Source: Deltaproteobacteria bacterium
Lineage (GTDB): Bacteria > Desulfobacterota > Binatia > Binatales > Binataceae
Reading direction: 5' to 3'
Assembly: GCA_021794015.1 (NCBI GenBank)
Contig: JAJYRQ010000011.1
Span: 1-64,000, forward strand
DNA: 64,000 nt
The notes under the pieces were generated by a model, which searched no databases, was not told the origin of the DNA, and saw only the letters and a program-made list of their open reading frames with translations. This document shows positions 1-64,000 of this stretch, in pieces. The translations under genes were made by a program, and so were the position numbers. Each line of letters begins with the position of its first letter. Position 1 is the first letter of the stretch.

Positions 1-71
1 CGGCGGGCACTCATGCGAGCCGCGAGGAGCGCTGCCCTCCTCGCCCTCCACCCCGCCAAAATGCGAAAAAC

Positions 72-115
72 TGTTACCCATCCTGCCGGTCTAAAGTGTT
101 ACCCATCTTGCCGGT
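72..115. repeat. Tandem pair of 19-bp repeats, probable insertion-sequence end remnant
   Basis: Two copies of TGTTACCCATCYTGCCGGT lie at 72-90 and 97-115 and differ at one base. Closely spaced direct repeats of this kind are common at the termini of IS21/IS481-like elements. No transposase is present beside them, so this looks like a leftover IS end. The family assignment is from memory and uncertain. Confidence 0.45.
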
Positions 116-121
116 TGCACA

Positions 122-206
122 AGAACGAGCACCGCGCGGGAATGACGGCAGTGCGCCCAAGCGGGTCCAGCCTGGGTGACTATATTCTGCAAGAGTCAGT
201 AGGCTG
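122..206 (+). repeat. Dispersed repeat family A, copy 1
   Basis: This ~80-bp segment, from AAGAACGAGCACCGCGCGGG to TGCAAGAGTCAGTAGG, is nearly identical to 29645-29730. A shorter, more diverged inverted copy lies at about 25179-25236. All three copies are intergenic. The copies end in a shared TATATTCTGCAAGAG or TATAGTTACACAG block, so they behave as an interspersed repeat and not as coding sequence. Confidence 0.7.
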
Positions 207-239
207 GCTAGGCATCACCTGCTGGGAGCCGCGGGGTCG

Positions 240-659
240 TCGCCGGCGGCTGCGGCGGATGCGCGTGGCCGCAATCGAGCGCGAGTATCACGCCAAGCTC
301 GGCGACTTGCCTCACAACTACGCTTTGCGCGTCAGGGGCGAGCGGGTCCTGGCGCTGGAATAATACTTGCCGGGCCAGCGTTTCAACCTGCTGATTCGCC
401 GGCGCAAACGGCAAGGCCTGATCCAGCTTGACTGGCACCCTATGGCGAGGATGGCCGAGCCGCCCCCCCCTGCAGTTGGGGACCTGGTCTCGATCGGGCA
501 CGGCTGGTCTGCGACGACAAGCTGCATCTGACTGAGCCTGCCGGTCAGACGCCCTGCCCTTCCTGCGCCAAGGCTTGCTGCCGCGCCTGCCGCCCCGGTC
601 GTTGCCCGCGATGCGGCCAGGCGGTCGATTCCCGCCCTTCGGGATTGCTCCGAATCTGA
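240..659 (+). pseudogene. Decayed C-terminal fragment of a zinc-ribbon protein
   Basis: In frame 1 the sequence reads IEREYHAKLGDLPHNYALRV, then meets a TAA at 361-363, then continues in the same frame as YLPGQRFNLLIRRRKRQGLI and LDWHPMARMAEPPPP. A one-base shift near 480-510 is then needed to read LVCDDKLHLTEPAGQTPCPS followed by a cysteine-rich tail (CAKACCRACRPGRCPRCG) up to a TGA at 657. An in-frame stop plus a frameshift inside otherwise protein-like sequence marks a pseudogene. The tail resembles the zinc-binding C-termini of some large helicase-like proteins. The parent family is not certain and nothing upstream encodes its N-terminus. Confidence 0.55.
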
Positions 660-691
660 AGCAGGCAGCGGCCAAGCCGGCTCAGCGGGCG

Positions 692-710
692 GCCCGGCGC
701 TTTGCCGGGC
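692..710 (-). terminator. Hairpin just downstream of the menaquinone operon
   Basis: A perfect 7-bp stem (GCCCGGC/GCCGGGC) with a 5-nt loop lies 14 bases past the menE stop codon on the minus strand. No U-run follows, so it could be a weak or factor-assisted terminator or a 3'-end-stabilising hairpin. Confidence 0.4.
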
Positions 711-724
711 TGGACGTTCGTCGT

Positions 725-2209
725 TCAGCCATCGTGGGCCTCGGCCTCCTGCCGCAGGATCGCGCGGCGCAGCTTGCCCGAGGCGGTGCGCGGGAGTGTG
801 TTCACAAGGCGGATTGTCTTGGGAACCTTGAAGCGGGCCAGGCGCGCCGAGCACCATTGGCGCAGCTCCGTAGCGGCCACACGCGCCCCGTCGCGCAGCA
901 CGACGGCGGCTTCCACGCGATGTCCCCAAAGCGGATCGGCGCGGCCGTAAACCCCCGCCTCCGCGACCATCGGGTGCGCGAGCAGCGCCGCCTCGACTTC
1001 CGCCGGATAGACGTTCTCCCCGCCGGTCAGAATGAGATCGCTTCGCCGATCGTCGATATACAGATAGCCGTCCTCATCGAAGTGGCCGATATCGCCGGTG
1101 TAAAGCCAGCCGTCGCGGATTGCGGCGCGCGTGGAGTCTTCGTCGTCGAGATAACCCGCCATTACCGCCGGCGCGCGCACCACGACCTCGCCGCGTCCGG
1201 CCGGGTCCGGGTTGACGATCTCGACCGAAACGCCCGGCAACGGCCGGCCGCAGCTCGCCGCCCGCCCGTTGCCGGGCCGAGCGGTTGCCACCTGCGAGGC
1301 GGCCTCGGTCAGGCCGTAGGTGGGCGCGACCGGCAAGCCGAGCCGCCAGGCGCGCTCGACAAGCGCGGGCGCGACCGGGCCGCCGCCCACCAGAACGCAG
1401 CGCAGCGAAGCCGGATAAGCCCGTTGTCCGTGGTCGTCGAGCATCCGCGCCAGCATCGTTGTCACCACCGACAACAGTGTGACCCGGTGCGCGCCGATTG
1501 CCTGATTGGCGCGGTGCGCGTCGAATCCGCGTTCGAGCACCACCGCGGCGCCGTCGATTACGCTACGCAGGATTACCGACAGTCCCCCCACGTGATAAAG
1601 CGGCAGCACGACCAGCCAGACGTCGGAAGGTGCGGCCCCAAGGTTCGCGCGCGAGGCGCTGGCGCTTGCGAAATGATTGCCATTGGTCAGCATCGCCCCC
1701 TTCGGCCTCCCCGTAGTGCCGGAGGTAAAGACGACCGTGTGCACGGCGCCGGCCTGGATGGGCGCGATTTGAGGAAGCGTACCGGGCGCCATCGCGTCGA
1801 ACTCCGCCTCCGATTCCACAAGCCGGACGACCCCGGCGCCGAGCTCCTTGACCGCGTCGCGGTAGCCAGGGCCGTAGAGAAGGAGGCGCGGGCGCGCCAC
1901 CCGCACCAGGGGCGCAATTTCCGCCGGCGCAAGCCGCGTGTTGATCGGGACCAGGGCCGCTCCGATGCGTTGCGCGGCGTGGATCAGCTCGACGGTCCGG
2001 GTCGAGGAATCCATCAACAGCGCCACCCGGTCACCGGCCCGCACTCCCAGCGCCGCGAGCCGCGCGCCGGCCAGCTCCGCGCGCCGCGCCAGCTCGGCAA
2101 ACGTCAAAGTCTCGCCTTCGCACACTAAGGCCAGCTTGTCGGGCTGGCGCCGAGCACGCTCCCAAAGCCAGGGCATCTCCGATCTCACAGTGGCATCCGA
2201 TGGTCCCAC
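725..2209 (-). CDS. menE: o-Succinylbenzoate-CoA ligase (MenE)
   Basis: A 494-residue ANL-superfamily adenylating enzyme that would activate o-succinylbenzoate to its CoA thioester with ATP, giving the substrate of MenB. The P-loop-like signature FTSGTTGRPKGAML sits near residues 165-180. It is followed by the LPLYHVGG motif, YGLTEAA, the TGDIGHFDEDGYL motif and the C-terminal hinge and lysine region PRTASGKLRRAIL. It is the last gene of the seven-gene men operon and starts 4 bases after menC, which supports MenE over a generic acyl-CoA ligase. The start used is a GTG at 2209. An ATG 11 codons in (2176) is an alternative. Confidence 0.88.
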   Translation of the reverse strand: MGPSDATVRSEMPWLWERARRQPDKLALVCEGETLTFAELARRAELAGARLAALGVRAGDRVALLMDSSTRTVELIHAAQRIGAALVPINTRLAPAEIAPLVRVARPRLLLYGPGYRDAVKELGAGVVRLVESEAEFDAMAPGTLPQIAPIQAGAVHTVVFTSGTTGRPKGAMLTNGNHFASASASRANLGAAPSDVWLVVLPLYHVGGLSVILRSVIDGAAVVLERGFDAHRANQAIGAHRVTLLSVVTTMLARMLDDHGQRAYPASLRCVLVGGGPVAPALVERAWRLGLPVAPTYGLTEAASQVATARPGNGRAASCGRPLPGVSVEIVNPDPAGRGEVVVRAPAVMAGYLDDEDSTRAAIRDGWLYTGDIGHFDEDGYLYIDDRRSDLILTGGENVYPAEVEAALLAHPMVAEAGVYGRADPLWGHRVEAAVVLRDGARVAATELRQWCSARLARFKVPKTIRLVNTLPRTASGKLRRAILRQEAEAHDG

Positions 2210-2213
2210 GGTT

Positions 2214-3311
2214 TCATTCCCTTGAGCGCCGAGGCGACACTTTCAAGCCCGGGCCGCATGGCGTCAGCCAGGGGGCGTCATGCACCGCGGCGTTCTCGCG
2301 CAACCCGCCGGGCAGCCGGATTCCGAAGCTTGCGCCGCCCAGCCCGACCGCGCTTCCCGCCGAGGCGAGCGCCGCCGCCAGATGAACCGCGGCGCTCATC
2401 CCCACCGGGCTTTCGATCGCGTCGCTGACCACGATTTGCGCAACTCCCCGAGCGCGCGCGGCCCGTGCTATCTCGACGCACCTGGAGAGGCCGCCGACCC
2501 GCGCGGCCTTAAGCACGATTACCGGCGCGGGCCCGCGCGCCGGGCAGAACGCCTCCAGGTCCGCGACGCGACGAATCGATTCGTCGAGAGCGACGGCGAC
2601 CCCTGCCGCGTCGGCGAGCCTGGCCAGTTCGGCCGCAGCGCCCCGCTTTAGCGGCTCCTCGACGAACTCGATTCCCTGGGGCCCGATAGCGCGCAGGGCC
2701 GAGACCGCCTGGGTGAAACTCCAGGCGCGGTTCGCGTCGAGCCGGATGAGGGCGCTTTGGCCAACCGCGCCGCGCAGGGCGCGCGCGTTTTCCAGGTCGT
2801 CGCCGGGCGTGCCTGCGCCAACCTTGAGCTTAAAAACCGTGTAACCTCGGGCGCGCGCGCCACGCGCTTGGCGCGCGATCGCCGCAGGCGTGCGCGCGGT
2901 GAGCAGCGCGCACACCGGAAGCGGCGTTTGCGCGGCGCCGCCCAGGATCGCCGCGACGCCCACGCCCCGCCGGCGCGCCTCGAGGTCCAGCAGCGCCGTG
3001 TCGAGCGCGCACGCGGCGGCCGGGGTCAAATGGCCGGTGCCGCGGTTGTCGAGCAGCGCCTTGCGAAGCTCAGCCGGCTCGCGGCAGTCATCCAGCTTCT
3101 TGACGATCGCTTCGAGCGCGGCGCGCGTGTCCGCAAGAGGGCGGCCGTCGATCCAATAGGGAGGGCTCGCCTCGCCCAAGCCCGGTTCGCCGCAATCGAC
3201 GGCAAGTTGCAGCACGAAGCCTTCGCGCGTTGCGACCCGTCCTTGCGCCGTGTCGAGCGGGGGCCGAAGCGGCGCGCGCAACGGGACGATGGTGCCGCCG
3301 GTCAGTCTCAT
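2214..3311 (-). CDS. menC: o-Succinylbenzoate synthase (MenC)
   Basis: An enolase-superfamily enzyme (365 aa) that dehydrates SHCHC to o-succinylbenzoate. The visible catalytic set is the FKLKVG lysine motif, metal ligands in IRLDANRAW, FVEEPL and VALDESI, and the second-side lysine in VIVLKAARVGG. The open frame extends about 125 codons further upstream, but that part is a shadow of menA. The true start is the ATG at 3311, which overlaps the menA stop as ATGA and is followed by the expected capping-domain sequence ([16 protein letters not shown]). Translational coupling with menA is likely. Confidence 0.9.
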   Translation of the reverse strand: MRLTGGTIVPLRAPLRPPLDTAQGRVATREGFVLQLAVDCGEPGLGEASPPYWIDGRPLADTRAALEAIVKKLDDCREPAELRKALLDNRGTGHLTPAAACALDTALLDLEARRRGVGVAAILGGAAQTPLPVCALLTARTPAAIARQARGARARGYTVFKLKVGAGTPGDDLENARALRGAVGQSALIRLDANRAWSFTQAVSALRAIGPQGIEFVEEPLKRGAAAELARLADAAGVAVALDESIRRVADLEAFCPARGPAPVIVLKAARVGGLSRCVEIARAARARGVAQIVVSDAIESPVGMSAAVHLAAALASAGSAVGLGGASFGIRLPGGLRENAAVHDAPWLTPCGPGLKVSPRRSRE

Positions 3312-4210
3312 AACGCGATTGCCAGAGCCAGCAGCAGCCCGTAGCCCATGTGTAGGGCGGCCGTCCCGGCCAGCGTCTGGTTCAACGCCGCGCCCGAGCG
3401 GCGCAGGACCGCGCTGTTCTGCCTTACAGCCATTGGCAGCGAACAGAACGGAAGGAGCAGGCGGGCGCCGCCGAGCATCGCCATCACGGGCAGCGCCAAA
3501 AACGCGCCCGCGACCAGCGTCACGTATTCCGCCCGGGCGAAGCGCGCTCCAAACCGCACCGCCAGCGTGCGCTTTCCCGCGGCCCGATCGGTCTCCACGT
3601 CGCGAAGATTGTTTACGACCAGGATCGCGGTTGCCAGGCATCCCACCGGAATCGAGCTCGCGATCGCTGCGGGCCACAGACCCCCGCACTGAAGAAACAC
3701 GGTGCCGTTGACCGCGATCACGCCGAAAAACGCGAACACGAAAGCCTCGCCCAGGCCGTTATGCGCCAGCGGGAACGGTCCGGCGCTGTACGCCAGCGCG
3801 GCTGCAAGCGAGGCGACTCCGATGGCGAGAATCGGCCATCCGCCCAGTTCGACGAGCCGACATCCCACGGCTGCCGCAACGGCGAGCGTGGCAAGCGCCG
3901 CGTTTCTCACGCTGCGGGGCGCGATCAGCCCGGCCTGGGTAACCCGCGTCGGTCCCAGGCGCACCTCGGTGTCGGCGCCGCCGACAAAGTCGTAATAGTC
4001 GTTGGCCAGGTTGGTGCCGACCTGAATCAAGACAGCATCCACCAGCGTGGTAATCGCCACCGCCAGGCTGAAGCATCCGGCCCGATACGCCAGCGCCGAG
4101 CCCACCAGCACCGGCACCACCGCAGCGGACAGGGTGCGCGGGCGCGTGGCGATTAGCCAGCACGAAAGCGCGCCGGGCTTGGCGCCAACGGCGGCCGGCT
4201 GGGCGCTCAT
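3308..4210 (-). CDS. menA: 1,4-Dihydroxy-2-naphthoate polyprenyltransferase (MenA)
   Basis: A 300-residue UbiA-family integral membrane protein with about eight hydrophobic segments. It attaches the polyprenyl tail to 1,4-dihydroxy-2-naphthoate to give demethylmenaquinone. The first Asp-rich prenyl-diphosphate/Mg site is [19 protein letters not shown] (about residues 63-81) and the second is NNLRDVETD. The N-terminal [17 protein letters not shown] is typical of MenA. It overlaps menB and menC by ATGA on both sides. A second, diverged member of this family lies at 59826-60758. Confidence 0.9.
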
Positions 4211-5025
4211 GGCAGACGCTTGAACCGCGAAAAATCCGGGGCGCGCTTCTCGTTGAAGGCGTCGCGCCCCTCCTGCGCTTCCTCGGTCATGTAGTAGAGG
4301 AGCGTTGTGTTGCCGGCCAGTTCCTGCAGTCCCGCCATCCCGTCAAGCTCCGCGTTGAAGGCCGACTTAAGGCAGCGCAGCGCCATCGGGCTCATCGACA
4401 GAATCTCGCGGCACCACTGCAGCGTGGTCGCCTCGAGCTGCGCCAGCGGCACCACGGCGTTGACCAGGCCCATCGCGAGCGCCTCTTGGGCGCTGTAGCG
4501 GCGGCACAGGTACCAGATCTCGCGCGCCTTCTTCGGGCCCACCAGGCGCGCCAGTTGCACTGCGCCGAAGCCGCCGTCGAAGCTTCCGACCCGCGGCCCG
4601 GTCTGACCGAAGACGGCGTTGTCCGCCGCGATCGTTAAGTCGCAGACCACGTGCAGAACGTGGCCGCCGCCGATGGCGTATCCCGCAACCATCGCGACCA
4701 CCGGCTTGGGGATGCTGCGAATAATCTTTTGCAGATCGAGCACGTTGAGGCGGGGGACGCCGTCGGCGCCGAGGTACCCCTGGTCGCCGCGCACGCGCTG
4801 GTCGCCGCCGCTGCAAAACGCCTCGCTGCCTTCGCCGGTCAGGATAATCACGCCGGCCTCGGCGTCCTCACGCGCGTGATTGAAGGCGTCGATCATCTCA
4901 CGCACGGTAAGCGGCCGAAAGGCGTTCCTCACCTGGGGGCGGTTGATGGTAACGCGCGCGATGCCCTCGGCCTTCTCGTACCTGATGTCCTCGTAGGTTA
5001 CGACCGTCTGCCACTGCAGCGCCAT
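4207..5025 (-). CDS. menB: 1,4-Dihydroxy-2-naphthoyl-CoA synthase (MenB)
   Basis: A crotonase-fold enzyme (272 aa) that closes the naphthoquinone ring of o-succinylbenzoyl-CoA. The MenB hallmarks are present: [61 protein letters not shown], and a C-terminus ending in PDFSRF. The start chosen is ATG 5025 because a strong GGGGAG Shine-Dalgarno lies just upstream; an in-frame ATG at 5043 lies six codons further out. It sits between menH and menA in the operon. Confidence 0.93.
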
Positions 5026-5055
5026 TGATTCTCCCCTGTTCAATTCGGGTTCAAA

Positions 5056-5916
5056 TCACGTTTCATCGAGAAATCGGGCGACGACGCGGTTAAACGCCGA
5101 GGGCCGCTCCAGATGCGGCAGGTGGCCGGCGCCGTCGATGATCGCCAGGCGCGCGCGCGTGATTCCAGCCGCCATCGCGCGGGCGATGCCGGCGAACTTG
5201 AGGTCGAGCGCTCCGGCAACGAGCAGCGTCGGCATCGAAAGCCCGCCCAGGCGGTCCCCCAGCCAGGGCTGCGCGCCGGCGCCCATGGCGCGCAGGCTGC
5301 GAGCCAGCCCCGCAGGCGAGCATCGCAGGCGCGCGCGCCGCAACTCGTCTCGCGTTTCGGGCTCGAGCGCCGCCAGCGAATCGAACAGCGGCTTGCGCTC
5401 CCAACGCTCGACGAACGCCTCGATTCGCCGGCTTTCGGCAAATGCCGCCAACTCCCGGTCCGACCGCTTTCGCCGCATCCGCTCGGCGTCGTCGGCGATA
5501 CCCGGCGAGGCGCTTTCCAGAATGAGCCTTTCGACCCGCGACGGATGCGTCAGCGCGATCCAGAGCGCCAGCCTTGCGCCCATGGAATATCCGAGCAGCG
5601 CGAACCGGGGCGTGCCCAGACGGCCAGCCATCAGCGTCATGACCATCGTGGCCGCGCCCTGCATCGAGTAGTTTTGGAGGTCTGCTCCTGCCTGCGTGCC
5701 GCCGTGACCGGGAAGGTCGATACTGACCACCCGGCGCGCAGCCGAAAGCTCGGCGCGCAGTTCCCGCCAGCTCTCCTTGGAACCGGTGAAGCCGTGCAGC
5801 AGGACGACTGGCAGGTGCCGCGCCGGCGCGGCGCGCGGGCCCTCGTCGCTGAACTCCACGGTCGTCGCTCCCAGCGCCGCACACCCGATCACGAAAGGCC
5901 TCCCAACGGCAGTCAT
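5056..5916 (-). CDS. menH: SHCHC synthase, alpha/beta hydrolase fold (MenH)
   Basis: A 286-residue alpha/beta hydrolase expected to eliminate pyruvate from SEPHCHC to form SHCHC. The oxyanion region LLHGFTGSKESW, the nucleophile elbow LLGYSMGARLALW and the late histidine in DGAGHLPHLERP are visible. The ATG at 5916 overlaps the menD stop as ATGA; an upstream in-frame extension (to 6054) is a menD shadow. Its position between menD and menB is the main reason for choosing MenH over a general hydrolase. Confidence 0.87.
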   Translation of the reverse strand: MTAVGRPFVIGCAALGATTVEFSDEGPRAAPARHLPVVLLHGFTGSKESWRELRAELSAARRVVSIDLPGHGGTQAGADLQNYSMQGAATMVMTLMAGRLGTPRFALLGYSMGARLALWIALTHPSRVERLILESASPGIADDAERMRRKRSDRELAAFAESRRIEAFVERWERKPLFDSLAALEPETRDELRRARLRCSPAGLARSLRAMGAGAQPWLGDRLGGLSMPTLLVAGALDLKFAGIARAMAAGITRARLAIIDGAGHLPHLERPSAFNRVVARFLDET

Positions 5917-7697
5917 CCGCGCAGACAGCGCAGAGCCAGGTCGAGCGCCTGTTGATGGGCCTTGAGGTTTCGCGTCCGATCTCCGGTTATCTCCAGGAGG
6001 TGCAGACCCGGCTCCTTTAGCGCTGCGTCCACCGCGCTGCGGAAGCAATCCCATGACGCGACCCGCCGGTAGCGGGCGCGGCCCACGTCAGCGGCGCCCG
6101 CGAAGCTCACGCCGTGCGGCGTGCCGAAAAAAGTCTCGAAGACGCCCTTGTCCAGCGCAGCTTGCGGAAGGAAGGAGAAGATTCCGCCGCCGTCATTATT
6201 GATTACCACAACCAGCAGACTGATCGGATAGCGCGCGGCGATATGAAGCCCGGCAAGGTCATGAAGGAAGCTCAGGTCGCCCAGCACCAGGGCCGTCGGG
6301 CTCCGCCTGGCCGCAGCCGCGCCCAGCGCGGTGGAAAGAACGCCGTCGATCCCGCTGGCTCCCCGGTTGCAGCGCACCGACAGCGCGCATTGCGAATGCC
6401 CGGCGAAGGCGTCGAGATCGCGAACCGGCATGCTGTTCCCGACCTGGAGCAAGGAGCCCTCCGGCAGCAGCCCAAGCAGCTCGGTTACGACCTTGCCCTC
6501 GAACATTGTGCTCTCGGCTTTAAGCACCTGGTTGAGGGCATCACGCACCGCGCGCGCAGCCTCAAGCCAGGAATTACTCCAGTCATGAGACGGCGCGGCT
6601 AAGTCGGCCATGTCGAGCAGCCCAAGGCAGAACTCGGCCGCCTCGGCGCGCACAACGTCGGTGGCGATATGCAGCGGATCAGGCCACGTGCCGGGTTCGG
6701 CGACGATCAGGTGGGCGCGCCGGCGCCGATACGCCAGAAACTGTCCGAGCGCCTTGGATACCGGCGGATCGCCGAGCTGAATCACGGCGTCGGCCTGGTT
6801 GCGCGCAAAAAACCCCGGCTCCCGCAACAGAACGTCGTAGGCGTCCACCACCAGACTGCGGTCGTGACCGCCAAAGCGCAACCCTGAAAGCGGATCGGCC
6901 AGAATCGGCCATCCCAGCTTGCGCGCGAGCAAGGCAATCGCCCCCGCGCTGCCGGCCTCGAGGTTGGGGCCACAGACGATAAGGCCGCGTTCGAGGCCGC
7001 GCAACTCTTGCGCAATCGCCCGCAGCGCCCCGGATTCGAGCGTCGTCCGAAAGGGCCTGACACGGACGTAAGGCGCCTGCGGTCCTGGCTGCGCCGGCCG
7101 CGCGCGCAGCGCCTGGTCCTCCTCGGCGGCGTCAATCAGCGGCTCACGCATCGGCAGGTTCAGATGGACCGGACCGGCCGGCGGGCCGAGGGCGGCGCCG
7201 ACGGCGCGGCAGGCGATGGTCCGGTAATAATTTTCCAGGCCGTCCCCAGCCGACGGCGCGGCGACATCGACGCTCCAGCGCGCGTGACTGCCAAACATCC
7301 GCACCTGGTCGATTGTTTGCGGCGAGCGGCAATCACGCGCCTCGGGCGGGCGGTCGGCCGTGACCGCAATCAGCGGCACGCGGGAAAGCGAGGCCTCAAC
7401 CACTGCCGGCATGTAGTTGGCCGCCGCCGTGCCGGAGGTGCAGGCAAGCATCACCGGGCGGCGCGTCTCGCGCGCCAGGCCGATCGCAAAAAACCCGCCG
7501 GCGCGTTCCTCGAGCACCACCCAAGGCTTGATAGCCGTGCGCAGCAGGGCCGTTACAACCGCCGTCGAGCGCGATCCCGGCGAGACGCAAGCATCGGTAA
7601 CGCCGCAGCGCTCGAACTCCTGCAGCATCGCGGCGGCGGCCCGGCTATTGGGGTTACGCGGGACGCTCAATTTTGGAACCCCCAAGAAGGGCGGCAA
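5913..7697 (-). CDS. menD: SEPHCHC synthase, TPP-dependent (MenD)
   Basis: A thiamine-diphosphate enzyme that joins 2-oxoglutarate to isochorismate. The N-terminal signature is CVSPGSRSTAVVTALL, with the cofactor-activating Glu in VLEERAGGFFAIGLARE. The substrate loop reads RPPEARDCRSPQTIDQ, and the C-terminal TPP/Mg motif is GDLSFLHDLAGL followed by INNDGGGIFSFLP. The longest frame starts at a TTG (7697) inside menF. A TTG at 7670 is better placed, with GGGGG about 8 bases upstream, and would give 585 residues. The gene overlaps menF by 17-44 bases and menH by ATGA. Confidence 0.92.
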   Translation of the reverse strand: MPPFLGVPKLSVPRNPNSRAAAAMLQEFERCGVTDACVSPGSRSTAVVTALLRTAIKPWVVLEERAGGFFAIGLARETRRPVMLACTSGTAAANYMPAVVEASLSRVPLIAVTADRPPEARDCRSPQTIDQVRMFGSHARWSVDVAAPSAGDGLENYYRTIACRAVGAALGPPAGPVHLNLPMREPLIDAAEEDQALRARPAQPGPQAPYVRVRPFRTTLESGALRAIAQELRGLERGLIVCGPNLEAGSAGAIALLARKLGWPILADPLSGLRFGGHDRSLVVDAYDVLLREPGFFARNQADAVIQLGDPPVSKALGQFLAYRRRRAHLIVAEPGTWPDPLHIATDVVRAEAAEFCLGLLDMADLAAPSHDWSNSWLEAARAVRDALNQVLKAESTMFEGKVVTELLGLLPEGSLLQVGNSMPVRDLDAFAGHSQCALSVRCNRGASGIDGVLSTALGAAAARRSPTALVLGDLSFLHDLAGLHIAARYPISLLVVVINNDGGGIFSFLPQAALDKGVFETFFGTPHGVSFAGAADVGRARYRRVASWDCFRSAVDAALKEPGLHLLEITGDRTRNLKAHQQALDLALRCLRG

Positions 7698-8988
7698 ATT
7701 TGGCCTCGGTTTCCGCGAACTCGGCCGGCGGGTCGGAATCGGCCACGATTCCCGCGCCCGCCCACAGGAAGACGCGCGCGCCGTCGATCAACGCGCAACG
7801 CAGCGCCACCGCGAACTCGCCGTTGCCCTGCGCATCCATCCAACCGAGCGTCCCGGCGTACCATCCTCGGTCGGGCTCCTCCTGCTCGATCAACTCCAGC
7901 GCTCTCTGGCGCGGTTCTCCGCATACCGCGGGCGTCGGATGGAGCAGGCCCGCCAGTTCGATTGCGCTGTAGCGGTGGCGCAAGCGTCCTGCGAAGGGAG
8001 TAAACAGATGCTGCGCCTCCGGCAGCCGCATCAGGCCCGGCTTGGCCGGCGAATCAAGCTGCTCGGCAACCGGGCCGAGGGCCGCCTTTACCGCTTCGCC
8101 GACGTATCGATGTTCCTCGAGATTCTTCGGGCACGCGAGCAGCGAATTGCCGAGCGCGCGATCCAGCTCCGGGGTCGGGCCGCGCGGCGCAGTGCCGGCC
8201 AGCGCCGCCGAAAAGACCCGCTCGCCCTCCACTCGAACAAGCAGTTCGGGCGTCGAGCCAAAAAACCCGGTAGCCGCGCGCGAAAACCAGAAGTTGAAAC
8301 ACGAAGGACGCTTGCGGCGCGCCGCGCGCAGGAAAGAGGCCGGCTTCACCCTGGCCGAATCAGTCTCAATCCGCCTTGAAAGCACGACCTTTCGCGCCGT
8401 GCCGCGCCTGACCATCGCGCGCACCCGCTCGACGCGCCCGCGCCATCGCGCCCGCTGCTCAGCCAAGCGCCATTGCTTCTCGCCGGCGGCGCTACACTCC
8501 AGCGCCCGGCAGCACGCCGCCTCGGGCGGCGAAGCCGGCAACGCGAGCGCGGGCGGGCCCTCACGCCCCTCATCCCAGATTCGGGTGAGCGCGCATCGGC
8601 CCCCGTGCCGGACCCACAGCAGCCTGGGAAGCATCAGGCAGGCCGCCGGGAATTCACGCCATTCATGGGCCATGCAGTCGCGGTCGGAAAATCCGAAGCC
8701 ACCGACCATCAGCGGACCCTGGACGGGCGCGCCATCGCGGCGATCGGTTCGGATCGACGACATCATCCGGCGCCCCCGCAGCGACAGCTCTTGAAAACGC
8801 GACGGACCGCTGGAGCGTAATTCGGCCGCGCTGCCGAGCGCGACGATCGCGAGATCGCGCTCGGACTGCTCCAGGTAGAAAAACGGCAGCGTGCCCCGCG
8901 CCGCGCAGAGCAGGTGCAGGTCGGGAAACTCCGCGTCAAGGGCCGTTTGCGCGCGCCACGCAGGCGGCTCAGGCATACGCGAAGCCAT
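7654..8988 (-). CDS. menF: Isochorismate synthase (MenF/EntC family)
   Basis: A chorismate-utilising enzyme (444 aa from the chosen start) converting chorismate to isochorismate. Conserved blocks include ARKVVLSRRIE, FFGSTPELLVRVEG, SAALAGTAPRG, LEEHRYVGEAV, LHPTPAVCGEPR, DRGWYAGTLGWMD and LWAGAGIVADSDP, with metal-binding acidic residues in the last part. An open frame runs to 9057, but those extra 23 codons (including CPFDCAQGKLVSAQ) are a translated copy of dispersed repeat family B, so I start at ATG 8988 (ATG 8976 is also possible). It is the first gene of the men operon; the promoter should lie in 8989-9300. Confidence 0.9.
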   Translation of the reverse strand: MASRMPEPPAWRAQTALDAEFPDLHLLCAARGTLPFFYLEQSERDLAIVALGSAAELRSSGPSRFQELSLRGRRMMSSIRTDRRDGAPVQGPLMVGGFGFSDRDCMAHEWREFPAACLMLPRLLWVRHGGRCALTRIWDEGREGPPALALPASPPEAACCRALECSAAGEKQWRLAEQRARWRGRVERVRAMVRRGTARKVVLSRRIETDSARVKPASFLRAARRKRPSCFNFWFSRAATGFFGSTPELLVRVEGERVFSAALAGTAPRGPTPELDRALGNSLLACPKNLEEHRYVGEAVKAALGPVAEQLDSPAKPGLMRLPEAQHLFTPFAGRLRHRYSAIELAGLLHPTPAVCGEPRQRALELIEQEEPDRGWYAGTLGWMDAQGNGEFAVALRCALIDGARVFLWAGAGIVADSDPPAEFAETEAKFAALLGGSKIERPA

Positions 8989-9006
8989 GGCGCCGGTTAT
9001 CTGCGC

Positions 9007-9042
9007 ACTGACAAGCTTGCCCTGAGCGCAGTCGAAGGGGCA
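9007..9042 (-). repeat. Dispersed repeat family B, copy 1
   Basis: Contains AGCTTGCCCTGAGCGCAGTCGAAGGGG, which reads on the minus strand as a CCCTTCGACTGCGCTCAGGG-type element. Related sequences lie at 9803-9842 and about 29532-29557. This is a widespread type of bacterial interspersed repeat. Translation of this copy explains the spurious N-terminal extension of menF. Confidence 0.6.
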
Positions 9043-9802
9043 AGACCCTCCAGCCATCGTTCGCCGCCTGATAAAGGAAGCCTCGGTACCGGGCCGCCGA
9101 CCTGCGCCAGGGCCTTCGAGCAGGCGGCTTCAGCAACTGCGCGGCCCTCTCAGGCCTCGACGGACGCGCAGAGCTCTGGCCGGACGAAGGCGCCGCCGCA
9201 AAAGGCCCTCTCCTTCGCCTGCGTCCGTTGCCGGCCGGCGCCAACTGCCGACTCCCGCTGCGGAGGTCAGAGAGGCCCCGCTCGATGAGTTCGGCCAAAC
9301 CCAACCGTTCACCCCGCTCTCGCACCATAAGCAAACCCTGGCCGCAAGCCTGCTCTGAAGACCTCTGGAAAGGTCAGCCGCGTCGTTTGGAGGCATACTC
9401 CCAAGCTTGCAACCGAAGGGCAGTTGAAACTGGCCTGCCACCCTCTCGCCCAATGGCTGCGCCCCCTCGCACCGCTCCTGTCTCGGCCAAACCCGCCTGT
9501 GTCGGCACTTTCCGCCCATTTTACCAAATTGCCCGTCGCCCCGGAAAAGCGAAACGCGGGTTCGCCTGCCGGCTCGCTCAGCGACAGCGCCTTGGACGCG
9601 TTCGCCGGCATCTCGCTGAGCTTGGCGATAGGCCCCTCATCAAGCGCTTTGCCGCGCTCCTCCAGCCCCGCGTCAAGCTGAGACCTTAGGCCCGCCGCTC
9701 CCGGCCTCGAGCTGGCGCGCCCGCTCGAGCTCGCTTTCCAGCATCCCCGTCCAGGCCTGTTTCCTTACCGCGTACTCCTTAGCGGCCACCCTCACGGTCG
9801 GT

Positions 9803-9842
9803 TCACCCCTTCGACTCCGCTTGCGCTCCGCTCAGGGCGGCG
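9803..9842 (+). repeat. Dispersed repeat family B, copy 2
   Basis: CCCTTCGACTCCGCTTGCGC followed by TCCGCTCAGGGCGGCG. It shares its ends with the copy at 9007-9042 and its middle GCGCAAGCGGAGTCGA block with the copy at about 29532. Intergenic. Confidence 0.55.
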
Positions 9843-9966
9843 TCCCTGCCTGAGCACCGCGGGCCCGGGACCGTTCGCCCGCGCCGGGCTGGGCGGCAGC
9901 AAGCGTGCGGCGGCTCTGGCGGGATGACGCACATCTGCCATAATCGATGTCGGCGGGTAAACTACG

Positions 9967-11079
9967 ATGGCGCAAGGAGAGGCGCTGCGAAGGGCGCGGC
10001 TGGCGCGCGGCATTACCCAAAGCGAGCTTGCCAGGCGCGCCGAAATATCGCGCCAAGCGCTCAGCGCGCTCGAGGCCGGCAGCTACCAGCCCAGCGTCGG
10101 CGTGGCGCTCAAGCTTGCCGAGGAGCTGGGCGAAACGGTAGAGGGCCTTTTCGCCCCGGACCGGAGCGAGCGGGTGGAGGCGGTGCTCGAAGGCGGCACG
10201 GGCTCGGCGGCGCCGGCCGAAGGCGCGCCCGTGGTGGTGGGTCGCGTGGCGGGCCGCTTGGTGGCGCTGCCGCGCGCGGGCGCGGCGCTCGGCCTGCCGT
10301 ACGCAACCGGCCTGCTTGAGCGGCACTTGGGCCAGCGGGCGACGGTCGCAACGTTTCGCCCCGCCCACGAGATCGAGACGACGCTTTTGGTGGCGGGATG
10401 CGATCCGGCGGTGTCGCTTCTGGCCGACTGGCTGGTACGGCTGCCGGCGCCAATTTCGGTGGCGGGACTCGGCCGAAGCAGCCGCCAGGCCCTCGAGCTG
10501 CTTGCCCGCGGGCGGCTCCACGTCGCCGGCGTGCATCTGCGTGATCCGCAAACCGGCGAGTACAACCTGCAGGCGGTTGGCCGGGTTTTCAAGCGGCGCC
10601 CGGTGCTGGTGATCAACTTTGCCCGCTGGGAGCTGGGATTGGCCGGGGTGCGCGCCAATCCGCGCGCCGCCTTAAGCCTGGGCGATCTCCTCAAGCCGGG
10701 TGTCGGGATTATCAATCGGGAAAAAGGCTCCGGCGCACGCGCCGCGCTCGACGAGGGGCTGCGGGAGTTGGGCGCCGATCCGGCGCAAATCGCCGGCTAC
10801 GAGCGCGAATGCGCCGGGCACCTCGAGGTTGCCCAGGCAATTGCGGAGGGCCAGGCCGACGCCGGCATCACGGTACGCGTGGCGGCGGCGCTTTACGGGC
10901 TTGATTTCACGCCGCTGCGCGAGGAGCGCTACGATCTCGTCATCCCGGTCGAACTTTCCCAGGCAGCGCCGGTGCGCGCCCTGCTCGACGCGCTGACCTC
11001 GAGCCGGTTTGCCCGGGAGGTCTCGGCTTTCTGCGGCTACGACACCCGGCAGATGGGGACCGTGCTGCGCGGCGCTTAG
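9967..11079 (+). CDS. Transcriptional regulator: HTH fused to a substrate-binding domain
   Basis: A 370-residue protein. Residues ~1-60 are a Cro/C1-type helix-turn-helix (RRARLARGITQSELARRAEI, then SRQALSALEAGSYQPSV). Residues ~95-365 match the COG1910-type periplasmic-binding-protein fold, with LLVAGCDPAVSLLADWL, LHVAGVHLRDPQTGEYN, INREKGSGARAALDEGLREL and AITVR-like elements. In characterised relatives this fold binds molybdate or tungstate, so a ligand-responsive regulator of an oxyanion uptake or cofactor gene is plausible. No molybdate transporter is in this window. It is monocistronic and faces a convergent operon through a shared hairpin. Confidence 0.8.
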   Translation: MAQGEALRRARLARGITQSELARRAEISRQALSALEAGSYQPSVGVALKLAEELGETVEGLFAPDRSERVEAVLEGGTGSAAPAEGAPVVVGRVAGRLVALPRAGAALGLPYATGLLERHLGQRATVATFRPAHEIETTLLVAGCDPAVSLLADWLVRLPAPISVAGLGRSSRQALELLARGRLHVAGVHLRDPQTGEYNLQAVGRVFKRRPVLVINFARWELGLAGVRANPRAALSLGDLLKPGVGIINREKGSGARAALDEGLRELGADPAQIAGYERECAGHLEVAQAIAEGQADAGITVRVAAALYGLDFTPLREERYDLVIPVELSQAAPVRALLDALTSSRFAREVSAFCGYDTRQMGTVLRGA

Positions 11080-11102
11080 GGCCGCGGCGAGCCGCCCTAA
11101 GC
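11074..11102. terminator. Bidirectional hairpin between convergent genes
   Basis: A perfect 9-bp inverted repeat (GCTTAGGGC/GCCCTAAGC) with an 11-nt loop overlaps the stop codon of the regulator. It lies between two converging genes (regulator on plus, phosphatase on minus). The U-tract is poor on both sides. Confidence 0.55.
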
Positions 11103-11116
11103 TGCGCCCCTTTGGC

Positions 11117-11794
11117 TTAGGAAGGCGCGGGGCAAACGTCCGCCAGGTGGCCGGTGACGTCCAGGGCGAGCGCCCGCCAGGCGCAACCAGCCAGCGCAGC
11201 CGTCCGACCGGCCAGCTCGAGCACCTGGATCGAGCCTAACTCGACCTGAGGCGAAAGGCCGGCTAGCAGGCGCACGGCGAGCCGGATGACGCCGCGATGG
11301 GCGACCAGCAGGGCAAGTTTCGAGGGTGGGCGGCTTTCCTGCCATAGGGCCAGCATGCGCTGCAGGCCTTCGGCAACGCGCGCCTCGAAATGACGCCTGC
11401 TCTCGCCGCCGGGAAAGCGGTAGTTGGGCAGCGAGCGTTCGGTCTGCCAGCGCTGAAACTCAAGCGGGAAACGCGCGCGAATCTCGCCGGCGCTGAGCCC
11501 TTCGAACCAGCCGAAGTCGATTTCCGTGAGTTCGGCAACGGCCACCGGCCAGACGGCCGGTCCGGCGACGAGCCGCGCGCCCTCAACGGCGCGGCCCAGC
11601 GGGCTGGCAAAGACACAGGCGCCCGGGCCCAGACCGTAGTCGCGGCGCAAAAGGCGCCCCGCCGAAAGCATCTGCCGGCGTCCGGACTCCGAGAGCGCGA
11701 CATCGGTTCTGCCGTAATAACGCAGCGTGGAATTGCCGACGGTCTCACCGTGGCGCACCAGCAAAAGCCGCCACCCTGAGCTTTGCTGCGTCAA
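11117..11794 (-). CDS. Histidine phosphatase (phosphoglycerate mutase-like)
   Basis: A 225-residue cytosolic histidine phosphatase. The phosphohistidine motif LLVRHGETVGN is at residues ~11-21, followed by RTDVALSESGRRQ. The acid residue region EIDFGWFEGLSAGEI and the second histidine in LLVAHRGVIRLAV complete the active site. The family includes CobC (alpha-ribazole phosphatase) and many broad phosphatases, and nothing nearby identifies the substrate. It is the last gene of a minus-strand operon and overlaps the DUF1015 gene by ATGA. Confidence 0.8.
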   Translation of the reverse strand: MTQQSSGWRLLLVRHGETVGNSTLRYYGRTDVALSESGRRQMLSAGRLLRRDYGLGPGACVFASPLGRAVEGARLVAGPAVWPVAVAELTEIDFGWFEGLSAGEIRARFPLEFQRWQTERSLPNYRFPGGESRRHFEARVAEGLQRMLALWQESRPPSKLALLVAHRGVIRLAVRLLAGLSPQVELGSIQVLELAGRTAALAGCAWRALALDVTGHLADVCPAPS

Positions 11795-13107
11795 GCGGCG
11801 CAGTCCGGAGGCGCTGCCGGGCGATCGTCGTCGAGCGGGTTGATGACGAGCCCGGTCAAAAGCTTGGGGTAGAAGTAGGTTGACTTCTCAGGCATCACGC
11901 CCCCGGCGCGGCTGACCGCAGCGACATCCGCAATTGACGGCGGGTTGAGCAAGAAGGCGCCGTCGGCTTCGCCGTCGCTGACGGCTTTGAGCGCTTGGCC
12001 GGCGTCGGTGAGGTAACGGACGTTGCCCGCGCGCAGGTCCTCGACGCTAAGACCCAGAAGCTGCCCCAGTACGATCCGATGCAGGACCGAAACGTCGAGC
12101 TCGGCCAAAACGCGCTCGCCGGGCGCGTCGCCCTCTGCGGCAAGCCGGCCCTTGGGCCTGAGCAGGTAGCAGAGGGGCGCCCCGGGTCCAAGAGCGACGG
12201 CCAGGCTGCCTCTGCCGCGCTCCCTCAGCGCGGGCCAAAGTGTCTCAACCTGTTCCAGCTTCTCGACCGTGAAGAATCGGTTGGCTTGCGCGGCAAACGA
12301 CGCTCGCTTTGCCGCGTCCAGCCGCGCTACCAGCCGGTGCGTGGGCAGGATTACCAAGCCGCGATCGTCGGCCGAGGTGAGCGTTATCAGCGTGTAGTCG
12401 CAGGCGTGCGCTCCGAGCGCGCCGCCCGGGTGGTGCCGGCGGCGGTAGTTGAGGGCGGTTTCGTAGCGGTGGTGGCCGTCGGCGATAAGCACCAGCGCGT
12501 CGGCCAGGGCGCGTTGGACCAGACCTATCTGCTCCGGGTCTCTCACGGCGCGCAACTCGTTGCGAATGCTAAGGTCGTCGACCAGGTCGAGGTCGGCGGG
12601 CGCGCCATGGATTTGGCGCGCAAGCTCCTCCAGCGTGTCGGCCGGGCCGTTGAAGTAGATGCCGAAGATCGGGCTTAGATTGGCGCGGGTTGCCTCCAGC
12701 AGCTTAAGCCGGTCTTCTTTGGGAGCGGCAAAGGTGCGCTCGTGGGGCAGGATTTTCGTGGTCGGCCCGAATTCCTCGACCCGGATGCGGACCATCCAGC
12801 CGTTTCGCACAAGCTTGCGGCCCTCGGCCTCGAACTGCTGCGAGTAAAGGTAGACGGCGGGCCGCCGGCGCCGGCGCAGGATGCCGGCGCCGAGCCATTG
12901 CCGCAGCGTTTCGGCCGCCGCGCGGTAGCGGTCGCGCTCGCGCCCGAGTTCAAGACGCACCACGTTGTAGGGGCTGCGCCAGTAAAGCTTCTCCTGGAGG
13001 CGCTGGTCAATCAGGTCGTACGGAGGCGCGACCAGGTCGGAGAGCGGACCGGCGCGCTCGGGATCGTACTGCAGCGCGCGAAACGGTTCGATTCGTTGAC
13101 CAGCCAT
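11791..13107 (-). CDS. DUF1015 family protein
   Basis: A 438-residue member of the DUF1015 family. Its N-terminus is characteristic (IEPFRALQYDPERAGPLSDL then VAPPYDLIDQ), followed by SPYNVVRLELG and a central ADGHHRYETALNYR motif with two conserved histidines. The protein is soluble, with no signal peptide or membrane segment. The biochemical role is not established to my knowledge; relatives often sit beside serine-biosynthesis or housekeeping genes. The start is taken at ATG 13107 (another in-frame ATG lies two codons upstream). Confidence 0.82.
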   Translation of the reverse strand: MAGQRIEPFRALQYDPERAGPLSDLVAPPYDLIDQRLQEKLYWRSPYNVVRLELGRERDRYRAAAETLRQWLGAGILRRRRRPAVYLYSQQFEAEGRKLVRNGWMVRIRVEEFGPTTKILPHERTFAAPKEDRLKLLEATRANLSPIFGIYFNGPADTLEELARQIHGAPADLDLVDDLSIRNELRAVRDPEQIGLVQRALADALVLIADGHHRYETALNYRRRHHPGGALGAHACDYTLITLTSADDRGLVILPTHRLVARLDAAKRASFAAQANRFFTVEKLEQVETLWPALRERGRGSLAVALGPGAPLCYLLRPKGRLAAEGDAPGERVLAELDVSVLHRIVLGQLLGLSVEDLRAGNVRYLTDAGQALKAVSDGEADGAFLLNPPSIADVAAVSRAGGVMPEKSTYFYPKLLTGLVINPLDDDRPAAPPDCAA

Positions 13108-13121
13108 CTTCAAGCCGGATG

Positions 13122-13784
13122 CTAGAGCATTATCGCCGCTTCGAGCTGGCTTCGCGCGATTACGCCCTCGCGGATGATCTGCAGGCCGTCAGGTCCGAAG
13201 CCGACCACGGAACTAGGCATCGCCGAAGCGCGCGGGCCGCCGTCGATGAACACCGCGACTCGGGCGCGAAAGCTCGCCCGTGCCGCCTCGACGGAGGTCG
13301 CCGCCGGCTCGCCGGAAAGGTTGGCGCTGGTAGCGGTCAGAGGCCGTCCCAGTGCCGCGGCCAGCGCCCGCGCGATCGGGTCGGAAGAGACGCGCACGCC
13401 GACGCCGCTTGGGCCCACCAGCGCCTGGGGCAGTCCGGGGCGGGCCGGCAGCACCAGGGTAAGCGGTCCCGGCCAAAAAAGCTCGGCTAAGCGTCCGGCC
13501 GCAGCAGGCACCCCGGCCGCCAGCGAAAAGGCCATCCTGGCGTCGGCGGCAATCAGCGCCGTAGGTTTGTCCGCCTCGCGCTTCTTAAGCGCGAACAGGT
13601 GCTCGAGCGCGGCTGCCGAAAGCGCGTCCACGCCCAGCGCGTAGAACGTCTCGGTCGGGTAGACCACCGCCTTACCCGCGCGCAGCGCCTCGAGCGCGGC
13701 CTTGATCTCGGCCTGCGGCAGGTCCGTTTTTGGGGTTTGCGCCGGATCCTCGGATCGCGCCCGATTTTCTGCTCTAGCTGCCAT
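13122..13784 (-). CDS. tsaC: L-threonylcarbamoyladenylate synthase (TsaC/YrdC/Sua5 family)
   Basis: A 220-residue single-domain YrdC protein that makes threonylcarbamoyl-AMP from threonine, bicarbonate and ATP for the t6A37 modification of ANN-decoding tRNAs. The substrate-binding KKREADKPTALI motif is present, as are YPTETFYALGVDAL, WPGPLTLVLPA, GVRVSSDPIARAL and TSANLSGEPAATS. The C-terminal Sua5 domain is absent. The gene overlaps the 3' end of purD by 11 bases. Confidence 0.9.
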   Translation of the reverse strand: MAARAENRARSEDPAQTPKTDLPQAEIKAALEALRAGKAVVYPTETFYALGVDALSAAALEHLFALKKREADKPTALIAADARMAFSLAAGVPAAAGRLAELFWPGPLTLVLPARPGLPQALVGPSGVGVRVSSDPIARALAAALGRPLTATSANLSGEPAATSVEAARASFRARVAVFIDGGPRASAMPSSVVGFGPDGLQIIREGVIARSQLEAAIML

Positions 13785-15132
13785 GGCCGATGCGACCTGC
13801 TTGCAAACGGTCTGAAATGAAGCTGCCCTCCAGCGCCCGGCGCGCGATATCGCTGCGCATCTGTTTGCCCGGAAAGTCGATCCGCGCGGCTGCCTGGTAG
13901 GCCGCTTGCGCGGCCAGCGCCAGGCTCGATGCTGCGGCGGTGACGGTCAGCACGCGGCCTCCGTCGGTGACCAGTTGTCCGTTGTTTTCAGCCGTGCCGG
14001 CGTGAAAGAGTTTAACCTCGATCGACGACTCGTCATAGCAGCCGGCATCCGCGTCGTCGCCCAGGGAGGCCGGCTCCGTGATGCGGATGGGCAGTCCTTT
14101 GCGATAGCTTGCGGGATAACCGGCGGAGGCGAGCACCACGGCCACCGCGCTCCTGCGGCTCAGGCTCGGCCGCGCTGCGGGATCGAGCCGGCCGTGCGCG
14201 GCTGCCAGGAGGAATTCCGCGAGATCGCCGCCAAGGCGCATCATCATCGGTTGGCACTCGGGGTCGCCGAACCGGACGTTAAACTCGAGCACGTTTAGCC
14301 GCCCCTCGCAGAGCATCAGGCCGGCGTAGAGCACGCCTTTAAACGGCGCTGCCAGCTCTGCCATCGCGCGGAGGACCGGCGCGACGACCTCGCGCATCAC
14401 CCGCGCTTCCAGCTCGGCGCCGCAGCCGGGAACCGGTGTATAGGCGCCCATCCCGCCGGTGTTGGGTCCCCGGTCGGCGTCGTTGAGCGGCTTATGGTCC
14501 TGCGCGAAGCCGAGCGGCACGGCGGTTTTGCCGTCGCAAAGCGCGAAGAACGAGAGCTCCTCGCCGTAGAGCCGCTCTTCGATTACCACCCGCGCGCCGG
14601 CGGCGCCGAACCTGCGCGCGGCCATCGTCTCGTCGAGCGCGGCGAGCGCCGCTTCGGCCGTAGCGCAAACCGTGACGCCTTTCCCCATAGCCAGCCCATC
14701 GGCCTTTATTACCAGCGGCCGCTTGGCGGCTGCGACGTGGGCGCGCGCCTGCTCGAGATTGTCGAAAACGGCGAACTCGGCGGTAGGCACGCCCGCCCGG
14801 CGCATCACCTGCTTGGCGAAGCTCTTGCTGGCCTCCAGTCGGGCGGCCGACGCGGTGGGCCCAAAGATCGCCAGGGCGCTGGCCGCAAAGGCGTCGGCGA
14901 TACCCAATACCAGCGGCTCTTCCGGACCCACCACGGTCAGGTCGATCCGATGCTGCTCGGCGAAGGCAGCCAGCCGGGCAGCGTCAGTAGGCGCAATCGC
15001 AACCGGCTCGGCTACCCGGTTTATCCCGGGGTTGCCCGGCGCGCAGTAGACCTTTTCCACACCGGGCGAGCGCGCTAGCCGCCAGCAAAGCGCATGCTCG
15101 CGGGCGCCCTTGCCTACCACCAGGATTTTCAC
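13774..15132 (-). CDS. purD: Phosphoribosylamine-glycine ligase (PurD)
   Basis: A 452-residue ATP-grasp enzyme for the second step of de novo purine synthesis (PRA + glycine + ATP to GAR). The N-terminal domain begins MKILVVGKGAREHALCWRLA, then VYCAPGNPGI. The ATP-grasp region has PTAEFAVFDNLEQA, VIKADGLAMGKGV, GEELSFFALCDGK, PNTGGMGAYTPVP and NVLEFNVRFGDPECQ. Length is slightly above the usual ~425 aa because of a C-terminal tail. It follows purH by 26 bases. Confidence 0.95.
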   Translation of the reverse strand: MKILVVGKGAREHALCWRLARSPGVEKVYCAPGNPGINRVAEPVAIAPTDAARLAAFAEQHRIDLTVVGPEEPLVLGIADAFAASALAIFGPTASAARLEASKSFAKQVMRRAGVPTAEFAVFDNLEQARAHVAAAKRPLVIKADGLAMGKGVTVCATAEAALAALDETMAARRFGAAGARVVIEERLYGEELSFFALCDGKTAVPLGFAQDHKPLNDADRGPNTGGMGAYTPVPGCGAELEARVMREVVAPVLRAMAELAAPFKGVLYAGLMLCEGRLNVLEFNVRFGDPECQPMMMRLGGDLAEFLLAAAHGRLDPAARPSLSRRSAVAVVLASAGYPASYRKGLPIRITEPASLGDDADAGCYDESSIEVKLFHAGTAENNGQLVTDGGRVLTVTAAASSLALAAQAAYQAAARIDFPGKQMRSDIARRALEGSFISDRLQAGRIGHGS

Positions 15133-15158
15133 GGTCGCCTCGGCATCGCAGCAGAACG

Positions 15159-16718
15159 CTAGTGGCGGAAATGGCGCACGCCGGTAAAGACCATCGCCAG
15201 GCCCCGGGCGTCCGCCTCGGCGATTACCTCGGCGTCGCGCACCGCGCCGCCCGGCTGCACGATCGCCGTTGCCCCGGCTTGCGCGGCGAGCGCCGGCCCG
15301 TCGGGAAAGGGGAAAAATGCCTCCGAAGCGAGCACCGAACCGCTCACCGGAAGCCCCACCCGTTTGGCCTTTTCGCAGGCCGCGTGCAGCGGGTCGATGC
15401 GCGACGTCCCGCCCGCGCCGACGGCAATCGTCCGGTCGGCTGCCGCAAAGACCACGGCGTTGGATTTTACATGCTTGCAGACGCGAAGGCCAAAGCCGAG
15501 CGCCTCGAACTCGGCTTCGGTCGGCGCGCGCCGGGTAACTACCCGCCCAAGGCGCGGCTCCTCGAGGCTTAGGTCGGGCGTCTGCACCAGCAGCCCGCCC
15601 AGCACGCGCTTAAGGTCAAGTTCATCGCGCCGGGCAGCCTCCGGATGGAGCCGCACCAGCCGGCGGTTTTTCTTGCGCCGCAGAAAGTCAAAGACCGCGG
15701 GCGCAAAGTCGGGGCCGATGAGCACCTCGGTGAACAGTTCATCCACCGCGCGCGCCAGCTCGAGGTCCCAGGGACGGTTGGTGATCACAATGCCGCCAAA
15801 CGGCGAGTCCGGGTCGGTGGCTAGCGCCTTGTCCCAGGCCTCCTTAAGCGAGGCGCCGAGCGCCACGCCGCACGGCGTGTTGTGCTTGAGAATGGCCACC
15901 ACGGCCTCGCGCCGGTCGGAAAAGTCCAGCATCAGGTGAATCGCCGAATTGATATCGAGCACGTTGTTGAAGGAGAGCTCCTTGCCGTGCAGCGGCTCGG
16001 CCAGCCGCAAAAAATCGCCGTAGAGCGCGGCCTGCTGATGCGGGTTCTCGCCGTAGCGCAGCGAAAGCACGCGGCTAAGCGAAAGACTGAAGCTCTCGCC
16101 CAGCACGGCGGCGCTTTGCGGCCCCCGCGACGAGAGAAAGTTGGCGATCGCGGCGTCATAGACCGCCACCCGCGCAAAGGCCTTGCGCGCCAGGGCAAAG
16201 CGGCCGGCAGCCGAGACCGCACCGGCGCCGGCGTCGAACTCGGCCATGAAGCCCGGATAGTCGGCCGGGTCGGACAGCACCGTCACGTGGGCGAAATTCT
16301 TGGCCGCCGCGCGTACCAGGGTCGGTCCCCCGATGTCGATTTGCTCGATGGCCTCCTCGAGCGCGACTTGCGGCTGCGCGACCGTCTTTTCAAAGGGGTA
16401 GAAGTTGACAACCACCAGGTCGATGGGAGCGATTGCGTGCCGTGCAAGCTGCTCCTGATGCGCCGCAAGGTCGCGGCGCGCCAGGATGGCTCCGTGGATC
16501 GCCGGATGGAGCGTTTTGACCCTGCCGTCGAGAATTTCCGGGAAGCCGCTCAAATCCTCGATCGGCCGCGCCGCGACGCCGGCCTGCAGCAGCGCCTCCC
16601 TGGTTTTTCCGGTCGAGACAAGTTCGACGCCGGCCCGGCTGAGCCGCAAGGCAAGCTCGGCCAGGCCGGTCTTGTCGGCCACCGACAGCAACGCTCTGGC
16701 GATCCTTGGTTCACTCAT
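15159..16718 (-). CDS. purH: Bifunctional AICAR transformylase/IMP cyclohydrolase (PurH)
   Basis: A 519-residue protein carrying the last two steps of IMP synthesis. The N-terminal IMP cyclohydrolase domain shows ALLSVADKTGLAELA, LVSTGKT, ILDGRVKTLHPAIHGAIL and NIGGPTLVRAAAKN-like sequence. The C-terminal AICAR transformylase domain shows LRYGENPHQQAALYGD, KHNTPCGVALG and a KSNAVVFA block. The start at ATG 16718 overlaps the alr stop (ATGA); a longer open frame upstream is an alr shadow. Confidence 0.95.
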   Translation of the reverse strand: MSEPRIARALLSVADKTGLAELALRLSRAGVELVSTGKTREALLQAGVAARPIEDLSGFPEILDGRVKTLHPAIHGAILARRDLAAHQEQLARHAIAPIDLVVVNFYPFEKTVAQPQVALEEAIEQIDIGGPTLVRAAAKNFAHVTVLSDPADYPGFMAEFDAGAGAVSAAGRFALARKAFARVAVYDAAIANFLSSRGPQSAAVLGESFSLSLSRVLSLRYGENPHQQAALYGDFLRLAEPLHGKELSFNNVLDINSAIHLMLDFSDRREAVVAILKHNTPCGVALGASLKEAWDKALATDPDSPFGGIVITNRPWDLELARAVDELFTEVLIGPDFAPAVFDFLRRKKNRRLVRLHPEAARRDELDLKRVLGGLLVQTPDLSLEEPRLGRVVTRRAPTEAEFEALGFGLRVCKHVKSNAVVFAAADRTIAVGAGGTSRIDPLHAACEKAKRVGLPVSGSVLASEAFFPFPDGPALAAQAGATAIVQPGGAVRDAEVIAEADARGLAMVFTGVRHFRH

Positions 16719-17866
16719 TGTTGTTGCGCTCCGCTGTCCCGATAAATCCGCTCGACCCGCCTTCCCACCGTGCACAGCATCTCGTAGGAGATCGTCTGTG
16801 CGATGCGGGCAACTTCGTTGACGCTAATCGTCTGATCGCCCTGGGTGCCCCACAGCACCACCTCGTCGCCGGCGCCGGCGCCGTCCACCTCGGTCAAATC
16901 GACCATGGTCAGGTCCATGCATACGGCGCCGACCACCGGGGCGCGCCTGGCGCGGACCAGGACGTGGGCGCCGGCCTGCAGCCCGCGGCGGTAGCCGTCG
17001 GCGTAGCCGGCGCCGACCACCCCGATGCGCGAGGGGCGGCTGGTCACGAAGGTTTGCCCGTAACTCACTCCGGTCCCCGCCGGCACGCGTTTGACCTGGA
17101 GCAGGCGCGCCTTGAAGGTCATCACCGGGCGCAGCACTACTTTCTCGGCGACCTCGCGCACGGGCGGCAGGCCGTAAAGGGACAACCCCGGCCGCACGAT
17201 ATCGAAGTGCGAATCCGCTCTGAGCGCCAGCGCCGCCGAGTTGGCCACGTGGCCGATCGGCTTAAAGCCGCTTTGGCGAAGCCGGCCGAGCGTAGCGCCG
17301 AAGGCCGCAAGCTGGCGATCGGTGACCGGACTGGCCGGGTCGGCGGCATTGGCAAGCAGCGTGGCCAAGCCCTCGAGTTCGAGATGAGGGGCGCGGCGCA
17401 AAAGCCCGATCGCGTCTTCCAACTCTTCGGGCAGGATACCGAGCCGGGTCGCCCCGGTGTCCAGCTTGAGATGGACCGCAAGCGTTGGCTTTCCGAAGCG
17501 GCGCGCCGCGGCCTCCAGCGGCGCGATGAGCGCCAGGTCGAAAATCACCGGCGTAAGGTCCAGCTCGACCACGGCGTCAGCCTGCTCCGCGAAAAAGCCG
17601 CCGAGCAGGAAGACGCGCTCTTTGATGCCGGCCTGGCGCAGTTCGCGCGCTTCGCCAAGCGTGGCCACGGCGAAAAGCCCGCAGCCTTCGCCGACCAGGG
17701 CGCGGGCGACCTCGACCGCGCCGTGGCCGTAGGCCTGCGCCTTGACGACCGCCATCAGGCGGGAGCGCGGCGCCAACGCCTTCAGCGCGCGGTAGTTGGC
17801 GCGCAGGGCGCCCAAGTCGATCTCGGCGCGCGCGCGCAAAGCCTCGGAAAGTGGAGCCGCCGTCAT
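16715..17866 (-). CDS. alr: Alanine racemase (Alr)
   Basis: A 383-residue PLP-dependent fold-III racemase that makes D-alanine for peptidoglycan. The PLP lysine is K42 in MAVVKAQAYGHGA. The C-terminal catalytic tyrosine lies in GVSYGQTF, and IVRPGLSLYG and CMDLTMVDLT are family blocks. It is the first gene of the alr-purH-purD-tsaC-DUF1015-phosphatase run and is divergent from the thiamine operon. Confidence 0.93.
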   Translation of the reverse strand: MTAAPLSEALRARAEIDLGALRANYRALKALAPRSRLMAVVKAQAYGHGAVEVARALVGEGCGLFAVATLGEARELRQAGIKERVFLLGGFFAEQADAVVELDLTPVIFDLALIAPLEAAARRFGKPTLAVHLKLDTGATRLGILPEELEDAIGLLRRAPHLELEGLATLLANAADPASPVTDRQLAAFGATLGRLRQSGFKPIGHVANSAALALRADSHFDIVRPGLSLYGLPPVREVAEKVVLRPVMTFKARLLQVKRVPAGTGVSYGQTFVTSRPSRIGVVGAGYADGYRRGLQAGAHVLVRARRAPVVGAVCMDLTMVDLTEVDGAGAGDEVVLWGTQGDQTISVNEVARIAQTISYEMLCTVGRRVERIYRDSGAQQQ

Positions 17867-18060
17867 TTGAAGCTACGCCTGAAGCTACGCCCGCCAAGCC
17901 ACCCTGCGCTGTTTATTGCAAGGCCCCCGGTATGGCCGCAAGCCGGCCCGCCCGCGGCGCGTGCCGGCGCTTTCGCTGCCGCGCGCCTGCGCCATGGGCG
18001 TGCTCAAATAATCACCGGGCGTCCGGCCTGTCAATGGCGCAGCCGCCCGCGCCCGTGGCT

Positions 18061-18089
18061 TTGACAGCGCGGCCCGCCCATGTTACTCA
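18061..18089 (+). promoter_or_regulatory. Putative promoter for the thi operon
   Basis: A perfect TTGACA -35 hexamer at 18061-18066 is followed by a 17-bp spacer and a weak -10 (TACTCA, 18084-18089). Transcription would begin near 18096, almost exactly at the 5' edge of the TPP riboswitch. This positional agreement supports the call despite the poor -10. Confidence 0.5.
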
Positions 18090-18096
18090 GGAAAAC

Positions 18097-18185
18097 AGGC
18101 TGGGGGTGTGCCGAGAAGGCACTGAGATCTCCCTCGGGAGAACCCCTTGAACCTGATCCGGGTAATGCCGGCGTAGGGAAGCCGC
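18097..18185 (+). ncRNA. TPP riboswitch (THI element)
   Basis: The aptamer is recognisable from its conserved segments: GGGGGTGTGCCG (P1/P2), AAGGCACTGAGA, then ACCCCTTGAACCTGATCCGG and GTAATGCCGGCGTAGGGAAG. These contain the CUGAGA pyrimidine-sensing loop and the pyrophosphate-sensing GAACCUGAUCCGGGUAAUGCCGGCG segment. It precedes thiS by ~70 bases, so TPP would repress thiSGE. The expression platform is not obvious; sequestration of the thiS ribosome site is possible. Confidence 0.95.
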
Positions 18186-18257
18186 GGTCGTCCTTCCGCT
18201 TTATCCAACCCGAAGGATAACTCCCGTGGCTCTCGCCGCCGGCGAACGGGCGGCACG

Positions 18258-18479
18258 ATGTCTGAACCGGTTGCGCATCTGGCGATTCGGCTAAACGGCG
18301 AGCCTTACACCCTTGCCGGCCCGCAATGCGTGGCGGCGCTGCTGGAGAGCTTGAAAGTAGGCGGCCTGCGCGTCGCCGTTGAACTTAACCGCACGGTTGT
18401 CCCCAGGGCGGAGTACGAAAAGACGCTTCTCCAGGACGGAGACGAAGTCGAAGTCATAACATTCGTGGGCGGAGGCTAA
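18258..18479 (+). CDS. thiS: Sulfur carrier protein ThiS
   Basis: A 73-residue ubiquitin-like carrier that delivers sulfur, as a C-terminal thiocarboxylate, to thiazole synthase. The fold ends in the required Gly-Gly terminus ([11 protein letters not shown]), and [16 protein letters not shown] is a typical ThiS block. It is the first gene after the TPP riboswitch. The adenylating enzyme ThiF and the glycine- or tyrosine-oxidising ThiO/ThiH are not in this window. Confidence 0.93.
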
Positions 18480-18523
18480 AGCCGTTGCGGCCGAGATTGC
18501 GCTGCCGCCCGTAAGGAGTAGCA

Positions 18524-19330
18524 ATGCCAGAACCAAAGTTGCAGCAAGTCGCAAACGACGACGACTGCCTCCAGCTTGCCGGCAGAGGCTTCCGCTCGCG
18601 CCTTATCGTCGGCACCGGCAAGTACAAAAACTTTGCCGAGACCAAGGCTGCCGTCGAGAGTAGCGGCGCCGAAATGGTCACCGTCGCCGTAAGACGCATC
18701 AACCTGGCCGACCGCAGCCGCGAAAGCCTGCTCCATTACCTCGACCCGGCGCGCTACCAAATCCTGCCGAATACCGCCGGATGCTACACGGCGGAGGAGG
18801 CGGTGCGTACCTGCCGGCTGGCCCGCGAGGTGGGCGTCGGCGATATGGTCAAGCTGGAGGTGATCGGCGATCCCAAGACGCTCTTCCCGGACGTTGCCGC
18901 AACCATCGAGGCCGCCCGCATCCTGGTGAAAGACGGCTTTAAGGTCCTGCCTTACGTCACCGACGACCCGGTGGCCTGCCTGCGGCTGGCTGAGATCGGC
19001 TGCGTGGCTGTGATGCCGTTGGCGGCGCCGATCGGTTCGGGAATGGGAATCCGCAACCCCTATAACTTGCGCATCATCCTGGAACAGGCGCGGGTGCCGG
19101 TGATTGTTGACGCCGGCGTGGGCACCGCCTCGGATGCGGCGCGCGCGATGGAGCTGGGATGCGACGGCCTGCTGGTCAACACGGCGATCGCCGGCGCCAA
19201 GGACCCGATCGCGATGGCGCGCGCGATCAAGCTTGCGGTCGAGGCGGGACGTGCCGCCTATCTGGCCGGGCGGATCGAGCCGCGTCTTTACGGGACCGCC
19301 TCAAGCCCTCTCACAGGGCTAATCGGCTAA
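18524..19330 (+). CDS. thiG: Thiazole synthase ThiG
   Basis: A 268-residue TIM-barrel enzyme that forms the thiazole phosphate ring from DXP, dehydroglycine and ThiS thiocarboxylate. Family blocks are [75 protein letters not shown] and [20 protein letters not shown]. It lies 44 bases after thiS and has a good GGAG ribosome site. Confidence 0.95.
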
Positions 19331-19443
19331 GGCCGCGGGGCCGGGCCGGGGCCGCATCCGCGCCGGCCCGCACCGGCTTGGCGTAAGGCTTGCCCGACGG
19401 GCGCAGGCCGGGAGTGCCGCCGGTGGCGCGGAGCACTATTGCC

Positions 19444-20109
19444 ATGAACGCCAGCGTTGACTTCCGCCTCTATCTCATCACCGGCGAGCGCCTGGCTGGC
19501 GGGGCCGAGGTGCTGGCGCTGTGCCAGCGGCTGCTGGCGGCTGCGGCTGAAGAATTGCCGCCCGGCCAGCGAGTTGCGCTCCAGTTGCGGGCCAAGACCC
19601 TTGCGACGCGCGAGATTTTCGAGCTGGCGCTGAAGCTCGCTGTGCTCTGTCGGCGCTTTGGCGCGCGCCTGCTAGTCAACGACCGCATCGATATCGCGCT
19701 GGCCGCCGAGGCCGACGGCGTGCATCTACCCAGCGCCGGCATCCCGGCTGCGGATGCGCGTGCCCTGATGGGGCCCGAGCGGCTGGTGGGCGTCTCGACC
19801 CACAGCGTCGAGGAGGTGCGGGCGGCTGCCGCTGAGCGCGCCGATTTCGTCGTCTTCGGTCCGCTTTACCGGCCGATATCCAAGGCGCAGGCCGCGGCTC
19901 CGCTCGGGCCGGATGCCCTCAAGGACGCCTGCCGGGCGGCGTCGATTCCCGTCTTCGGCCTGGGCGGCGTCAGCCTGGAGCGCATCGAGGAGCTGCATAG
20001 TGTAGTTGCGGGCGTCGCGCCGCTTCGCGTGGCGGCCATCGGCGCGCTCTTCGGCGCCGAGCATCCCGAGCAGGCGATCCGTGCCCTCCTTCGCGCCCTG
20101 TATCGCTGA
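19444..20109 (+). CDS. thiE: Thiamine-phosphate synthase ThiE
   Basis: A 221-residue TIM-barrel enzyme joining HMP-pyrophosphate and thiazole phosphate to thiamine phosphate. Visible blocks are FRLYLITGERLAGG, VALQLRAKTLATREIF, LLVNDRIDIALAAEADGVHL, GVSTHSVEEVRAA, DFVVFGPLYRPISK and FGLGGVSLERIEEL. The ATG at 19444 is chosen because ThiE proteins start close to the first strand; an open frame extends 18 codons further. It closes the thiSGE operon. Confidence 0.9.
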   Translation: MNASVDFRLYLITGERLAGGAEVLALCQRLLAAAAEELPPGQRVALQLRAKTLATREIFELALKLAVLCRRFGARLLVNDRIDIALAAEADGVHLPSAGIPAADARALMGPERLVGVSTHSVEEVRAAAAERADFVVFGPLYRPISKAQAAAPLGPDALKDACRAASIPVFGLGGVSLERIEELHSVVAGVAPLRVAAIGALFGAEHPEQAIRALLRALYR

Positions 20110-20587
20110 AGAGTTACTCTCCGCCCCCTCCGCGTTAGCATGGCCGCGCCGAGCCCCGCGCGGCGCTGACCGCGCGGCAGCTTGCCCGACCTGCCTGCCG
20201 CGCCTGCCTGTGCCTGCCTGCACGCAGACAGGCCGGGCCCGGCGCAGGCAGGCCAGCGGGAGCGCAATGCGGGGATGCGCGAGGCGTGTCCCTGCCGCCA
20301 TGCAATGGCGTGGCGCGCGCGAGGCCTGCCCCGAGCCCCGCCGAGGGGAACTCCGTGTTCCGCTGCCACACCGGACGCAAAACCCCGGCACTCGCCGCGC
20401 GGCAGCTGCACCCGACAATCACACGCCGAACGAGCCAGGCAACGACGAACGGGAAGCTATAGTATGCAATCGCCAATATTTCGTCATCCCGAGCGAAGCT
20501 CCCCTCACGCCGTCATCCCGAGCGAAGTCGAGGGATCCCGGGCTCCTCCTGCGGCCCGCGCCTGCGCCCCAGAGGGCGCGGCCGGAC
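20110..20587. repeat. Repeat-rich gap (CTGCCTG-type and CATCCCGAGCGAAG-type repeats)
   Basis: No gene is supported here. At 20183-20255 short CCTGCCTG/CAGGCAGG units recur in both orientations and could fold. At 20482-20510 is a partial copy of the element whose complete copy forms the left inverted repeat at 20511-20549. The remaining sequence is GC-rich without coding character. Confidence 0.6.
20511..20549 (+). repeat. Left inverted repeat flanking the GIY-YIG gene
   Basis: CGTCATCCCGAGCGAAGTCG continuing AGGGATCCCGGGCTCCTCC. Its reverse complement recurs at 20890-20929 with one substitution and a one-base/short-tract difference. The two arms enclose only the GIY-YIG reading frame. Confidence 0.8.
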
Positions 20588-20884
20588 ATGAATGCGCGGG
20601 TATTCCACGTCTATGTTCTATCGAGTCTTTCCCGGGTGCTTTATGTGGGAGTCACCAACGACTTCAGCCGACGCGTTTACGAGCACAAGCAGGGAGCCGT
20701 TCCAGGGTTCACCGCGAGGTATAACGTACGTCGGCTGGTCTACTTCGAGGAGTACGCCGGCGCCTTGTCGGCCATCGAGCGTGAGAAGCAGTTGAAGCGC
20801 TGGAGGCGCGGCAAGAAGGTCTGGCTTATTGAATCAGGCAATCCGTTATGGAGGGACCTGAGCGAAGGCTGGTATGATGAGTGA
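20588..20884 (+). CDS. GIY-YIG nuclease-domain protein
   Basis: A 98-residue single-domain protein of the UPF0213/COG2827 type. The GIY-YIG core reads VFHVYVLSS then RVLYVGVTNDFSRRVYEHKQ, and LVYFEEYAGALSAIEREKQL carries the conserved tyrosine and glutamate region. The end KRWRRGKKVWLIESGNPLW is typical of this small subfamily. These proteins are usually of unknown role and are often found inside repeats. The start is the ATG at 20588; the frame is open further upstream only through the repeat. It lies between 39-40-bp inverted repeats, suggesting it travels with them. Confidence 0.85.
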   Translation: MNARVFHVYVLSSLSRVLYVGVTNDFSRRVYEHKQGAVPGFTARYNVRRLVYFEEYAGALSAIEREKQLKRWRRGKKVWLIESGNPLWRDLSEGWYDE

Positions 20885-20889
20885 CGGGC

Positions 20890-20929
20890 GGAGGAAACCC
20901 GGGATCCCTCGGCTTCGCTCGGGATGACG
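20890..20929 (-). repeat. Right inverted repeat flanking the GIY-YIG gene
   Basis: GGAGGAAACCCGGGATCCCT then CGGCTTCGCTCGGGATGACG, the near-perfect reverse complement of 20511-20549. A further partial copy follows at about 20940-20970. The right arm begins 6 bases past the GIY-YIG stop codon. Confidence 0.8.
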
Positions 20930-20984
20930 GCCGGAGGCGCGCGGCTTCGGCGGGGATGACGGCCGGAGGCGAGGGGGAGGCAGC

Positions 20985-22534
20985 GATGCATCGCGTCGAA
21001 CTGCACGAAGATTGGCGGCGGGCACAGGCCCTGCGCAGGCTTCTCGACGGTCATCCGCGTAAGGGGTTACGAGGTTGACAGACTGCGGGCGGACGTCCGG
21101 CGTGTTCGCGATCTACTGCGCGGCTTCGCCTGCCGAGCCGCGGCCGTGAAGGGGGAAAATGATCCGAAGCTTGACTGCTTGATCGAAGCCCTGGTTGAAA
21201 TCGAAAAGCAGGCGCGTAGAGAGGGCCTTGACGAACAGGGCACTCGCAACAAGCGCAAAATGGTAATCTTCTCCTACTTTGCCGACACCGTTGAATGGAT
21301 CACGGAGCACCTCAAGAACGTCCTTGAGACGGATGGACGGCTCGCCGCGTATCGAGGCCGGATGGTGTCGGTCGCCGGCGACGAGACGCGCGACGGCGTC
21401 TCGCGCGCGAAGGCGGTCTTTGGCTTCGCCCCGGAGTCGAGTGAGGCGCCGCCCGGAGCCGACGAAGACCGCTACGATATCCTGGTAACGACCGATGTTT
21501 TGGCAGAAGGTGTCAACCTGCAGCAGGCGCGCAATGTTATCAACTACGATTTGCCGTGGAACCCGATGCGCCTGGTTCAGCGCCACGGACGAATCGACAG
21601 GATCGGCAGTCCGCATCGCGACGTGTACGTCCGCTGCTTCTTCCCCGACAAGCGCCTGAACGATCTGCTCGACTTGGAATCGCGCATCCGTAGGAAGCTC
21701 AAGCAGGCGGCGGCAAGCATCGGAGTGGAGCACGAAGTCATTCCGGGCGCGGCCACCGGCGAGCAGGTCTTTGCGGAGACGCGCGAAGAGATCGAAAAGC
21801 TCAGGAATGAAGACGCGACCATCCTCGAAAACGGCGGCGAAGATCCTTCGGCGCACTCAGGCGAGGAGTACCGCCAGGAGCTGCGCAAGGGCTTGGAGCG
21901 TCACGGCGAGAAGACTATCACGGGACTGCCTTGGGGCGCGGGGTCAGGGTTTGTCAGTGGCCGCGTGACCGGCCATTTCTTCTGTGCGAAGGTGGGCGAG
22001 CGTGTCTTTTTGAGGTTCGTGCCGGCCGAAGGCGGTGCAATTGTCAAAGACACGCTCGGGTGCCTCAAACTAATCGCGTGCAAGGAAGATACACCCCGCC
22101 ACGTTCCGGATAACGCGCGCGAAGCTGCCTACGTCGCATGGCAGCGTGCGCGGCGGGATATCTTTGAGGAGTGGAAGTTCGCTACCGATCCTGCGAACTT
22201 GCAACCGCGCGTCAGGGCCGGAATGAAGGCGGCTGCAGACCACATACGGAAATACCCGCCGCCTGAGTTCACTCAAGAACAAATCGATCGGTTGATCGAA
22301 TGTATCGAAGCGCCTTGGGGTGTTCGAATCGAACGGCAAATCCGAGACTGCCTTGACGGTGGCAAGGGTGTCGGGGCCTCGGTTGCGATCGCGGCAAAGG
22401 TCAAGGAACTCGGCTTGGAGCCGTTTAAGCCGGCAGCCCCGCTGCCGCCGATCGAGCAAGACGAGGTCCGCCTGGTCTGCTGGCTGGCCGTGGCGGCAAG
22501 CTCCCCTTCGCGCATAGCGGCGCGGCGCCCTTGA
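20985..22534 (+). pseudogene. C-terminal half of a SNF2/RapA-type helicase
   Basis: An open frame from ~21071 (first ATG 21146, 462 aa) encodes helicase motifs IV-VI only: KMVIFSYFADTVEWI, DILVTTDVLAEGVNLQQA, NVINYDLPWNPMRLVQRHGR and IDRIG. A long C-terminal domain ends in EPFKPAAPLPPIEQDEVRLV. The N-terminal ATP-binding half (Walker A, DEAH) is missing; upstream is repeat DNA. A second frame (MHRVELHEDWRRAQ, 20985 on) may be the preceding piece separated by a frameshift near 21060. The C-terminal region recalls SNF2-like helicases of phage-defence loci such as DrmD of DISARM, but this is a weak resemblance. The fragment is probably a decaying remnant and unlikely to be active. Confidence 0.65.
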
Positions 22535-22562
22535 CGTGGCTTCTTTGGTCGGGGTGGCCGGG

Positions 22563-23999
22563 TTAGCCTTTGATCACGGCAAAGGGCTTGAGCCTTGCCA
22601 CTTTGGGGGTGATGCCCGCCTTATCCATGATGTCAACCACGTCGGCAACGTCTTTGTAGGCGAAGGGCATCTCCTCGGTCACCGTGGCGCATCCCTGGTA
22701 GCGGATCGTGACGCCGGCGGCGTTTAGCTCGGCGATAACGTCGCGCCCACGGGCGGTCTTCTTGGCGCGGGCCCGGCTCATCAGCCGGCCCGCGCCGTGG
22801 CAGGTCGAGCCGAGCGTCTCAGCCATCGCCTGCTCGCTGCCCAAAAGCACGAAGGAGTAGCGGCCCATGTCGCCCGGCACGAGCACCGGCTGCCCCGTTT
22901 CGCGCAGCGCCGGCGCAAGCGCCGGATGGCCCGGGGCAAAGGCGCGGGTTGCCCCTTTGCGATGGACACAAAGCAGCCGCTCTTTGCCGCCCACCGTATG
23001 CCGTTCAAACTTGGCGATGTTGTGGCATACGTCGTAGACCAGCGCAAGGCCGAGTTCGCGCTCGCTTATGCCGAGCGCCTCACACAAAGCCCGTTCGGCG
23101 TTGCGCATGATGATCTGCCGGTTGCACCAGGCAAAATTTGCCGCCGCGGCCATCGCGCTTAAGTAGGCGCGCCCTTCGGGTGTGCGGATTGGCACCGCCG
23201 CAAGCTGTCGATCAGGCACCCGGATACCGTAGCGGTCCATCGCGCGGCCCATCACCCGCAGATGGTCGTCGCAGGTCTGATGGCCCAGGCCGCGCGAGCC
23301 GCAGTGGATAGTGACCGTTACGGTTCCCGGCTCAAGCCCGAGCGCTTGCGCCGCCGCCGGCGCATAAATGTCGTCCACGCGCTCCAGCTCGAGAAAATGG
23401 TTGCCGGAGCCAAGCGTGCCGAGCTGCTTTTTGCCCCGTTGATAAGCCTCGTTGCTGAGCGCGTCGGGGTCTGCCGACTCGAGACATCCGCCCTCTTCGG
23501 TGTGATCAATATCCTCGGGGCGGCCGAAGCCCTGCGCGAGCGCCCAGTTGGCGCCCTCGCGCACGGCTTTGCGCAAATCACTCGGCGACAGCGACGGGAT
23601 CGCGCCTTCGGAGCCGACTCCGGCCGGCACTACGGCGAAGAGCGCGTCGGCAAGCCGCTCGGCTTGGCCGGCGATCTCTTCATACTTGAGCCTGGTACGT
23701 ATCAGGCGGACGCCACAGTTGATGTCGTAGCCGACGCCGCCGGGCGAAATTACCCCCTGCTCGGCGTCGAAGCCGGCCACGCCGCCTATCGGGAAGCCGT
23801 AGCCCCAGTGAATGTCCGGCATCGCCAGCGAATAGCCGACGATTCCCGGCAGGCAGGCGACGTTGGCGACCTGCTCGAGGCAGGGGTCGCCCTCGAGCTC
23901 TCGCAGCATCGCGGCGCTGGCATAGATGCGTCCCGGAACCTGCATCGCGCCGGTTTTCGGGATTTCCCACAAAAACTCGCTTACCTGTCGAAGCTGCAT
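22563..23999 (-). CDS. rtcB: RNA-splicing ligase RtcB
   Basis: A 478-residue GTP-dependent RNA ligase that joins 2',3'-cyclic phosphate and 5'-OH ends in RNA repair. Metal and guanylate-binding blocks are clear: MPDIHWGYGFPIGGVA, GGVGYDINCGVRLI, TLGSGNHFLELE, IHCGSRGLGHQ, CVHRKGATRAFAPGHP and the guanylated-histidine region STCHGAGRLMSR. The C-terminus (YKDVADVVDIM then VARLKPFAVIKG) is diagnostic. The start at ATG 23999 is the family start; a longer open frame to 24065 is not conserved-looking. No archease or rtcR is adjacent. Confidence 0.95.
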   Translation of the reverse strand: MQLRQVSEFLWEIPKTGAMQVPGRIYASAAMLRELEGDPCLEQVANVACLPGIVGYSLAMPDIHWGYGFPIGGVAGFDAEQGVISPGGVGYDINCGVRLIRTRLKYEEIAGQAERLADALFAVVPAGVGSEGAIPSLSPSDLRKAVREGANWALAQGFGRPEDIDHTEEGGCLESADPDALSNEAYQRGKKQLGTLGSGNHFLELERVDDIYAPAAAQALGLEPGTVTVTIHCGSRGLGHQTCDDHLRVMGRAMDRYGIRVPDRQLAAVPIRTPEGRAYLSAMAAAANFAWCNRQIIMRNAERALCEALGISERELGLALVYDVCHNIAKFERHTVGGKERLLCVHRKGATRAFAPGHPALAPALRETGQPVLVPGDMGRYSFVLLGSEQAMAETLGSTCHGAGRLMSRARAKKTARGRDVIAELNAAGVTIRYQGCATVTEEMPFAYKDVADVVDIMDKAGITPKVARLKPFAVIKG

Positions 24000-24302
24000 A
24001 GGTTGCGCCTGAGCCGTTTGCCGCGTCTCCAATTCTAGTTTCCGGCCCCGCGCTGGCGCCCGCAACCGGGCCCCGGGCGGCGCGATGCTTGAGGACGCGG
24101 CTTCGCTTGCCGAAGCGGCCTGTGGCTGCCTCGGCGACGGCGCGCAACGCCACGGGGGCGGGGATAGCTTCCCGGCGACCCTTGGCTTACGATCCTGATG
24201 TTAGAGGGTTGGGTGCACAGACCGGGCGCAAGCTGTCAAGCTTGGCGAGGCTGAGAGTATGACGACCCAAGCAGCCGGTTGCGCCTTGGCGTCGGGCTAA
24301 CG
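24000..24302. other. Divergent intergenic region
   Basis: These 303 bases separate rtcB (minus) from the zinc-ribbon gene (plus) and should hold both promoters. A TTGACA-like hexamer occurs on the minus strand (24234-24240) without a convincing -10. No other structure was seen. Confidence 0.4.
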
Positions 24303-25103
24303 ATGAAAAAAGCGAGTTATTGTACCAAGTGCGGCGCCGAGTTGGCGCCCCAGGCAGCGCGCTGCCCGCACTGCGGAGCGCCGGTAGCCGGGGCCGCGAC
24401 CACAAGCCGCCGCGCGCACGCGGCGCGCTGGGCGGTAGCCGCAGCCGCCGTCATTGCCGTAGGTGTGGGCGTCGTCGTGGCGCTTCGGCTTAGCTCGCCT
24501 AGAGCTCCGGCCAAGGCAGCGGCCCTTTCCGGCGCCGCAAACATCGCCGAGTCTGCACCCGCGGCCGAGCCGCATACCGTTTCGGCGGCAACCGCTGCTT
24601 CGCCCAGCATGGGGCTCTTTGAGCTGCCGGCCGCCGACCGCAACTTTGTGGGTACTTGGGGCGGTTACGCTCGGGTGGACCCCGGCGCGGCCACCCGGGT
24701 GGGCAAACCGATGCTCCCGATGACTTTCTATTTCGGCCGGAAAAACGGCGTTGTCTTCCTGCGCACCGAAGTCTACGGCAGCCCGCAGTGGCCGGTGGTG
24801 GGACAGAAAGTCGAGACGCTTGATCCCAAGCGGGTGCGCTTCGAACTCGACTCGGCGTGCAATTCGTGTACGCCGCCGGCGCGCGAGGTGGAAGTCACAA
24901 CGCTCACGCTGACCGACAAGAACACGATGAACGTCGAATGTACCGGCTACACCTCCTGGCAGGGCGACGGCCATTCGGGGGCCTCCTACCACGGCGTTTT
25001 GCATCTTCTAAATGCCGCGCAGGCGCAGGCGATAGACCAGCAGGCGCGCCAAGGGGGTGTCCTGCTCACCAAGATTAACAGCGCCGGGCAGGTTGGACGG
25101 TAG
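24303..25103 (+). CDS. Zinc-ribbon single-span membrane protein, function unknown
   Basis: A 266-residue protein. Residues 1-26 are a zinc ribbon (C7-TK-C10 and C21-PH-C24), followed by one transmembrane helix at about 43-65 and a small-residue-rich linker to ~100. The soluble C-terminal domain (~105-255) has several Trp/Gly motifs (FVGTWGGYARVDPG, PMTFYFGRKNG) and a CNSC pair near residue 193. The N-in topology would put the ribbon in the cytoplasm and the C-terminal domain outside. I do not recognise the C-terminal family. Start ATG 24303 is followed directly by the ribbon. Confidence 0.7.
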   Translation: MKKASYCTKCGAELAPQAARCPHCGAPVAGAATTSRRAHAARWAVAAAAVIAVGVGVVVALRLSSPRAPAKAAALSGAANIAESAPAAEPHTVSAATAASPSMGLFELPAADRNFVGTWGGYARVDPGAATRVGKPMLPMTFYFGRKNGVVFLRTEVYGSPQWPVVGQKVETLDPKRVRFELDSACNSCTPPAREVEVTTLTLTDKNTMNVECTGYTSWQGDGHSGASYHGVLHLLNAAQAQAIDQQARQGGVLLTKINSAGQVGR

Positions 25104-25178
25104 CAGGGCCTCGGCTGCCGCCGCCGTTGCGCGACGGAACGAGAGCACTTCCCCCGATCGCTATTAACTACTCCGCGG

Positions 25179-25236
25179 TATAGTTACACAGGCTCCGCTC
25201 GGTCGCGGGTCGCTCTGTCATTCCCTCGCGCGCCAG
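25179..25236 (-). repeat. Dispersed repeat family A, diverged inverted copy
   Basis: On the minus strand this reads ...GAATGACAGAGCGACCCGCG...CCTGTGTAACTATA, matching the GGAATGACAGCAGCGCGCCC...CCTGTGTAACTATA core of the copy at 29645-29730. It lies in the 275-base gap before the TPP-enzyme gene. Confidence 0.5.
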
Positions 25237-25378
25237 GCCATGGCATGGCGGCAGATGGTGAGGCCGCGTTGCGCGGCATTGCGCGTCCGTGGCAGGGCGG
25301 CGCGCTTCTGATTCACGCCTGTGGCGGCGTCTGATGCGCGCCTTGAAGCGGCGGCCGGTGCGTGGAAGGATCGCTGGC

Positions 25379-27169
25379 ATGAGCCAGACGCGCGCGACGC
25401 CGACCTCGAGCGCCGCGGCCTACATCGTCGAGTTCCTCATCCGGCAGCGGGTGCCGTACGTCTTCGGACTGTGCGGCCACGGAATCCTGGGACTGCTCGA
25501 CGGCCTCTTTGACCGGCAGAACGAGATCAAGACGATCTCGGTGCATCACGAAGCGGCGGCCGGTTTCATGGCCGACGCATACTTTCGCGTGGCGCACAAG
25601 CCGGTTGCCACCTATACCTCGTGCGGGCCGGGCTCGGCCAACCTGGTGGTGGCGATCGCCTCGGCGTTCGCCGACTCCTCTGCGATGCTCAACATCACGG
25701 GCAACGTCCCCACCGGCCAGTGGAACCGGGGCCCTTTCCAGGAGACCGGCCGTTACTTTCAGGGCGACTTCGTCAACGTGGTGCGCCCCTACGTCAAGCG
25801 CAGCTTTCAACCGCTGCGCGCCGAGATGCTGCCGCTGGCGCTGCGCCAGGCGTTTGCCTTGATGACCAACGGGCGGCCCGGGCCGGTCCATCTGGACGTG
25901 CCGCTCAACGTATTTGTCGAGCCGGTGGGCGAGCAAGCTGCCGAAGGCGAGGCCGACTGGCCGGCAACCGCATGGGCGCGCCCGGCAGGCGATCCCGGTG
26001 CCGTGGCCGAGGCGGCGCGGCTGTTGCGCGCGGCCCGGCAGCCGGTGATCGTCGCCGGACACGGCGTGGAACTGAGCAACGCCGAAGAGAGCCTGCGCGC
26101 CTTTGCGCAGGCGACCCAAACTCCCGTCGCCACAACCCCGCTCGGCAAAGGAGTCTTCGACGCAAGCGACCCGCTCAGCCTGGGCGCTACCGGCCGCAAC
26201 GGTACGTACATGGCCAACGCCGCCTGCCGCAACGCGGACGTTATCCTTGCCCTGGGCACGCGTTTCGACGATCGGGCAACCAGTGCCTGGCTGCCGGGCT
26301 TCACCTACCGCATCCCGCCGACCCGGCTCATCCACGTGGATATCGACGCTGCCGAGATCGGCCGCAACTTCCAGCCCGCGGTTGCGATCGTGGCGGATGC
26401 GCGGGCCGTGCTCGAACAGCTCAAAGAGCAGCGCTGCGGAGCGCAAAGCGGGCGTAGCGACTGGCTTGCCCGGATCGCCGGCTGGCGCAGGAAATGGGAC
26501 GAGGCGACGGCGCCGCCTCGGCTTTCCGACGCCGTGCCGATCCGGCCCGAACGGGTGGTGGCGGAGTTGCGCAAGGTGGTGCCGGCTGACGCAATTGTGG
26601 TCGCCGATGTCGGCGTCCATCACAACTGGCTGGTGGCCGAGTACCCGGCCTTACGGCCGCGCACGCTTTTGCAAACCTGGGGCTTTGCCGCGATGGGCTT
26701 CGGCGTGGCAGGGCCGCTGGGCGCCAAGCTGGCGGCGCCCGACCGGCCGGTGGTGGCAGTTTGCGGGGACGGCGGCTTTGCGATGCATGCCGGCGCCGTG
26801 CTCACCGCGGTCGAGTACGACATTCCGATCGTCTGGGTGGTGTGGAACAATTTCGGCTACTGCTCGATTCGAGACCAGCAGCTCGGCTACTTCGGCCAAG
26901 GACGCGAGCTGGCCACGAGCTTTGTCGGCCCCGGCGCGCGGCTGCTCAGCGCCGACTACGCGCTGATGGCGCGTTCGATGGGTGCCGAGGGCGCCACCGT
27001 CGAAAGACCCAACGAATTTGCCCCCAAGCTCGAAGCCGCGATCGCCTCGAACCGGCCAACCGTGCTCGACGTGCGGATCGATCGCGAAGTTCGGCCGCTG
27101 GCCAGCGGGAGCTGGGACCTGCCGCCGCTGCCGCCTCCGATGCCGAATTTCGGCTGGGGCGAAGACTGA
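25379..27169 (+). CDS. TPP-dependent enzyme of the acetolactate synthase family
   Basis: A 596-residue three-domain ThDP enzyme. The PYR-domain glutamate is in SVHHEAAAGFMADAYFR, and the central domain spans ~190-330. The C-terminal ThDP/Mg motif is VCGDGGFAMHAGAV plus WNNFGYCSIRDQQ. ATG 25379 has a GGAAGGA ribosome site. The family includes acetolactate synthase, glyoxylate carboligase, oxalyl-CoA decarboxylase and sulfoacetaldehyde acetyltransferase. No small regulatory subunit or ilvC is adjacent. The neighbours are a cupin and a KstD-like flavoprotein, so a catabolic carboligase or decarboxylase role fits better than branched-chain synthesis. The substrate is unknown. Confidence 0.8.
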   Translation: MSQTRATPTSSAAAYIVEFLIRQRVPYVFGLCGHGILGLLDGLFDRQNEIKTISVHHEAAAGFMADAYFRVAHKPVATYTSCGPGSANLVVAIASAFADSSAMLNITGNVPTGQWNRGPFQETGRYFQGDFVNVVRPYVKRSFQPLRAEMLPLALRQAFALMTNGRPGPVHLDVPLNVFVEPVGEQAAEGEADWPATAWARPAGDPGAVAEAARLLRAARQPVIVAGHGVELSNAEESLRAFAQATQTPVATTPLGKGVFDASDPLSLGATGRNGTYMANAACRNADVILALGTRFDDRATSAWLPGFTYRIPPTRLIHVDIDAAEIGRNFQPAVAIVADARAVLEQLKEQRCGAQSGRSDWLARIAGWRRKWDEATAPPRLSDAVPIRPERVVAELRKVVPADAIVVADVGVHHNWLVAEYPALRPRTLLQTWGFAAMGFGVAGPLGAKLAAPDRPVVAVCGDGGFAMHAGAVLTAVEYDIPIVWVVWNNFGYCSIRDQQLGYFGQGRELATSFVGPGARLLSADYALMARSMGAEGATVERPNEFAPKLEAAIASNRPTVLDVRIDREVRPLASGSWDLPPLPPPMPNFGWGED

Positions 27170-27186
27170 GGGAGGAGACGACCGCT

Positions 27187-27573
27187 ATGACTGCCAAGGC
27201 CCTTGTTGTAAGACTTGAGGAGCTTTCCTGGATTGAGCCGCCCGGGCATCATGGCGCCCTGTCGAAGCTCCTGGTAACGCCGGAGAACAGCGCAACCAAG
27301 CAGTTCGACTTTCGCGTCTCCACTTACGCCCCGAAGGGGTATGTCGAGCCTCATACGCACGAGACGACCGAACAGGTTTACTACATCCTGGCCGGCAAAG
27401 GGCTCATGACTCTTGGCGATCGCCGGATGGTGGTCGAGCCCAACACGGCGATCTTCGTTCCCGCCCGGCTGCTCCACGGGATCGAGAACACCGGCCTGGA
27501 GAACCTGGTTTTTGTGGTCGTCTCCTCGCCGCCCGCCGAGATGTCGCGGGTCGATACGCGCGCAGGCCGCTGA
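27187..27573 (+). CDS. Small cupin-domain protein
   Basis: A 128-residue single cupin barrel. Motif 1 is GYVEPHTHETTEQVYYILAG, with metal-ligand histidines H-T-H and a glutamate; motif 2 is PARLLHGIENTG with the third histidine. All usual metal ligands are present, so it could be an enzyme or a ligand sensor. It follows the TPP enzyme by 17 bases with a strong GGAGGAGA ribosome site, so the two are probably co-transcribed and act on related compounds. Confidence 0.8.
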   Translation: MTAKALVVRLEELSWIEPPGHHGALSKLLVTPENSATKQFDFRVSTYAPKGYVEPHTHETTEQVYYILAGKGLMTLGDRRMVVEPNTAIFVPARLLHGIENTGLENLVFVVVSSPPAEMSRVDTRAGR

Positions 27574-27660
27574 AAAGCCGGCGGCGTGCGCGCCGAGCGC
27601 GGCCGCACGGCGTCTCCGCCGGCAAGCCAGCGGCCTTGAGCGCGCCGCTTTGCGCGCGCG

Positions 27661-29364
27661 ATGAAAGCCGACGAGGAATACGATCTCGTTGTTCTCGGAG
27701 CCGGAGCCGGCGGCATGACCGCGGCCCTGGTTGCGGCGCTTGAAGGCTTGCAAAGCCTGGTCGTCGAGAGAAGCGGCCAGGTCGGAGGAACCACCGCGCG
27801 TTCCTCGGGGACCGTCTGGATACCCAACAACCATCATCTGCACGGCCTCGGTATCGAGGGCGACGATCGGGCGGCGCGCGCCTACCTTGGCGCCCTGGTC
27901 GGGGACAAGGCAGAACCTGCGCTGCGCGAGGCCTTTATCGAGGCGGCACCCGCGATGCTGCGTTACCTGGAAGAGCGCGCCGATCTTCGTTTCCAGCCCT
28001 ATCCTCGTCAGCCGGACTACCACCAGGAACTGCCCGGCGCGGTCGAGGGCGGACGCGCCTTGGAGCCGCTGCCGTTTGACGGCCGCATCCTGGGACCAGA
28101 CTTCGACAAGGTCGCCTGGCCGCTGCCGGAGCTGATGCTCTTCGGCCGCATGATGGTGACCCGGGCCGAGGCGGCGCGCCTTTTGCGGGCGGCGACCTCG
28201 TGGGACGGCCTCGCCTTGGGCGCGCGGCTCATCGTGCGCTACCTCGCCGACCGCACGCGCTGGCGGCGCGGCACGCGCCTGGTTCTGGGCAACGCGCTGG
28301 CGGCGCGGCTTTTCCATAACCTGCGCCGGCGCGCCGTGCCGGTCTGGCTGAATGCGGCCGCAAGGCGGCTAATCGTCGAGCAGGGACGGGTGCGAGGGCT
28401 GGTCGTCGAGCGCGGCGGCGCCGAGCTGACAATTGGCGCGCGGGGCGGCGTGGTGATGGCGGGCGGCGGCTTTCCCGCAAGCCCCGAGCTCTGCGAGCGC
28501 TATCTCCCAAAGCCGATGGCGCAGTACACCGCGGCCTACCAATGGTGTCGCGGCGAGACTATTTTGCTGGCGCAAAGCGCCGGCGCCGCGCTCGGACCGC
28601 CGGGCGAGGATAACGCGCTCTGGTTCCCAAGTTCGATCGGCAGACGCCGCGACGGAACGACCGCGGTTTACCCGCATATCGTGCTCGACCGGGCAAAGCC
28701 GGGCTTGATCGCTGTCAACGCTGCCGGGCGGCGTTTCGTAAACGAGGCGGTCTCCTACCACCGGTTCACGCGGGCGATGTACCGGGCCCATCAAACGACC
28801 CCGGCAATTCCCGCCATGCTGATCTGCGACCATCGCTTTCTGTGGAACTACGGCTTGGGCATGGTGCGGCCGAGAACGCCGTGGCCCGGACGATTCGTTA
28901 AGTCCGGGTATTTGAAGGCTGCCGCCACGCTCGAAGAACTCGCCCGCAAGATCGGCGTGGACGGCGCCGGCCTGGCCGATACCGTGAACAGGCATAACGA
29001 GTTCGCGCGCACCGGCGTGGACGCCGATTTCGGCAAAGGCGCCAACGCCTACGACCGCTGGGCTGGGGACGCGGAGCACCGCCCAAATCCCTGCCTGGGG
29101 CCGATCGAGCAGCCGCCGTTTTACGCGGTCGCGCTGGTGCCGACGCCGTTGGGAACAAGTCTCGGGCTTCTTACCAACCGCCATAGCCAGACGCTGGACG
29201 CTTCCGGCCGCCCCATCGAGGGCCTTTACGCCTGCGGCAACGATATGCACTCCGCCGTGGGCGGTGAATACCCCGGGGCCGGTGCGCAGTTGGGACTGGC
29301 GATGACGTTTGGCTACCTGGTCGCCATGCACGCCGCCAAGGCGGCCGGCGCACGAGCCGCGTAG
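27661..29364 (+). CDS. FAD-dependent oxidoreductase, 3-ketosteroid dehydrogenase/fumarate reductase-like
   Basis: A 567-residue flavoprotein. The FAD-binding Rossmann motif VVLGAGAGGMTAALVAAL is at residues ~11-28, followed by the VVERSGQVGGTTARSSGTVW ribose/loop region. The C-terminal flavin-binding block is GLYACGNDMHSAVGGEYPGA then GAQLGLAMTFGYL. VNEAVSYHRFTRAMY recalls the catalytic tyrosine region of 3-ketosteroid delta-1-dehydrogenases. There is no signal peptide or heme domain. It is probably co-transcribed with the TPP enzyme and the cupin. The exact substrate cannot be told; an alpha,beta-dehydrogenation or the reverse reduction is likely. Confidence 0.75.
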   Translation: MKADEEYDLVVLGAGAGGMTAALVAALEGLQSLVVERSGQVGGTTARSSGTVWIPNNHHLHGLGIEGDDRAARAYLGALVGDKAEPALREAFIEAAPAMLRYLEERADLRFQPYPRQPDYHQELPGAVEGGRALEPLPFDGRILGPDFDKVAWPLPELMLFGRMMVTRAEAARLLRAATSWDGLALGARLIVRYLADRTRWRRGTRLVLGNALAARLFHNLRRRAVPVWLNAAARRLIVEQGRVRGLVVERGGAELTIGARGGVVMAGGGFPASPELCERYLPKPMAQYTAAYQWCRGETILLAQSAGAALGPPGEDNALWFPSSIGRRRDGTTAVYPHIVLDRAKPGLIAVNAAGRRFVNEAVSYHRFTRAMYRAHQTTPAIPAMLICDHRFLWNYGLGMVRPRTPWPGRFVKSGYLKAAATLEELARKIGVDGAGLADTVNRHNEFARTGVDADFGKGANAYDRWAGDAEHRPNPCLGPIEQPPFYAVALVPTPLGTSLGLLTNRHSQTLDASGRPIEGLYACGNDMHSAVGGEYPGAGAQLGLAMTFGYLVAMHAAKAAGARAA

Positions 29365-29720
29365 CGGGCAGAACAAGACTACGCACTACTGCGCAAGATA
29401 GTTAGAGAGCCTCCGCTGCCTGGCGGCTTCCTATGCCATTGCCGCGCGCGGCGCCCATATATGACAAAACTGGGGCGCCCACCCTCTTTTCTGCTCCTCC
29501 CCCCGCCGGGGGAGAGGATCGAGGCGCCCCCCTGAGCGCAGCGCAAGCGGAGTCGATGGAAGAGGGGAGACGCACCCAGAGGCTCGAGGTGGCGCCAGCG
29601 GCCCCCCTCACCTTCCCCTCTCCCCCCGCCGGGGGAGAGGGAGACAAGAACGCGCACCGCGCGGGAATGACAGCAGCGCGCCCGAGCGGGTCCAACCTGT
29701 GTAACTATATTCTGCAAGAG
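29365..29720. repeat. Intergenic cluster of dispersed repeats
   Basis: This 356-base gap contains no gene. Two copies of a palindromic CTCCCCCCGCCGGGGGAGAGG element lie at about 29496-29519 and 29620-29641, each able to fold as a hairpin. A family B repeat lies at about 29532-29557, and a family A copy at 29645-29730 runs up to and slightly into the end of the downstream HEAT gene. Such clustering suggests a long-standing insertion or recombination hotspot. Confidence 0.65.
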
Positions 29721-29730
29721 TCAGTAGGAT
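29645..29730 (+). repeat. Dispersed repeat family A, copy 2
   Basis: AAGAACGCGCACCGCGCGGG through TGCAAGAGTCAGTAGG. It differs from 122-206 at a handful of positions over more than 80 bases. It overlaps the last bases of the HEAT-repeat gene that ends at 29721, so that gene's C-terminus may be repeat-derived. Confidence 0.7.
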
Positions 29731-30239
29731 CGACCACCTTTCTCTGCGCCGCCGACCCGCGCTCGTCGCGCCAAGCGCCCCCTCTTCGCGGTCACCGTCC
29801 CCGCTGCGCTTTTCACCGACGGACTGAGGTCCGAGTCGGCGATTCGGCGTGCCAGGCGCGTCCATCTGCCGCCAGCCGCCGCCAGTGCCTGTACGGCGCC
29901 TTCCCGGACCATGAATGAGCGATGCGAGGCTGCGCGCTCAATAGCGTGGAGCGCCTGCGAACTGCCGATTTTCGCCAACGCGCTCACCGCTTCCTTCGCC
30001 ACGTAAGGGTCGCAGTCACCGTCGACGAGGCTTGCGAGGTTGGCCGCCGCCTTGCTGACTCGCTTCTCTCCGAGCAAGAAGGCGGCCCGTCGTCGCGTTT
30101 CCCCGATTGGATGGTTCAGCGCTCGGAGCAGTTTTTCGCAAAAATCACCCGGCACGGCACACTGAGACTGCCCGCAGCGAGGGCATGGAGCCTCGCTGCT
30201 CTCAATCACCTGGAAGCAGTTCCAGCAGAACGATTTCAT
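29721..30239 (-). CDS. Zinc-ribbon plus HEAT-repeat protein
   Basis: A 172-residue protein: a four-cysteine zinc ribbon (C5-WN-C8 and C19-PR-C22) followed by about three HEAT/PBS-lyase-type helical repeats (GETRRRAAFLLGEKRVSKAA, YVAKEAVSALAKIGSSQALH and VREGAVQALAAAGG). HEAT repeats are protein-interaction scaffolds. The C-terminal ~25 residues are basic and low in conservation and abut a dispersed repeat. It overlaps the next HEAT gene by ATGA and is last in the operon. Function unknown. Confidence 0.7.
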   Translation of the reverse strand: MKSFCWNCFQVIESSEAPCPRCGQSQCAVPGDFCEKLLRALNHPIGETRRRAAFLLGEKRVSKAAANLASLVDGDCDPYVAKEAVSALAKIGSSQALHAIERAASHRSFMVREGAVQALAAAGGRWTRLARRIADSDLSPSVKSAAGTVTAKRGRLARRARVGGAEKGGRSY

Positions 30240-31234
30240 AACCGCCTCCGGGCAGCAGGAGGTTCGGCCGCCAATGCCTTGGCCTTGACTCTTCTCAGCC
30301 AGCGCCCCAGGCGAAGTGATTCGGGGCCAGCCGCCGAAGCGGCCAGCGCTTGTTCGACGAACTCAGCGGCAAACGCAAGATTGGCTGCCAGGCTTTCCTC
30401 GGCTTCCTGGCGTTGCGGCCAGCCAAGCCATGGGAGAAGTGCCACCAGCCGGCGTGCGCAGAGGCGCTTTCCCTCGTCGCCCGCGGTAACCAGGCCGAGC
30501 CGGCAGGCCAACGCCGCGATCTCGTGGTCGCGCTCTTCGACCAAGCCGGCGAGTTTCTCCCAAACGTCACGGCTTGCGCCAAGCTCGAGGAGCAGCCGCA
30601 AGGCGCTTAGCCGCCGTCTCCTGCTGGACGGCGTCTCACCGCCGCTTAGGCCGGTGGCGGCGCGCGATGCGGTGTCCGTGAGCGGGCTGAGGATTCCCCG
30701 GCCCAGCGCTCGCAGCGCCTCCTCTGCCGCGCCGGCGGCGCAATCGTCTTCCAACGCAGCAATCAAGAGCGGCGCTGACTCGGCACGCCGGTAAGCGCCC
30801 AGAGCCTCGATAACCCCCGGCACGCGATGGCGGCGCGCGGTCGCGCACAGGAGCGGGTAAGCCGACTCGTCGCGACCGGCGGCCAAGGCTCGGGCCGCCG
30901 TCCCCACAACCGCCTCGTCGCCCAAGCGCTCGACCGGGTCGGCAGCGGGTTCCCAGCGCTCGACAAACTCTCTTAGGACGCCGGGCAGATCGAGCGCCGC
31001 CAGAGCCTTAACGGCCCGCTGGCGCGGCGCGAAAATTCCCGCCGAGTCCCGCTCGAACAGAAGCTCTCGCAGCAACGGCACCGCCTTGGCACCCAGCGCG
31101 ACGGCGTCCAGAACCGCGGCGTCGCCCTCCTTCAACGATCGCAGCCGGCAAGCCAGCTCGGCCGCTTGCTCGCCGTCGGCCGCGGGCCCGGACCCCGACA
31201 CCGCTAGAGTTTCGCAGCGGTCTTCGGCGCTCAC
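30236..31234 (-). CDS. HEAT-repeat protein
   Basis: A 332-residue, all-helical Ala/Leu/Arg-rich protein with recurring HEAT-like helix pairs: AKAVPLLRELLFERDSAGIF, RQRAVKALAALDLPG, DEAVVGTAARALAAGRDESA, PGVIEALGAYRRAESAPLLI and AAGAAEEALRALGRGI. It resembles armadillo/HEAT adaptor proteins and lacks signal or membrane segments. It overlaps the metallophosphoesterase upstream and the zinc-ribbon HEAT gene downstream by ATGA, which indicates co-translation and possible physical association. Role unknown. Confidence 0.7.
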   Translation of the reverse strand: MSAEDRCETLAVSGSGPAADGEQAAELACRLRSLKEGDAAVLDAVALGAKAVPLLRELLFERDSAGIFAPRQRAVKALAALDLPGVLREFVERWEPAADPVERLGDEAVVGTAARALAAGRDESAYPLLCATARRHRVPGVIEALGAYRRAESAPLLIAALEDDCAAGAAEEALRALGRGILSPLTDTASRAATGLSGGETPSSRRRRLSALRLLLELGASRDVWEKLAGLVEERDHEIAALACRLGLVTAGDEGKRLCARRLVALLPWLGWPQRQEAEESLAANLAFAAEFVEQALAASAAGPESLRLGRWLRRVKAKALAAEPPAARRRL

Positions 31235-31929
31235 GGCGCCTTCCCCGTGCGCAGAACCTGAACCAGGTCGCGCTTAACCTCCTCAGGCAGCGCCAGCCTA
31301 AGGATTTTGCCGGCGGTGATCTCGACCGGGTAATCGTAGGCCCTAAGCTCAAGCCGCCCGTCTTCCCAGACGGCGTAGCGCGCCCGCGGATCCCCGGCCT
31401 TCGACTGGCCAAGGCTTCCGGGATTGGCAACCAGCCGGCCACCGCAAACACGGGTAAAGGGCAGGTGCGTATGGCCGACCAGGATAACATCGGCGCCCGC
31501 GCCAGCTTGCTCTTCTTCCACCCAGCGCGGCGAGTCGGCGGTCCGGTACTCGTAAAGCGGGTCGGAGGGGGTTGCGTGGCACAAGAAGAATCTTCGACCG
31601 TCGACCTGGCTACGAGCCGACGCCGGCAGCTTTCGCAAAAACTCCTTGTCCGCGTCGCCGAGCAGCGCCGACGTATACCGTCCCATCGCTTCGGCCATCG
31701 CGCGAAAGCGAGGAGAACATTTGAAGTCGGCGCCGAACCAGCCCACGGCGTGGTCGTGGTTGCCCCTGACGACCGTGGAGGCGTGCGCCCGCACAAAGGA
31801 GACCGTCTCGGCCGGGTCGGGACCGTAGTTGACCAGGTCGCCTAGCACCCACAGCTCGTCGTAGTCGCGCGGCAGGGCCGAGAGCGCCTCGAGGTTGGCG
31901 TGGAGGTCGGAGATGATGCAGATTCGCAT
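31231..31929 (-). CDS. Metallophosphoesterase, YfcE/MJ0936-like
   Basis: A 232-residue calcineurin-like phosphoesterase. Metal ligands appear in order: MRICIISDLHANLEAL (D-x-H), LWVLGDLVNYGPDP (GD), VVRGNHDHAV (GNHD) and VILVGHTHLPF (GHTH), with LVANPGSLGQ following. The fold suggests a phosphodiesterase or phosphatase on a small or nucleotide substrate. ATG 31929 opens directly with the first motif; the longer frame is rejected. It is the middle gene of a four-gene set downstream of the Ehr-type complex. Confidence 0.85.
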   Translation of the reverse strand: MRICIISDLHANLEALSALPRDYDELWVLGDLVNYGPDPAETVSFVRAHASTVVRGNHDHAVGWFGADFKCSPRFRAMAEAMGRYTSALLGDADKEFLRKLPASARSQVDGRRFFLCHATPSDPLYEYRTADSPRWVEEEQAGAGADVILVGHTHLPFTRVCGGRLVANPGSLGQSKAGDPRARYAVWEDGRLELRAYDYPVEITAGKILRLALPEEVKRDLVQVLRTGKAP

Positions 31930-31949
31930 GTGCGGACGCCGGTCTCCTT

Positions 31950-32777
31950 TCAACGGGGGGTTGGAGACTTCGGAGGGTTCGCGGCCGAGTCGTCGGCGGC
32001 TGCGCCGAGTTGCGCCCGATCGCGCCCGAGATCGCGCAGCATCGCCTCGCCCGCTACATAGGCGAGCCTTAGTCTGCGATTCTCTTCGGACAGCACGGCG
32101 TTGCGATAGCGCAGGCTTGCCACCTCGCTTTCGAGCTCCGCCAGGCGCTTCACCCGGCGCGTTTCGTCCCATCGTTCGAGCTCCTGCGAGGCAACGGCTT
32201 CGTCGTCGAGCGCTTCTGCGACTTCCGGGGGCGGCTGCCGCTCAACCGGACGGCCCAGGTAGGCAAGCGCGGCGGAGATGAGCGACTCCAGGTCGTCGCC
32301 GTTACGCAGTTCGGCCTGGGCGAGAGCGTCTCGCAGGCCGGCGATCTTTGCCCTCTGGATCCGCGCAAAGTTGCCGGCAACCTGGCCGTCGTTAATCGCC
32401 TTTGCATGCCGGCGGCAAAACGCCGGCGCCGCTTCGAGTGCCTTGGCGAAGCGAATGCCGGGGTCCAGGCGGCGGATCGCGCGCGCCAGCCGCAATTGAA
32501 TTCGGCTTAGCCTGGCGCACACTTCACATCCGCCTTCGCCGGCCAGGACCGACTCAATCGCCGCGCGCGCCCGGCGCGCTCTCAGCGCCGGGCTTGCGAC
32601 CGAGCTTAACGTCATTTCGAGATGCGGGCGGCAAAGCGCAAAGCGCGATTCATCCGGCACGCCCACGCCTGCGACTTCCTCGCGCTCGCGCCGTTCCAAG
32701 ACCCCGCACATCGGGCAGGAGGCGCGTTCCAACTGTTTCAAGAGTTCTCGAAAATCCCGTGTCAGGCGCTCGAGCAT
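31950..32777 (-). CDS. Cys/His-rich coiled-coil protein (DUF6062-like)
   Basis: A 275-residue protein with two similar modules, each a CxxC followed by CxxH: C21-PM-C24 with C49-RP-H52, and C84-EV-C87 with C121-RR-H124. This looks like two zinc-binding units or a duplicated domain. The C-terminal half is a coiled coil (DETRRVKRLAELESEVASLR and on). The ATG at 32777 has GGAG 7 bases upstream; a longer frame upstream is less supported. It resembles the DUF6062 family from memory. It precedes the metallophosphoesterase by 20 bases and lies 178 bases downstream of the Ehr-type operon on the same strand. Confidence 0.6.
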   Translation of the reverse strand: MLERLTRDFRELLKQLERASCPMCGVLERREREEVAGVGVPDESRFALCRPHLEMTLSSVASPALRARRARAAIESVLAGEGGCEVCARLSRIQLRLARAIRRLDPGIRFAKALEAAPAFCRRHAKAINDGQVAGNFARIQRAKIAGLRDALAQAELRNGDDLESLISAALAYLGRPVERQPPPEVAEALDDEAVASQELERWDETRRVKRLAELESEVASLRYRNAVLSEENRRLRLAYVAGEAMLRDLGRDRAQLGAAADDSAANPPKSPTPR

Positions 32778-32955
32778 CCGCACGCTCCGATCACCGATCG
32801 CCGGAGCAGCCGCGAGAGCCGGGATTCTTGAAGGGAGGACTACCCGCCTCGGGTCTTGCCCCGCTGCAGGAGTCATTGGCCTGATGGCGGTTACCGGCGG
32901 ACTCCACCGCCTCAATCTAAAGGCTAGGTCCGGCCTCGACCCGGGTCAAGCTCCC

Positions 32956-35100
32956 TCACGAGAACCTGCCAACCAGAAGCGCCACGATGAGCGCGACCAG
33001 GCCGTAGAGAACATACGCATTGAGCACGCCGTGATGCAGCCGGCCGAAGCCATTGGACACCCATAGTGCGCTGTCCGCGATCGGATCGAGCACGAACCGG
33101 TCAAGCAGGTGATTTTCGCCGCGTATGCGCCGAATCGCCGCCCGGAAGTGCAGGCCGACGGTCTCGCGGGTGTCTTCCACGATGGTCGGCCTGAAGAGCG
33201 CCTCGAAGACAACCCGCACGGGATTCGAAAATCCGGTGCCGGTGTAGGTCATCTCGGGCAGCAATCTCGGGATTGCGCCGGCCCAGACGGCGCGCCGCTC
33301 AACGGCGCGACGGCGCGCGATCACCAGCCGAAAAACGACATATGCGACCAGCAGCATCAGCGCCAGCACCGCCGCCATGTACGCGGTGGACATCGCAAAC
33401 ACAACCGGATTGGCTTTGCCCCCGCGATGCAACACGACCAGTCCACGTCCCGGCATCAGGCGCTCTCCGACCTCTGCGCCCAGCGCGTGAAACTCCGCCA
33501 CGAAGGCCGCAGGTAGCTCGCCATGATGCGGATTTGCGGCAAAGAACGGCGGCACCAACGCCTGCGCGGCGCCGACGCGCGTGATCGGCGCGGCCGCTCG
33601 GCCGAGCACCGGAATCACATAGGTCGGCGTAAGCCCCAGCGCAAGACACAGCAGCGCCAGTCCCGCCATCGGCACAATCGCCCAGATTCGCGCCGGGCGT
33701 GCATGGCGCGCCTCTTCCGAACGCGCCATGCCGAGAAAGCCCATCGCAAACGCCTTGACAAAGCAAGTCACCGCCAGCCCGGCCGTCAGTGCCAGTGCCG
33801 CCCCGCAAAGCGCGAAGACTATCTTAACCCCGGTCGAGCCCAGCTCGGCGCTGAGCAAGAGCGTCTGCAGCGTGAGCCACTCGCTCACAAAGCCGGCAAA
33901 CGGCGGCAGCGCCGCAATCGACAGCGCGCCGACCAAGAAGAATAACGCCGTAAACGGCATCACCTTGATAAGTCCGCCCAGCCGGTCGATGTTCCGCGTT
34001 CTCACGCTCGAATCGACGGCGCCGACGGTAAAGAACAACAGCGCCTTATAAACGGAGTGGTTAACCATCTGGTAGAGCGCTGCCGCCAGCGCGATCGACC
34101 CGAGCGACCCATGCCCGGATGCGACAAAGACCAGCCCCGCGCCAAAACCGGCGGTGATGATGCCTGCATTTTCGATTGAGCTGTGCGCCAGCAGCATCTT
34201 GAGATCGCTCTGCGTCGTCGCGTAGAGAATCCCGAGCAGCGCCGTAAGGCTGCCGACGCCAAGCGCAACCAGCCCCGGCCCGACCATCGACGCCGGCAGC
34301 AGCTCACCGGCGACCCGAACGATTCCGTACAGCCCCAGGTTCAGCGTGGCACCCGCAAGCACGGGAACGAAGGCCGCCGGCGCCGCGGTGTAGGCCCGCG
34401 GCAGCCAGAAATTGACCGGCACCAAGCCGGCCTTCACGCCAAAGCCAAGAAAGGCCAGCAGGAACACCGCCCATCGCCCCTGCGCGCCGAGCGTCGCTCC
34501 CGCCGCCTTCATCGCCACGAATTCCAGCGGGCCGCTGTTGGCCAATACGATAAAGCCGAGCGCTATCAGCACAGTGCCGGCCTCGCCGACCGCCAGCATC
34601 AGGTACGCTGATCTCCTCTGCCCGTCCGTTTCATCTTCGTAGCTCACCAGCAGATAGGTGAGGACCGACATCAACTCCCACAGCATCAGGAAGGACGCCG
34701 CATCCGCCGACAGCGGGATCAGCACGAGCGTGGCAAAAAGCGCGAAATACGGAACGCTGAAAGCCCGCAGGCTATAGCGGCCGACGTATCTGCCTAGACT
34801 CCCCGCAGCGAAAATCGAGCCCGGCAGTAATACCAGGCCCGAGACAAAAAGAAAGAGCGCGGAAAGCCGGTCGAGCGACAGCGTAACCGTGGCAAGCGAG
34901 GGGATGCTCCAGAGCGTTGCGTGAAACGGCGCCCCCGCAAAAAGGCCGCTCCCGCTGAACCAAAGCAGAGCAAGCGCGGCGGCAGACCCCAGCCATCCCA
35001 CGATCGCCGGCCTGCGCCGTCGGCCGGCAAACAGGGACAACGCCGCGCCGGCGCCGCACAGAACCAGGATCAGGACCAATAGCCTACCCATAGCCGTCAT
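32956..35100 (-). CDS. HyfB/NuoL-type antiporter subunit of an Ehr-like complex
   Basis: A 714-residue membrane protein with ~15 hydrophobic segments, related to HyfB/HycC and Mrp/NuoL antiporter subunits. The key charged residues of the proton path are retained: Glu in LMLWELMSVLTYLLVSYED, Lys in GFGVKAGLVPVNFWLPRAY, and His/Lys in YQMVNHSVYKALLFF. A soluble C-terminal loop and a last helix (GLVALIVALLVGRFS) resemble HyfB. It overlaps the small-subunit gene by ATGA and is last in the six-gene operon. It should couple electron transfer in the peripheral arm to H+ or Na+ movement. Confidence 0.88.
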   Translation of the reverse strand: MTAMGRLLVLILVLCGAGAALSLFAGRRRRPAIVGWLGSAAALALLWFSGSGLFAGAPFHATLWSIPSLATVTLSLDRLSALFLFVSGLVLLPGSIFAAGSLGRYVGRYSLRAFSVPYFALFATLVLIPLSADAASFLMLWELMSVLTYLLVSYEDETDGQRRSAYLMLAVGEAGTVLIALGFIVLANSGPLEFVAMKAAGATLGAQGRWAVFLLAFLGFGVKAGLVPVNFWLPRAYTAAPAAFVPVLAGATLNLGLYGIVRVAGELLPASMVGPGLVALGVGSLTALLGILYATTQSDLKMLLAHSSIENAGIITAGFGAGLVFVASGHGSLGSIALAAALYQMVNHSVYKALLFFTVGAVDSSVRTRNIDRLGGLIKVMPFTALFFLVGALSIAALPPFAGFVSEWLTLQTLLLSAELGSTGVKIVFALCGAALALTAGLAVTCFVKAFAMGFLGMARSEEARHARPARIWAIVPMAGLALLCLALGLTPTYVIPVLGRAAAPITRVGAAQALVPPFFAANPHHGELPAAFVAEFHALGAEVGERLMPGRGLVVLHRGGKANPVVFAMSTAYMAAVLALMLLVAYVVFRLVIARRRAVERRAVWAGAIPRLLPEMTYTGTGFSNPVRVVFEALFRPTIVEDTRETVGLHFRAAIRRIRGENHLLDRFVLDPIADSALWVSNGFGRLHHGVLNAYVLYGLVALIVALLVGRFS

Positions 35101-35867
35101 CGCAGCCGGTCCTGGTTGGCGCCGGCGCGAACAGCATCCGTGCCCGATGGCGGCTTGCGCCCCGCGACAAGCAGCAGTCCGTGCAGGATGGCAAGCGGCG
35201 GCGGGGGATTGCCCGGCACCTCGACATCGACCGGAAGCAGTTTGCCGACGCCGCCCGCGCAGATGAAGCTCGGGCTGAAGATTGCGGCCGACAGCGCGCA
35301 GCTCCCGACCGCGACAACCCGCTTCGGTGCCGGCATCGCCTCGTAGGCCTTCCTAAGCGGCAGCCGCATATGCTCGGTCAGCGCCCCAACCACCAGCAAC
35401 ACGTCGGCGTGACGCGGCGTCGGAGTGAGAAAGAAGCCGAGCCGATGCATGTTGTAGTAGGGATTGTTGAGTTGCCTGACTTCGCTAAGGCATGCGCCGC
35501 AATCGCCGGCGTCAACCACCAGGATGTGGAGCGAACGGCTGAAGGCGCGGCCCAAGCTCCTACCCCGCCGCTCGCTACCCGCAAGCAACTCCGCCCATTG
35601 GCAACCGGCATCCCAGTCGACAGGGCTTTCGGTCTCCCGCACGCAACGAAAGCAGTGGACGCAGCGGCGGCGGTCGACCTCCACGCCGCTCGGTACCTGC
35701 CGCAACGCAGCCGTCGGACAACGTGCCGCCACAAGCTGCGCTCGGGCCGCCGGCAGGCTGGTCGCCGCCGGCATTCCGGGGGAAGTTCCCGGCGCCGTTT
35801 CCGCGGCGCGCGGGTAGTGCGTGGCCTTAACGCCGGTCGCCAGACCCTTGGTAACCCACTGGCTCAT
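35097..35867 (-). CDS. Ferredoxin-NuoB (HyfI-like) fusion subunit with altered cluster ligands
   Basis: A 256-residue protein. Residues ~45-80 are a half ferredoxin: C50-P, then C69-VH-C72-FR-C75, enough for one [4Fe-4S] cluster, where HyfH/NuoI have two. Residues ~110-235 are NuoB/HyfI-like, with C123-GA-C126 and C190 in VAVGSCALSAAIF. The fourth ligand, normally Cys in PGCPPxP, is Asn (N220, PGNPPPP). An unusual Cys at 203 (FICAGG) could substitute. The protein therefore combines HyfH and HyfI roles in passing electrons to the large subunit. It sits between the NuoCD-like and HyfB-like genes. Confidence 0.8.
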   Translation of the reverse strand: MSQWVTKGLATGVKATHYPRAAETAPGTSPGMPAATSLPAARAQLVAARCPTAALRQVPSGVEVDRRRCVHCFRCVRETESPVDWDAGCQWAELLAGSERRGRSLGRAFSRSLHILVVDAGDCGACLSEVRQLNNPYYNMHRLGFFLTPTPRHADVLLVVGALTEHMRLPLRKAYEAMPAPKRVVAVGSCALSAAIFSPSFICAGGVGKLLPVDVEVPGNPPPPLAILHGLLLVAGRKPPSGTDAVRAGANQDRLR

Positions 35868-35881
35868 GATGCGTGCACCGC

Positions 35882-37471
35882 CTACCGATCGTTCTCGTGG
35901 ACCGAAAGCGCAAAGGTCGCCAGGATTATCGGAAAGTCCTGGAAGGCAAAATTCTCCGCTGCCAGCCTAAATCCGTGCCAGTTCGCGAACGACGGCGTGA
36001 TGACGTGGTAGCGCTCGACCCGGCCCTCGGCGCCGAGGCGAATCCAGTGCAGCGCCGCGCCGCCGGGCGCCTCGGCCCAGCCGAGCGCGGCGCCCGGCCT
36101 AAGCTCGGTTTCGGGCGTCCGAAACCGTCCCTGAGGAAGAGCGCGCGCCACGGTCGAGATGATTTTTGCCGATTCTTGCGCCTCCCGGAAAAACAGGCGC
36201 AGGCGCGCGTAACCGTCGCCCTCGGATTCGCGCGGCGCTCCAAACTCGACGCGGTCGTAGCCGCAATACGGCTGCACTTTGCGCAGATCGCGCACCAGGC
36301 CCGCCGCTCGGGCGATCGGTCCGACCAGGCCGAAGGCTCGCGCGTTGAGCGACGAAACAATTCCGACCTGCTCGAGCCGGTCCAGAAAGCTGCTCGATTT
36401 GCTCAACATGCCCTGAAGGGCTGCGAGCTTTGCGGCCACCCACGCAGTCGCCGCCGCGGCGCGGCCGCACGCGGCGTCATCGAGGTCGGTGCTCAGGCCG
36501 CCGAAGCGATTCAAGCCGAATAGATAACGATGGCCGGTCAGAGCGCCTGAAGCGCGCAGCAACTCCTCTTCGAGCATCGCCGCATGTGCCGCAGCCACCG
36601 CCAGTCCCGTCGATTCGCAGATGCCCGCGATTGCCGCCGCGTGATGCCGCATCCGCTCCAACTCGGCAAGCAACACCCTCAGTGAGGCGGCCCGCGGCGG
36701 CACTTCGAGCTGACACAAGCGCTCCACAGCCTGACAGAGCGCCAACGAATGAGCAAAAGCCGAGGTCCCGCTGATCCGCTCGGCGATCAGCACGACGTCA
36801 TCCGGCCGGCGCCCTTCGGCGATCTTCTCCAGCGCGCGGTGGGTGTAAAAGAGACGCGGCTGGGCGCGGATAACGTCCTCGCCCACGGTTTCAAGCTGAA
36901 AAAAGACCGCCGCCGACGCGGCAGAATAGATCGGTCCAACGGGCATCGCGAAAGCCCCGACCTCCTCGACGATCCGGCGCGGCTTCCAGTTCGGGTCCGG
37001 TTCTCGATGCTTCACCGGCTGCGATGCGTCAAACGTCTTGCAGAGCGGCGCCAGACCCTCCTGCCAGACATCATTGTGAAGCACGAAATCGCCCAGGCGC
37101 GGATGCCCCTCGAAGACCAGGCCGAAAAGGTCCTCAGCCTCGCGTTCGTGCCAGTCCGCGGCGTGAACGAATCGGCTGATGCTGGGAAGACGCCCGTCCC
37201 CCGAGGACAGCGAAGCGACCACATGTAGCCAGCCCGAGCGCGCGCGGTAAAAGAGATAGCGAAGCTCCCAACCCGATCGCTGCTCGACCACCAGGCCGCC
37301 GAAAGAGTAATCCTGGTCTGAAAAGAGCCAGCTACAGAGTTCGGGCAGCTCCGCGGGGCGGCATTCCATACGGCACGCCAAGCCGGCAGCGCCGTTGTCC
37401 AGGCTCAGCCCGACTCTGCCTCCCCAGCGCGCCTCGACTTGGTGCGAGAGTTCCTGCAATTCGGCGGGCAT
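35882..37471 (-). CDS. HyfG-like (NuoC-NuoD fusion) large subunit lacking the Ni-Fe ligands
   Basis: A 529-residue fusion: NuoC-like domain (~1-150, with FVHAADWHEREAEDLFGLVF and EGHP) then NuoD/hydrogenase-large-subunit domain (~165-529, with VGAFAMPVGPIYSAA, LFYTHRALEKIAEGR, AHSLALCQAVERL). In NiFe hydrogenases the N-terminal motif is RxCGxC; here it is R232-I-S-G-T-S237. The C-terminal DPCxxC motif is replaced by a cysteine-free end (LATFALSVHENDR). It cannot hold the NiFe(CN)2CO centre, so no H2 chemistry is expected; no maturation protease genes are nearby. This matches the definition of energy-converting hydrogenase-related (Ehr) complexes. Confidence 0.87.
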   Translation of the reverse strand: MPAELQELSHQVEARWGGRVGLSLDNGAAGLACRMECRPAELPELCSWLFSDQDYSFGGLVVEQRSGWELRYLFYRARSGWLHVVASLSSGDGRLPSISRFVHAADWHEREAEDLFGLVFEGHPRLGDFVLHNDVWQEGLAPLCKTFDASQPVKHREPDPNWKPRRIVEEVGAFAMPVGPIYSAASAAVFFQLETVGEDVIRAQPRLFYTHRALEKIAEGRRPDDVVLIAERISGTSAFAHSLALCQAVERLCQLEVPPRAASLRVLLAELERMRHHAAAIAGICESTGLAVAAAHAAMLEEELLRASGALTGHRYLFGLNRFGGLSTDLDDAACGRAAAATAWVAAKLAALQGMLSKSSSFLDRLEQVGIVSSLNARAFGLVGPIARAAGLVRDLRKVQPYCGYDRVEFGAPRESEGDGYARLRLFFREAQESAKIISTVARALPQGRFRTPETELRPGAALGWAEAPGGAALHWIRLGAEGRVERYHVITPSFANWHGFRLAAENFAFQDFPIILATFALSVHENDR

Positions 37472-37474
37472 CGG

Positions 37475-38914
37475 TTATCTCGCCAGGCTCTGTGCCGCCG
37501 CCTCAAGCAGGCGATGGAGCGGCGGCGGCATGTATACTCCGAGCACGACTATCGGCGCGCCGGCCAGAACCAGCGTCACGCCGCAGCTCAGCGGCAGTCT
37601 GACGGCAGCGCCGTCCGCTCCCGGCGCCGGCTGCCCGAAAACCATCCGGTTCAGATGGCCGAGAATGCCGAAGAATGCGATCACAACGAAAGCCGCGAGC
37701 AGACCGGTTGCCAGATACTGCCGCGCCGCAACCCCGGCGCGCAAGATCGAAAACTCGCTCAAAAAGACCGCCAGCGGCGGCGCCCCGGCAATCGCGATCC
37801 CGCCAAACAGCAGGGCCGCACCCGTCGCCGGCGACGTTCGTAGCAACCCGCGCACATCGGCGATTTGCCGCGTCTTGACCGCCAGCAGCACCGACCCGGC
37901 GGCGAAAAAGCAAAACGACTTGGTCAGCGCGTGATTGAGGATTTGGTAGACGGCGCCGTAGTGGGCGCTGGCGCCGCCCAGGCCGGCCGCGGTCAGGATG
38001 ATTCCCATATGCTCGACCGTGGAAAACGCGAACAGGCGCTTGTAGTCGGTCACCTGCAGGATGAGGAACGCCGCGATGCCGACCGAAATCAGCCCAACCA
38101 CCACGGCCCAGCGATCGACATCGATCCTCCCGGAAGCGTTCAGGATCGGCAGCATCCGCAGGATCACGTAGAGCACGACCGTCGTCTTGACCCCGGAGAG
38201 CAGGGCGCAGATGGGCGACGGCGCTTGACTGTGCGCGTCGGGCAGCCACGTATGGAGCGGCACCAGGCCCGTCTTCGCGCCGAAACCGACCAGGATCAGG
38301 ACGAAAGCCGAAATAAGCAGATGCGCCGAGACCTTCGGCGCGAGCACCACGAGCCCAGCCCAGGTGAAGGGCGCATCGCCCAGCCGCGTCGCCGGATAGA
38401 GCACGATAAAGCCGAGCAGTGCCACCGCGCCGCCCATGATGGTCAGGATCGAATATTTCCATGCGGCCTCGACCGCCTCGGGCGTATCATCAAACGCCAC
38501 CAGGTAAACGCCGAAAATCGTCGTCAACTCGACCGCGGTCCATACCAGCGCCGGTTCGACCAACAACGGCACCGTCAGCATGGCCCAGACAAACAAGTTG
38601 TAGTTCGCGTAGTAACGCCGCAGATGGCGAGCGTCCGGCTCGCGCGCGATGTAGCCCCACGAGAAGAGCGCGGCGGTGGCAGCGACGACAGCCACAAGCA
38701 CCAGCACCAGCGCGCCAAGACCATCCAGCTCCAGCCAATTACGCAAGGCGACCACCGGGGCACCCCCAGCCACCCGCAGCGCGCTCGTCACCGCCAGGAT
38801 GAGCGTGATGACGCTGATGCCAAGGGTCGCGGCCGGCGCCAAACGGCGGCCCAGCGGCAGCCACGAGACGAGCGCGGCGAACAGCGGTAGCACCAGAATC
38901 GCGAACAGGCTCAT
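37475..38914 (-). CDS. HyfF/MrpD-type antiporter subunit of an Ehr-like complex
   Basis: A 479-residue, ~14-helix membrane subunit homologous to HyfF/NuoN/MrpD. Proton-path residues are conserved: Glu in ALVWTAVELTTIFGVYLVAF, Lys in LVGFGAKTGLVPLHTWLPDA, His in FSTVEHMGII and Lys in LNHALTKSFCFFAAG. It overlaps the HyfE-like gene by ATGA and is 3 bases upstream of the NuoCD-like gene. With the HyfB-like protein it gives the complex two antiporter-type channels. Confidence 0.88.
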   Translation of the reverse strand: MSLFAILVLPLFAALVSWLPLGRRLAPAATLGISVITLILAVTSALRVAGGAPVVALRNWLELDGLGALVLVLVAVVAATAALFSWGYIAREPDARHLRRYYANYNLFVWAMLTVPLLVEPALVWTAVELTTIFGVYLVAFDDTPEAVEAAWKYSILTIMGGAVALLGFIVLYPATRLGDAPFTWAGLVVLAPKVSAHLLISAFVLILVGFGAKTGLVPLHTWLPDAHSQAPSPICALLSGVKTTVVLYVILRMLPILNASGRIDVDRWAVVVGLISVGIAAFLILQVTDYKRLFAFSTVEHMGIILTAAGLGGASAHYGAVYQILNHALTKSFCFFAAGSVLLAVKTRQIADVRGLLRTSPATGAALLFGGIAIAGAPPLAVFLSEFSILRAGVAARQYLATGLLAAFVVIAFFGILGHLNRMVFGQPAPGADGAAVRLPLSCGVTLVLAGAPIVVLGVYMPPPLHRLLEAAAQSLAR

Positions 38915-39591
38915 CGGGAGGTTTCCTCACGGAGGCTTCGCAGCGCGCCGACTTCGGTTGTTCCCACGCGCTCATGCGTGATGCGGGTCAGGATTCCAAT
39001 CACCAGCGCGACGATTAACATGTCGAACGGAAAGGCCATCTCCGCGACCAGCGGCAGTCTTGGCGCGATGGCGACCCCGGCCAACAACGAGGCGTTTTCG
39101 ATGGCGAAGATGCCGATTAGTTGCGGTACTGCCTCGCGCCTGACGGCCAGCGTGAAAACTCCAAGCAACAGGCCGGCCAGACCAATCGGTACGTTGATTG
39201 AGTCCACGGCGCCGCTGGCTGGCGGAAGAATCTCGGCCAGGAAGTAGGCCACCAGGGTCAGAACGAGCGCTATCAGCAGCGAGCTGGGGATATTCAGCAC
39301 CTGGTCAATCTCGCGGCGCTGGAAAACCTCCCCGGGCACCTGGCGCCGTAGAAGCCACGGGATCAGCAGCGGCTTGATCGCTAAGTCGAGGAACGCCACC
39401 ACCAGCAGGTCGGGCACCTGCATTCCGATCGCGATCAGCACGATTGACGCCACCAAGGCGAGCGATTGCAGCCTGAAGAACCTCAGGCATCCCTGCATCT
39501 GCCGCGTCGCCAGCAAGCCAAACGCGCTCAGCAGAAAGACCCCGGCCGCAAGCCCGTTGAGCGAGGCTAGCGCCGGCGCAAAGCTGCCCAT
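38911..39591 (-). CDS. HyfE-like membrane subunit
   Basis: A 226-residue hydrophobic protein with ~7 membrane segments. HyfE combines NuoJ- and NuoK-like parts; here the NuoK-like region IGIFAIENASLLAGVAIAP carries the membrane glutamate. The start at ATG 39591 opens with a membrane helix; the much longer upstream open frame is a shadow of the HyfC-like gene. It follows that gene by 11 bases. Confidence 0.83.
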   Translation of the reverse strand: MGSFAPALASLNGLAAGVFLLSAFGLLATRQMQGCLRFFRLQSLALVASIVLIAIGMQVPDLLVVAFLDLAIKPLLIPWLLRRQVPGEVFQRREIDQVLNIPSSLLIALVLTLVAYFLAEILPPASGAVDSINVPIGLAGLLLGVFTLAVRREAVPQLIGIFAIENASLLAGVAIAPRLPLVAEMAFPFDMLIVALVIGILTRITHERVGTTEVGALRSLREETSR

Positions 39592-39602
39592 GTGCAAGCT
39601 CC

Positions 39603-40550
39603 CTAAAACCTCAGCAGAGCACTGACCATCGCGACTACCGACGTTACGAAGGCCGCGCCCAGAAATTCGCTCACCCGAAACAGCCGCAGTTTCGCCAGCG
39701 ACGACTCGATCGCCACCAGCACAAGGAGGAAGAGGCCAGCCTTGAACAGCACCAAGGGCGCCGCCAGAAGGACCGCCGTCATGCGCTGCCCCCCGGCAAG
39801 CCCCCATGGAGTCACCAGGACGTTGATCAGAATGCAGATCAGCACAAGCAGCTTCATCTGGCCGCCCCACTTCATCAGCGCCATGCCCGTGCCCGAGTAC
39901 TCCAGGCTCTTGGATTCGTCGATCATGGCGAGCTCGAAGTGGCCGCCGGGGTTGTCAACCGGGATGCGCCCGGCCTCGGCGAGGATCAACATCACAAAAG
40001 CGACCACCAGCAGCAGATGCGAGGGCGCGAAAAACTCCGAGACCATCAACCAGTGCTGCTGCACGATGTAGGGTATCGTCGAACCGGCTATGAACGAGAC
40101 CGTGAAGAATACGACCATGAAAACCGGCTCGGCGAGAAAGCCGACCATGCGGGTGCGGCTTGCGCCCATTGGACCGTAAGGATTGGCGGTGTCCACCGCC
40201 GCCAGCGCGGCGAAAAAGCCGCCCAGCGCGAGCACAAAACCGCCGCCCAGCATGTCGCCCATGAAGGCGAAGAAGAGCGGGTAGTTGGTGAGCACGGGAA
40301 TCAGCGTGGTCACGAAGACCGGGGCAACAAAGACCACGTAAGGCGTGGCGCGGAAAATCCAGGAGGCGTTTTCCGAGACCACTTCGTCCTTGTTGAAGAG
40401 CTTTCGCAGGTCGCGATAGGGCTGGAAGATGCTCGGCCCGCGCCGCGACTGAACGATCTCCTTGAGCCGGGCCAGCACGCCCGCAACCAGCGGGGCCCCG
40501 CCAAGCACAAAAGCCACCTGCAGCAGATTGGCGAAAATCTTGCCGGCCAT
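39603..40550 (-). CDS. HyfC/NuoH-like membrane subunit
   Basis: A 315-residue, ~8-helix protein that anchors the peripheral arm to the membrane. The first helix is followed by the conserved loop ARLKEIVQSRRGPSIFQPYR and DLRKLFNKDEVVSE. The conserved acidic loop reads AEAGRIPVDNPGGHFELAMI then DESKSLEYSG, as in HycD/HyfC/NuoH. ATG 40550 is the first gene of the operon; its promoter should lie in 40551-40782, where I found no clear consensus. Confidence 0.88.
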   Translation of the reverse strand: MAGKIFANLLQVAFVLGGAPLVAGVLARLKEIVQSRRGPSIFQPYRDLRKLFNKDEVVSENASWIFRATPYVVFVAPVFVTTLIPVLTNYPLFFAFMGDMLGGGFVLALGGFFAALAAVDTANPYGPMGASRTRMVGFLAEPVFMVVFFTVSFIAGSTIPYIVQQHWLMVSEFFAPSHLLLVVAFVMLILAEAGRIPVDNPGGHFELAMIDESKSLEYSGTGMALMKWGGQMKLLVLICILINVLVTPWGLAGGQRMTAVLLAAPLVLFKAGLFLLVLVAIESSLAKLRLFRVSEFLGAAFVTSVVAMVSALLRF

Positions 40551-40782
40551 CGAATTCAACCCAAAGCCGCAGCCGGCGGGAAAAGGGCAAAAGAAAAGCC
40601 TCTCCCGGCCAAGCCGGTAGAGGCCATCAGCCCACACAACGGGGCAGTTCGGAACAGCTTACGTCCGGGCGAGCCTCATCGCCCTGTCAGCGCGTAATTA
40701 TGTCGGCTCCCGTCTGGCGCGTCAAGCCGCCCTCGCTCGCGCCGACCCAAAACCTGCCCGCCACGCCGCGACACCGCCCGCG

Positions 40783-41589
40783 CTACGGCTGCCTAAGCCA
40801 GGCGACAATTTTGCGGTGAATCCCGATGGGGTCGGCGACCTGGTAATCGTGGCCGGCGCCGGGAATCATGAACAGCTCGGCGTGCGGTATCCGCTGCTTG
40901 AGCAGCCGCGCGTTTTCCGGCGGCACCAAAACGTCTGCGTCGCCGTGAACGATCAGCACCGGACACTTGATCGACGGCAGCCGCTCCCAGGCACTGAAAC
41001 CCATCACCGCCGCCATCTGGTAACCGGCGGTCTCGGGCGGCGTCGGCGGCAAACCCGTGAAAAGCTCGAGCATGCGTTGCTTAAGTTCCGGATGCTCGGC
41101 GACCAACGAGGCCGGATAGAGAACGGAAAATAGGCGCTCCAAGCTTCCGCCCGGGTCGGCCGCCTGACTCTTCGCACTCGACATGACCGTCTCGATCACC
41201 GAAGGCTCCGCCATCCGCGCCTGCCATCCTCCCGGCGAGGTGCATCCGAGCACCAGCTTGGCGACCTTTTCGGGATAACGTAGCGCCAGCTCCTGGCCGA
41301 TCATGCCGCCCATCGAAACGCCGTACACGAAAGCCCGAGGAAGCTCCAAGACGTCCATCAGGCCGGCCACATCTTCGGCCATATCGCCCATGGTGTAGGG
41401 CGCACCAGGCCGATCCGAGGCGCCGGTGCCGCGATTATCAATCACGAAACAGCGAAAGCCCGACAAAAAAGGTAGCGCCGATTTCCAGGCTGCGCCGGGA
41501 AGACCGAAACCCATGATAAGGACCAGCGGCTCGCCTCGACCGGAGACTTCGTACGACAGGAAAAGATCGCCAACCTTGACGCGGGGCAC
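40783..41589 (-). CDS. Alpha/beta hydrolase
   Basis: About 268 residues with the classic fold: oxyanion strand PLVLIMGFGLPGAAW, nucleophile elbow VYGVSMGGMIGQELALRYP, acid after the last strands in VLIVHGDADVLVPPENA, and catalytic histidine in PGAGHDYQ. The oxyanion motif MGFG, in place of HGxG, is seen in several hydrolase subfamilies. The longest frame extends to 41817, but that part overlaps the neighbouring gene and is not conserved-looking; I use GTG 41589 (GTG 41598 is equally possible). The substrate is unknown. Confidence 0.7.
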   Translation of the reverse strand: MPRVKVGDLFLSYEVSGRGEPLVLIMGFGLPGAAWKSALPFLSGFRCFVIDNRGTGASDRPGAPYTMGDMAEDVAGLMDVLELPRAFVYGVSMGGMIGQELALRYPEKVAKLVLGCTSPGGWQARMAEPSVIETVMSSAKSQAADPGGSLERLFSVLYPASLVAEHPELKQRMLELFTGLPPTPPETAGYQMAAVMGFSAWERLPSIKCPVLIVHGDADVLVPPENARLLKQRIPHAELFMIPGAGHDYQVADPIGIHRKIVAWLRQP

Positions 41590-41632
41590 GGCAGGCACCG
41601 GGGCTGAAACTGCTGACCGGACGCCCAGGCCT

Positions 41633-42226
41633 TCAGCGGATGGCGGGCTGTCGGTCCTCGGTGTCGCCCGCAGCCGAGGCAGGGGCAGGCGCGGGAGCTT
41701 TGGCTCGCACCGCGGCCGCCACGGAAGCCGACGACCGGGTACTCGTTCCCGCCCTGCCTGCGACGGGCTCTGCCGCCTGCCCGCTCTCGTCAGGGAGGAC
41801 CGCCGGCACGGACGCAAGCGGATCGGGTGGAACGTTCATCGGCGGAGTGTCGTACTGGCCCTGCTGCCCGGTGTCGCCGTTCAGGACCGGGGCCAGCCGG
41901 GTCTGCGTTGCAAGGTAATTGAGCGGCCTGGCAACCCCCCACTCGAGCAGGTAGCCAAACGGTGCGACGAGGTAGCTCAGGATGCGCAGCGGTTGCCCTT
42001 CCTCGTCGTTGTTGTAAGGCTCGTATTGGTCTTCAGTGATAACGGGCGCAGTCGGCCCGGGCAAAGGGGCCATCGCGCCCGGCGCGCCAGCCGGCTGCGC
42101 AGCCGCTGGGCAGGAGGCGCAAGCGGAGGCGGCGGCCGGTTTGCCCGCTGGCGCTTGCGCGTAAGCCGGGGCGCAAGCAAGCACGGCGCCCACTACCGCC
42201 GCCAGAATGGGAGCAAGCCGCAGCAT
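41633..42226 (-). CDS. Secreted proline/alanine-rich protein, unknown function
   Basis: A 197-residue protein with a signal peptide (MLRLAPILAAVVGAVLACAP ending near AYA-QAP at residue ~23). Low-complexity Ala/Pro segments flank one ordered block at about 66-110: DQYEPYNNDEEGQPLRILSY then LVAPFGYLLEWGVARPLNYL. A CASC pair follows the signal sequence. Only the central block looks conserved; I recall similar short exported proteins in Deltaproteobacteria-like genomes but cannot name a family. Confidence 0.6.
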   Translation of the reverse strand: MLRLAPILAAVVGAVLACAPAYAQAPAGKPAAASACASCPAAAQPAGAPGAMAPLPGPTAPVITEDQYEPYNNDEEGQPLRILSYLVAPFGYLLEWGVARPLNYLATQTRLAPVLNGDTGQQGQYDTPPMNVPPDPLASVPAVLPDESGQAAEPVAGRAGTSTRSSASVAAAVRAKAPAPAPASAAGDTEDRQPAIR

Positions 42227-42370
42227 TCCAGTTCAGTTTGCGCGCGCAGGCGCCAAGCTGTCAACCGCCGCAGAGCGGGCGGCATGGCGCCCGGACCGCG
42301 TTGAGGCCAGCCCCGGCCGGGCCGCTCGGCGCCGGCGCGCGGCGGGCGCGCGGGGCTGGGGGCGTGGCGG

Positions 42371-43231
42371 ATGATCGTTCATCTTTCGCGCCCCGCCTCG
42401 CGCATTCTTACGCCCACCGGCGGTTTTCTCCGCGCCTTCACGCACTCGCTCAACCCCTACGTTGGCTGCGCCTTCGGAAGGGGTGGCGGATGCCCGTTTT
42501 GCTACGTGCGCAAGCTGGCCGTGGCCGGCGCCTTGGCGGCGCCCTGGGGCCAGTGGGTGATCGCCAAGAGCAACCTGCCCGAGCTATTGGAGAAGGAGCT
42601 GTTTGCGCTCCAGCGCGGGGGGTCGCTTGCCGGGATGCGGGTCTTCATGTCCAGCGCAACCGACCCCTACCAGGGGCTGGAGCGCCGGCTGGGTCTCAGC
42701 CGCGCCGCGCTTGAGTTGTTCGCGCGCTTCGGGAGCGGGCGGCTGGTGGTTCAGACCCGAAGCCCACTCATCGAGCGCGACGTCGATCTGCTGCGCGCGC
42801 TGGGCAGACGGGTAATCGTCTCGCTCACGGTGGAGACCGACGATGAGCGGGTGCGTCGGGCGCTGACGCCCACCTCGCCGCCGGTGGCGAGCCGGCTTCA
42901 AGCGGCGGGTCGTTTGCGCGGCGCGGGCATCTTCGTTCAGCTCGCGATCGCTCCGATGCTGCCCAACGACGCCGAGCGCTTCGCCGAGCTTGTTCTGCCG
43001 GTCTGCGACCGGGTGGTGGTCGACACCTATTTCGACGGCGACGGCTCGGCCGGCGCGCGCTCCCGCGCGCTAGGCATCGAGGCGCTCTACCGCGAGCTGG
43101 GCTACGCCGACTGGTTTCGGCGGGGCGCCGAAGCGCAACTGCTGGCCGCGCTTGGCCGGCGGCTGGGTCCTTCGCGGGTGCTTTTCAGTTGCGAAGGCTT
43201 CAATGCGCCGTGGCCGCGCGAGCAACCGTAG
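42371..43231 (+). CDS. Radical SAM protein of the spore-photoproduct-lyase-like (Rv2578c) type
   Basis: A 286-residue radical SAM enzyme. The cluster-binding motif is NPYVGCAFGRGGGCPFCYVR, a widened C-x7-C-x2-C. Downstream blocks FMSSATDPYQGLERRLGLSR, VVQTRSPLIERDVDLL and VIVSLTVETDDERVRR, and APMLPNDAERFAELV, match the SplB-like family of non-sporulating bacteria, whose substrate is unknown. It is monocistronic on the plus strand and convergent with the small desulforedoxin-like gene. Confidence 0.83.
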   Translation: MIVHLSRPASRILTPTGGFLRAFTHSLNPYVGCAFGRGGGCPFCYVRKLAVAGALAAPWGQWVIAKSNLPELLEKELFALQRGGSLAGMRVFMSSATDPYQGLERRLGLSRAALELFARFGSGRLVVQTRSPLIERDVDLLRALGRRVIVSLTVETDDERVRRALTPTSPPVASRLQAAGRLRGAGIFVQLAIAPMLPNDAERFAELVLPVCDRVVVDTYFDGDGSAGARSRALGIEALYRELGYADWFRRGAEAQLLAALGRRLGPSRVLFSCEGFNAPWPREQP

Positions 43232-43290
43232 CCGCGGTGCGCGGCGCCGGGTGCCGCGCGCGCCGGCGCCGTCGCGCGGCTATTTTTTCT
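43230..43290 (+). terminator. Possible rho-independent terminator after the radical SAM gene
   Basis: AGCCGCG at 43230-43236 can pair with CGCGGCT at 43275-43281, with nested GCGCGGC/GCCGCGC pairings in between. The stem is followed by ATTTTTTCT. The distal arm overlaps the stop codon of the opposing small gene. The loop is long, so the exact fold is uncertain. Confidence 0.4.
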
Positions 43291-43399
43291 GTTCCATCGG
43301 CTGGCCGCAGCACTTGAGCGCGCCGGCGCCGCCCTTGGTGACGATCACCTGGGAACCGCATTTACCGCAGACATAGACCTTACCGAGCTGGTTTGCCAT
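43280..43399 (-). CDS. Desulforedoxin-like mini-protein
   Basis: A 39-residue protein (MANQLGKVYVCGKCGSQVIV then TKGGAGALKCCGQPMEQKK). The four cysteines occur as CxxCG and CCGxPM, the exact spacing class of desulforedoxin and the N-terminal domain of desulfoferrodoxin, which bind one Fe(Cys)4. It is too small for common gene-length cut-offs but has a clean ATG and stop, and a paralogue lies at 48328-48471. It could be a small electron carrier or structural metal protein. It precedes the crotonase gene's 3' side on the same strand. Confidence 0.75.
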   Translation of the reverse strand: MANQLGKVYVCGKCGSQVIVTKGGAGALKCCGQPMEQKK

Positions 43400-43453
43400 C
43401 GATGATCAAGCTCCGTTCGACCTGGTTTGAAAAGCGGCCCTGCGGCCGCCTGG

Positions 43454-44266
43454 CTAGAACCCCTTGAAAACCGGCTTGCGTTTCTCCAAAAAAGAGACAA
43501 TCCCTTCGGCGCGGTCGGCAGTTGTTTGTAGCAGGGCGTAGAGGTCCTCTTCAAGTCGCACACCCTGGGACAGCGTCATGTCCAAGCCGTGCAGCACCGC
43601 CTCTTTGGCCAGCCTGAGCGCGAGCGGGGCGCGCTCGACGATCGCGCGCACGATCGATTCCACGCCGGCCTCAAAGGCCGGGCGCCGCTCAAAGCAGTAG
43701 GTCACCAGGCCAAGCCGCAGGGCGTCTTTGCCTTCAAGTTCGGCCCCGGTAAGGAGCATCCGCAACGCCTGCGCCGGTCCCACCAGCCGCGCCAGGCGCT
43801 GCGTGCCGCCGAAGCAGGGCAGCCGGCCGCATTCGAGCTGCCTGAGCGCAAAGCGGGCGCCCGGCCCCGCCATCCGCAAATCGAGCGCCATCGCAAGCTC
43901 GAGTCCTTCGTCGAAGGCACGCCCCTCGATAACCGCGAGCGTCGGCTTGGAAAGCGCGGCAAAGGCCTCGACCAGGTTGGCCGGCACGCCAGGCTCGAAG
44001 CCGGCACAGAAGTCGGCGCCGGCGCCGCGCAGCACCACGAGTCTGACCGTCTCGTCGTCCTCGGCCTCACGAGCCGACTCGACCAGGCGCGAAGCCTCGG
44101 GCGCGGCCAGCCGTCCATTTGCCTGCCCGCCGATCCTGAGCGTCAGGCATCCGCGCGGATGGCCGAGCTCGGCCTGGCCCGGGCCGCGGCCAGCAGTTCC
44201 GTCAGCTTGTGGGCCGTCTGGAGGCCGGCGGCGTTTGCCGTTTCGTTTAAGCCTGGGCCGCGCCAC
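43454..44266 (-). CDS. Enoyl-CoA hydratase/isomerase family protein
   Basis: A crotonase-fold protein of up to 270 residues. The oxyanion region is ADFCAGFEPG, then AFAALSKPTLAVIEGRAFDE, and the catalytic region GRLPCFGGTQRLARLVGP, with YCFERRPAFEAG near the end. The N-terminal ~40 residues from GTG 44266 are Arg/Gly-rich and unlike the family; the real start may be nearer the first strand (LTLRIGGQANGRL). It overlaps the end of the acyl-CoA ligase gene, so the two are co-expressed. Reaction specificity cannot be set from sequence. Confidence 0.75.
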   Translation of the reverse strand: MARPRLKRNGKRRRPPDGPQADGTAGRGPGQAELGHPRGCLTLRIGGQANGRLAAPEASRLVESAREAEDDETVRLVVLRGAGADFCAGFEPGVPANLVEAFAALSKPTLAVIEGRAFDEGLELAMALDLRMAGPGARFALRQLECGRLPCFGGTQRLARLVGPAQALRMLLTGAELEGKDALRLGLVTYCFERRPAFEAGVESIVRAIVERAPLALRLAKEAVLHGLDMTLSQGVRLEEDLYALLQTTADRAEGIVSFLEKRKPVFKGF

Positions 44267-45794
44267 GCAGCTCCTTGCGCAGGATTTTGCCCAGCGGATT
44301 CTTGGGCAGCACTTCCAAGAACTGAATCGTTTCGGGGCACTTGAAGCTGGCCAGGCGCGACCGGCAGAAAGCCATCAGTTCGGCCGCGTCGACCTTTCTG
44401 CCGGGACGCGGCACGACGAAAGCCTTTACGGTCTGTCCCCACTCGGCGGACGGCGCGCCGATCACGGCGGCCTCATCCACGGCCGCGTGGCTCATCAGGA
44501 CCGTCTCGATTTCGGCGGGCGCGATATTCTCGCCACCGCGGATTATCAGATCATCCTTGCGACCGGCAAAGAAGATATAGCCTTCCTCGTCGATCCAGCC
44601 CAGGTCGCCCGTGGCCCGCCATCCTGCAGGCAGCGCGGCGTCGTCGGCGCGGCCGAGGTAGCCCTTCATGGTTCGTGGGGTGCGGATGACGATTTCGCCG
44701 ACCTCGCCGCGGGAGAGCGCCTTGCCCTCGTCGTCGCGTATCTCGACCTCGACGTCAGGCATCGGCCGTCCGATGGAGTTAAGCCGCGCCAGCTTTTTTT
44801 CCACGGTTGCCGCATCGCCCTCCAGCCGATGGTCGTCAGGACCCAGCAACGTGAGCGAAGAGGTGGTCTCGGTCTGGCCGTAGGCGTTAACGAACCCGAC
44901 CTCCCTGGGGAAAACCTCGATCGCGCGCCGGATGACCGGCAGCGGCATCGGCGCTCCTCCGTAGGCGAGGTTGCGCAGGCTGGAGAGGTCGGCGCGGGCA
45001 AACTCGGGCTCCTCAATAAGCTGCTTCAGCATCGTGGGGACGACGAAGGCGTTGGTTATCTTTTCTTGGGCGACAAGCCGCAGCCAGCTCTTGGCCTCGA
45101 ACTGGGCCATCACGACCATCTTGCGGCCCGCCCAAACGTTGCTCATCATCGCGGCCATCCCGGCGATATGGTAAAACGGCACGCAGACCAACGCGCCGCC
45201 GCGTTCGCTGCCGTCGGCCATCTCCACATTGCCGGTCACGTAGGCGGTGAAATCGCGAAAGGCAAGCATCGCGCCCTTGGGCAGCGCGGTGGTGCCGCTG
45301 GTATACATCAAGACCGACGTCTCGTCGTCTTCGACGTCGGCCTCGGCCTCGTCTACCTCGGCTGCCTCGAGTAGCGGCGCGAGCCGAGCCAGAGCGCCGG
45401 TGTTTTGCCCCCAGGCAACAAACCGGGTGCCGCTGAGCTTCGGCCCAAGGCGCATCGCCAGGTCCACGTAGCGGTCGCCGACCAGCACCACCCTGGCGCC
45501 GGCGGTGCTGAGCATGTACTCGAGTTCGGGCTCCTTCGCCCGGTAGTTAAGCGGGAGAAAGGTCAGCCCGGCCTTGGCCGCAGCGTAGTAGGCGGCCACG
45601 TACTGGTGGGAGTTGGTGTCGAGCGCGGCAATCACGTTTTGCCGTTCCAGGCCGAGCTTTCCCCGAAAGACCGTGCTCAGCCGTCCGACCAACTCGTTGA
45701 GCCGCGCGTAGGTTAGCCGCGTGCGGTCGAAGACCAGGATTTCCTGATCGGGGAACATTGACGCCGGTATGGTGAGAAAATTTACGGTGTTCAC
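44247..45794 (-). CDS. AMP-dependent acyl-CoA synthetase
   Basis: A 515-residue ANL enzyme forming an acyl-CoA from a carboxylic acid, ATP and CoA. Motifs are YTSGTTALPKGAMLAF, PFYHIAGMAAM, NAYGQTETTSS, GWRATGDLGWIDEEGYIFFA, GRKDDLIIRGGENIAP and the catalytic lysine in PKNPLGKILRKEL. The GTG at 45794 is chosen because GGAGGGG lies just upstream. It is between two crotonase genes and overlaps one of them, forming a small acyl-CoA degradation or modification cluster. The substrate is unknown (medium/long chain or aryl). Confidence 0.85.
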   Translation of the reverse strand: MNTVNFLTIPASMFPDQEILVFDRTRLTYARLNELVGRLSTVFRGKLGLERQNVIAALDTNSHQYVAAYYAAAKAGLTFLPLNYRAKEPELEYMLSTAGARVVLVGDRYVDLAMRLGPKLSGTRFVAWGQNTGALARLAPLLEAAEVDEAEADVEDDETSVLMYTSGTTALPKGAMLAFRDFTAYVTGNVEMADGSERGGALVCVPFYHIAGMAAMMSNVWAGRKMVVMAQFEAKSWLRLVAQEKITNAFVVPTMLKQLIEEPEFARADLSSLRNLAYGGAPMPLPVIRRAIEVFPREVGFVNAYGQTETTSSLTLLGPDDHRLEGDAATVEKKLARLNSIGRPMPDVEVEIRDDEGKALSRGEVGEIVIRTPRTMKGYLGRADDAALPAGWRATGDLGWIDEEGYIFFAGRKDDLIIRGGENIAPAEIETVLMSHAAVDEAAVIGAPSAEWGQTVKAFVVPRPGRKVDAAELMAFCRSRLASFKCPETIQFLEVLPKNPLGKILRKELRGAAQA

Positions 45795-45827
45795 GGCCCC
45801 TCCAAGCTGCAAAGCGGCGCGCTGCGG

Positions 45828-46574
45828 CTAGCCCGGCGCGCGCCGCGCGAATCCCTCGAGCGCGGCGGCCAGCCGGCGCTCGAGCCTAAGCGCCTGCGAC
45901 AGCGGCAAATCGAGACCCTCCCGGACGGCAGTCTTTGCCGCTCGCACTTGAAGGCCGGGCAGCCGCGACAGCTCGCGCGCCAAGTCGCCGGCCGCAGCGC
46001 GCAGCCGCCGCAGCGGCGCTACTTCGGCAACCAATCCTATCGACAAGGCCGTTTCGGCGTCAATCCAGCGGCCGGTGAGCGACAGGTCAAGGGCCCAGCC
46101 AAGCCCCAGCCTGCGCGGCGCCGTCTGCGTGCCGCAAACCCCCGGGATCATCCCGCGCCCGGTCTCCGGAAAACAAAACCGCGCCTCCTTGGCCGCCACC
46201 GCGAGGTCGCAAAGCAGCACCATCTCGAGCCCGCCGCCCACCGCGTAACCATGCACCGCCGCCACCGTCGGAATCGCCAGCGCCCGCAGAAGGCCCCAGA
46301 CGTCGCGCCGAAACCTTATCCAGCGCGCGGCAACCGGCGAGGGTGCCCGACCAAACTCGGTAAGATCGCCGCCCGTGGAAAAGGCCGGACCCGCTCCGGC
46401 CAACACCAGCGCGCCAACCCCGGCCAACTCGCCGACCGCAGCCAGCGCCTCGCACATCTCGTCACGCATCGCCACGTTGTAGGCGTTCAGCTCCTCGGGG
46501 CGATTGAGGATGAGCCAGGCAACGCGGCCCCGCCTAAGAAGCCTGATTGTCTTAAAGCCGAAACGATCTCTCAC
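45828..46574 (-). CDS. Enoyl-CoA hydratase/isomerase family protein
   Basis: A 248-residue crotonase-fold protein. Blocks include VAWLILNRPEELNAYNVAMR, PAFSTGGDLTEFGR, AVHGYAVGGGLEMVLLCDLA and RFCFPETGRGMIPGVCGTQT then LGLGWALDLSLTGRWIDAET. The oxyanion glycines are intact. It is 33 bases upstream of the acyl-CoA ligase on the same strand. It is not closely similar to the neighbouring crotonase at 43454, so a recent duplication is unlikely. Confidence 0.85.
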   Translation of the reverse strand: MRDRFGFKTIRLLRRGRVAWLILNRPEELNAYNVAMRDEMCEALAAVGELAGVGALVLAGAGPAFSTGGDLTEFGRAPSPVAARWIRFRRDVWGLLRALAIPTVAAVHGYAVGGGLEMVLLCDLAVAAKEARFCFPETGRGMIPGVCGTQTAPRRLGLGWALDLSLTGRWIDAETALSIGLVAEVAPLRRLRAAAGDLARELSRLPGLQVRAAKTAVREGLDLPLSQALRLERRLAAALEGFARRAPG

Positions 46575-46684
46575 CGGCGCGCATCCCGAAAAAACCCCCG
46601 GCGCTCAAAGCTGCGGACCAACCACCGCGCCAATACCGCCGATCGTCGGCCGGCAAGCGGGAGACCCCCGCCAAGCCTTGGCGA

Positions 46685-48247
46685 CTACTCAACTTCGCGG
46701 AACGTCGCCCCAACCAGCACCCTGGGCTTGCTGCGTTCGTAAACCAAGCGACCGCCGATGATCGTCAGGTCCACGCTTACCGCAGCCAACTCGCCCGGCT
46801 CGGCAGAGAGCGGATCTGCCTCAAGCACCACCAGGTCGGCCAGCCGTCCCGGCGAGACCTCTCCGGCGTCCACGCCAAAGAGGCTGGCCGCGCTCGAAGT
46901 AAAGAGCGCAAACGCTTGGTCACGGGTCAGCCTCTGATCCGGCCCCAGTGCAACCCCGTCGCGCGTCAGCCGCGTCACTGCCGCCGCCATGGCGCTCAAC
47001 GGCCGGGCCGGAGTCACCGGGGCGTCGGTCGCGCCGGCCAGCCTGATACCCCGCTCGAGCAGCGTTCGTGCCGGGTAGAGATAGGACGCCAGACCGGGAT
47101 CGTCGAGGTACTTGCTGCCGCGGTAGTAAATGAAGCCCGGGTTAGTGACCACCCAGGCGCCGAGTGCAGCCAGCCTCGGAACCTGGTCGGGCGGGATAAC
47201 GCCGCCGTGCTCGATCCGGAGCGGCGCCGGCGCCGGTGATTGCGCCTGCGCTGCCGGCAGGGCCTTCTCCAGCGCCGCCAGCACGCATTCCAACTCGTCA
47301 ACTTCGGTTACGTGAAAGGCGCATCCAAAGCCGCGCACCAGCGCCTGCGCAACCTTCTCGGCCAGGCCGCCGGCGCTGCCGCCTTCGAGCCGGGGGATGA
47401 ACTTGATGCCGGCCAGCCGGATGCCGGCCGATGCTGCCTGACGCCGCCACTGTGGGGCCGAGTCGGCGGCGGCGTGCGCGGCACCCAGCATCAGTCCTAC
47501 GCGCTGGGCAACCAGGCCGCCGGCCACGAACTCGGCAAAGAGCGCAAGTTCTTCCGGGCCGTTGCGCGCGCCCGCGTCGGTAAAGCCGGTCACTCCGGCA
47601 CTGGCCAACTCGCGGCTGACAAGCCGCACTCGCGCCTCTAGTTCCGCCCGGGTCACCACCGGCATGCGACGCCCAAGCCACTCTTCCATCCCGACGACCA
47701 GACCGGTAAGACGGCCCGCGCTGTCGCGCCACAGCCGCGCTCCTTCGGGGGCCGCAAAATCGGGCTGCTCCAGCCCCAGCGCGGCGACGGCGCGCGAGTT
47801 AAGCCACGAGGCGTGAAGTGTCTGATGGCGCAAGCGCAGCGGATTCTTTGGCACTGCCTGGTCGAGCTCGGCACGGGTGGGCCCGCGCCGCTCGCTGAGC
47901 AGCGCTTCGTCGCAGCCGAAGACCCTAAGCCAGTTGCCCGGCGGCGTCTTGCCCGCTGCAAGCCGCAAACCGGCCAAAAGCTCCGTCAACGAGCGGCACC
48001 TGGAAAGCCCGACCCCGGCGGCCACCGACGCCGCCTCTAAAAAATGCAGGTGCGAGTCGATAAAGCCCGGCGCTACCATCCGCCCGTCGAGCGGGATGAG
48101 CCGCGTGCGCGGCGACACCAGACTCTTCAGCTCGCGAAAAGAGCCCAGCGCCACAATCCGATCGCCGGCGACCGCCAGCGAATCGCACCCGGGACGGCCG
48201 AAGACAAGCCCCTCGTGCAAAACCAAGTCTGCCTTGCCGTCCGCCAC
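46685..48247 (-). CDS. Amidohydrolase (YtcJ-like)
   Basis: A 520-residue metal-dependent amidohydrolase. The metal ligand motif GFIDSHLHFLEAA follows an N-terminal beta domain (DLVLHEGLVFGRPGCDSLAV). RIEHGGVIPPDQVPRLAALG has the barrel histidine, and GATDAPVTPARPLSAMAAAV has the catalytic aspartate. The end (GEVSPGRLADLVVLEADPL then VDLTIIGGRLVYER) is typical of COG1574/YtcJ enzymes. The start is GTG 48247. There is no signal peptide. The substrate is unknown; amide or cyclic imide hydrolysis is usual. Confidence 0.83.
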   Translation of the reverse strand: MADGKADLVLHEGLVFGRPGCDSLAVAGDRIVALGSFRELKSLVSPRTRLIPLDGRMVAPGFIDSHLHFLEAASVAAGVGLSRCRSLTELLAGLRLAAGKTPPGNWLRVFGCDEALLSERRGPTRAELDQAVPKNPLRLRHQTLHASWLNSRAVAALGLEQPDFAAPEGARLWRDSAGRLTGLVVGMEEWLGRRMPVVTRAELEARVRLVSRELASAGVTGFTDAGARNGPEELALFAEFVAGGLVAQRVGLMLGAAHAAADSAPQWRRQAASAGIRLAGIKFIPRLEGGSAGGLAEKVAQALVRGFGCAFHVTEVDELECVLAALEKALPAAQAQSPAPAPLRIEHGGVIPPDQVPRLAALGAWVVTNPGFIYYRGSKYLDDPGLASYLYPARTLLERGIRLAGATDAPVTPARPLSAMAAAVTRLTRDGVALGPDQRLTRDQAFALFTSSAASLFGVDAGEVSPGRLADLVVLEADPLSAEPGELAAVSVDLTIIGGRLVYERSKPRVLVGATFREVE

Positions 48248-48327
48248 TGCGAGGAAAGGCCCTGTCGGCCTCGCTCCTTCCGGCTCCCGCGCTCAGGCGG
48301 GGGCCGGACGCCGCACCACCGCGGTTG

Positions 48328-48471
48328 TCAATCCGACGAAGGCAGCGGTTTAACCTCTTTAATTTTCATATCGCTGTCGCAGCAACTAATCGCGCCGCCG
48401 CCCGGCTTGTTGCACAGCACCTCGGTGCCGCACTTTTCACACTGGTAACGCTTGCCAAGCAAATTGGGCAT
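48328..48471 (-). CDS. Desulforedoxin-like mini-protein, paralogue
   Basis: A 47-residue protein (MPNLLGKRYQCEKCGTEVLC then NKPGGGAISCCDSDMKIKEV). It keeps CxxCG and a CC pair, as in the protein at 43280-43399, but the CCGxPM end is changed to CCDSDM, and one extra cysteine (C20) is present. It lies between the amidohydrolase and ygfZ genes on the minus strand. It probably binds one iron or zinc. Confidence comes from the conserved spacing in two separate loci. Confidence 0.7.
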   Translation of the reverse strand: MPNLLGKRYQCEKCGTEVLCNKPGGGAISCCDSDMKIKEVKPLPSSD

Positions 48472-48502
48472 CTTCACCGAACCTCCTGTCGTTTCTCCGA
48501 CG

Positions 48503-49570
48503 CTAACGTACGCTGCGCGTGTTGGCCTGCCGACCCTGGCTGTCGGCTGAAGGCGGCGCCAGCGGCAACTCGCTAACGGTAGCCTCGCGACGCTCCTGCC
48601 CGTCTGTGACCGTCACCGTGATGCCGGGTGTCCAGGCGCTTTGATGAAGCATCGCCAGACCGATCGCCCCGATACGGGGCGAGACCGCCGCACTGGTAAC
48701 GCGGCCGACCTCCTTATCGGCGAACATTACCGCCGAGCCCGCCGCCACCGGCTCGGGCGCGGCGAAGCGCAGCCCCATAAGGCGCTTCTTGACGCCGCCC
48801 CGCGCCGTGGCGCGCTCGACCGTCTCCTGGCCAACGTAGCATCCTTTGCTGAATGAAATTGCCCGCTCGAGCCTGGCCTCCAAGGCGAGAGTTTTCTCGC
48901 CGGTGTCCACGCCGACACGCGCGATGCCTTGTTCGACCCGCAAAATTTCCGCGCTCTCGGGCTCAACCGGCAAAGCGATCCCCTGGCCGCTCAGGCCTGC
49001 AACGAGCGCCTGCTGTGAGCTCTGCGAGGAAAAGACGGTAAAGCCGTCAATTCCGCTGCCCGCAATGCAAGCCACCAACCAGGCTTGCGCCTCCACCCAG
49101 CGCCACGGCTCGACTGGCAAAGCCCCAGCGCCAAGCGCAAGGGAAAGTGCCTCGCGGGCACGCGGGCCCTCGACCCGCAGCGCGCACAGCGCCGTCTGCT
49201 CCTCGAACTCGACGTCGTCTGCCACCAGCAGCCGCTCGAGCTGGGCGCGCGCGGCCGGCCAGTGTTCGCTTTCAATTTCGACCAGCACCGCGTCCGGCGC
49301 CCGCCAGATATAGCAATCAGCCACAACGTGAGCGTGTTCCGTCAGGAAAAGAGCATAGCAGACCCCGCCCTCCGCCAACCCGCGCACGTCGTTGCTGCAG
49401 GTGCCGTGCAGAAAAGCGATGCGGTCGCCGCCTACAAACCGGATAAGCCGCCGGCCTGCAACCGGGTAAAAACCCGCTCGCTCCGTCAATATCGAATACT
49501 GACGGCTCAGCGCGGCCGTCCCGCAGGCCAACGGCCGCTGCCCTTGCTGCTTCCCCGCAGGTTCAAACAC
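48503..49570 (-). CDS. ygfZ: tRNA-modifying/Fe-S assembly protein YgfZ (folate-binding)
   Basis: About 355 residues of the aminomethyltransferase-like fold. The signature KGCYVGQETVERATARGGVK (K-G-C-Y-x-G-Q-E) is intact, including the redox-active cysteine. The N-terminal FVGGDRIAFLHGTCSNDVRG block is the folate-fold start. YgfZ supports assembly or repair of certain [4Fe-4S] enzymes, e.g. the radical SAM MiaB. The open frame runs to 49933, but that extension is not family-like; GTG 49570 is my choice and could be 10-30 codons off. Confidence 0.85.
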   Translation of the reverse strand: MFEPAGKQQGQRPLACGTAALSRQYSILTERAGFYPVAGRRLIRFVGGDRIAFLHGTCSNDVRGLAEGGVCYALFLTEHAHVVADCYIWRAPDAVLVEIESEHWPAARAQLERLLVADDVEFEEQTALCALRVEGPRAREALSLALGAGALPVEPWRWVEAQAWLVACIAGSGIDGFTVFSSQSSQQALVAGLSGQGIALPVEPESAEILRVEQGIARVGVDTGEKTLALEARLERAISFSKGCYVGQETVERATARGGVKKRLMGLRFAAPEPVAAGSAVMFADKEVGRVTSAAVSPRIGAIGLAMLHQSAWTPGITVTVTDGQERREATVSELPLAPPSADSQGRQANTRSVR

Positions 49571-49798
49571 ACCAGCGCCTCGTGACGAAAATCCGTCAGG
49601 CCACCTATCTCTCGTCCGCACCCACCATGTGACAAGCTTAAGGATAACAAACCGCAAAACTTCCGTTCCAGTCTCTGGAACTCGGCTCCGGCGGCCCGGG
49701 CCAACCAAAGACCAAGCCTTGGAGGTGTACCGGCAAGCACAGCAGCGTATTATATGAGCCGTATCGACCCGTAAGATTTTCGCGGGAGGAAGGGAGTG

Positions 49799-49945
49799 AT
49801 GGGAGCTTTTCTTCTGGGCCTCATAGTGGGCTTTGCCGCAGCGCTGGCACTGTTCATCTACGACCAAGGCGAGGTATTTCTCAAGCTGTCGCGGCAAATT
49901 AAGCAGGTTGTCGAACGCTATAAGCAGCCGCAACGCGCCAACTAG
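49799..49945 (+). CDS. Small single-span membrane protein
   Basis: A 48-residue peptide (MGAFLLGLIVGFAAALALFI then YDQGEVFLKLSRQIKQVVER). One N-terminal transmembrane helix with a GLIVG packing motif is followed by an amphipathic basic helix. The ribosome site GGGAGGAAGGGAG immediately upstream is one of the strongest in the window and decides the start. No family is recognised; it may be a small regulator or a stabiliser of a membrane complex. Confidence 0.65.
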   Translation: MGAFLLGLIVGFAAALALFIYDQGEVFLKLSRQIKQVVERYKQPQRAN

Positions 49946-50019
49946 CCCTTACAGACTGTCAGGTTGGCGATGCTCGTGAATCCCGAGCTGGCCCGCGGGC
50001 CAGGCTGCGGAAGAAGGTT

Positions 50020-51525
50020 TTGTTGTTGAAGAGGAAAAGCGGCGCAGCGCTGGTTCTTGCCGCCATGTTAGCGACGTCTCCCGTTTCGGTCGCGTATCCC
50101 GGAACCAGCAGCGAAGAGGCCGGCGCGGCAGCGAAGCTCAGCAACATGGCGTTCGACCTGCTCAATCACGTCAGCAGCCAAGGTACAGCCGCGGCCCAAA
50201 CGCTCGTTGGTCCGACGGCCAGCGTGGCGGGAGACGCCCAGGTGCTGGCCGACGCGCTCAATAAAGGAGACCTGGCGGCTGCAACCCGAGCACGCGCGGC
50301 GCTCGGACAGGATCGCGCCTCGTTGGCGGCGGCGCTCTCCAATCAACCCGAGTTGGCAGCCAACGCCCAGCTTAAGCGCAGCGTCGATGAACTGCTGGCG
50401 CTTGCCCTGCCCCTTAGCGCCGCCAAAGCGGAAGCGCCGGCGCTTGAAAAATCGGGCGACCTCGAGCCGCCGCATACCGCCCCCGCGCGACCGCCAGAGG
50501 GGTATGCCTCCAGAGCCACGGAGCGGCCAACGATCACGGTAGAATCGGCCTCACGCGACGGCGAGCGATGGCACGTAAAGGGCTGGTTTGCCGGCCGGGC
50601 GCTAGCGTCGGCCGGCCTTTACGAAGGCGGCGAGCTTGTCTACCCGCTGAAAGTAGGGCCTGAACTGGGGGAACAACGGGTCAACTTCGACCTTAAGCTA
50701 AACGGCGCCGGGCCGGATACGGCACTGCGGGTCTCAGACCGCGCCGGCCACGTTGCCCAGGCCGTGCTGAGCCCGGCTCTGCGTTCGCCGGCTGCCGGTG
50801 CGGCTGCGGCGAGCGCCGCGGCAGGTGCCGATTCGGCTGCCCCAGCCTCGCCTGCACGCCCCTCGGCCAACATCGCCGAGATCCCGGGCTCAGGAGCGCT
50901 CGCCGGCGGTCCTGCGCAGAATTTGTCCGCTCCCGCAGTAACGGTCAACATCGTGAGCCTCGTCCGGTCCGATCCGCTCGCGCCACAGTATCGCGTCATC
51001 GGCCAGATAAACGGCACGCCGGTGCGTCGGGCCGGGATATATGTAGACGGGCGCCTGGTCAAGCGGATCGCGGTAAATCCCAGCCAGCAGGTGAACGTCT
51101 TTGACGAACGGTTTATCGCTCGCTCCGGCAACGCGAGCATCCGCACCTACACTACCGGCAACCGCTTCGTTGAGACGACGCTTGCGCTTGGCGGCGGGCC
51201 CGGCCAGACGTTGCAGCCATACGGGGCGAGCGGGTATCCGTTACTGGGAGCGCTCTCGCCATTCGTCCCCGGCCTGGCAGCACTCGGCAGTTTGGGCTAT
51301 CTGGCGGGGGCGCTGCCTTACGGCTACGCCGCCCCGGGCGCGCCTGGCGGCCCAGGCATGTCTGCTCCGCCCAATCCCTATGGAGTACCGAACCCTTACG
51401 CCGCGCCGAATCCGTATGCTGCGCCGAATCCGTATGCTGCGCCCAACCCTTACGGCGCGCCAAACCCGTATGCGGGCCCTTACGGGTCGGCCCCGGCTCC
51501 GTTTGGGATGCCGGGAGCACCCTGA
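50020..51525 (+). CDS. Secreted two-domain protein with a C-terminal NPYAAP repeat tail
   Basis: A 501-residue protein with an N-terminal signal peptide (LLKRKSGAALVLAAMLATSP, cleavage near VAYPG). An alpha-helical segment (~30-150) is followed by two related beta-type units. Unit 1 is about 168-255 (WHVKGWFAGRALASAGLYEG); unit 2 about 305-395 (YRVIGQINGTPVRRAGIYVD). Both contain an R/S-A-G-[LI]-Y-x-[DG]-G core, so they look duplicated. The tail (~440-501) is Gly/Pro/Tyr-rich with NPYAAP hexapeptides. The start used is TTG 50020. Function unknown; a cell-surface or envelope protein is likely. Confidence 0.65.
   Translation: MLLKRKSGAALVLAAMLATSPVSVAYPGTSSEEAGAAAKLSNMAFDLLNHVSSQGTAAAQTLVGPTASVAGDAQVLADALNKGDLAAATRARAALGQDRASLAAALSNQPELAANAQLKRSVDELLALALPLSAAKAEAPALEKSGDLEPPHTAPARPPEGYASRATERPTITVESASRDGERWHVKGWFAGRALASAGLYEGGELVYPLKVGPELGEQRVNFDLKLNGAGPDTALRVSDRAGHVAQAVLSPALRSPAAGAAAASAAAGADSAAPASPARPSANIAEIPGSGALAGGPAQNLSAPAVTVNIVSLVRSDPLAPQYRVIGQINGTPVRRAGIYVDGRLVKRIAVNPSQQVNVFDERFIARSGNASIRTYTTGNRFVETTLALGGGPGQTLQPYGASGYPLLGALSPFVPGLAALGSLGYLAGALPYGYAAPGAPGGPGMSAPPNPYGVPNPYAAPNPYAAPNPYAAPNPYGAPNPYAGPYGSAPAPFGMPGAP
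51385..51492 (+). repeat. 18-bp coding tandem repeat (NPYAAP units)
   Basis: About five imperfect 18-base units encode N-P-Y-[AG]-[AVG]-P: NPYGVP, NPYAAP three times, NPYGAP, then a degenerate NPYAGP. The three middle units are near-identical at the DNA level (AATCCGTATGCTGCGCCG), which allows slipped-strand copy change. Confidence 0.8.
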
Positions 51526-51735
51526 GACGTGGCGAACCGCCGACTTGGAGGCACCTCGGCCTCTGAGCGCGGACGCGGATTCTTACGCCTGCCGGAGCGA
51601 GCGTTGGCAACCCGTCTCGGCTTCGCCACGGGCCTCGGGCGCCGGCGCGTGGTCAATCTTGCCGGCGGTGGTTGCCAAAGCTTGCTTGGGGCGCACGCCG
51701 CAAAAGTGCTTTTACGTGGAAACGGTTGAACACTT

Positions 51736-52299
51736 ATGTTGATTCAAGCGACGCAAATCCGACCCGGGATGGTCATCGAACATAACAACGACCTGTGGCG
51801 GGTACTGACCATAAGTCATATCACGCCCGGCAATTGGCGCGGGATGGTACAGGCCAAATTGCGCAACCTGACCAGCGGCACTCAGACCGAGACACGCTTC
51901 CGCTCCGAAGACCGGCTCGAACGGGTCGTCCTCGAGCAGGTTACGATGGAGTTTCTCTACCAGGACGGCGACCTGTTCCATTTCATGAATACGCGGACCT
52001 ACGAGCAGGTGACCATACCAAAAGAGTTGATCGAGGAGGCGGTGCCTTACCTGGTGGCGAACCTGGCGGTCCAGGTGGAGTTCTTTGAAAGCCGGCCGCT
52101 TAACGTCGCGCTTCCCAAGACCGTCGCGCTCAGGGTCGCCAAGACCGAGCCGGGGCTGAAAAGCGCCGCGGTGACCAACACGCTCAAGCCCGCCACGCTC
52201 GAGACGGGAGCGGTGGTCCAGGTGCCGCACTTCGTTGTCGAGGGCGAGGTCATCACCATCAACACGGAGACCGGCGACTACGTCGGAAGGGCCAAATGA
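51736..52299 (+). CDS. efp: Translation elongation factor P with an Asn-tip loop
   Basis: A 187-residue three-domain EF-P that relieves ribosome stalling at polyproline. Domain I has IRPGMVIEHNNDLWRVL, and the end GEVITINTETGDYVGRAK is typical. The functional loop reads T30-PGNWRG: the tip residue that is Lys34 (beta-lysylated) in E. coli or Arg32 (rhamnosylated) in Pseudomonas is Asn33 here, with no length change relative to the KLRN block. Neither known modification can apply at that position; R35 is nearby. No epmA/epmB/earP is in the window. The THUMP methyltransferase follows by 13 bases. Confidence 0.9.
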   Translation: MLIQATQIRPGMVIEHNNDLWRVLTISHITPGNWRGMVQAKLRNLTSGTQTETRFRSEDRLERVVLEQVTMEFLYQDGDLFHFMNTRTYEQVTIPKELIEEAVPYLVANLAVQVEFFESRPLNVALPKTVALRVAKTEPGLKSAAVTNTLKPATLETGAVVQVPHFVVEGEVITINTETGDYVGRAK

Positions 52300-52312
52300 G
52301 CGGCGCCGGGCG

Positions 52313-53521
52313 ATGCGTTCGAAACCGGCGAGAGAAGCTCCTGCCCCGCGCTCCGCTCAAAGCAGAGACGGCGCGGCCGCCGGCCGCGGCCTGCGTTTAA
52401 CGCCGGGGCTCTATGTTTTGCAGACCCAGCCCGGCTTCGAAGCCGTAGCGCTGGAGGAGGCCGCCGCTTTGGCCGGCGCAAGCCCCAAGGCCGACGGTGC
52501 TTCGGGCCGGGCGCGCAACGCCGTCGCTTTCAAAGCCGTCGGGCGGCGCACGGTGCCTAGGCGGTCGGGGATGGCGCTCATCCGGCTGGCGCGGCCCGAG
52601 GCTCTGGCGTTCGGCCGCACCTTCGAGGACGCCTTCGCCCTGGTAGGCTACTGTGCCGTGGCGCAGCAGGGGCGAGCTGCGCTGCTCAAGGTGCAGAGCG
52701 CCGCCTCCGATGCCGCGTTTATCGATCGGGCCCTTGCGACCAAGGGCCGGCTCTCTCCCGGCGGCCGCGCCGGCCACAGGCTGCGGTTTCGCGTGGTGGC
52801 TCGGCTTGCGGGACGGACCGATTTCTTACGGCGCGATCTCAGGCGCGCGGTCGAGGACGGTATCTGCCGGCGCGCCGATCGGGCATGGCGCATGGTCGAG
52901 GAGCGTCCCGACGTCGAGTTCTGGGCCACGATGCTTGGCGAGGAGTTCTTCCTCGCGCTCAGGCTGTCGGGGCCTCACGCGCAGCGCAGCGAGTCTCTGG
53001 CGGTTCAGCGGCCGGCGGCCTTGCGCCCTTCGGTCGCCGCGGCACTGGCGTGGCTTTCCAACCCTGCGCCCGACGACGTGGTGCTTGATCCGATGTGCGG
53101 CACGGGAAGCCTGATGATCGAGCGCGCCCGCCTGGGCCGCTACGCGATGCTGCTGGGGGGCGACCTTGCTCCACAGGCGGTTGCAGCCGCCCGCGCCAAC
53201 CTCGGCCATCGTTACAAACCGTGCGGGCTTGCGCGCTGGGACGCAAGGCAACTGCCGCTGCGCGACCAAAGCGTGAGCAAGCTTCTCTGCAACCTGCCCT
53301 GGGGCCTGACGCACGGGACAGCCGCCGACAATCGGCTTCTTTACCCGGCGCTGCTGCAGGAATTCATCCGGGTCTTGCAGCCGGGCGGCAGGATGGTGCT
53401 GCTGACCGCCGAAGGCTCGCTGATGCGCAAGCTCTGGAGCAGCCGCTTGCTGACGCCCGAACGCCTGCTGCACGTGACCATCCTTGGCCGTCCCGCCCAG
53501 GTCTACGCTTTGCGCCGCTGA
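52313..53521 (+). CDS. THUMP-domain RNA methyltransferase (Trm14/TrmN-like)
   Basis: A 402-residue protein. After a short basic leader, a THUMP RNA-binding region spans ~60-170 (GLYVLQTQPGFEAVALEEAA onward). A Rossmann methyltransferase follows: SAM motif I DPMCGTGSLMIERARLG near 265, LLGGDLAPQAVAAARANL, and the catalytic NLPWG motif near 327, consistent with guanine-N2 methylation of tRNA or rRNA. It lies 13 bases after efp and both act in translation. Confidence 0.82.
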   Translation: MRSKPAREAPAPRSAQSRDGAAAGRGLRLTPGLYVLQTQPGFEAVALEEAAALAGASPKADGASGRARNAVAFKAVGRRTVPRRSGMALIRLARPEALAFGRTFEDAFALVGYCAVAQQGRAALLKVQSAASDAAFIDRALATKGRLSPGGRAGHRLRFRVVARLAGRTDFLRRDLRRAVEDGICRRADRAWRMVEERPDVEFWATMLGEEFFLALRLSGPHAQRSESLAVQRPAALRPSVAAALAWLSNPAPDDVVLDPMCGTGSLMIERARLGRYAMLLGGDLAPQAVAAARANLGHRYKPCGLARWDARQLPLRDQSVSKLLCNLPWGLTHGTAADNRLLYPALLQEFIRVLQPGGRMVLLTAEGSLMRKLWSSRLLTPERLLHVTILGRPAQVYALRR

Positions 53522-53739
53522 GCCCCAGCCCACGCCGGGCGCCGCGCTCCGGCGCCAAGCCCCGACCCGTGCCGAGTGCCTCTGCCGGCGTGGCCGCCTG
53601 CGGCCGACGCCGTCGTGTCCACGCGGCAAACGCGCCCGCGCGAAGGCCGGCCGCGCCCGACGAAGCGTTGCCCTGATCCGCTGGAGTCTCGCCACAAGTA
53701 CTCCACTGTTCGAGTTCCCAGGGAGTCGTAACGGCAGCA

Positions 53740-54084
53740 CACGGCGCTGACGCCGGCGACCGGCGTGCCGGCGTTTCGGCTGGCGACTTTCGAAAGGCGT
53801 AGTCGAACGCGTGCAAGGCTGCCGGCTTGCGGCCGCTGCTGGTGCATGACCTCCGCCGGACAGCCGTGCGCAACATGGTCCGACCCGGCATCCTCGATGG
53901 CGTCGTGATGACGCTTTCGGGCCATAAGACCCCAAGTATCTTCGACCGCTACAAAATCGTGAGCGAGGCCGACCTTGAGCGAGCGGCCGAACGCCTGCAA
54001 TCCCATCTGGCCGGCCAACCGACCCAGAGCAAAATCGCTCCGATCGGTGCCCATCCGAATTCGGACCAAGAACCAAAAATCTGA
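53740..54084 (+). pseudogene. Tyrosine recombinase (integrase) C-terminal relic
   Basis: The catalytic core end of a phage-type integrase: HDLRRTAVRNMVRPGI (active-site Arg), VVMTLSGHKT (His) and IFDRYKIVSEADLERAAERL (nucleophile Tyr). In the same frame upstream, GDFRKA is followed by TAG at 53800-53802 and then SNACKAAGLRPLLV; relatives have Trp at that stop. Everything N-terminal to about residue GDFRKA is missing. It is inactive and marks the far end of the island from the tRNA cluster. Confidence 0.75.
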
Positions 54085-54189
54085 CGCGACGGAGAGTGCG
54101 AGGCGCTTCGGCGCCCAGATCCTCAATTTAAAGGCGCTGACTAGCCAGCGACACCTCGCCGCCACGCCGGCAACCGTGCTCGACGCCTC

Positions 54190-54208
54190 ATACAAACCCT
54201 TGTATAAT
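54190..54208 (+). promoter_or_regulatory. Promoter -10 box overlapped by a 6+6 palindrome (toxin-antitoxin operator)
   Basis: ATACAA-ACCC-TTGTAT (54190-54205) is a perfect inverted repeat. Its right arm overlaps a consensus TATAAT -10 hexamer at 54203-54208. This is the arrangement expected for autorepression of a toxin-antitoxin operon by an HTH antitoxin. The -35 region is weak. Transcription would start near 54215, so translation probably begins at the ATG at 54219 and not at 54207. Confidence 0.6.
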
Positions 54209-54557
54209 GCGTGGGCGAATGGTGAAGACGCTCTTCCGGCTCGGCTCGTCGCGGAGCGAGATCAGGAACTTTCCGGCCGACGCCAGACGGCGCGCCGGTT
54301 ACCAGTTGTATCTCGTGCAATCGGGGCTCGAACCCTCCGATGGGAAGCCTATGCCATCCGTGGGCGCCGGCGTACAAGAGATCGGGGTGCGCACCGGGAG
54401 GGAGCCTGGCGTCTTTTAGGTCGCGTAGTTCGAGGAAGCGGTTTATGCGCTTCATGCGTTCGAGAAGAAAGCTCGAAAGACGCCGAAGGCCGACTTGGAT
54501 TTGGCCCGATCCCGACTGCGGGAGTTACTGAGGCGGCGCGCGGCCACGGGAATTTAG
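54207..54557 (+). pseudogene. HigB/RelE-type toxin gene with two in-frame amber codons
   Basis: The reading frame encodes a Gp49/HigB-like toxin: VKTLFRLGSSRSEIRNFPAD, ARRRAGYQLYLVQSGLEPSD, KPMPSVGAGVQEI. After GVF comes TAG (54417), then VA, a second TAG (54426), then FEEAVYALHAFEKKARKTPK and ADLDLARSRLRELL to a TAG at 54555. Relatives have aromatic and Lys residues at the two stops (typically Y-V-A-K-F). No frame change is needed, only suppression of the two ambers. As written the toxin is truncated and probably dead. Confidence 0.7.
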
Positions 54558-54566
54558 GAGCAGGTG

Positions 54567-54875
54567 ATGAATATCGAGCGGTCATCCGGGAACGTGTTTC
54601 GAGACCTCGGCTTCGGACCAAAAGAGGCCGAGGGCCTGCGCTTGCGCGCCCAGTTGATGGCGGAACTCAAACGGCTCATCCAGGCGCGCAAGCTGACGCA
54701 GAGCTCCGCGGCCAAGCTCTTCGGAGTAACCCAGCCTCGGGTCAGCGACCTTGTCCGCGGGAAAATCGACCTGTTCAGCATCGAGACTCTCGTCGACATG
54801 CTGACCCGCGCCGGCATCCGCGTCCAGCTTCGACTGGCACCCGCAGGCCGTCCTCCGCGCCACGAAGCGGCATGA
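54567..54875 (+). CDS. HigA-like HTH antitoxin
   Basis: A 102-residue XRE-family antitoxin of the COG5606 type. The helix-turn-helix is at ~45-70 (QSSAAKLFGVTQPRVSDLVR then GKIDLFSIETLVDML), and the N-terminal FRDLGFGPKEAEGLRLRAQL is characteristic. ATG 54567 has GGAG at the right distance. It is the second gene of the toxin-antitoxin pair and remains intact although the toxin is broken. It should repress through the palindrome at 54190-54205. Confidence 0.82.
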   Translation: MNIERSSGNVFRDLGFGPKEAEGLRLRAQLMAELKRLIQARKLTQSSAAKLFGVTQPRVSDLVRGKIDLFSIETLVDMLTRAGIRVQLRLAPAGRPPRHEAA

Positions 54876-54915
54876 TTCGGCGCTCAAAGCAGTAACGAAG
54901 AATCGACGTTATTGT

Positions 54916-57900
54916 CTAAGCCCTGGCAAGACGCGGGTCCCGGATCACTAGCTGCCAATCCGGGCCTGAGCGAGCGAATGCAAAACGCGGGTCGTTCGCT
55001 ACCAGTCGAAAAGGCTGGCGGTCAGTAGACTCGACCGGAAGCCGCACTCGCCCATCCACCGAACAAAGTCGGAGCCCGCCGTCTTCCAACTGGCGAAGGT
55101 GGACCACACCAAGCCCATCGGCATTAGGAAGAGAAAACGGTTCGAAGTCCGGTGCTTTTGGACGCCGGTATTCTCGGAAGTCGCTGACAATTAGCTCCAA
55201 CCAGTCGACCGTAGTCGGAGAGACATATGGCCGTCTCTCGTCCAAAAAGCCGGGGTCACGCAGAACTCGGGCGATTTCGAACACGCTTGCGTCGGGTGAC
55301 GCAATCGATAGTGAGGCCAGTTCCGTGGACGCCACACGAGATCTAATGCCGGCCAGAAAAATTCGCGCGGCCAACTCATTAGGCACTCCTAATTCCAAGA
55401 GGAGCGCCAACCGTGCCAGGGGTTTAGCACGGTCTTCGTCCGCAGCCACACGAACCTGCTGAGCCGCCGCATGAATGATCCAGGTGAGCTGATAGCCCCA
55501 GAAGTCTTTGCAGATGCTCGCTGCCTCCTTGTCGACATCGCACAACCCCCGTAAGCTCTGCCCGCTTAACCATCCTTCTCTCAGCGCCTCCAGACGCGAT
55601 GCTTCCGGTGGATTACCTACTATTGGCGCTGCGTGCTGCCTCGCCCAATCCTCGATTTCCCGTACGGCGGACGTCAGCACCGAGAGCCTCTCGGGATTCG
55701 CCGCGATGGAATCAGCCACACGGGAAAAGACTCCGAGCGCGGCTTGCGCTTCAATGCCGACTCGCAGGGGGAGGCCAGATGACATTACGGCCCTTCGGCC
55801 AGCCACATCCGGTAGACGCACGAGCGCTGACTTTGCTCGGGCTCTCAGGAACTGCACGACATCTCGTGCATCGACTTCGCTCCCGCTGGCGCGAGCCTGG
55901 ATCGCTGCAAGCGATTGTCGGAAGACATCATCGATCCATGATTCCGGCTCGCCACCGCTAGGATTGACAAGATCGTCAAGTTGGAGTGCGAGTAGCTCAT
56001 CATCGAGCAAATCGCAAAGATCTTCACAGGCTCCAGCTCGATGTCCTAGCCTTGAGAAGTCATTGTTCGCTGCGAGTTCCAACAACACTTCGAACGCTAC
56101 TCCCGCCCTCGTCGCGATCTGGCGCAGTCGTTTGAGCAAGTAGAGCAGACCGCTTTCAACTCGATCGGCTGTTGAACTCTCAAAGTACTGTCGTGCCAGG
56201 GCTTCCTGATTTCGCACTTGATAATCTGTCTGGCTCTGGTCGATTGCATACAGAATCTTCCCTTCGCCGTCGACGAAAGCTCGACCAGCTCTCCCAGCTA
56301 TATTCCAAAAGTCGCGCTTGTCGATTGGGTATTGTCCCGTATATGGCGACGCTATGATCACACTCGATATCCCGACATTTACTCCCTGCGCGAGAGTGGT
56401 GGTTGCGATCACGATTTTTGGTGGCCCTGCGCGCATCAGGTGCTCCATCGCGAGGCGCACCTGCGGTGTAAGGCGGTTGCTGTGACACAGAACCCCGGCC
56501 CGCGCCGCCCGAACCTCGATCGCGCTATCGTCGAGCTCTTCTGAACAGACGGCGACAAAAATCTTCCACTCACGCCCAGGCCAAGAATAATCGGGTGACT
56601 CCTCGCCGAGCGCTAGCAAAACAGCTTTCGCAAGTGACGGTATGGAGGTTGCTTTTCCCGAGAATATCATCACCGGTCCGATCTCGGACAGACGCACTGC
56701 CGCGGCGGCGACGGCCTCGTTTTTGTCGCAGGGGAAATACTTTCTCCGTCTGCCGAAGCCGAGCGGCCGCGCAACGATGAAAGAGGGATTGAAGGACGGT
56801 ACCTCTCCCAGCCAATCCACACGCACACGCGACCCGTTCCAGCGCAGAATGCCAAAACGCTCGGCAGAAGGTTTCCAAGGCGAAATGGCAACCGCTTGCG
56901 AGTCAGCAGCTATCCACTCTGCAAGGTCTTGTGCGTTCGGCAGGACCGCAGACAGGAGTAGGATTCTAGCACCTGTCGTTCGCGCCGCACTACGGAGGTG
57001 ATCAACGAAAATTTCGTTTCTGACGTAGCGTTCGGACGGCCCCAAAAGATGGCCCTCGTCAATGATAAACAGCTTAATTTTCGCTAGGAGGTCAGGTGCC
57101 GCTCTCAGAAGCGCTCGCGCTTTCTCTGGTGTGACTATCGTAATCGCGGCCTCAGCCGCGAGCTCCGTATCGACGCTGCTGACACGTGATCCTCCGTACA
57201 GGTGGGACACCCCGTAGCCCAGCCAATTAAAAGTGTCGTTAAGCGACCGCTCTATTTCCAGCGCAAGTGACCGAAACGGAGCCAGGTAGAAAACGCGAGC
57301 ATCGTTGTCCGAAAGCAAGGTCTGCAAGATCGCGAGTTCAGCGACTCGCGTTTTTCCGGCGCTGGTGCGCAGGTTAATCACCGCGCCCCTATTGTTTTGA
57401 TCAAGTGCCAACGGGAGAGCTTGCCGCTGTGACGTCCAGAATTCCGTGATCGGATAACGAGCGAAAGCTAGAAGCTGAATATAGCGGCGCAACTCGTTTT
57501 GGTTGCCTGGCGGGAAATACGGTGGCAGAACCCGCCACGGTGAAGCATCGCCTAGGTCGCCGAGCATCAGTCGCAAAAGACGGACAACAGACCACCACCC
57601 CGGGTGTCCTCCCTCTGTGACGATCACGGTCGCGTCTTCAAGTTCCGCCAGCGCTTGCCGGAGCAGTTCGAAATCGCCGACGCAAATGAATTCGAGAGCG
57701 AGCGCTACGGCTCGCGCCACTGTAACCGTGATCGCCCATTCGTCGAGTTCGCCTTGCTCGCTGAAGTCTGCGTGATCCAGCAGCGTTGTCGAATTTATCG
57801 CGTGAACAAGACCTGGAATGTCCTTCCGAAGAAAAGCAGCAATGGCCCTTGCGGCGTCTGTCTGCTCTCTGACATTCCGCATGGTGACGAAAGCGCGAGA

Positions 57901-58284
57901 ATAATGCCCGGCTGCATAGAATGCCATCGCGGCTACGAGCTCGTGGAAACCGCTCTCTCTGGAGGATGGAGCCGACGGCCCGTGAACGTAATGAAGAAGA
58001 GAAGCGGCACGTTCTAAGCCATTGATGCCTACGGCCATTCTCTCGGGATCGTTAAGAGAAGAAGCGCGGGCGGTTTCGATGAGACTTGCCGCCGCTGCCA
58101 AAACCGAGTGAGCGGCGACGGAAACCTTGTCATCAAGGGCCGGGTCGAAGGCCGGAAAGTTCGCAGTGTCCTCTCGCACCTCGAACAGGACGTGCCTCGC
58201 CTGAGCCTGCGCGAAGAGGTTCCTCATCTGTGGCGCGTCAAATCTCAACAGTATCTGCCGCGCGGTTTCTTCGGGGATCGCCAT
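54916..58284 (-). CDS. hamB: Hachiman defence helicase HamB
   Basis: An 1122-residue superfamily 2 (Ski2-like) helicase. The N-terminal ~280 residues are helical. The ATPase core has Walker A NLRTSAGKTRVAEL (~304-317), motif Ia LAPFRSLALE, DEGH (409-412), motif III LLSAVLPN, motif V ATTTLAQGVNVGISSVI and motif VI WNIAGRAGRAFVD. A long helical C-terminal part follows. In Hachiman, HamB translocates on DNA and holds HamA inactive until it senses aberrant DNA ends. It starts 3 bases after hamA. Base composition is visibly less GC-rich than flanking host genes, consistent with transfer. Confidence 0.85.
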   Translation of the reverse strand: MAIPEETARQILLRFDAPQMRNLFAQAQARHVLFEVREDTANFPAFDPALDDKVSVAAHSVLAAAASLIETARASSLNDPERMAVGINGLERAASLLHYVHGPSAPSSRESGFHELVAAMAFYAAGHYSRAFVTMRNVREQTDAARAIAAFLRKDIPGLVHAINSTTLLDHADFSEQGELDEWAITVTVARAVALALEFICVGDFELLRQALAELEDATVIVTEGGHPGWWSVVRLLRLMLGDLGDASPWRVLPPYFPPGNQNELRRYIQLLAFARYPITEFWTSQRQALPLALDQNNRGAVINLRTSAGKTRVAELAILQTLLSDNDARVFYLAPFRSLALEIERSLNDTFNWLGYGVSHLYGGSRVSSVDTELAAEAAITIVTPEKARALLRAAPDLLAKIKLFIIDEGHLLGPSERYVRNEIFVDHLRSAARTTGARILLLSAVLPNAQDLAEWIAADSQAVAISPWKPSAERFGILRWNGSRVRVDWLGEVPSFNPSFIVARPLGFGRRRKYFPCDKNEAVAAAAVRLSEIGPVMIFSGKATSIPSLAKAVLLALGEESPDYSWPGREWKIFVAVCSEELDDSAIEVRAARAGVLCHSNRLTPQVRLAMEHLMRAGPPKIVIATTTLAQGVNVGISSVIIASPYTGQYPIDKRDFWNIAGRAGRAFVDGEGKILYAIDQSQTDYQVRNQEALARQYFESSTADRVESGLLYLLKRLRQIATRAGVAFEVLLELAANNDFSRLGHRAGACEDLCDLLDDELLALQLDDLVNPSGGEPESWIDDVFRQSLAAIQARASGSEVDARDVVQFLRARAKSALVRLPDVAGRRAVMSSGLPLRVGIEAQAALGVFSRVADSIAANPERLSVLTSAVREIEDWARQHAAPIVGNPPEASRLEALREGWLSGQSLRGLCDVDKEAASICKDFWGYQLTWIIHAAAQQVRVAADEDRAKPLARLALLLELGVPNELAARIFLAGIRSRVASTELASLSIASPDASVFEIARVLRDPGFLDERRPYVSPTTVDWLELIVSDFREYRRPKAPDFEPFSLPNADGLGVVHLRQLEDGGLRLCSVDGRVRLPVESTDRQPFRLVANDPRFAFARSGPDWQLVIRDPRLARA

Positions 58285-58287
58285 CGG

Positions 58288-59124
58288 TCAATCAAGCCCT
58301 TGGTAGCAATCTCTTACCAGTGAATCTGGATCAGCGACGCCCAGCGAGATCATCGCAAGCCGCACCAATTGACCGGGTGTTCCGCGCTGAACCCGATCCC
58401 TGGCATGTGTATCGCTCAGCAAGAGTCCCACGTAATCAAGTCGGAGCTTTCCTGAGGCGAACAACTCGGCGCAGCGTTCGATGCGTATGCCCTCATCGGT
58501 CCGACCCCCGTCGAACAGGTGGTCCGCAACGAACTGTAGTGACACCGGAATGCCGGCACGGTGCGAGCGCGCAAGATCAGAGACGATCTCTTTCACGGCA
58601 GCCACAGACGCTGTTTGTCTGAACTTCGACTCGCCCACGATAATCCGGACGGGGTCCGCATCAAGATCAAATGCGAGAACGTCGTCACCCTTCATTGACT
58701 GGTCGACATTTGGATTGTAGCGCAGCCGGTAGATGGGCACGGTCGCGCTTGTTGCCGCGCCGAGATATTCGGCCAGAACGATTTCCGCGAGGTTCCCTTT
58801 TCGGGTGTCTTCGAGAACCGGGAACCGCCCTAGGCGAGCCTGCTCAGCGCCGAAGCCTAACCGTATCATCGCCTGGCGACGACGTCGGCTCCTTCTGAGT
58901 TGCTCCTCGCTCGCGTGATACCGAACCAGCATCTCCCGGAATTGAGCTACCACACGATCCCGGTTGTTCTGTCTTTCAGACAGCGCGCGGTGCGGCACCT
59001 GAGTCACAGTTTGTAAGTCGGTCGCGCATAGGATCTCAGCAAATGCATGGGGCGTTGACGGATGTGGACCGAGGATTTGATCCGACCGGACGCTCGGGCG
59101 GGAAGAACTATGCGTTTCAGCCAT
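58288..59124 (-). CDS. hamA: Hachiman defence nuclease HamA (DUF1837)
   Basis: A 278-residue DUF1837 protein. The diagnostic core is RKGNLAEIVLAEYLGA, IYRLRYNPNVDQSMKGDDVL then IIVGESKFRQTASVAAVKEI. This gives a PD-(D/E)xK-type nuclease signature with acidic residues in GDD (146-148) and E165-x-K167. SLQFVADHLFDGGRTDEGIR follows. In Hachiman, released HamA degrades DNA and causes abortive infection. ATG 59124 is chosen over a TTG three codons upstream. It is the first gene of the hamA-hamB operon, 237 bases from tRNA-Lys. Confidence 0.87.
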   Translation of the reverse strand: MAETHSSSRPSVRSDQILGPHPSTPHAFAEILCATDLQTVTQVPHRALSERQNNRDRVVAQFREMLVRYHASEEQLRRSRRRRQAMIRLGFGAEQARLGRFPVLEDTRKGNLAEIVLAEYLGAATSATVPIYRLRYNPNVDQSMKGDDVLAFDLDADPVRIIVGESKFRQTASVAAVKEIVSDLARSHRAGIPVSLQFVADHLFDGGRTDEGIRIERCAELFASGKLRLDYVGLLLSDTHARDRVQRGTPGQLVRLAMISLGVADPDSLVRDCYQGLD

Positions 59125-59360
59125 CGAATCCAAGGCGTCTACCAGACGCTCTGTGGGATTTTCGGAGATCGGTGCGATCCGGTCAACCGCATCTACGGAT
59201 CAGACGACTCTCCTCGCTTGGGGGAGCAGAAGGCGTCAACGACCCGGCCCGAAGCGACGACGGCTCTTGACGAATGCGGGCACAAGGCGGGCAGTCGCGG
59301 CCAGTTGGCGCCGCGATGTCCGCGTTAGCCCCAGAAACGGTGTTTCATTTTGTGAGTTTT

Positions 59361-59436
<76 letters not shown>

Positions 59437-59473
59437 ATCTACCCGACTAACACCCCAGAGACCGGCGGTTGGG

Positions 59474-59550
59474 TGGGGTGAGTGAAGGGACTTGAACCCT
59501 CGACCACCGAGGCCACAACCCGGTGCTCTGCCAACTGAGCTACACTCACC
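59474..59550 (-). tRNA. tRNA-His (GTG)
   Basis: 77 nt including the extra G-1 paired with C73 (G+GTGAGTG with CACTCAC+C) and an encoded CCA. The anticodon loop TTGTGGC gives GTG. Confidence 0.95.
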
Positions 59551-59600
59551 GCCTAACGCTCTCTGCCGCAAGAACACCGCCGGCACTGTACCATCTACAC

Positions 59601-59677
59601 TGGCGCGCCAGGAGGGATTCGAACCCCCGCCCCGCGGCTTAGAAGGCCGCTGCTCTTTCCACCTGAGCTACTGGCGC
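59601..59677 (-). tRNA. tRNA-Arg (TCT)
   Basis: 77 nt, acceptor GCGCCAG/CTGGCGC, discriminator G and encoded CCA. Anticodon loop CTTCTAA gives TCT. Confidence 0.95.
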
Positions 59678-59680
59678 GGA

Positions 59681-59754
59681 TCGGGGCGAGCCGATTTGAA
59701 CGGCCGACCCCCTGCTCCCAAGGCAGGTGCGCTACCAGGCTGCGCTACGCCCCG
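59681..59754 (-). tRNA. tRNA-Pro (TGG)
   Basis: 74 nt to the discriminator base, acceptor CGGGGCG/CGCCCCG, anticodon arm CCTGC-CTTGGGA-GCAGG giving TGG. No CCA is encoded (ATCC follows), unlike the other three tRNAs of the cluster. It is only 3 bases from tRNA-Arg, so the four are likely one transcript, Pro first. Confidence 0.95.
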
Positions 59755-59825
59755 GCCTCGTCCATCTTTACCATGGGCCACAGCGCCGTCTCAAGCCGAC
59801 AGGGCGGCGCCCTGGCGCGCCAAGC

Positions 59826-60758
59826 CTACAACTTTAAGGCTCCGGCCGCCAGGATCGAGCCTGCCAAGAGGAGGCCGAACTCCAGATGCAGCCGGGCCGA
59901 CCCCAGCACCGCCCGGTCCAGCGCCGCGGGCGTGCTTTCGCTCAGGACCGGCCGCAGCGCGGCCCAGGCGTGGGGCAGCGTGAGCGCGGTGGCAAGGACC
60001 GTCCACGGCAACACGCCCGCCACCACTGCGCCGGCCGTTGTCACGTAGGCCGCCGCGCACAGAAGCGCCATCTCGGCCGCCGCCGCCCGCCGGCCAAACA
60101 GGTTTGCCAGCGTGGTCTTGCGATAGCGCGGATCGGTCTCGATATCGCGGACGTTGTTCGCATGCAAAATCGCCGTCACCAGAAAACCAACCGGCAGCGA
60201 AGCAACCAACGGCGCCCAGCCAAGCTCAAGCGCCATCACGAAGTAGCTCCCCAGCACGATAGCCGGACCCATGAAAATGAACACCGCAAGCTCGCCCAGC
60301 GCATTGTAGGCCAGCGCAAAGGGCGGCGCGGTGTAGAAGTAACCGGCCGCCACGCTCGGAAGGCCGATCACCAGGATCGGCCATCCGCAGGCGTAGCTGA
60401 GCGCCAAACCCGCCAGGCTGCCCGCGCCAAGGCAGGCCATCCCGCCCCACCACACCTCGTCGGCAGTCAGCAATCCCCGCTGAATCACCTTGCTGCCGCC
60501 CAGCGAATCGAGCGAGTCAGCGCCTTTGACGTGGTCGTAGTAGTCGTTGATAAGGTTCGTCCCGATGTGAATGGCAAGCGCTCCGGCCAGCGCCGCCAGC
60601 AGGCGAAACGGCGCGAAAAAGCCTGCCCGCACCGCCATAGCCGCCCCGACCAGAAGCGGCGTCACGGACGCGGTCAGCGAATAGGACCGACACGCCTCGA
60701 ACCACGCCTGCAGCCTGCCCGGCCCTGCCGCTTCATCAATCGACGGCGCCTCTGACAT
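59826..60758 (-). CDS. Second MenA/UbiA-family prenyltransferase
   Basis: A 310-residue UbiA-fold membrane enzyme with ~8 helices. The first Asp-rich motif is HIGTNLINDYYDHVKGADSL and the second ANNVRDIETDPRYRKTTLAN, very MenA-like. It is diverged from the operon MenA (3308-4210) and is not in a quinone operon. It could be a second DHNA prenyltransferase with different chain or substrate preference, or serve another aromatic acceptor. The ATG at 60758 follows a GGAAGG ribosome site. Confidence 0.82.
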   Translation of the reverse strand: MSEAPSIDEAAGPGRLQAWFEACRSYSLTASVTPLLVGAAMAVRAGFFAPFRLLAALAGALAIHIGTNLINDYYDHVKGADSLDSLGGSKVIQRGLLTADEVWWGGMACLGAGSLAGLALSYACGWPILVIGLPSVAAGYFYTAPPFALAYNALGELAVFIFMGPAIVLGSYFVMALELGWAPLVASLPVGFLVTAILHANNVRDIETDPRYRKTTLANLFGRRAAAAEMALLCAAAYVTTAGAVVAGVLPWTVLATALTLPHAWAALRPVLSESTPAALDRAVLGSARLHLEFGLLLAGSILAAGALKL

Positions 60759-61029
60759 GACCTGCCTTCCCCCCAAGCTGTTGCACAGTGCTTATCTTGC
60801 GCCAATTTGATCTCAAAAGCCCAGCAGCAATCCGCCCCGGCGGCCAAGTCCCTGACACCTTACCCGTCAAGACAGGTCGCCCAACAAACCCGTCCGCACG
60901 CCGCCGGGGCCAAGGAAACCCCCGACGACGCCGGCCAACCGGGCTTGCCGTTTTACGCCCGCCCTCATTGAGCTAGACTAGCGGCGGGCGGCGCGGCCAG
61001 CCCGCGCCTGTCCTTGCGGGAGAACCACC

Positions 61030-62319
61030 ATGAAACTCGATGAGCAATCGCAGCCGACCCCTGCCGAACAAGCGATAAGTCGCCGCAGAGCCCTCAAGGC
61101 AATCGGCCGAGTCGGCAAAGCCGCGGCGGCCGGCGCGCTGTTGCAGCCGCTGGGCCTGCTGCGCGCCGCCGCAGAAGCGGCCGAACCGATCAGAATCGGC
61201 GTGCTCCTGCCCAAATCAGGCACCTATGCCGTTCAGGGTTCGCACGGCCACCACGGGGCCCAGATCGCCGTCGACGACTTCGGCGGCAGCGTGCTCGCAC
61301 GGCCAATCGAGTTGGTCTGGGAGGACGAACCCAGCCCGCAAACCTCGGTGCAGAACATGCGCAAGCTCATCGAGGAACGCAAAGTGGCCGCCATACAGGG
61401 AGGGGTCTCAAGCGGCGACATCCTGGCGGTGATGCCGATTGCGCTGCGCCGGCGCGTGCTGCTGATGGCCACCGGGCCCAACGCCACCGAGATAACCGGC
61501 AAGAACTGCAACCGCTACACGTTCCGGGTCGATCTGCCCAACCGGGTAACTGTGCGCACGGTCTACCCCACGCTGTCCAAGCACGGCAAGAGATGGTACT
61601 TCGTGGTCGCCTCGTACGCCTGGGGAATCGACGCCTACAACCAGATGAAGGAGCTGCTGGTAAAGGACGGAGGCACGGTCCTGGGCTACGACCAGGCGCC
61701 GCTTGGCACCACCGATTTCAGTTCCTACATTCTCAAGATTAAACAGGCCGCCCCCGACGTCGTCTATTTGGGGCTGGGCGGCGCCGACCTGACCAATTTT
61801 CTCAAGCAGTTCCACGAGATCGGGCTGACCGGCAAAATCCCAATTTCCTCGCCGATCGTCAACGACTCGGACCTCTGGGCGGCAGGCCCCGAGGCGGCCA
61901 CGGGAACCTTCCCGAAGCTCTGGAACTACACCGGCCCCTACAACACGCCGCTAAGCGCCGCCTTCACCAGGAAATTCACCGCCAGGTTCGGCCATCCGCC
62001 GGAGGTTGAGGCGTGGCAGGACTGGTTCGGCGCAACGGCGATTCTCACCGCCATCAAGGAGACCCGCTCGACCGACTCGGCCAAGCTGGTCGGCTTTCTG
62101 GAGACGCACAAATTCGTCGGCTACAAGAATGCGCCAATCTACTTCCGCGCCTGGGACCATCAGCTTATCCAGCCGACCCTGGAAGTGACGGTCAAGCCGA
62201 AGATCACCGGCAAGTACGACTACTTCAACGTGATCGCCCAGTATCCGCGCCACGGCATGTCGCTCGAGGCCTTCTTCGGTACGCCCGAAGAAATCGGCTG
62301 CCGGTTGGGTCCGCTCTGA
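61030..62319 (+). CDS. LIV-type ABC transporter substrate-binding protein
   Basis: A 429-residue periplasmic binding protein (Peripla_BP_6/LivJ family). A twin-arginine-like leader (ISRRRALKAIGRVGKAAAAG) near residues 17-36 suggests Tat export. The mature part starts IRIGVLLPKSGTYAVQGSHG and has VAAIQGGVSSGDILAVMPIA, PDVVYLGLGGADLTNFLKQF and PPEVEAWQDWFGATAILTAI. It binds amino acids or related small carboxylates or amides; the ligand is not predictable. It is the first gene of the liv operon, with GGGAGAA before the ATG. Confidence 0.87.
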   Translation: MKLDEQSQPTPAEQAISRRRALKAIGRVGKAAAAGALLQPLGLLRAAAEAAEPIRIGVLLPKSGTYAVQGSHGHHGAQIAVDDFGGSVLARPIELVWEDEPSPQTSVQNMRKLIEERKVAAIQGGVSSGDILAVMPIALRRRVLLMATGPNATEITGKNCNRYTFRVDLPNRVTVRTVYPTLSKHGKRWYFVVASYAWGIDAYNQMKELLVKDGGTVLGYDQAPLGTTDFSSYILKIKQAAPDVVYLGLGGADLTNFLKQFHEIGLTGKIPISSPIVNDSDLWAAGPEAATGTFPKLWNYTGPYNTPLSAAFTRKFTARFGHPPEVEAWQDWFGATAILTAIKETRSTDSAKLVGFLETHKFVGYKNAPIYFRAWDHQLIQPTLEVTVKPKITGKYDYFNVIAQYPRHGMSLEAFFGTPEEIGCRLGPL

Positions 62320-62367
62320 GCGGGCGACCGGCGGCATCGCAGCCGCCCCGCCCGACACAGGTCTCGG

Positions 62368-63237
62368 ATGGACGCGATCGTCTCCCAGGCGGTCAACGGC
62401 TTGGTGCTCGGCTTCCTCTTCGTCGTCATCTCGATCGGGATGTCGATCATCTTTGGGACGATGGGAGTGGTTAATTTCGCCCACGGGGTCTTTTTCGCAC
62501 TGGGCGCCTACCTGGCTCTGACCATCCGTCCCATAACCGGGTATCCCGGCCTGCTGTTGCTCGCGCCGCTCGGCGCGGGCGCCGCAGGGATGGCGGTCGA
62601 GGCGTTGCTCCTGCGGCCGCTTTACGGCAAGGAGCCGCTTTTGGGGCTGGTGCTGACCTTTGGCCTTGCGCTGTTCATGGAGGAACTTATCCGAACCATC
62701 TGGGGTTCGACCGGCTACCCGTTTGACGGTCCGCGCTGGCTTTCGGGGTTTATCCAGTATGGTCCGGTGGTTCTGACGCGCTACCGGATGGCGGTGCTGG
62801 CGGTGACCGTGCTGGTGACGGGGGCGGTCTGGCTGTTCCTCGAAAAAACGCCCTACGGCCGGATCGTTCGGGCCGGCAGCCGCGACCCTGAGATGGTCGC
62901 GATGCTGGGGATCAATCTCAAGCGGGTTTTCACCTGGGTTTTCGGTCTGGGCACCTTGCTGGCCGGGATTGCCGGGGTGCTGGCGGCGCCGCTTTGGAGC
63001 GTGGTGCCCTCGATGGCCGAGAGCGCCATCATGCCCGCCTTCGTGGTGGTGACCATCGGCGGGCTGGGCAGCTTCGCCGGGGCGGTGGTCGGCGGCCTGA
63101 TTGTTGGCGTGACCTTCAGCCTGACCATCCAGTTCTGGCCGGCGGCTTCGAGCGCTTCGATGTACGTTCTGATGGCGATCGTGCTGCTGCTCAGGCCGCG
63201 TGGTCTGTTCGGCGAGCGCTGGGAGAGGTTTGAATGA
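62368..63237 (+). CDS. LivH-type ABC transporter permease
   Basis: A 289-residue inner-membrane permease with ~8 helices. Signatures are GMSIIFGTMGVVNFAHGVFF, the RAGSRDPEMVAMLGINLKRV coupling loop, and IGGLGSFAGAVVGGLIVG near the end. It pairs with the LivM-type protein that overlaps its stop by ATGA. It follows the binding-protein gene by 48 bases. Confidence 0.92.
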   Translation: MDAIVSQAVNGLVLGFLFVVISIGMSIIFGTMGVVNFAHGVFFALGAYLALTIRPITGYPGLLLLAPLGAGAAGMAVEALLLRPLYGKEPLLGLVLTFGLALFMEELIRTIWGSTGYPFDGPRWLSGFIQYGPVVLTRYRMAVLAVTVLVTGAVWLFLEKTPYGRIVRAGSRDPEMVAMLGINLKRVFTWVFGLGTLLAGIAGVLAAPLWSVVPSMAESAIMPAFVVVTIGGLGSFAGAVVGGLIVGVTFSLTIQFWPAASSASMYVLMAIVLLLRPRGLFGERWERFE

Positions 63238-64000
63238 GGCGGACGGGACAGGCGCTGTCTCATCCGCTGGTCGTCCTTGGCCTGGTCCTGGCGGTTCTGC
63301 CGTGGCTTTTGCCGGCGGTCGGCTCGACGGTAAGCCTGGCCACCGAGATTGCAATCTACAGTCTTTACGGAATCGGTTACAACCTGCTGCTCGGGTACAC
63401 CGGTCTGACCTCGTTCGGGGCCTCGGCCTACTTTGGCGCGGCGGGCTACGCTGCGGGTCTCTTCGAGATTCATCTTTTGCCCAGTGTTTGGGCCTCGGTG
63501 CTCGCGGGCACTGCTTTTGCGGCGCTGAGCGCGTTGGTCCTGGGTTTTCTGATTCTGCGGCGGCGCGGGCTTTACTTCGCGCTGCTGACGCTGGCCTTCA
63601 CGCAGCTTCTCTTCGAGATCGCGTTTCACTGGACCGAGGTCACCGGGGGCGAAAACGGTCTTCAAGGCGTGACCCGGCCCGGGCTGGACGATCCGCTGGT
63701 CTTTCACTTCTTTACCGTGGGGTGCGTGGCGGGATCGAGCTACCTCATCTGGCGCATGGTTCACTCGCCGTTTGGCCGGGTCCTGCAGGCGATTCGGGAC
63801 AACGAGGAGCGGGTGCGATGCCTGGGGTACAACGCCGAGCGTTACAAGCTGGCGGCCTTCGTGCTCTCCTCGACCTTCATGGGGCTGGCCGGGAGCCTGC
63901 TGACCTTTCTTATCCGCGGCGCTTACGCGGACAATCTCGGCTGGCAGCATGCGGGGGACCCGGTGGTGATGACGGTACTGGGTGGAATGCACCATTTCCT
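63234..64000 (+). CDS. LivM-type ABC transporter permease (cut by window end)
   Basis: The first ~255 residues of the second permease. YSLYGIGYNLLLGYTGLTSF then GASAYFGAAGYAAGLF is the LivM core; LQAIRDNEERVRCLGYNAER is the cytoplasmic coupling loop and VMTVLGGMHHF the start of the conserved end. The ATG overlaps the livH stop (ATGA). The ATPase genes livG and livF are expected just outside the window. Confidence 0.9.
   Translation, partial: MRRTGQALSHPLVVLGLVLAVLPWLLPAVGSTVSLATEIAIYSLYGIGYNLLLGYTGLTSFGASAYFGAAGYAAGLFEIHLLPSVWASVLAGTAFAALSALVLGFLILRRRGLYFALLTLAFTQLLFEIAFHWTEVTGGENGLQGVTRPGLDDPLVFHFFTVGCVAGSSYLIWRMVHSPFGRVLQAIRDNEERVRCLGYNAERYKLAAFVLSSTFMGLAGSLLTFLIRGAYADNLGWQHAGDPVVMTVLGGMHHF

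Follow-up and report, generated by a model that had tools for sequence, protein, structure and literature searches.

The two genes lying between a tRNA cluster and a HigA-like antitoxin gene in the window (the whole 64,000-nucleotide stretch of DNA analyzed here) almost certainly form a complete type I Hachiman operon, in which HamB is predicted to respond to DNA ends that are free or damaged by activating HamA; HamA in turn would break down the DNA of phage and host alike, so that infection would likely be aborted. Sequence comparison with related genomes indicates that hamAB was probably gained in an old island at tRNA-Lys, which has also undergone decay, loss by the relatives being less likely. 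The system itself is an ordinary Hachiman whose mechanism is already known; the part that goes beyond annotation is the comparison of the site. The features of the locus are as follows, L133, L134, and L136 being the corresponding loci of three relatives.

53782..54084, plus strand: tyrosine integrase relic, C-terminal part only (Pfam and BLASTN identity to relatives)
54141..54557, plus strand: HigB-like frame of the Gp49 family, interrupted by two in-frame stops (54417 and 54426)
54564..54875, plus strand: intact gene for a HigA-like antitoxin of 103 aa (HTH_37, 88.7 bits), tail to tail with hamB
54876..59260, unstranded: 4385-bp interval, mostly hamAB with short ends, versus 224, 123, and 134 bp in L133, L134, and L136 (BLASTN block ends)
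54916..58284, minus strand: hamB, encoding the 1122-aa Ski2-like SF2 helicase of Hachiman (HamB1; from the ORF, DEAD, PADLOC, and PDB sequence and fold)
58288..59124, minus strand: hamA, encoding the 278-aa nuclease subunit of Hachiman (HamA1; from the ORF, Pfam, PADLOC, and PDB sequence and fold)
59158..59186, minus strand: weak promoter-like site, a candidate from a sequence scan, upstream of hamA
59261..59360, unstranded: stretch of about 100 bp past tRNA-Lys, homologous to L133, L134, and partly L136 (BLASTN and alignment)
59361..59436, minus strand: tRNA-Lys(CTT), which anchors the site, with hamA past its 3' end (ARAGORN and comparison with relatives)
59361..59754, minus strand: tRNA cluster Pro-Arg-His-Lys, four genes, conserved in the host's family (ARAGORN)

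The initial annotation described hamA and hamB as intact, 3 bases apart, and neighbored by four tRNA genes, and all of this holds: the genes are adjacent on one strand with exactly 3 bases (58285-58287) between them. Both operon junctions are spanned by a separate, shorter contig of the proteobacterial MAG DX2.bin11 (JAJYTL010000108.1, 9183 bases), which is identical over its whole length to window positions 54163-63345, be it from the same sample or another. The start of hamA is uncertain: the ATG at 59124 gives 278 aa (the stop ends at 58288) and a TTG upstream at 59133 would give 281 aa, whereas the database copy of the same HamA (P0001) has 239 aa and starts 39 residues later. The longer form includes sequence that is common to the relatives in the alignment.

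HamA scores 56.5 bits against the Pfam family HamA (the former DUF1837; cut-off 25) and, over nearly its full length, 313.7 bits against the PADLOC HamA1 model PDLC00155; an NCBIfam search at E 0.1 returned no match. The solved HamA of Escherichia coli ECOR31 (PDB 8vx9_A) was matched in a sequence search and is also the best match of the predicted fold, which is that of a nuclease. D148, E165, and K167 are invariant in all 39 aligned sequences, so that the D-E(x)K catalytic motif is present, and they stand opposite D119, E138, and K140 of ECOR31 HamA (residues counted off the alignment). The DUF1837 core, the E-x-K signature, and the nuclease fold anticipated for this protein are thus all recovered, the fold in the predicted model.

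HamB had been read as an SF2 helicase with its motifs, and this is borne out by a Pfam DEAD domain (85.3 bits), by DEGH at residues 409-412, and by a Helicase_C score of 23.0 bits, which falls 0.5 bits short of the cut-off of 23.5. The PADLOC HamB1 model PDLC00192 covers residues 4-1119 with 1253.7 bits; NCBIfam gave matches to other helicases only, all under their cut-offs. A sequence search against the solved HamB (PDB 8vx9_B) gave 218 bits, and the best matches of the predicted fold are 8vxa_A, 8vx9_B, and 8vxy_B, with a TM of about 0.8 to solved HamB. The protein can therefore be described as a Ski2-like SF2 helicase with a predicted long N-terminal helical region. That the flanks of this helicase are poorly familiar, marking a diverged Hachiman branch with perhaps another trigger or output, had also been suggested. 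Identity to ECOR31 of only 17-23% in structural alignments would fit such a branch, as would the scores of the other PADLOC HamB models, which are far below that of PDLC00192. However, a single existing model spans nearly all of HamB, it also matches all 37 HamB relatives tested (38/38 alignment members), the 120 database matches listed are 49-100% identical and 111 of them span at least 95% of the query, and the supposedly unfamiliar flanks are modeled as helical (residues 5-273) and as strands (1060-1114) within a fold resembling solved HamB. We therefore give very little credence to a diverged branch, and the suggestion of unfamiliar flanks is withdrawn.

Scarcely more probable is that hamAB is a decayed or silent relic like the integrase and HigB genes beside it. 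The adjoining mobile genes are indeed broken, and promoter-like sites near hamA are no commoner than chance (two sites in the region scanned, against 1.4 expected), but two genes with 4.2 kb of open frame and invariant catalytic residues argue for an intact operon. For the ECOR31 system, HamB is described as holding HamA back for as long as intact DNA is being surveyed by the complex; when a free single-stranded DNA end enters the helicase, ATP hydrolysis and movement follow, upon which HamA becomes active and degrades phage and host DNA (PMC12278908). By homology to ECOR31 HamAB, the window copy would likewise form a complex and act in defense: HamB would sense free or damaged ends, this sensing would release the HamA nuclease, and DNA degradation would likely result in abortive infection. 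Given the low identity in structural alignments noted above, the details of sensing may differ from those in ECOR31.

The lower GC of the operon relative to its surroundings, noted at the outset, is confirmed (hamA 0.583 and hamB 0.577, vs. 0.664 for the window) and is sharper at third codon positions: GC3 is 0.613 in hamA and 0.598 in hamB, compared with 0.77-0.84 in the seven neighboring genes measured (0.77 in higA and 0.79-0.84 in six host genes). It should be noted that the plain GC of one of these seven, the gene at 51736-52299, is 0.601 and thus nearly as low as that of hamAB. HamA was found in the host only, both among the 41 genomes of the family (0/40 others; 34 of these 41 have a completeness of at least 90% and a contamination of at most 5%) and, at E 1e-20, among 148 genomes of the class. 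That HamA was found in the host alone and that hamAB has a low GC3 both favor a gain by the host's lineage.

To compare the site itself, we searched the family for the tRNA cluster, which gave some match in all 41 genomes, in several of them only to single tRNA genes; the 30 best loci, the host's own included, were compared, so that the site comparison covers 30 of the 41 genomes. ARAGORN found tRNA-Lys in 29 of the 30 loci, the exception being at a contig edge. In at least four of the 28 relatives with tRNA-Lys, higA lies beside it, namely in L133 (genome G025), L134 (G030), L135 (G009), and L136 (G028), which belong to four different genera; this is a lower bound, since in some cases the contig stops at the tRNA or close to it (e.g., L081). 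Overall, 19 of the 41 genomes have HigA-like matches, of which many are weak and lie at other places. The higA homologs at the same tRNA-Lys are 76-89% identical to that of the window, the one of G028 being a fragment at a contig end.

Against both L133 and L134, BLASTN aligns the window in two blocks, the first comprising the four tRNA genes together with about 100 bp beyond tRNA-Lys (59754 to 59261-59263) and the second (54875 to 53782) taking in higA, higB, and the tail of an integrase. Between the blocks lie 224 bp in L133 and 123 bp in L134, in both cases without hamAB, versus 4385 bp in the window; the 59260 end of this interval is approximate, as weak similarity to L133 may extend toward the start of hamA. 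L136 has 134 bp in the gap, likewise without hamAB, before its contig ends inside higA. The search for a related site without the cargo was thus successful, and because relatives carry the module in the same place without hamAB, the pair was likely acquired at this site.

Two relatives retain intact versions of the mobile genes that are broken in the window. The integrase relic is real, as had been claimed: although its stretch 53827-54084 matches only positions 129-167 of 172 of Phage_integrase at 19.8 bits, below the cut-off of 27.1, the relic shows 73-76% identity to the C-terminal portion of the intact integrases at the same site in L133 (366 aa) and L134 (403 aa), which score 76.5 and 69.6 bits. 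The same two loci encode intact Gp49-type HigB proteins after higA, to which the first part of the window's HigB-like frame is 79-81% identical; the family name derives from these. At 54141-54875, an intact HigA-like antitoxin stands beside a broken HigB-like frame, apparently as an orphaned antitoxin. The relic abuts a methyltransferase gene (53521-53782), which has no BLASTN match in the stretches of L133 and L134 compared. A gene for a REase-ARP family nuclease was observed at L134:4929-5774, near tRNA-Ser and tRNA-Leu and about 4.7 kb from tRNA-Lys.

The same picture would arise through deletions if hamAB were ancestral cargo of the tRNA-Lys island that the relatives have lost, since both flanking island blocks are common to them. 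We consider this unlikely: tRNA-Lys lies close to higA in four relatives of four genera (the gaps given above being those of the three measured) and HamA was found in none of the 40 other family genomes, so that several losses would be needed as compared with one gain, and hamAB is compositionally more foreign than higA (GC3 about 0.60 vs. 0.77). For the favored gain, we tentatively propose a fuller scenario, while thinking it somewhat more apt to be wrong than right: the tRNA-Lys-higA-higB-integrase module would be a small integrative island in which the place between the 3' spacer of the tRNA and higA serves as a cargo slot; hamAB entered this slot once in the host's lineage, the integrase and the HigB toxin were then lost, and their decay would have left the defense pair fixed beside an orphan antitoxin.

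A possible trace of integration was seen in one relative. In L135, a higBA pair (5042-6256 region) has tRNA-Lys on one side and on the other a 43-nt copy of the 3' end of this tRNA gene (6214-6256) that is identical in 40 of 43 positions, the next best place, inside tRNA-Arg, reaching 30, the other strand 23, and a shuffle 22; judged by sequence, this copy would be as expected of an attachment repeat. L135 has no match to the window's integrase relic. No far-side direct repeat of the tRNA-Lys 3' end was found in the window, nor, at up to three mismatches, in the host genome apart from a single 3-mismatch match on another contig (C24), inside a stretch matching the tRNA-Lys gene. The ends of the insertion share no direct or inverted stretch longer than 7 bases, where shuffles gave 6 to 11. 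Compared with its counterparts in the relatives, the tRNA-Lys of the window shows differences in both D loop and T arm; if an integrating element had replaced its 3' part, this could account for the T arm, though not for the D loop. Arrival on an integrative element followed by fixation, as initially annotated, is upheld in part: relatives have hamAB-free sites, the window keeps only a C-terminal relic of the integrase, and no attachment repeat was found there. Taken by itself, the locus is one more intact Hachiman, in a lineage with HamA in none of the 40 other family genomes searched. Its use lies in the compared tRNA-Lys site, where an integrase intact in two relatives and broken in the window allows the sequence of gain and fixation to be put to the test.

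Among known systems, ECOR31 HamAB (PDB 8VX9; Tuck et al. 2024, PMC12278908) is the best match for both predicted folds and is likewise described as two genes, a HamA nuclease with D-E(x)K and a Ski2-like HamB helicase with DEGH; it differs in its low identity, and the window pair is known from sequence and predicted folds. No difference was found from the PADLOC HamA1/HamB1 subgroup, given the nearly full-length matches to both models. The same models score 315.7 (HamA1) and 1303.4 bits (HamB1) with a HamAB pair of an Actinomycetes MAG (L073:56-13945), whose HamB is 60% identical to that of the window and whose neighbors match DpdE/DrmD-like helicase, type IIG/DrmMI-like methyltransferase, and HEC-05 models, a larger defense island. 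AbpAB of E. coli, for which the status of a Hachiman variant has been proposed, also combines a nuclease and a Ski2-like helicase, but AbpA is described as having a Cap4-like nuclease domain in addition, and its HamA-like domain as inactive (PMC12278908), whereas the 278-aa HamA of the window has its motif intact. Hachiman genes near tRNA genes and integrases have already been drawn for E. coli (PMC12278908, figure 1 legend; PMC10121019). The integrase-only islands of E. coli are described as defense genes with an integrase and no other known mobility genes, many of their hotspots being tRNA loci, and the legend of figure 3 names Hachiman (PMC10121019); unlike the islands described there, the window has an integrase relic, and its relatives retain the module without the defense genes.
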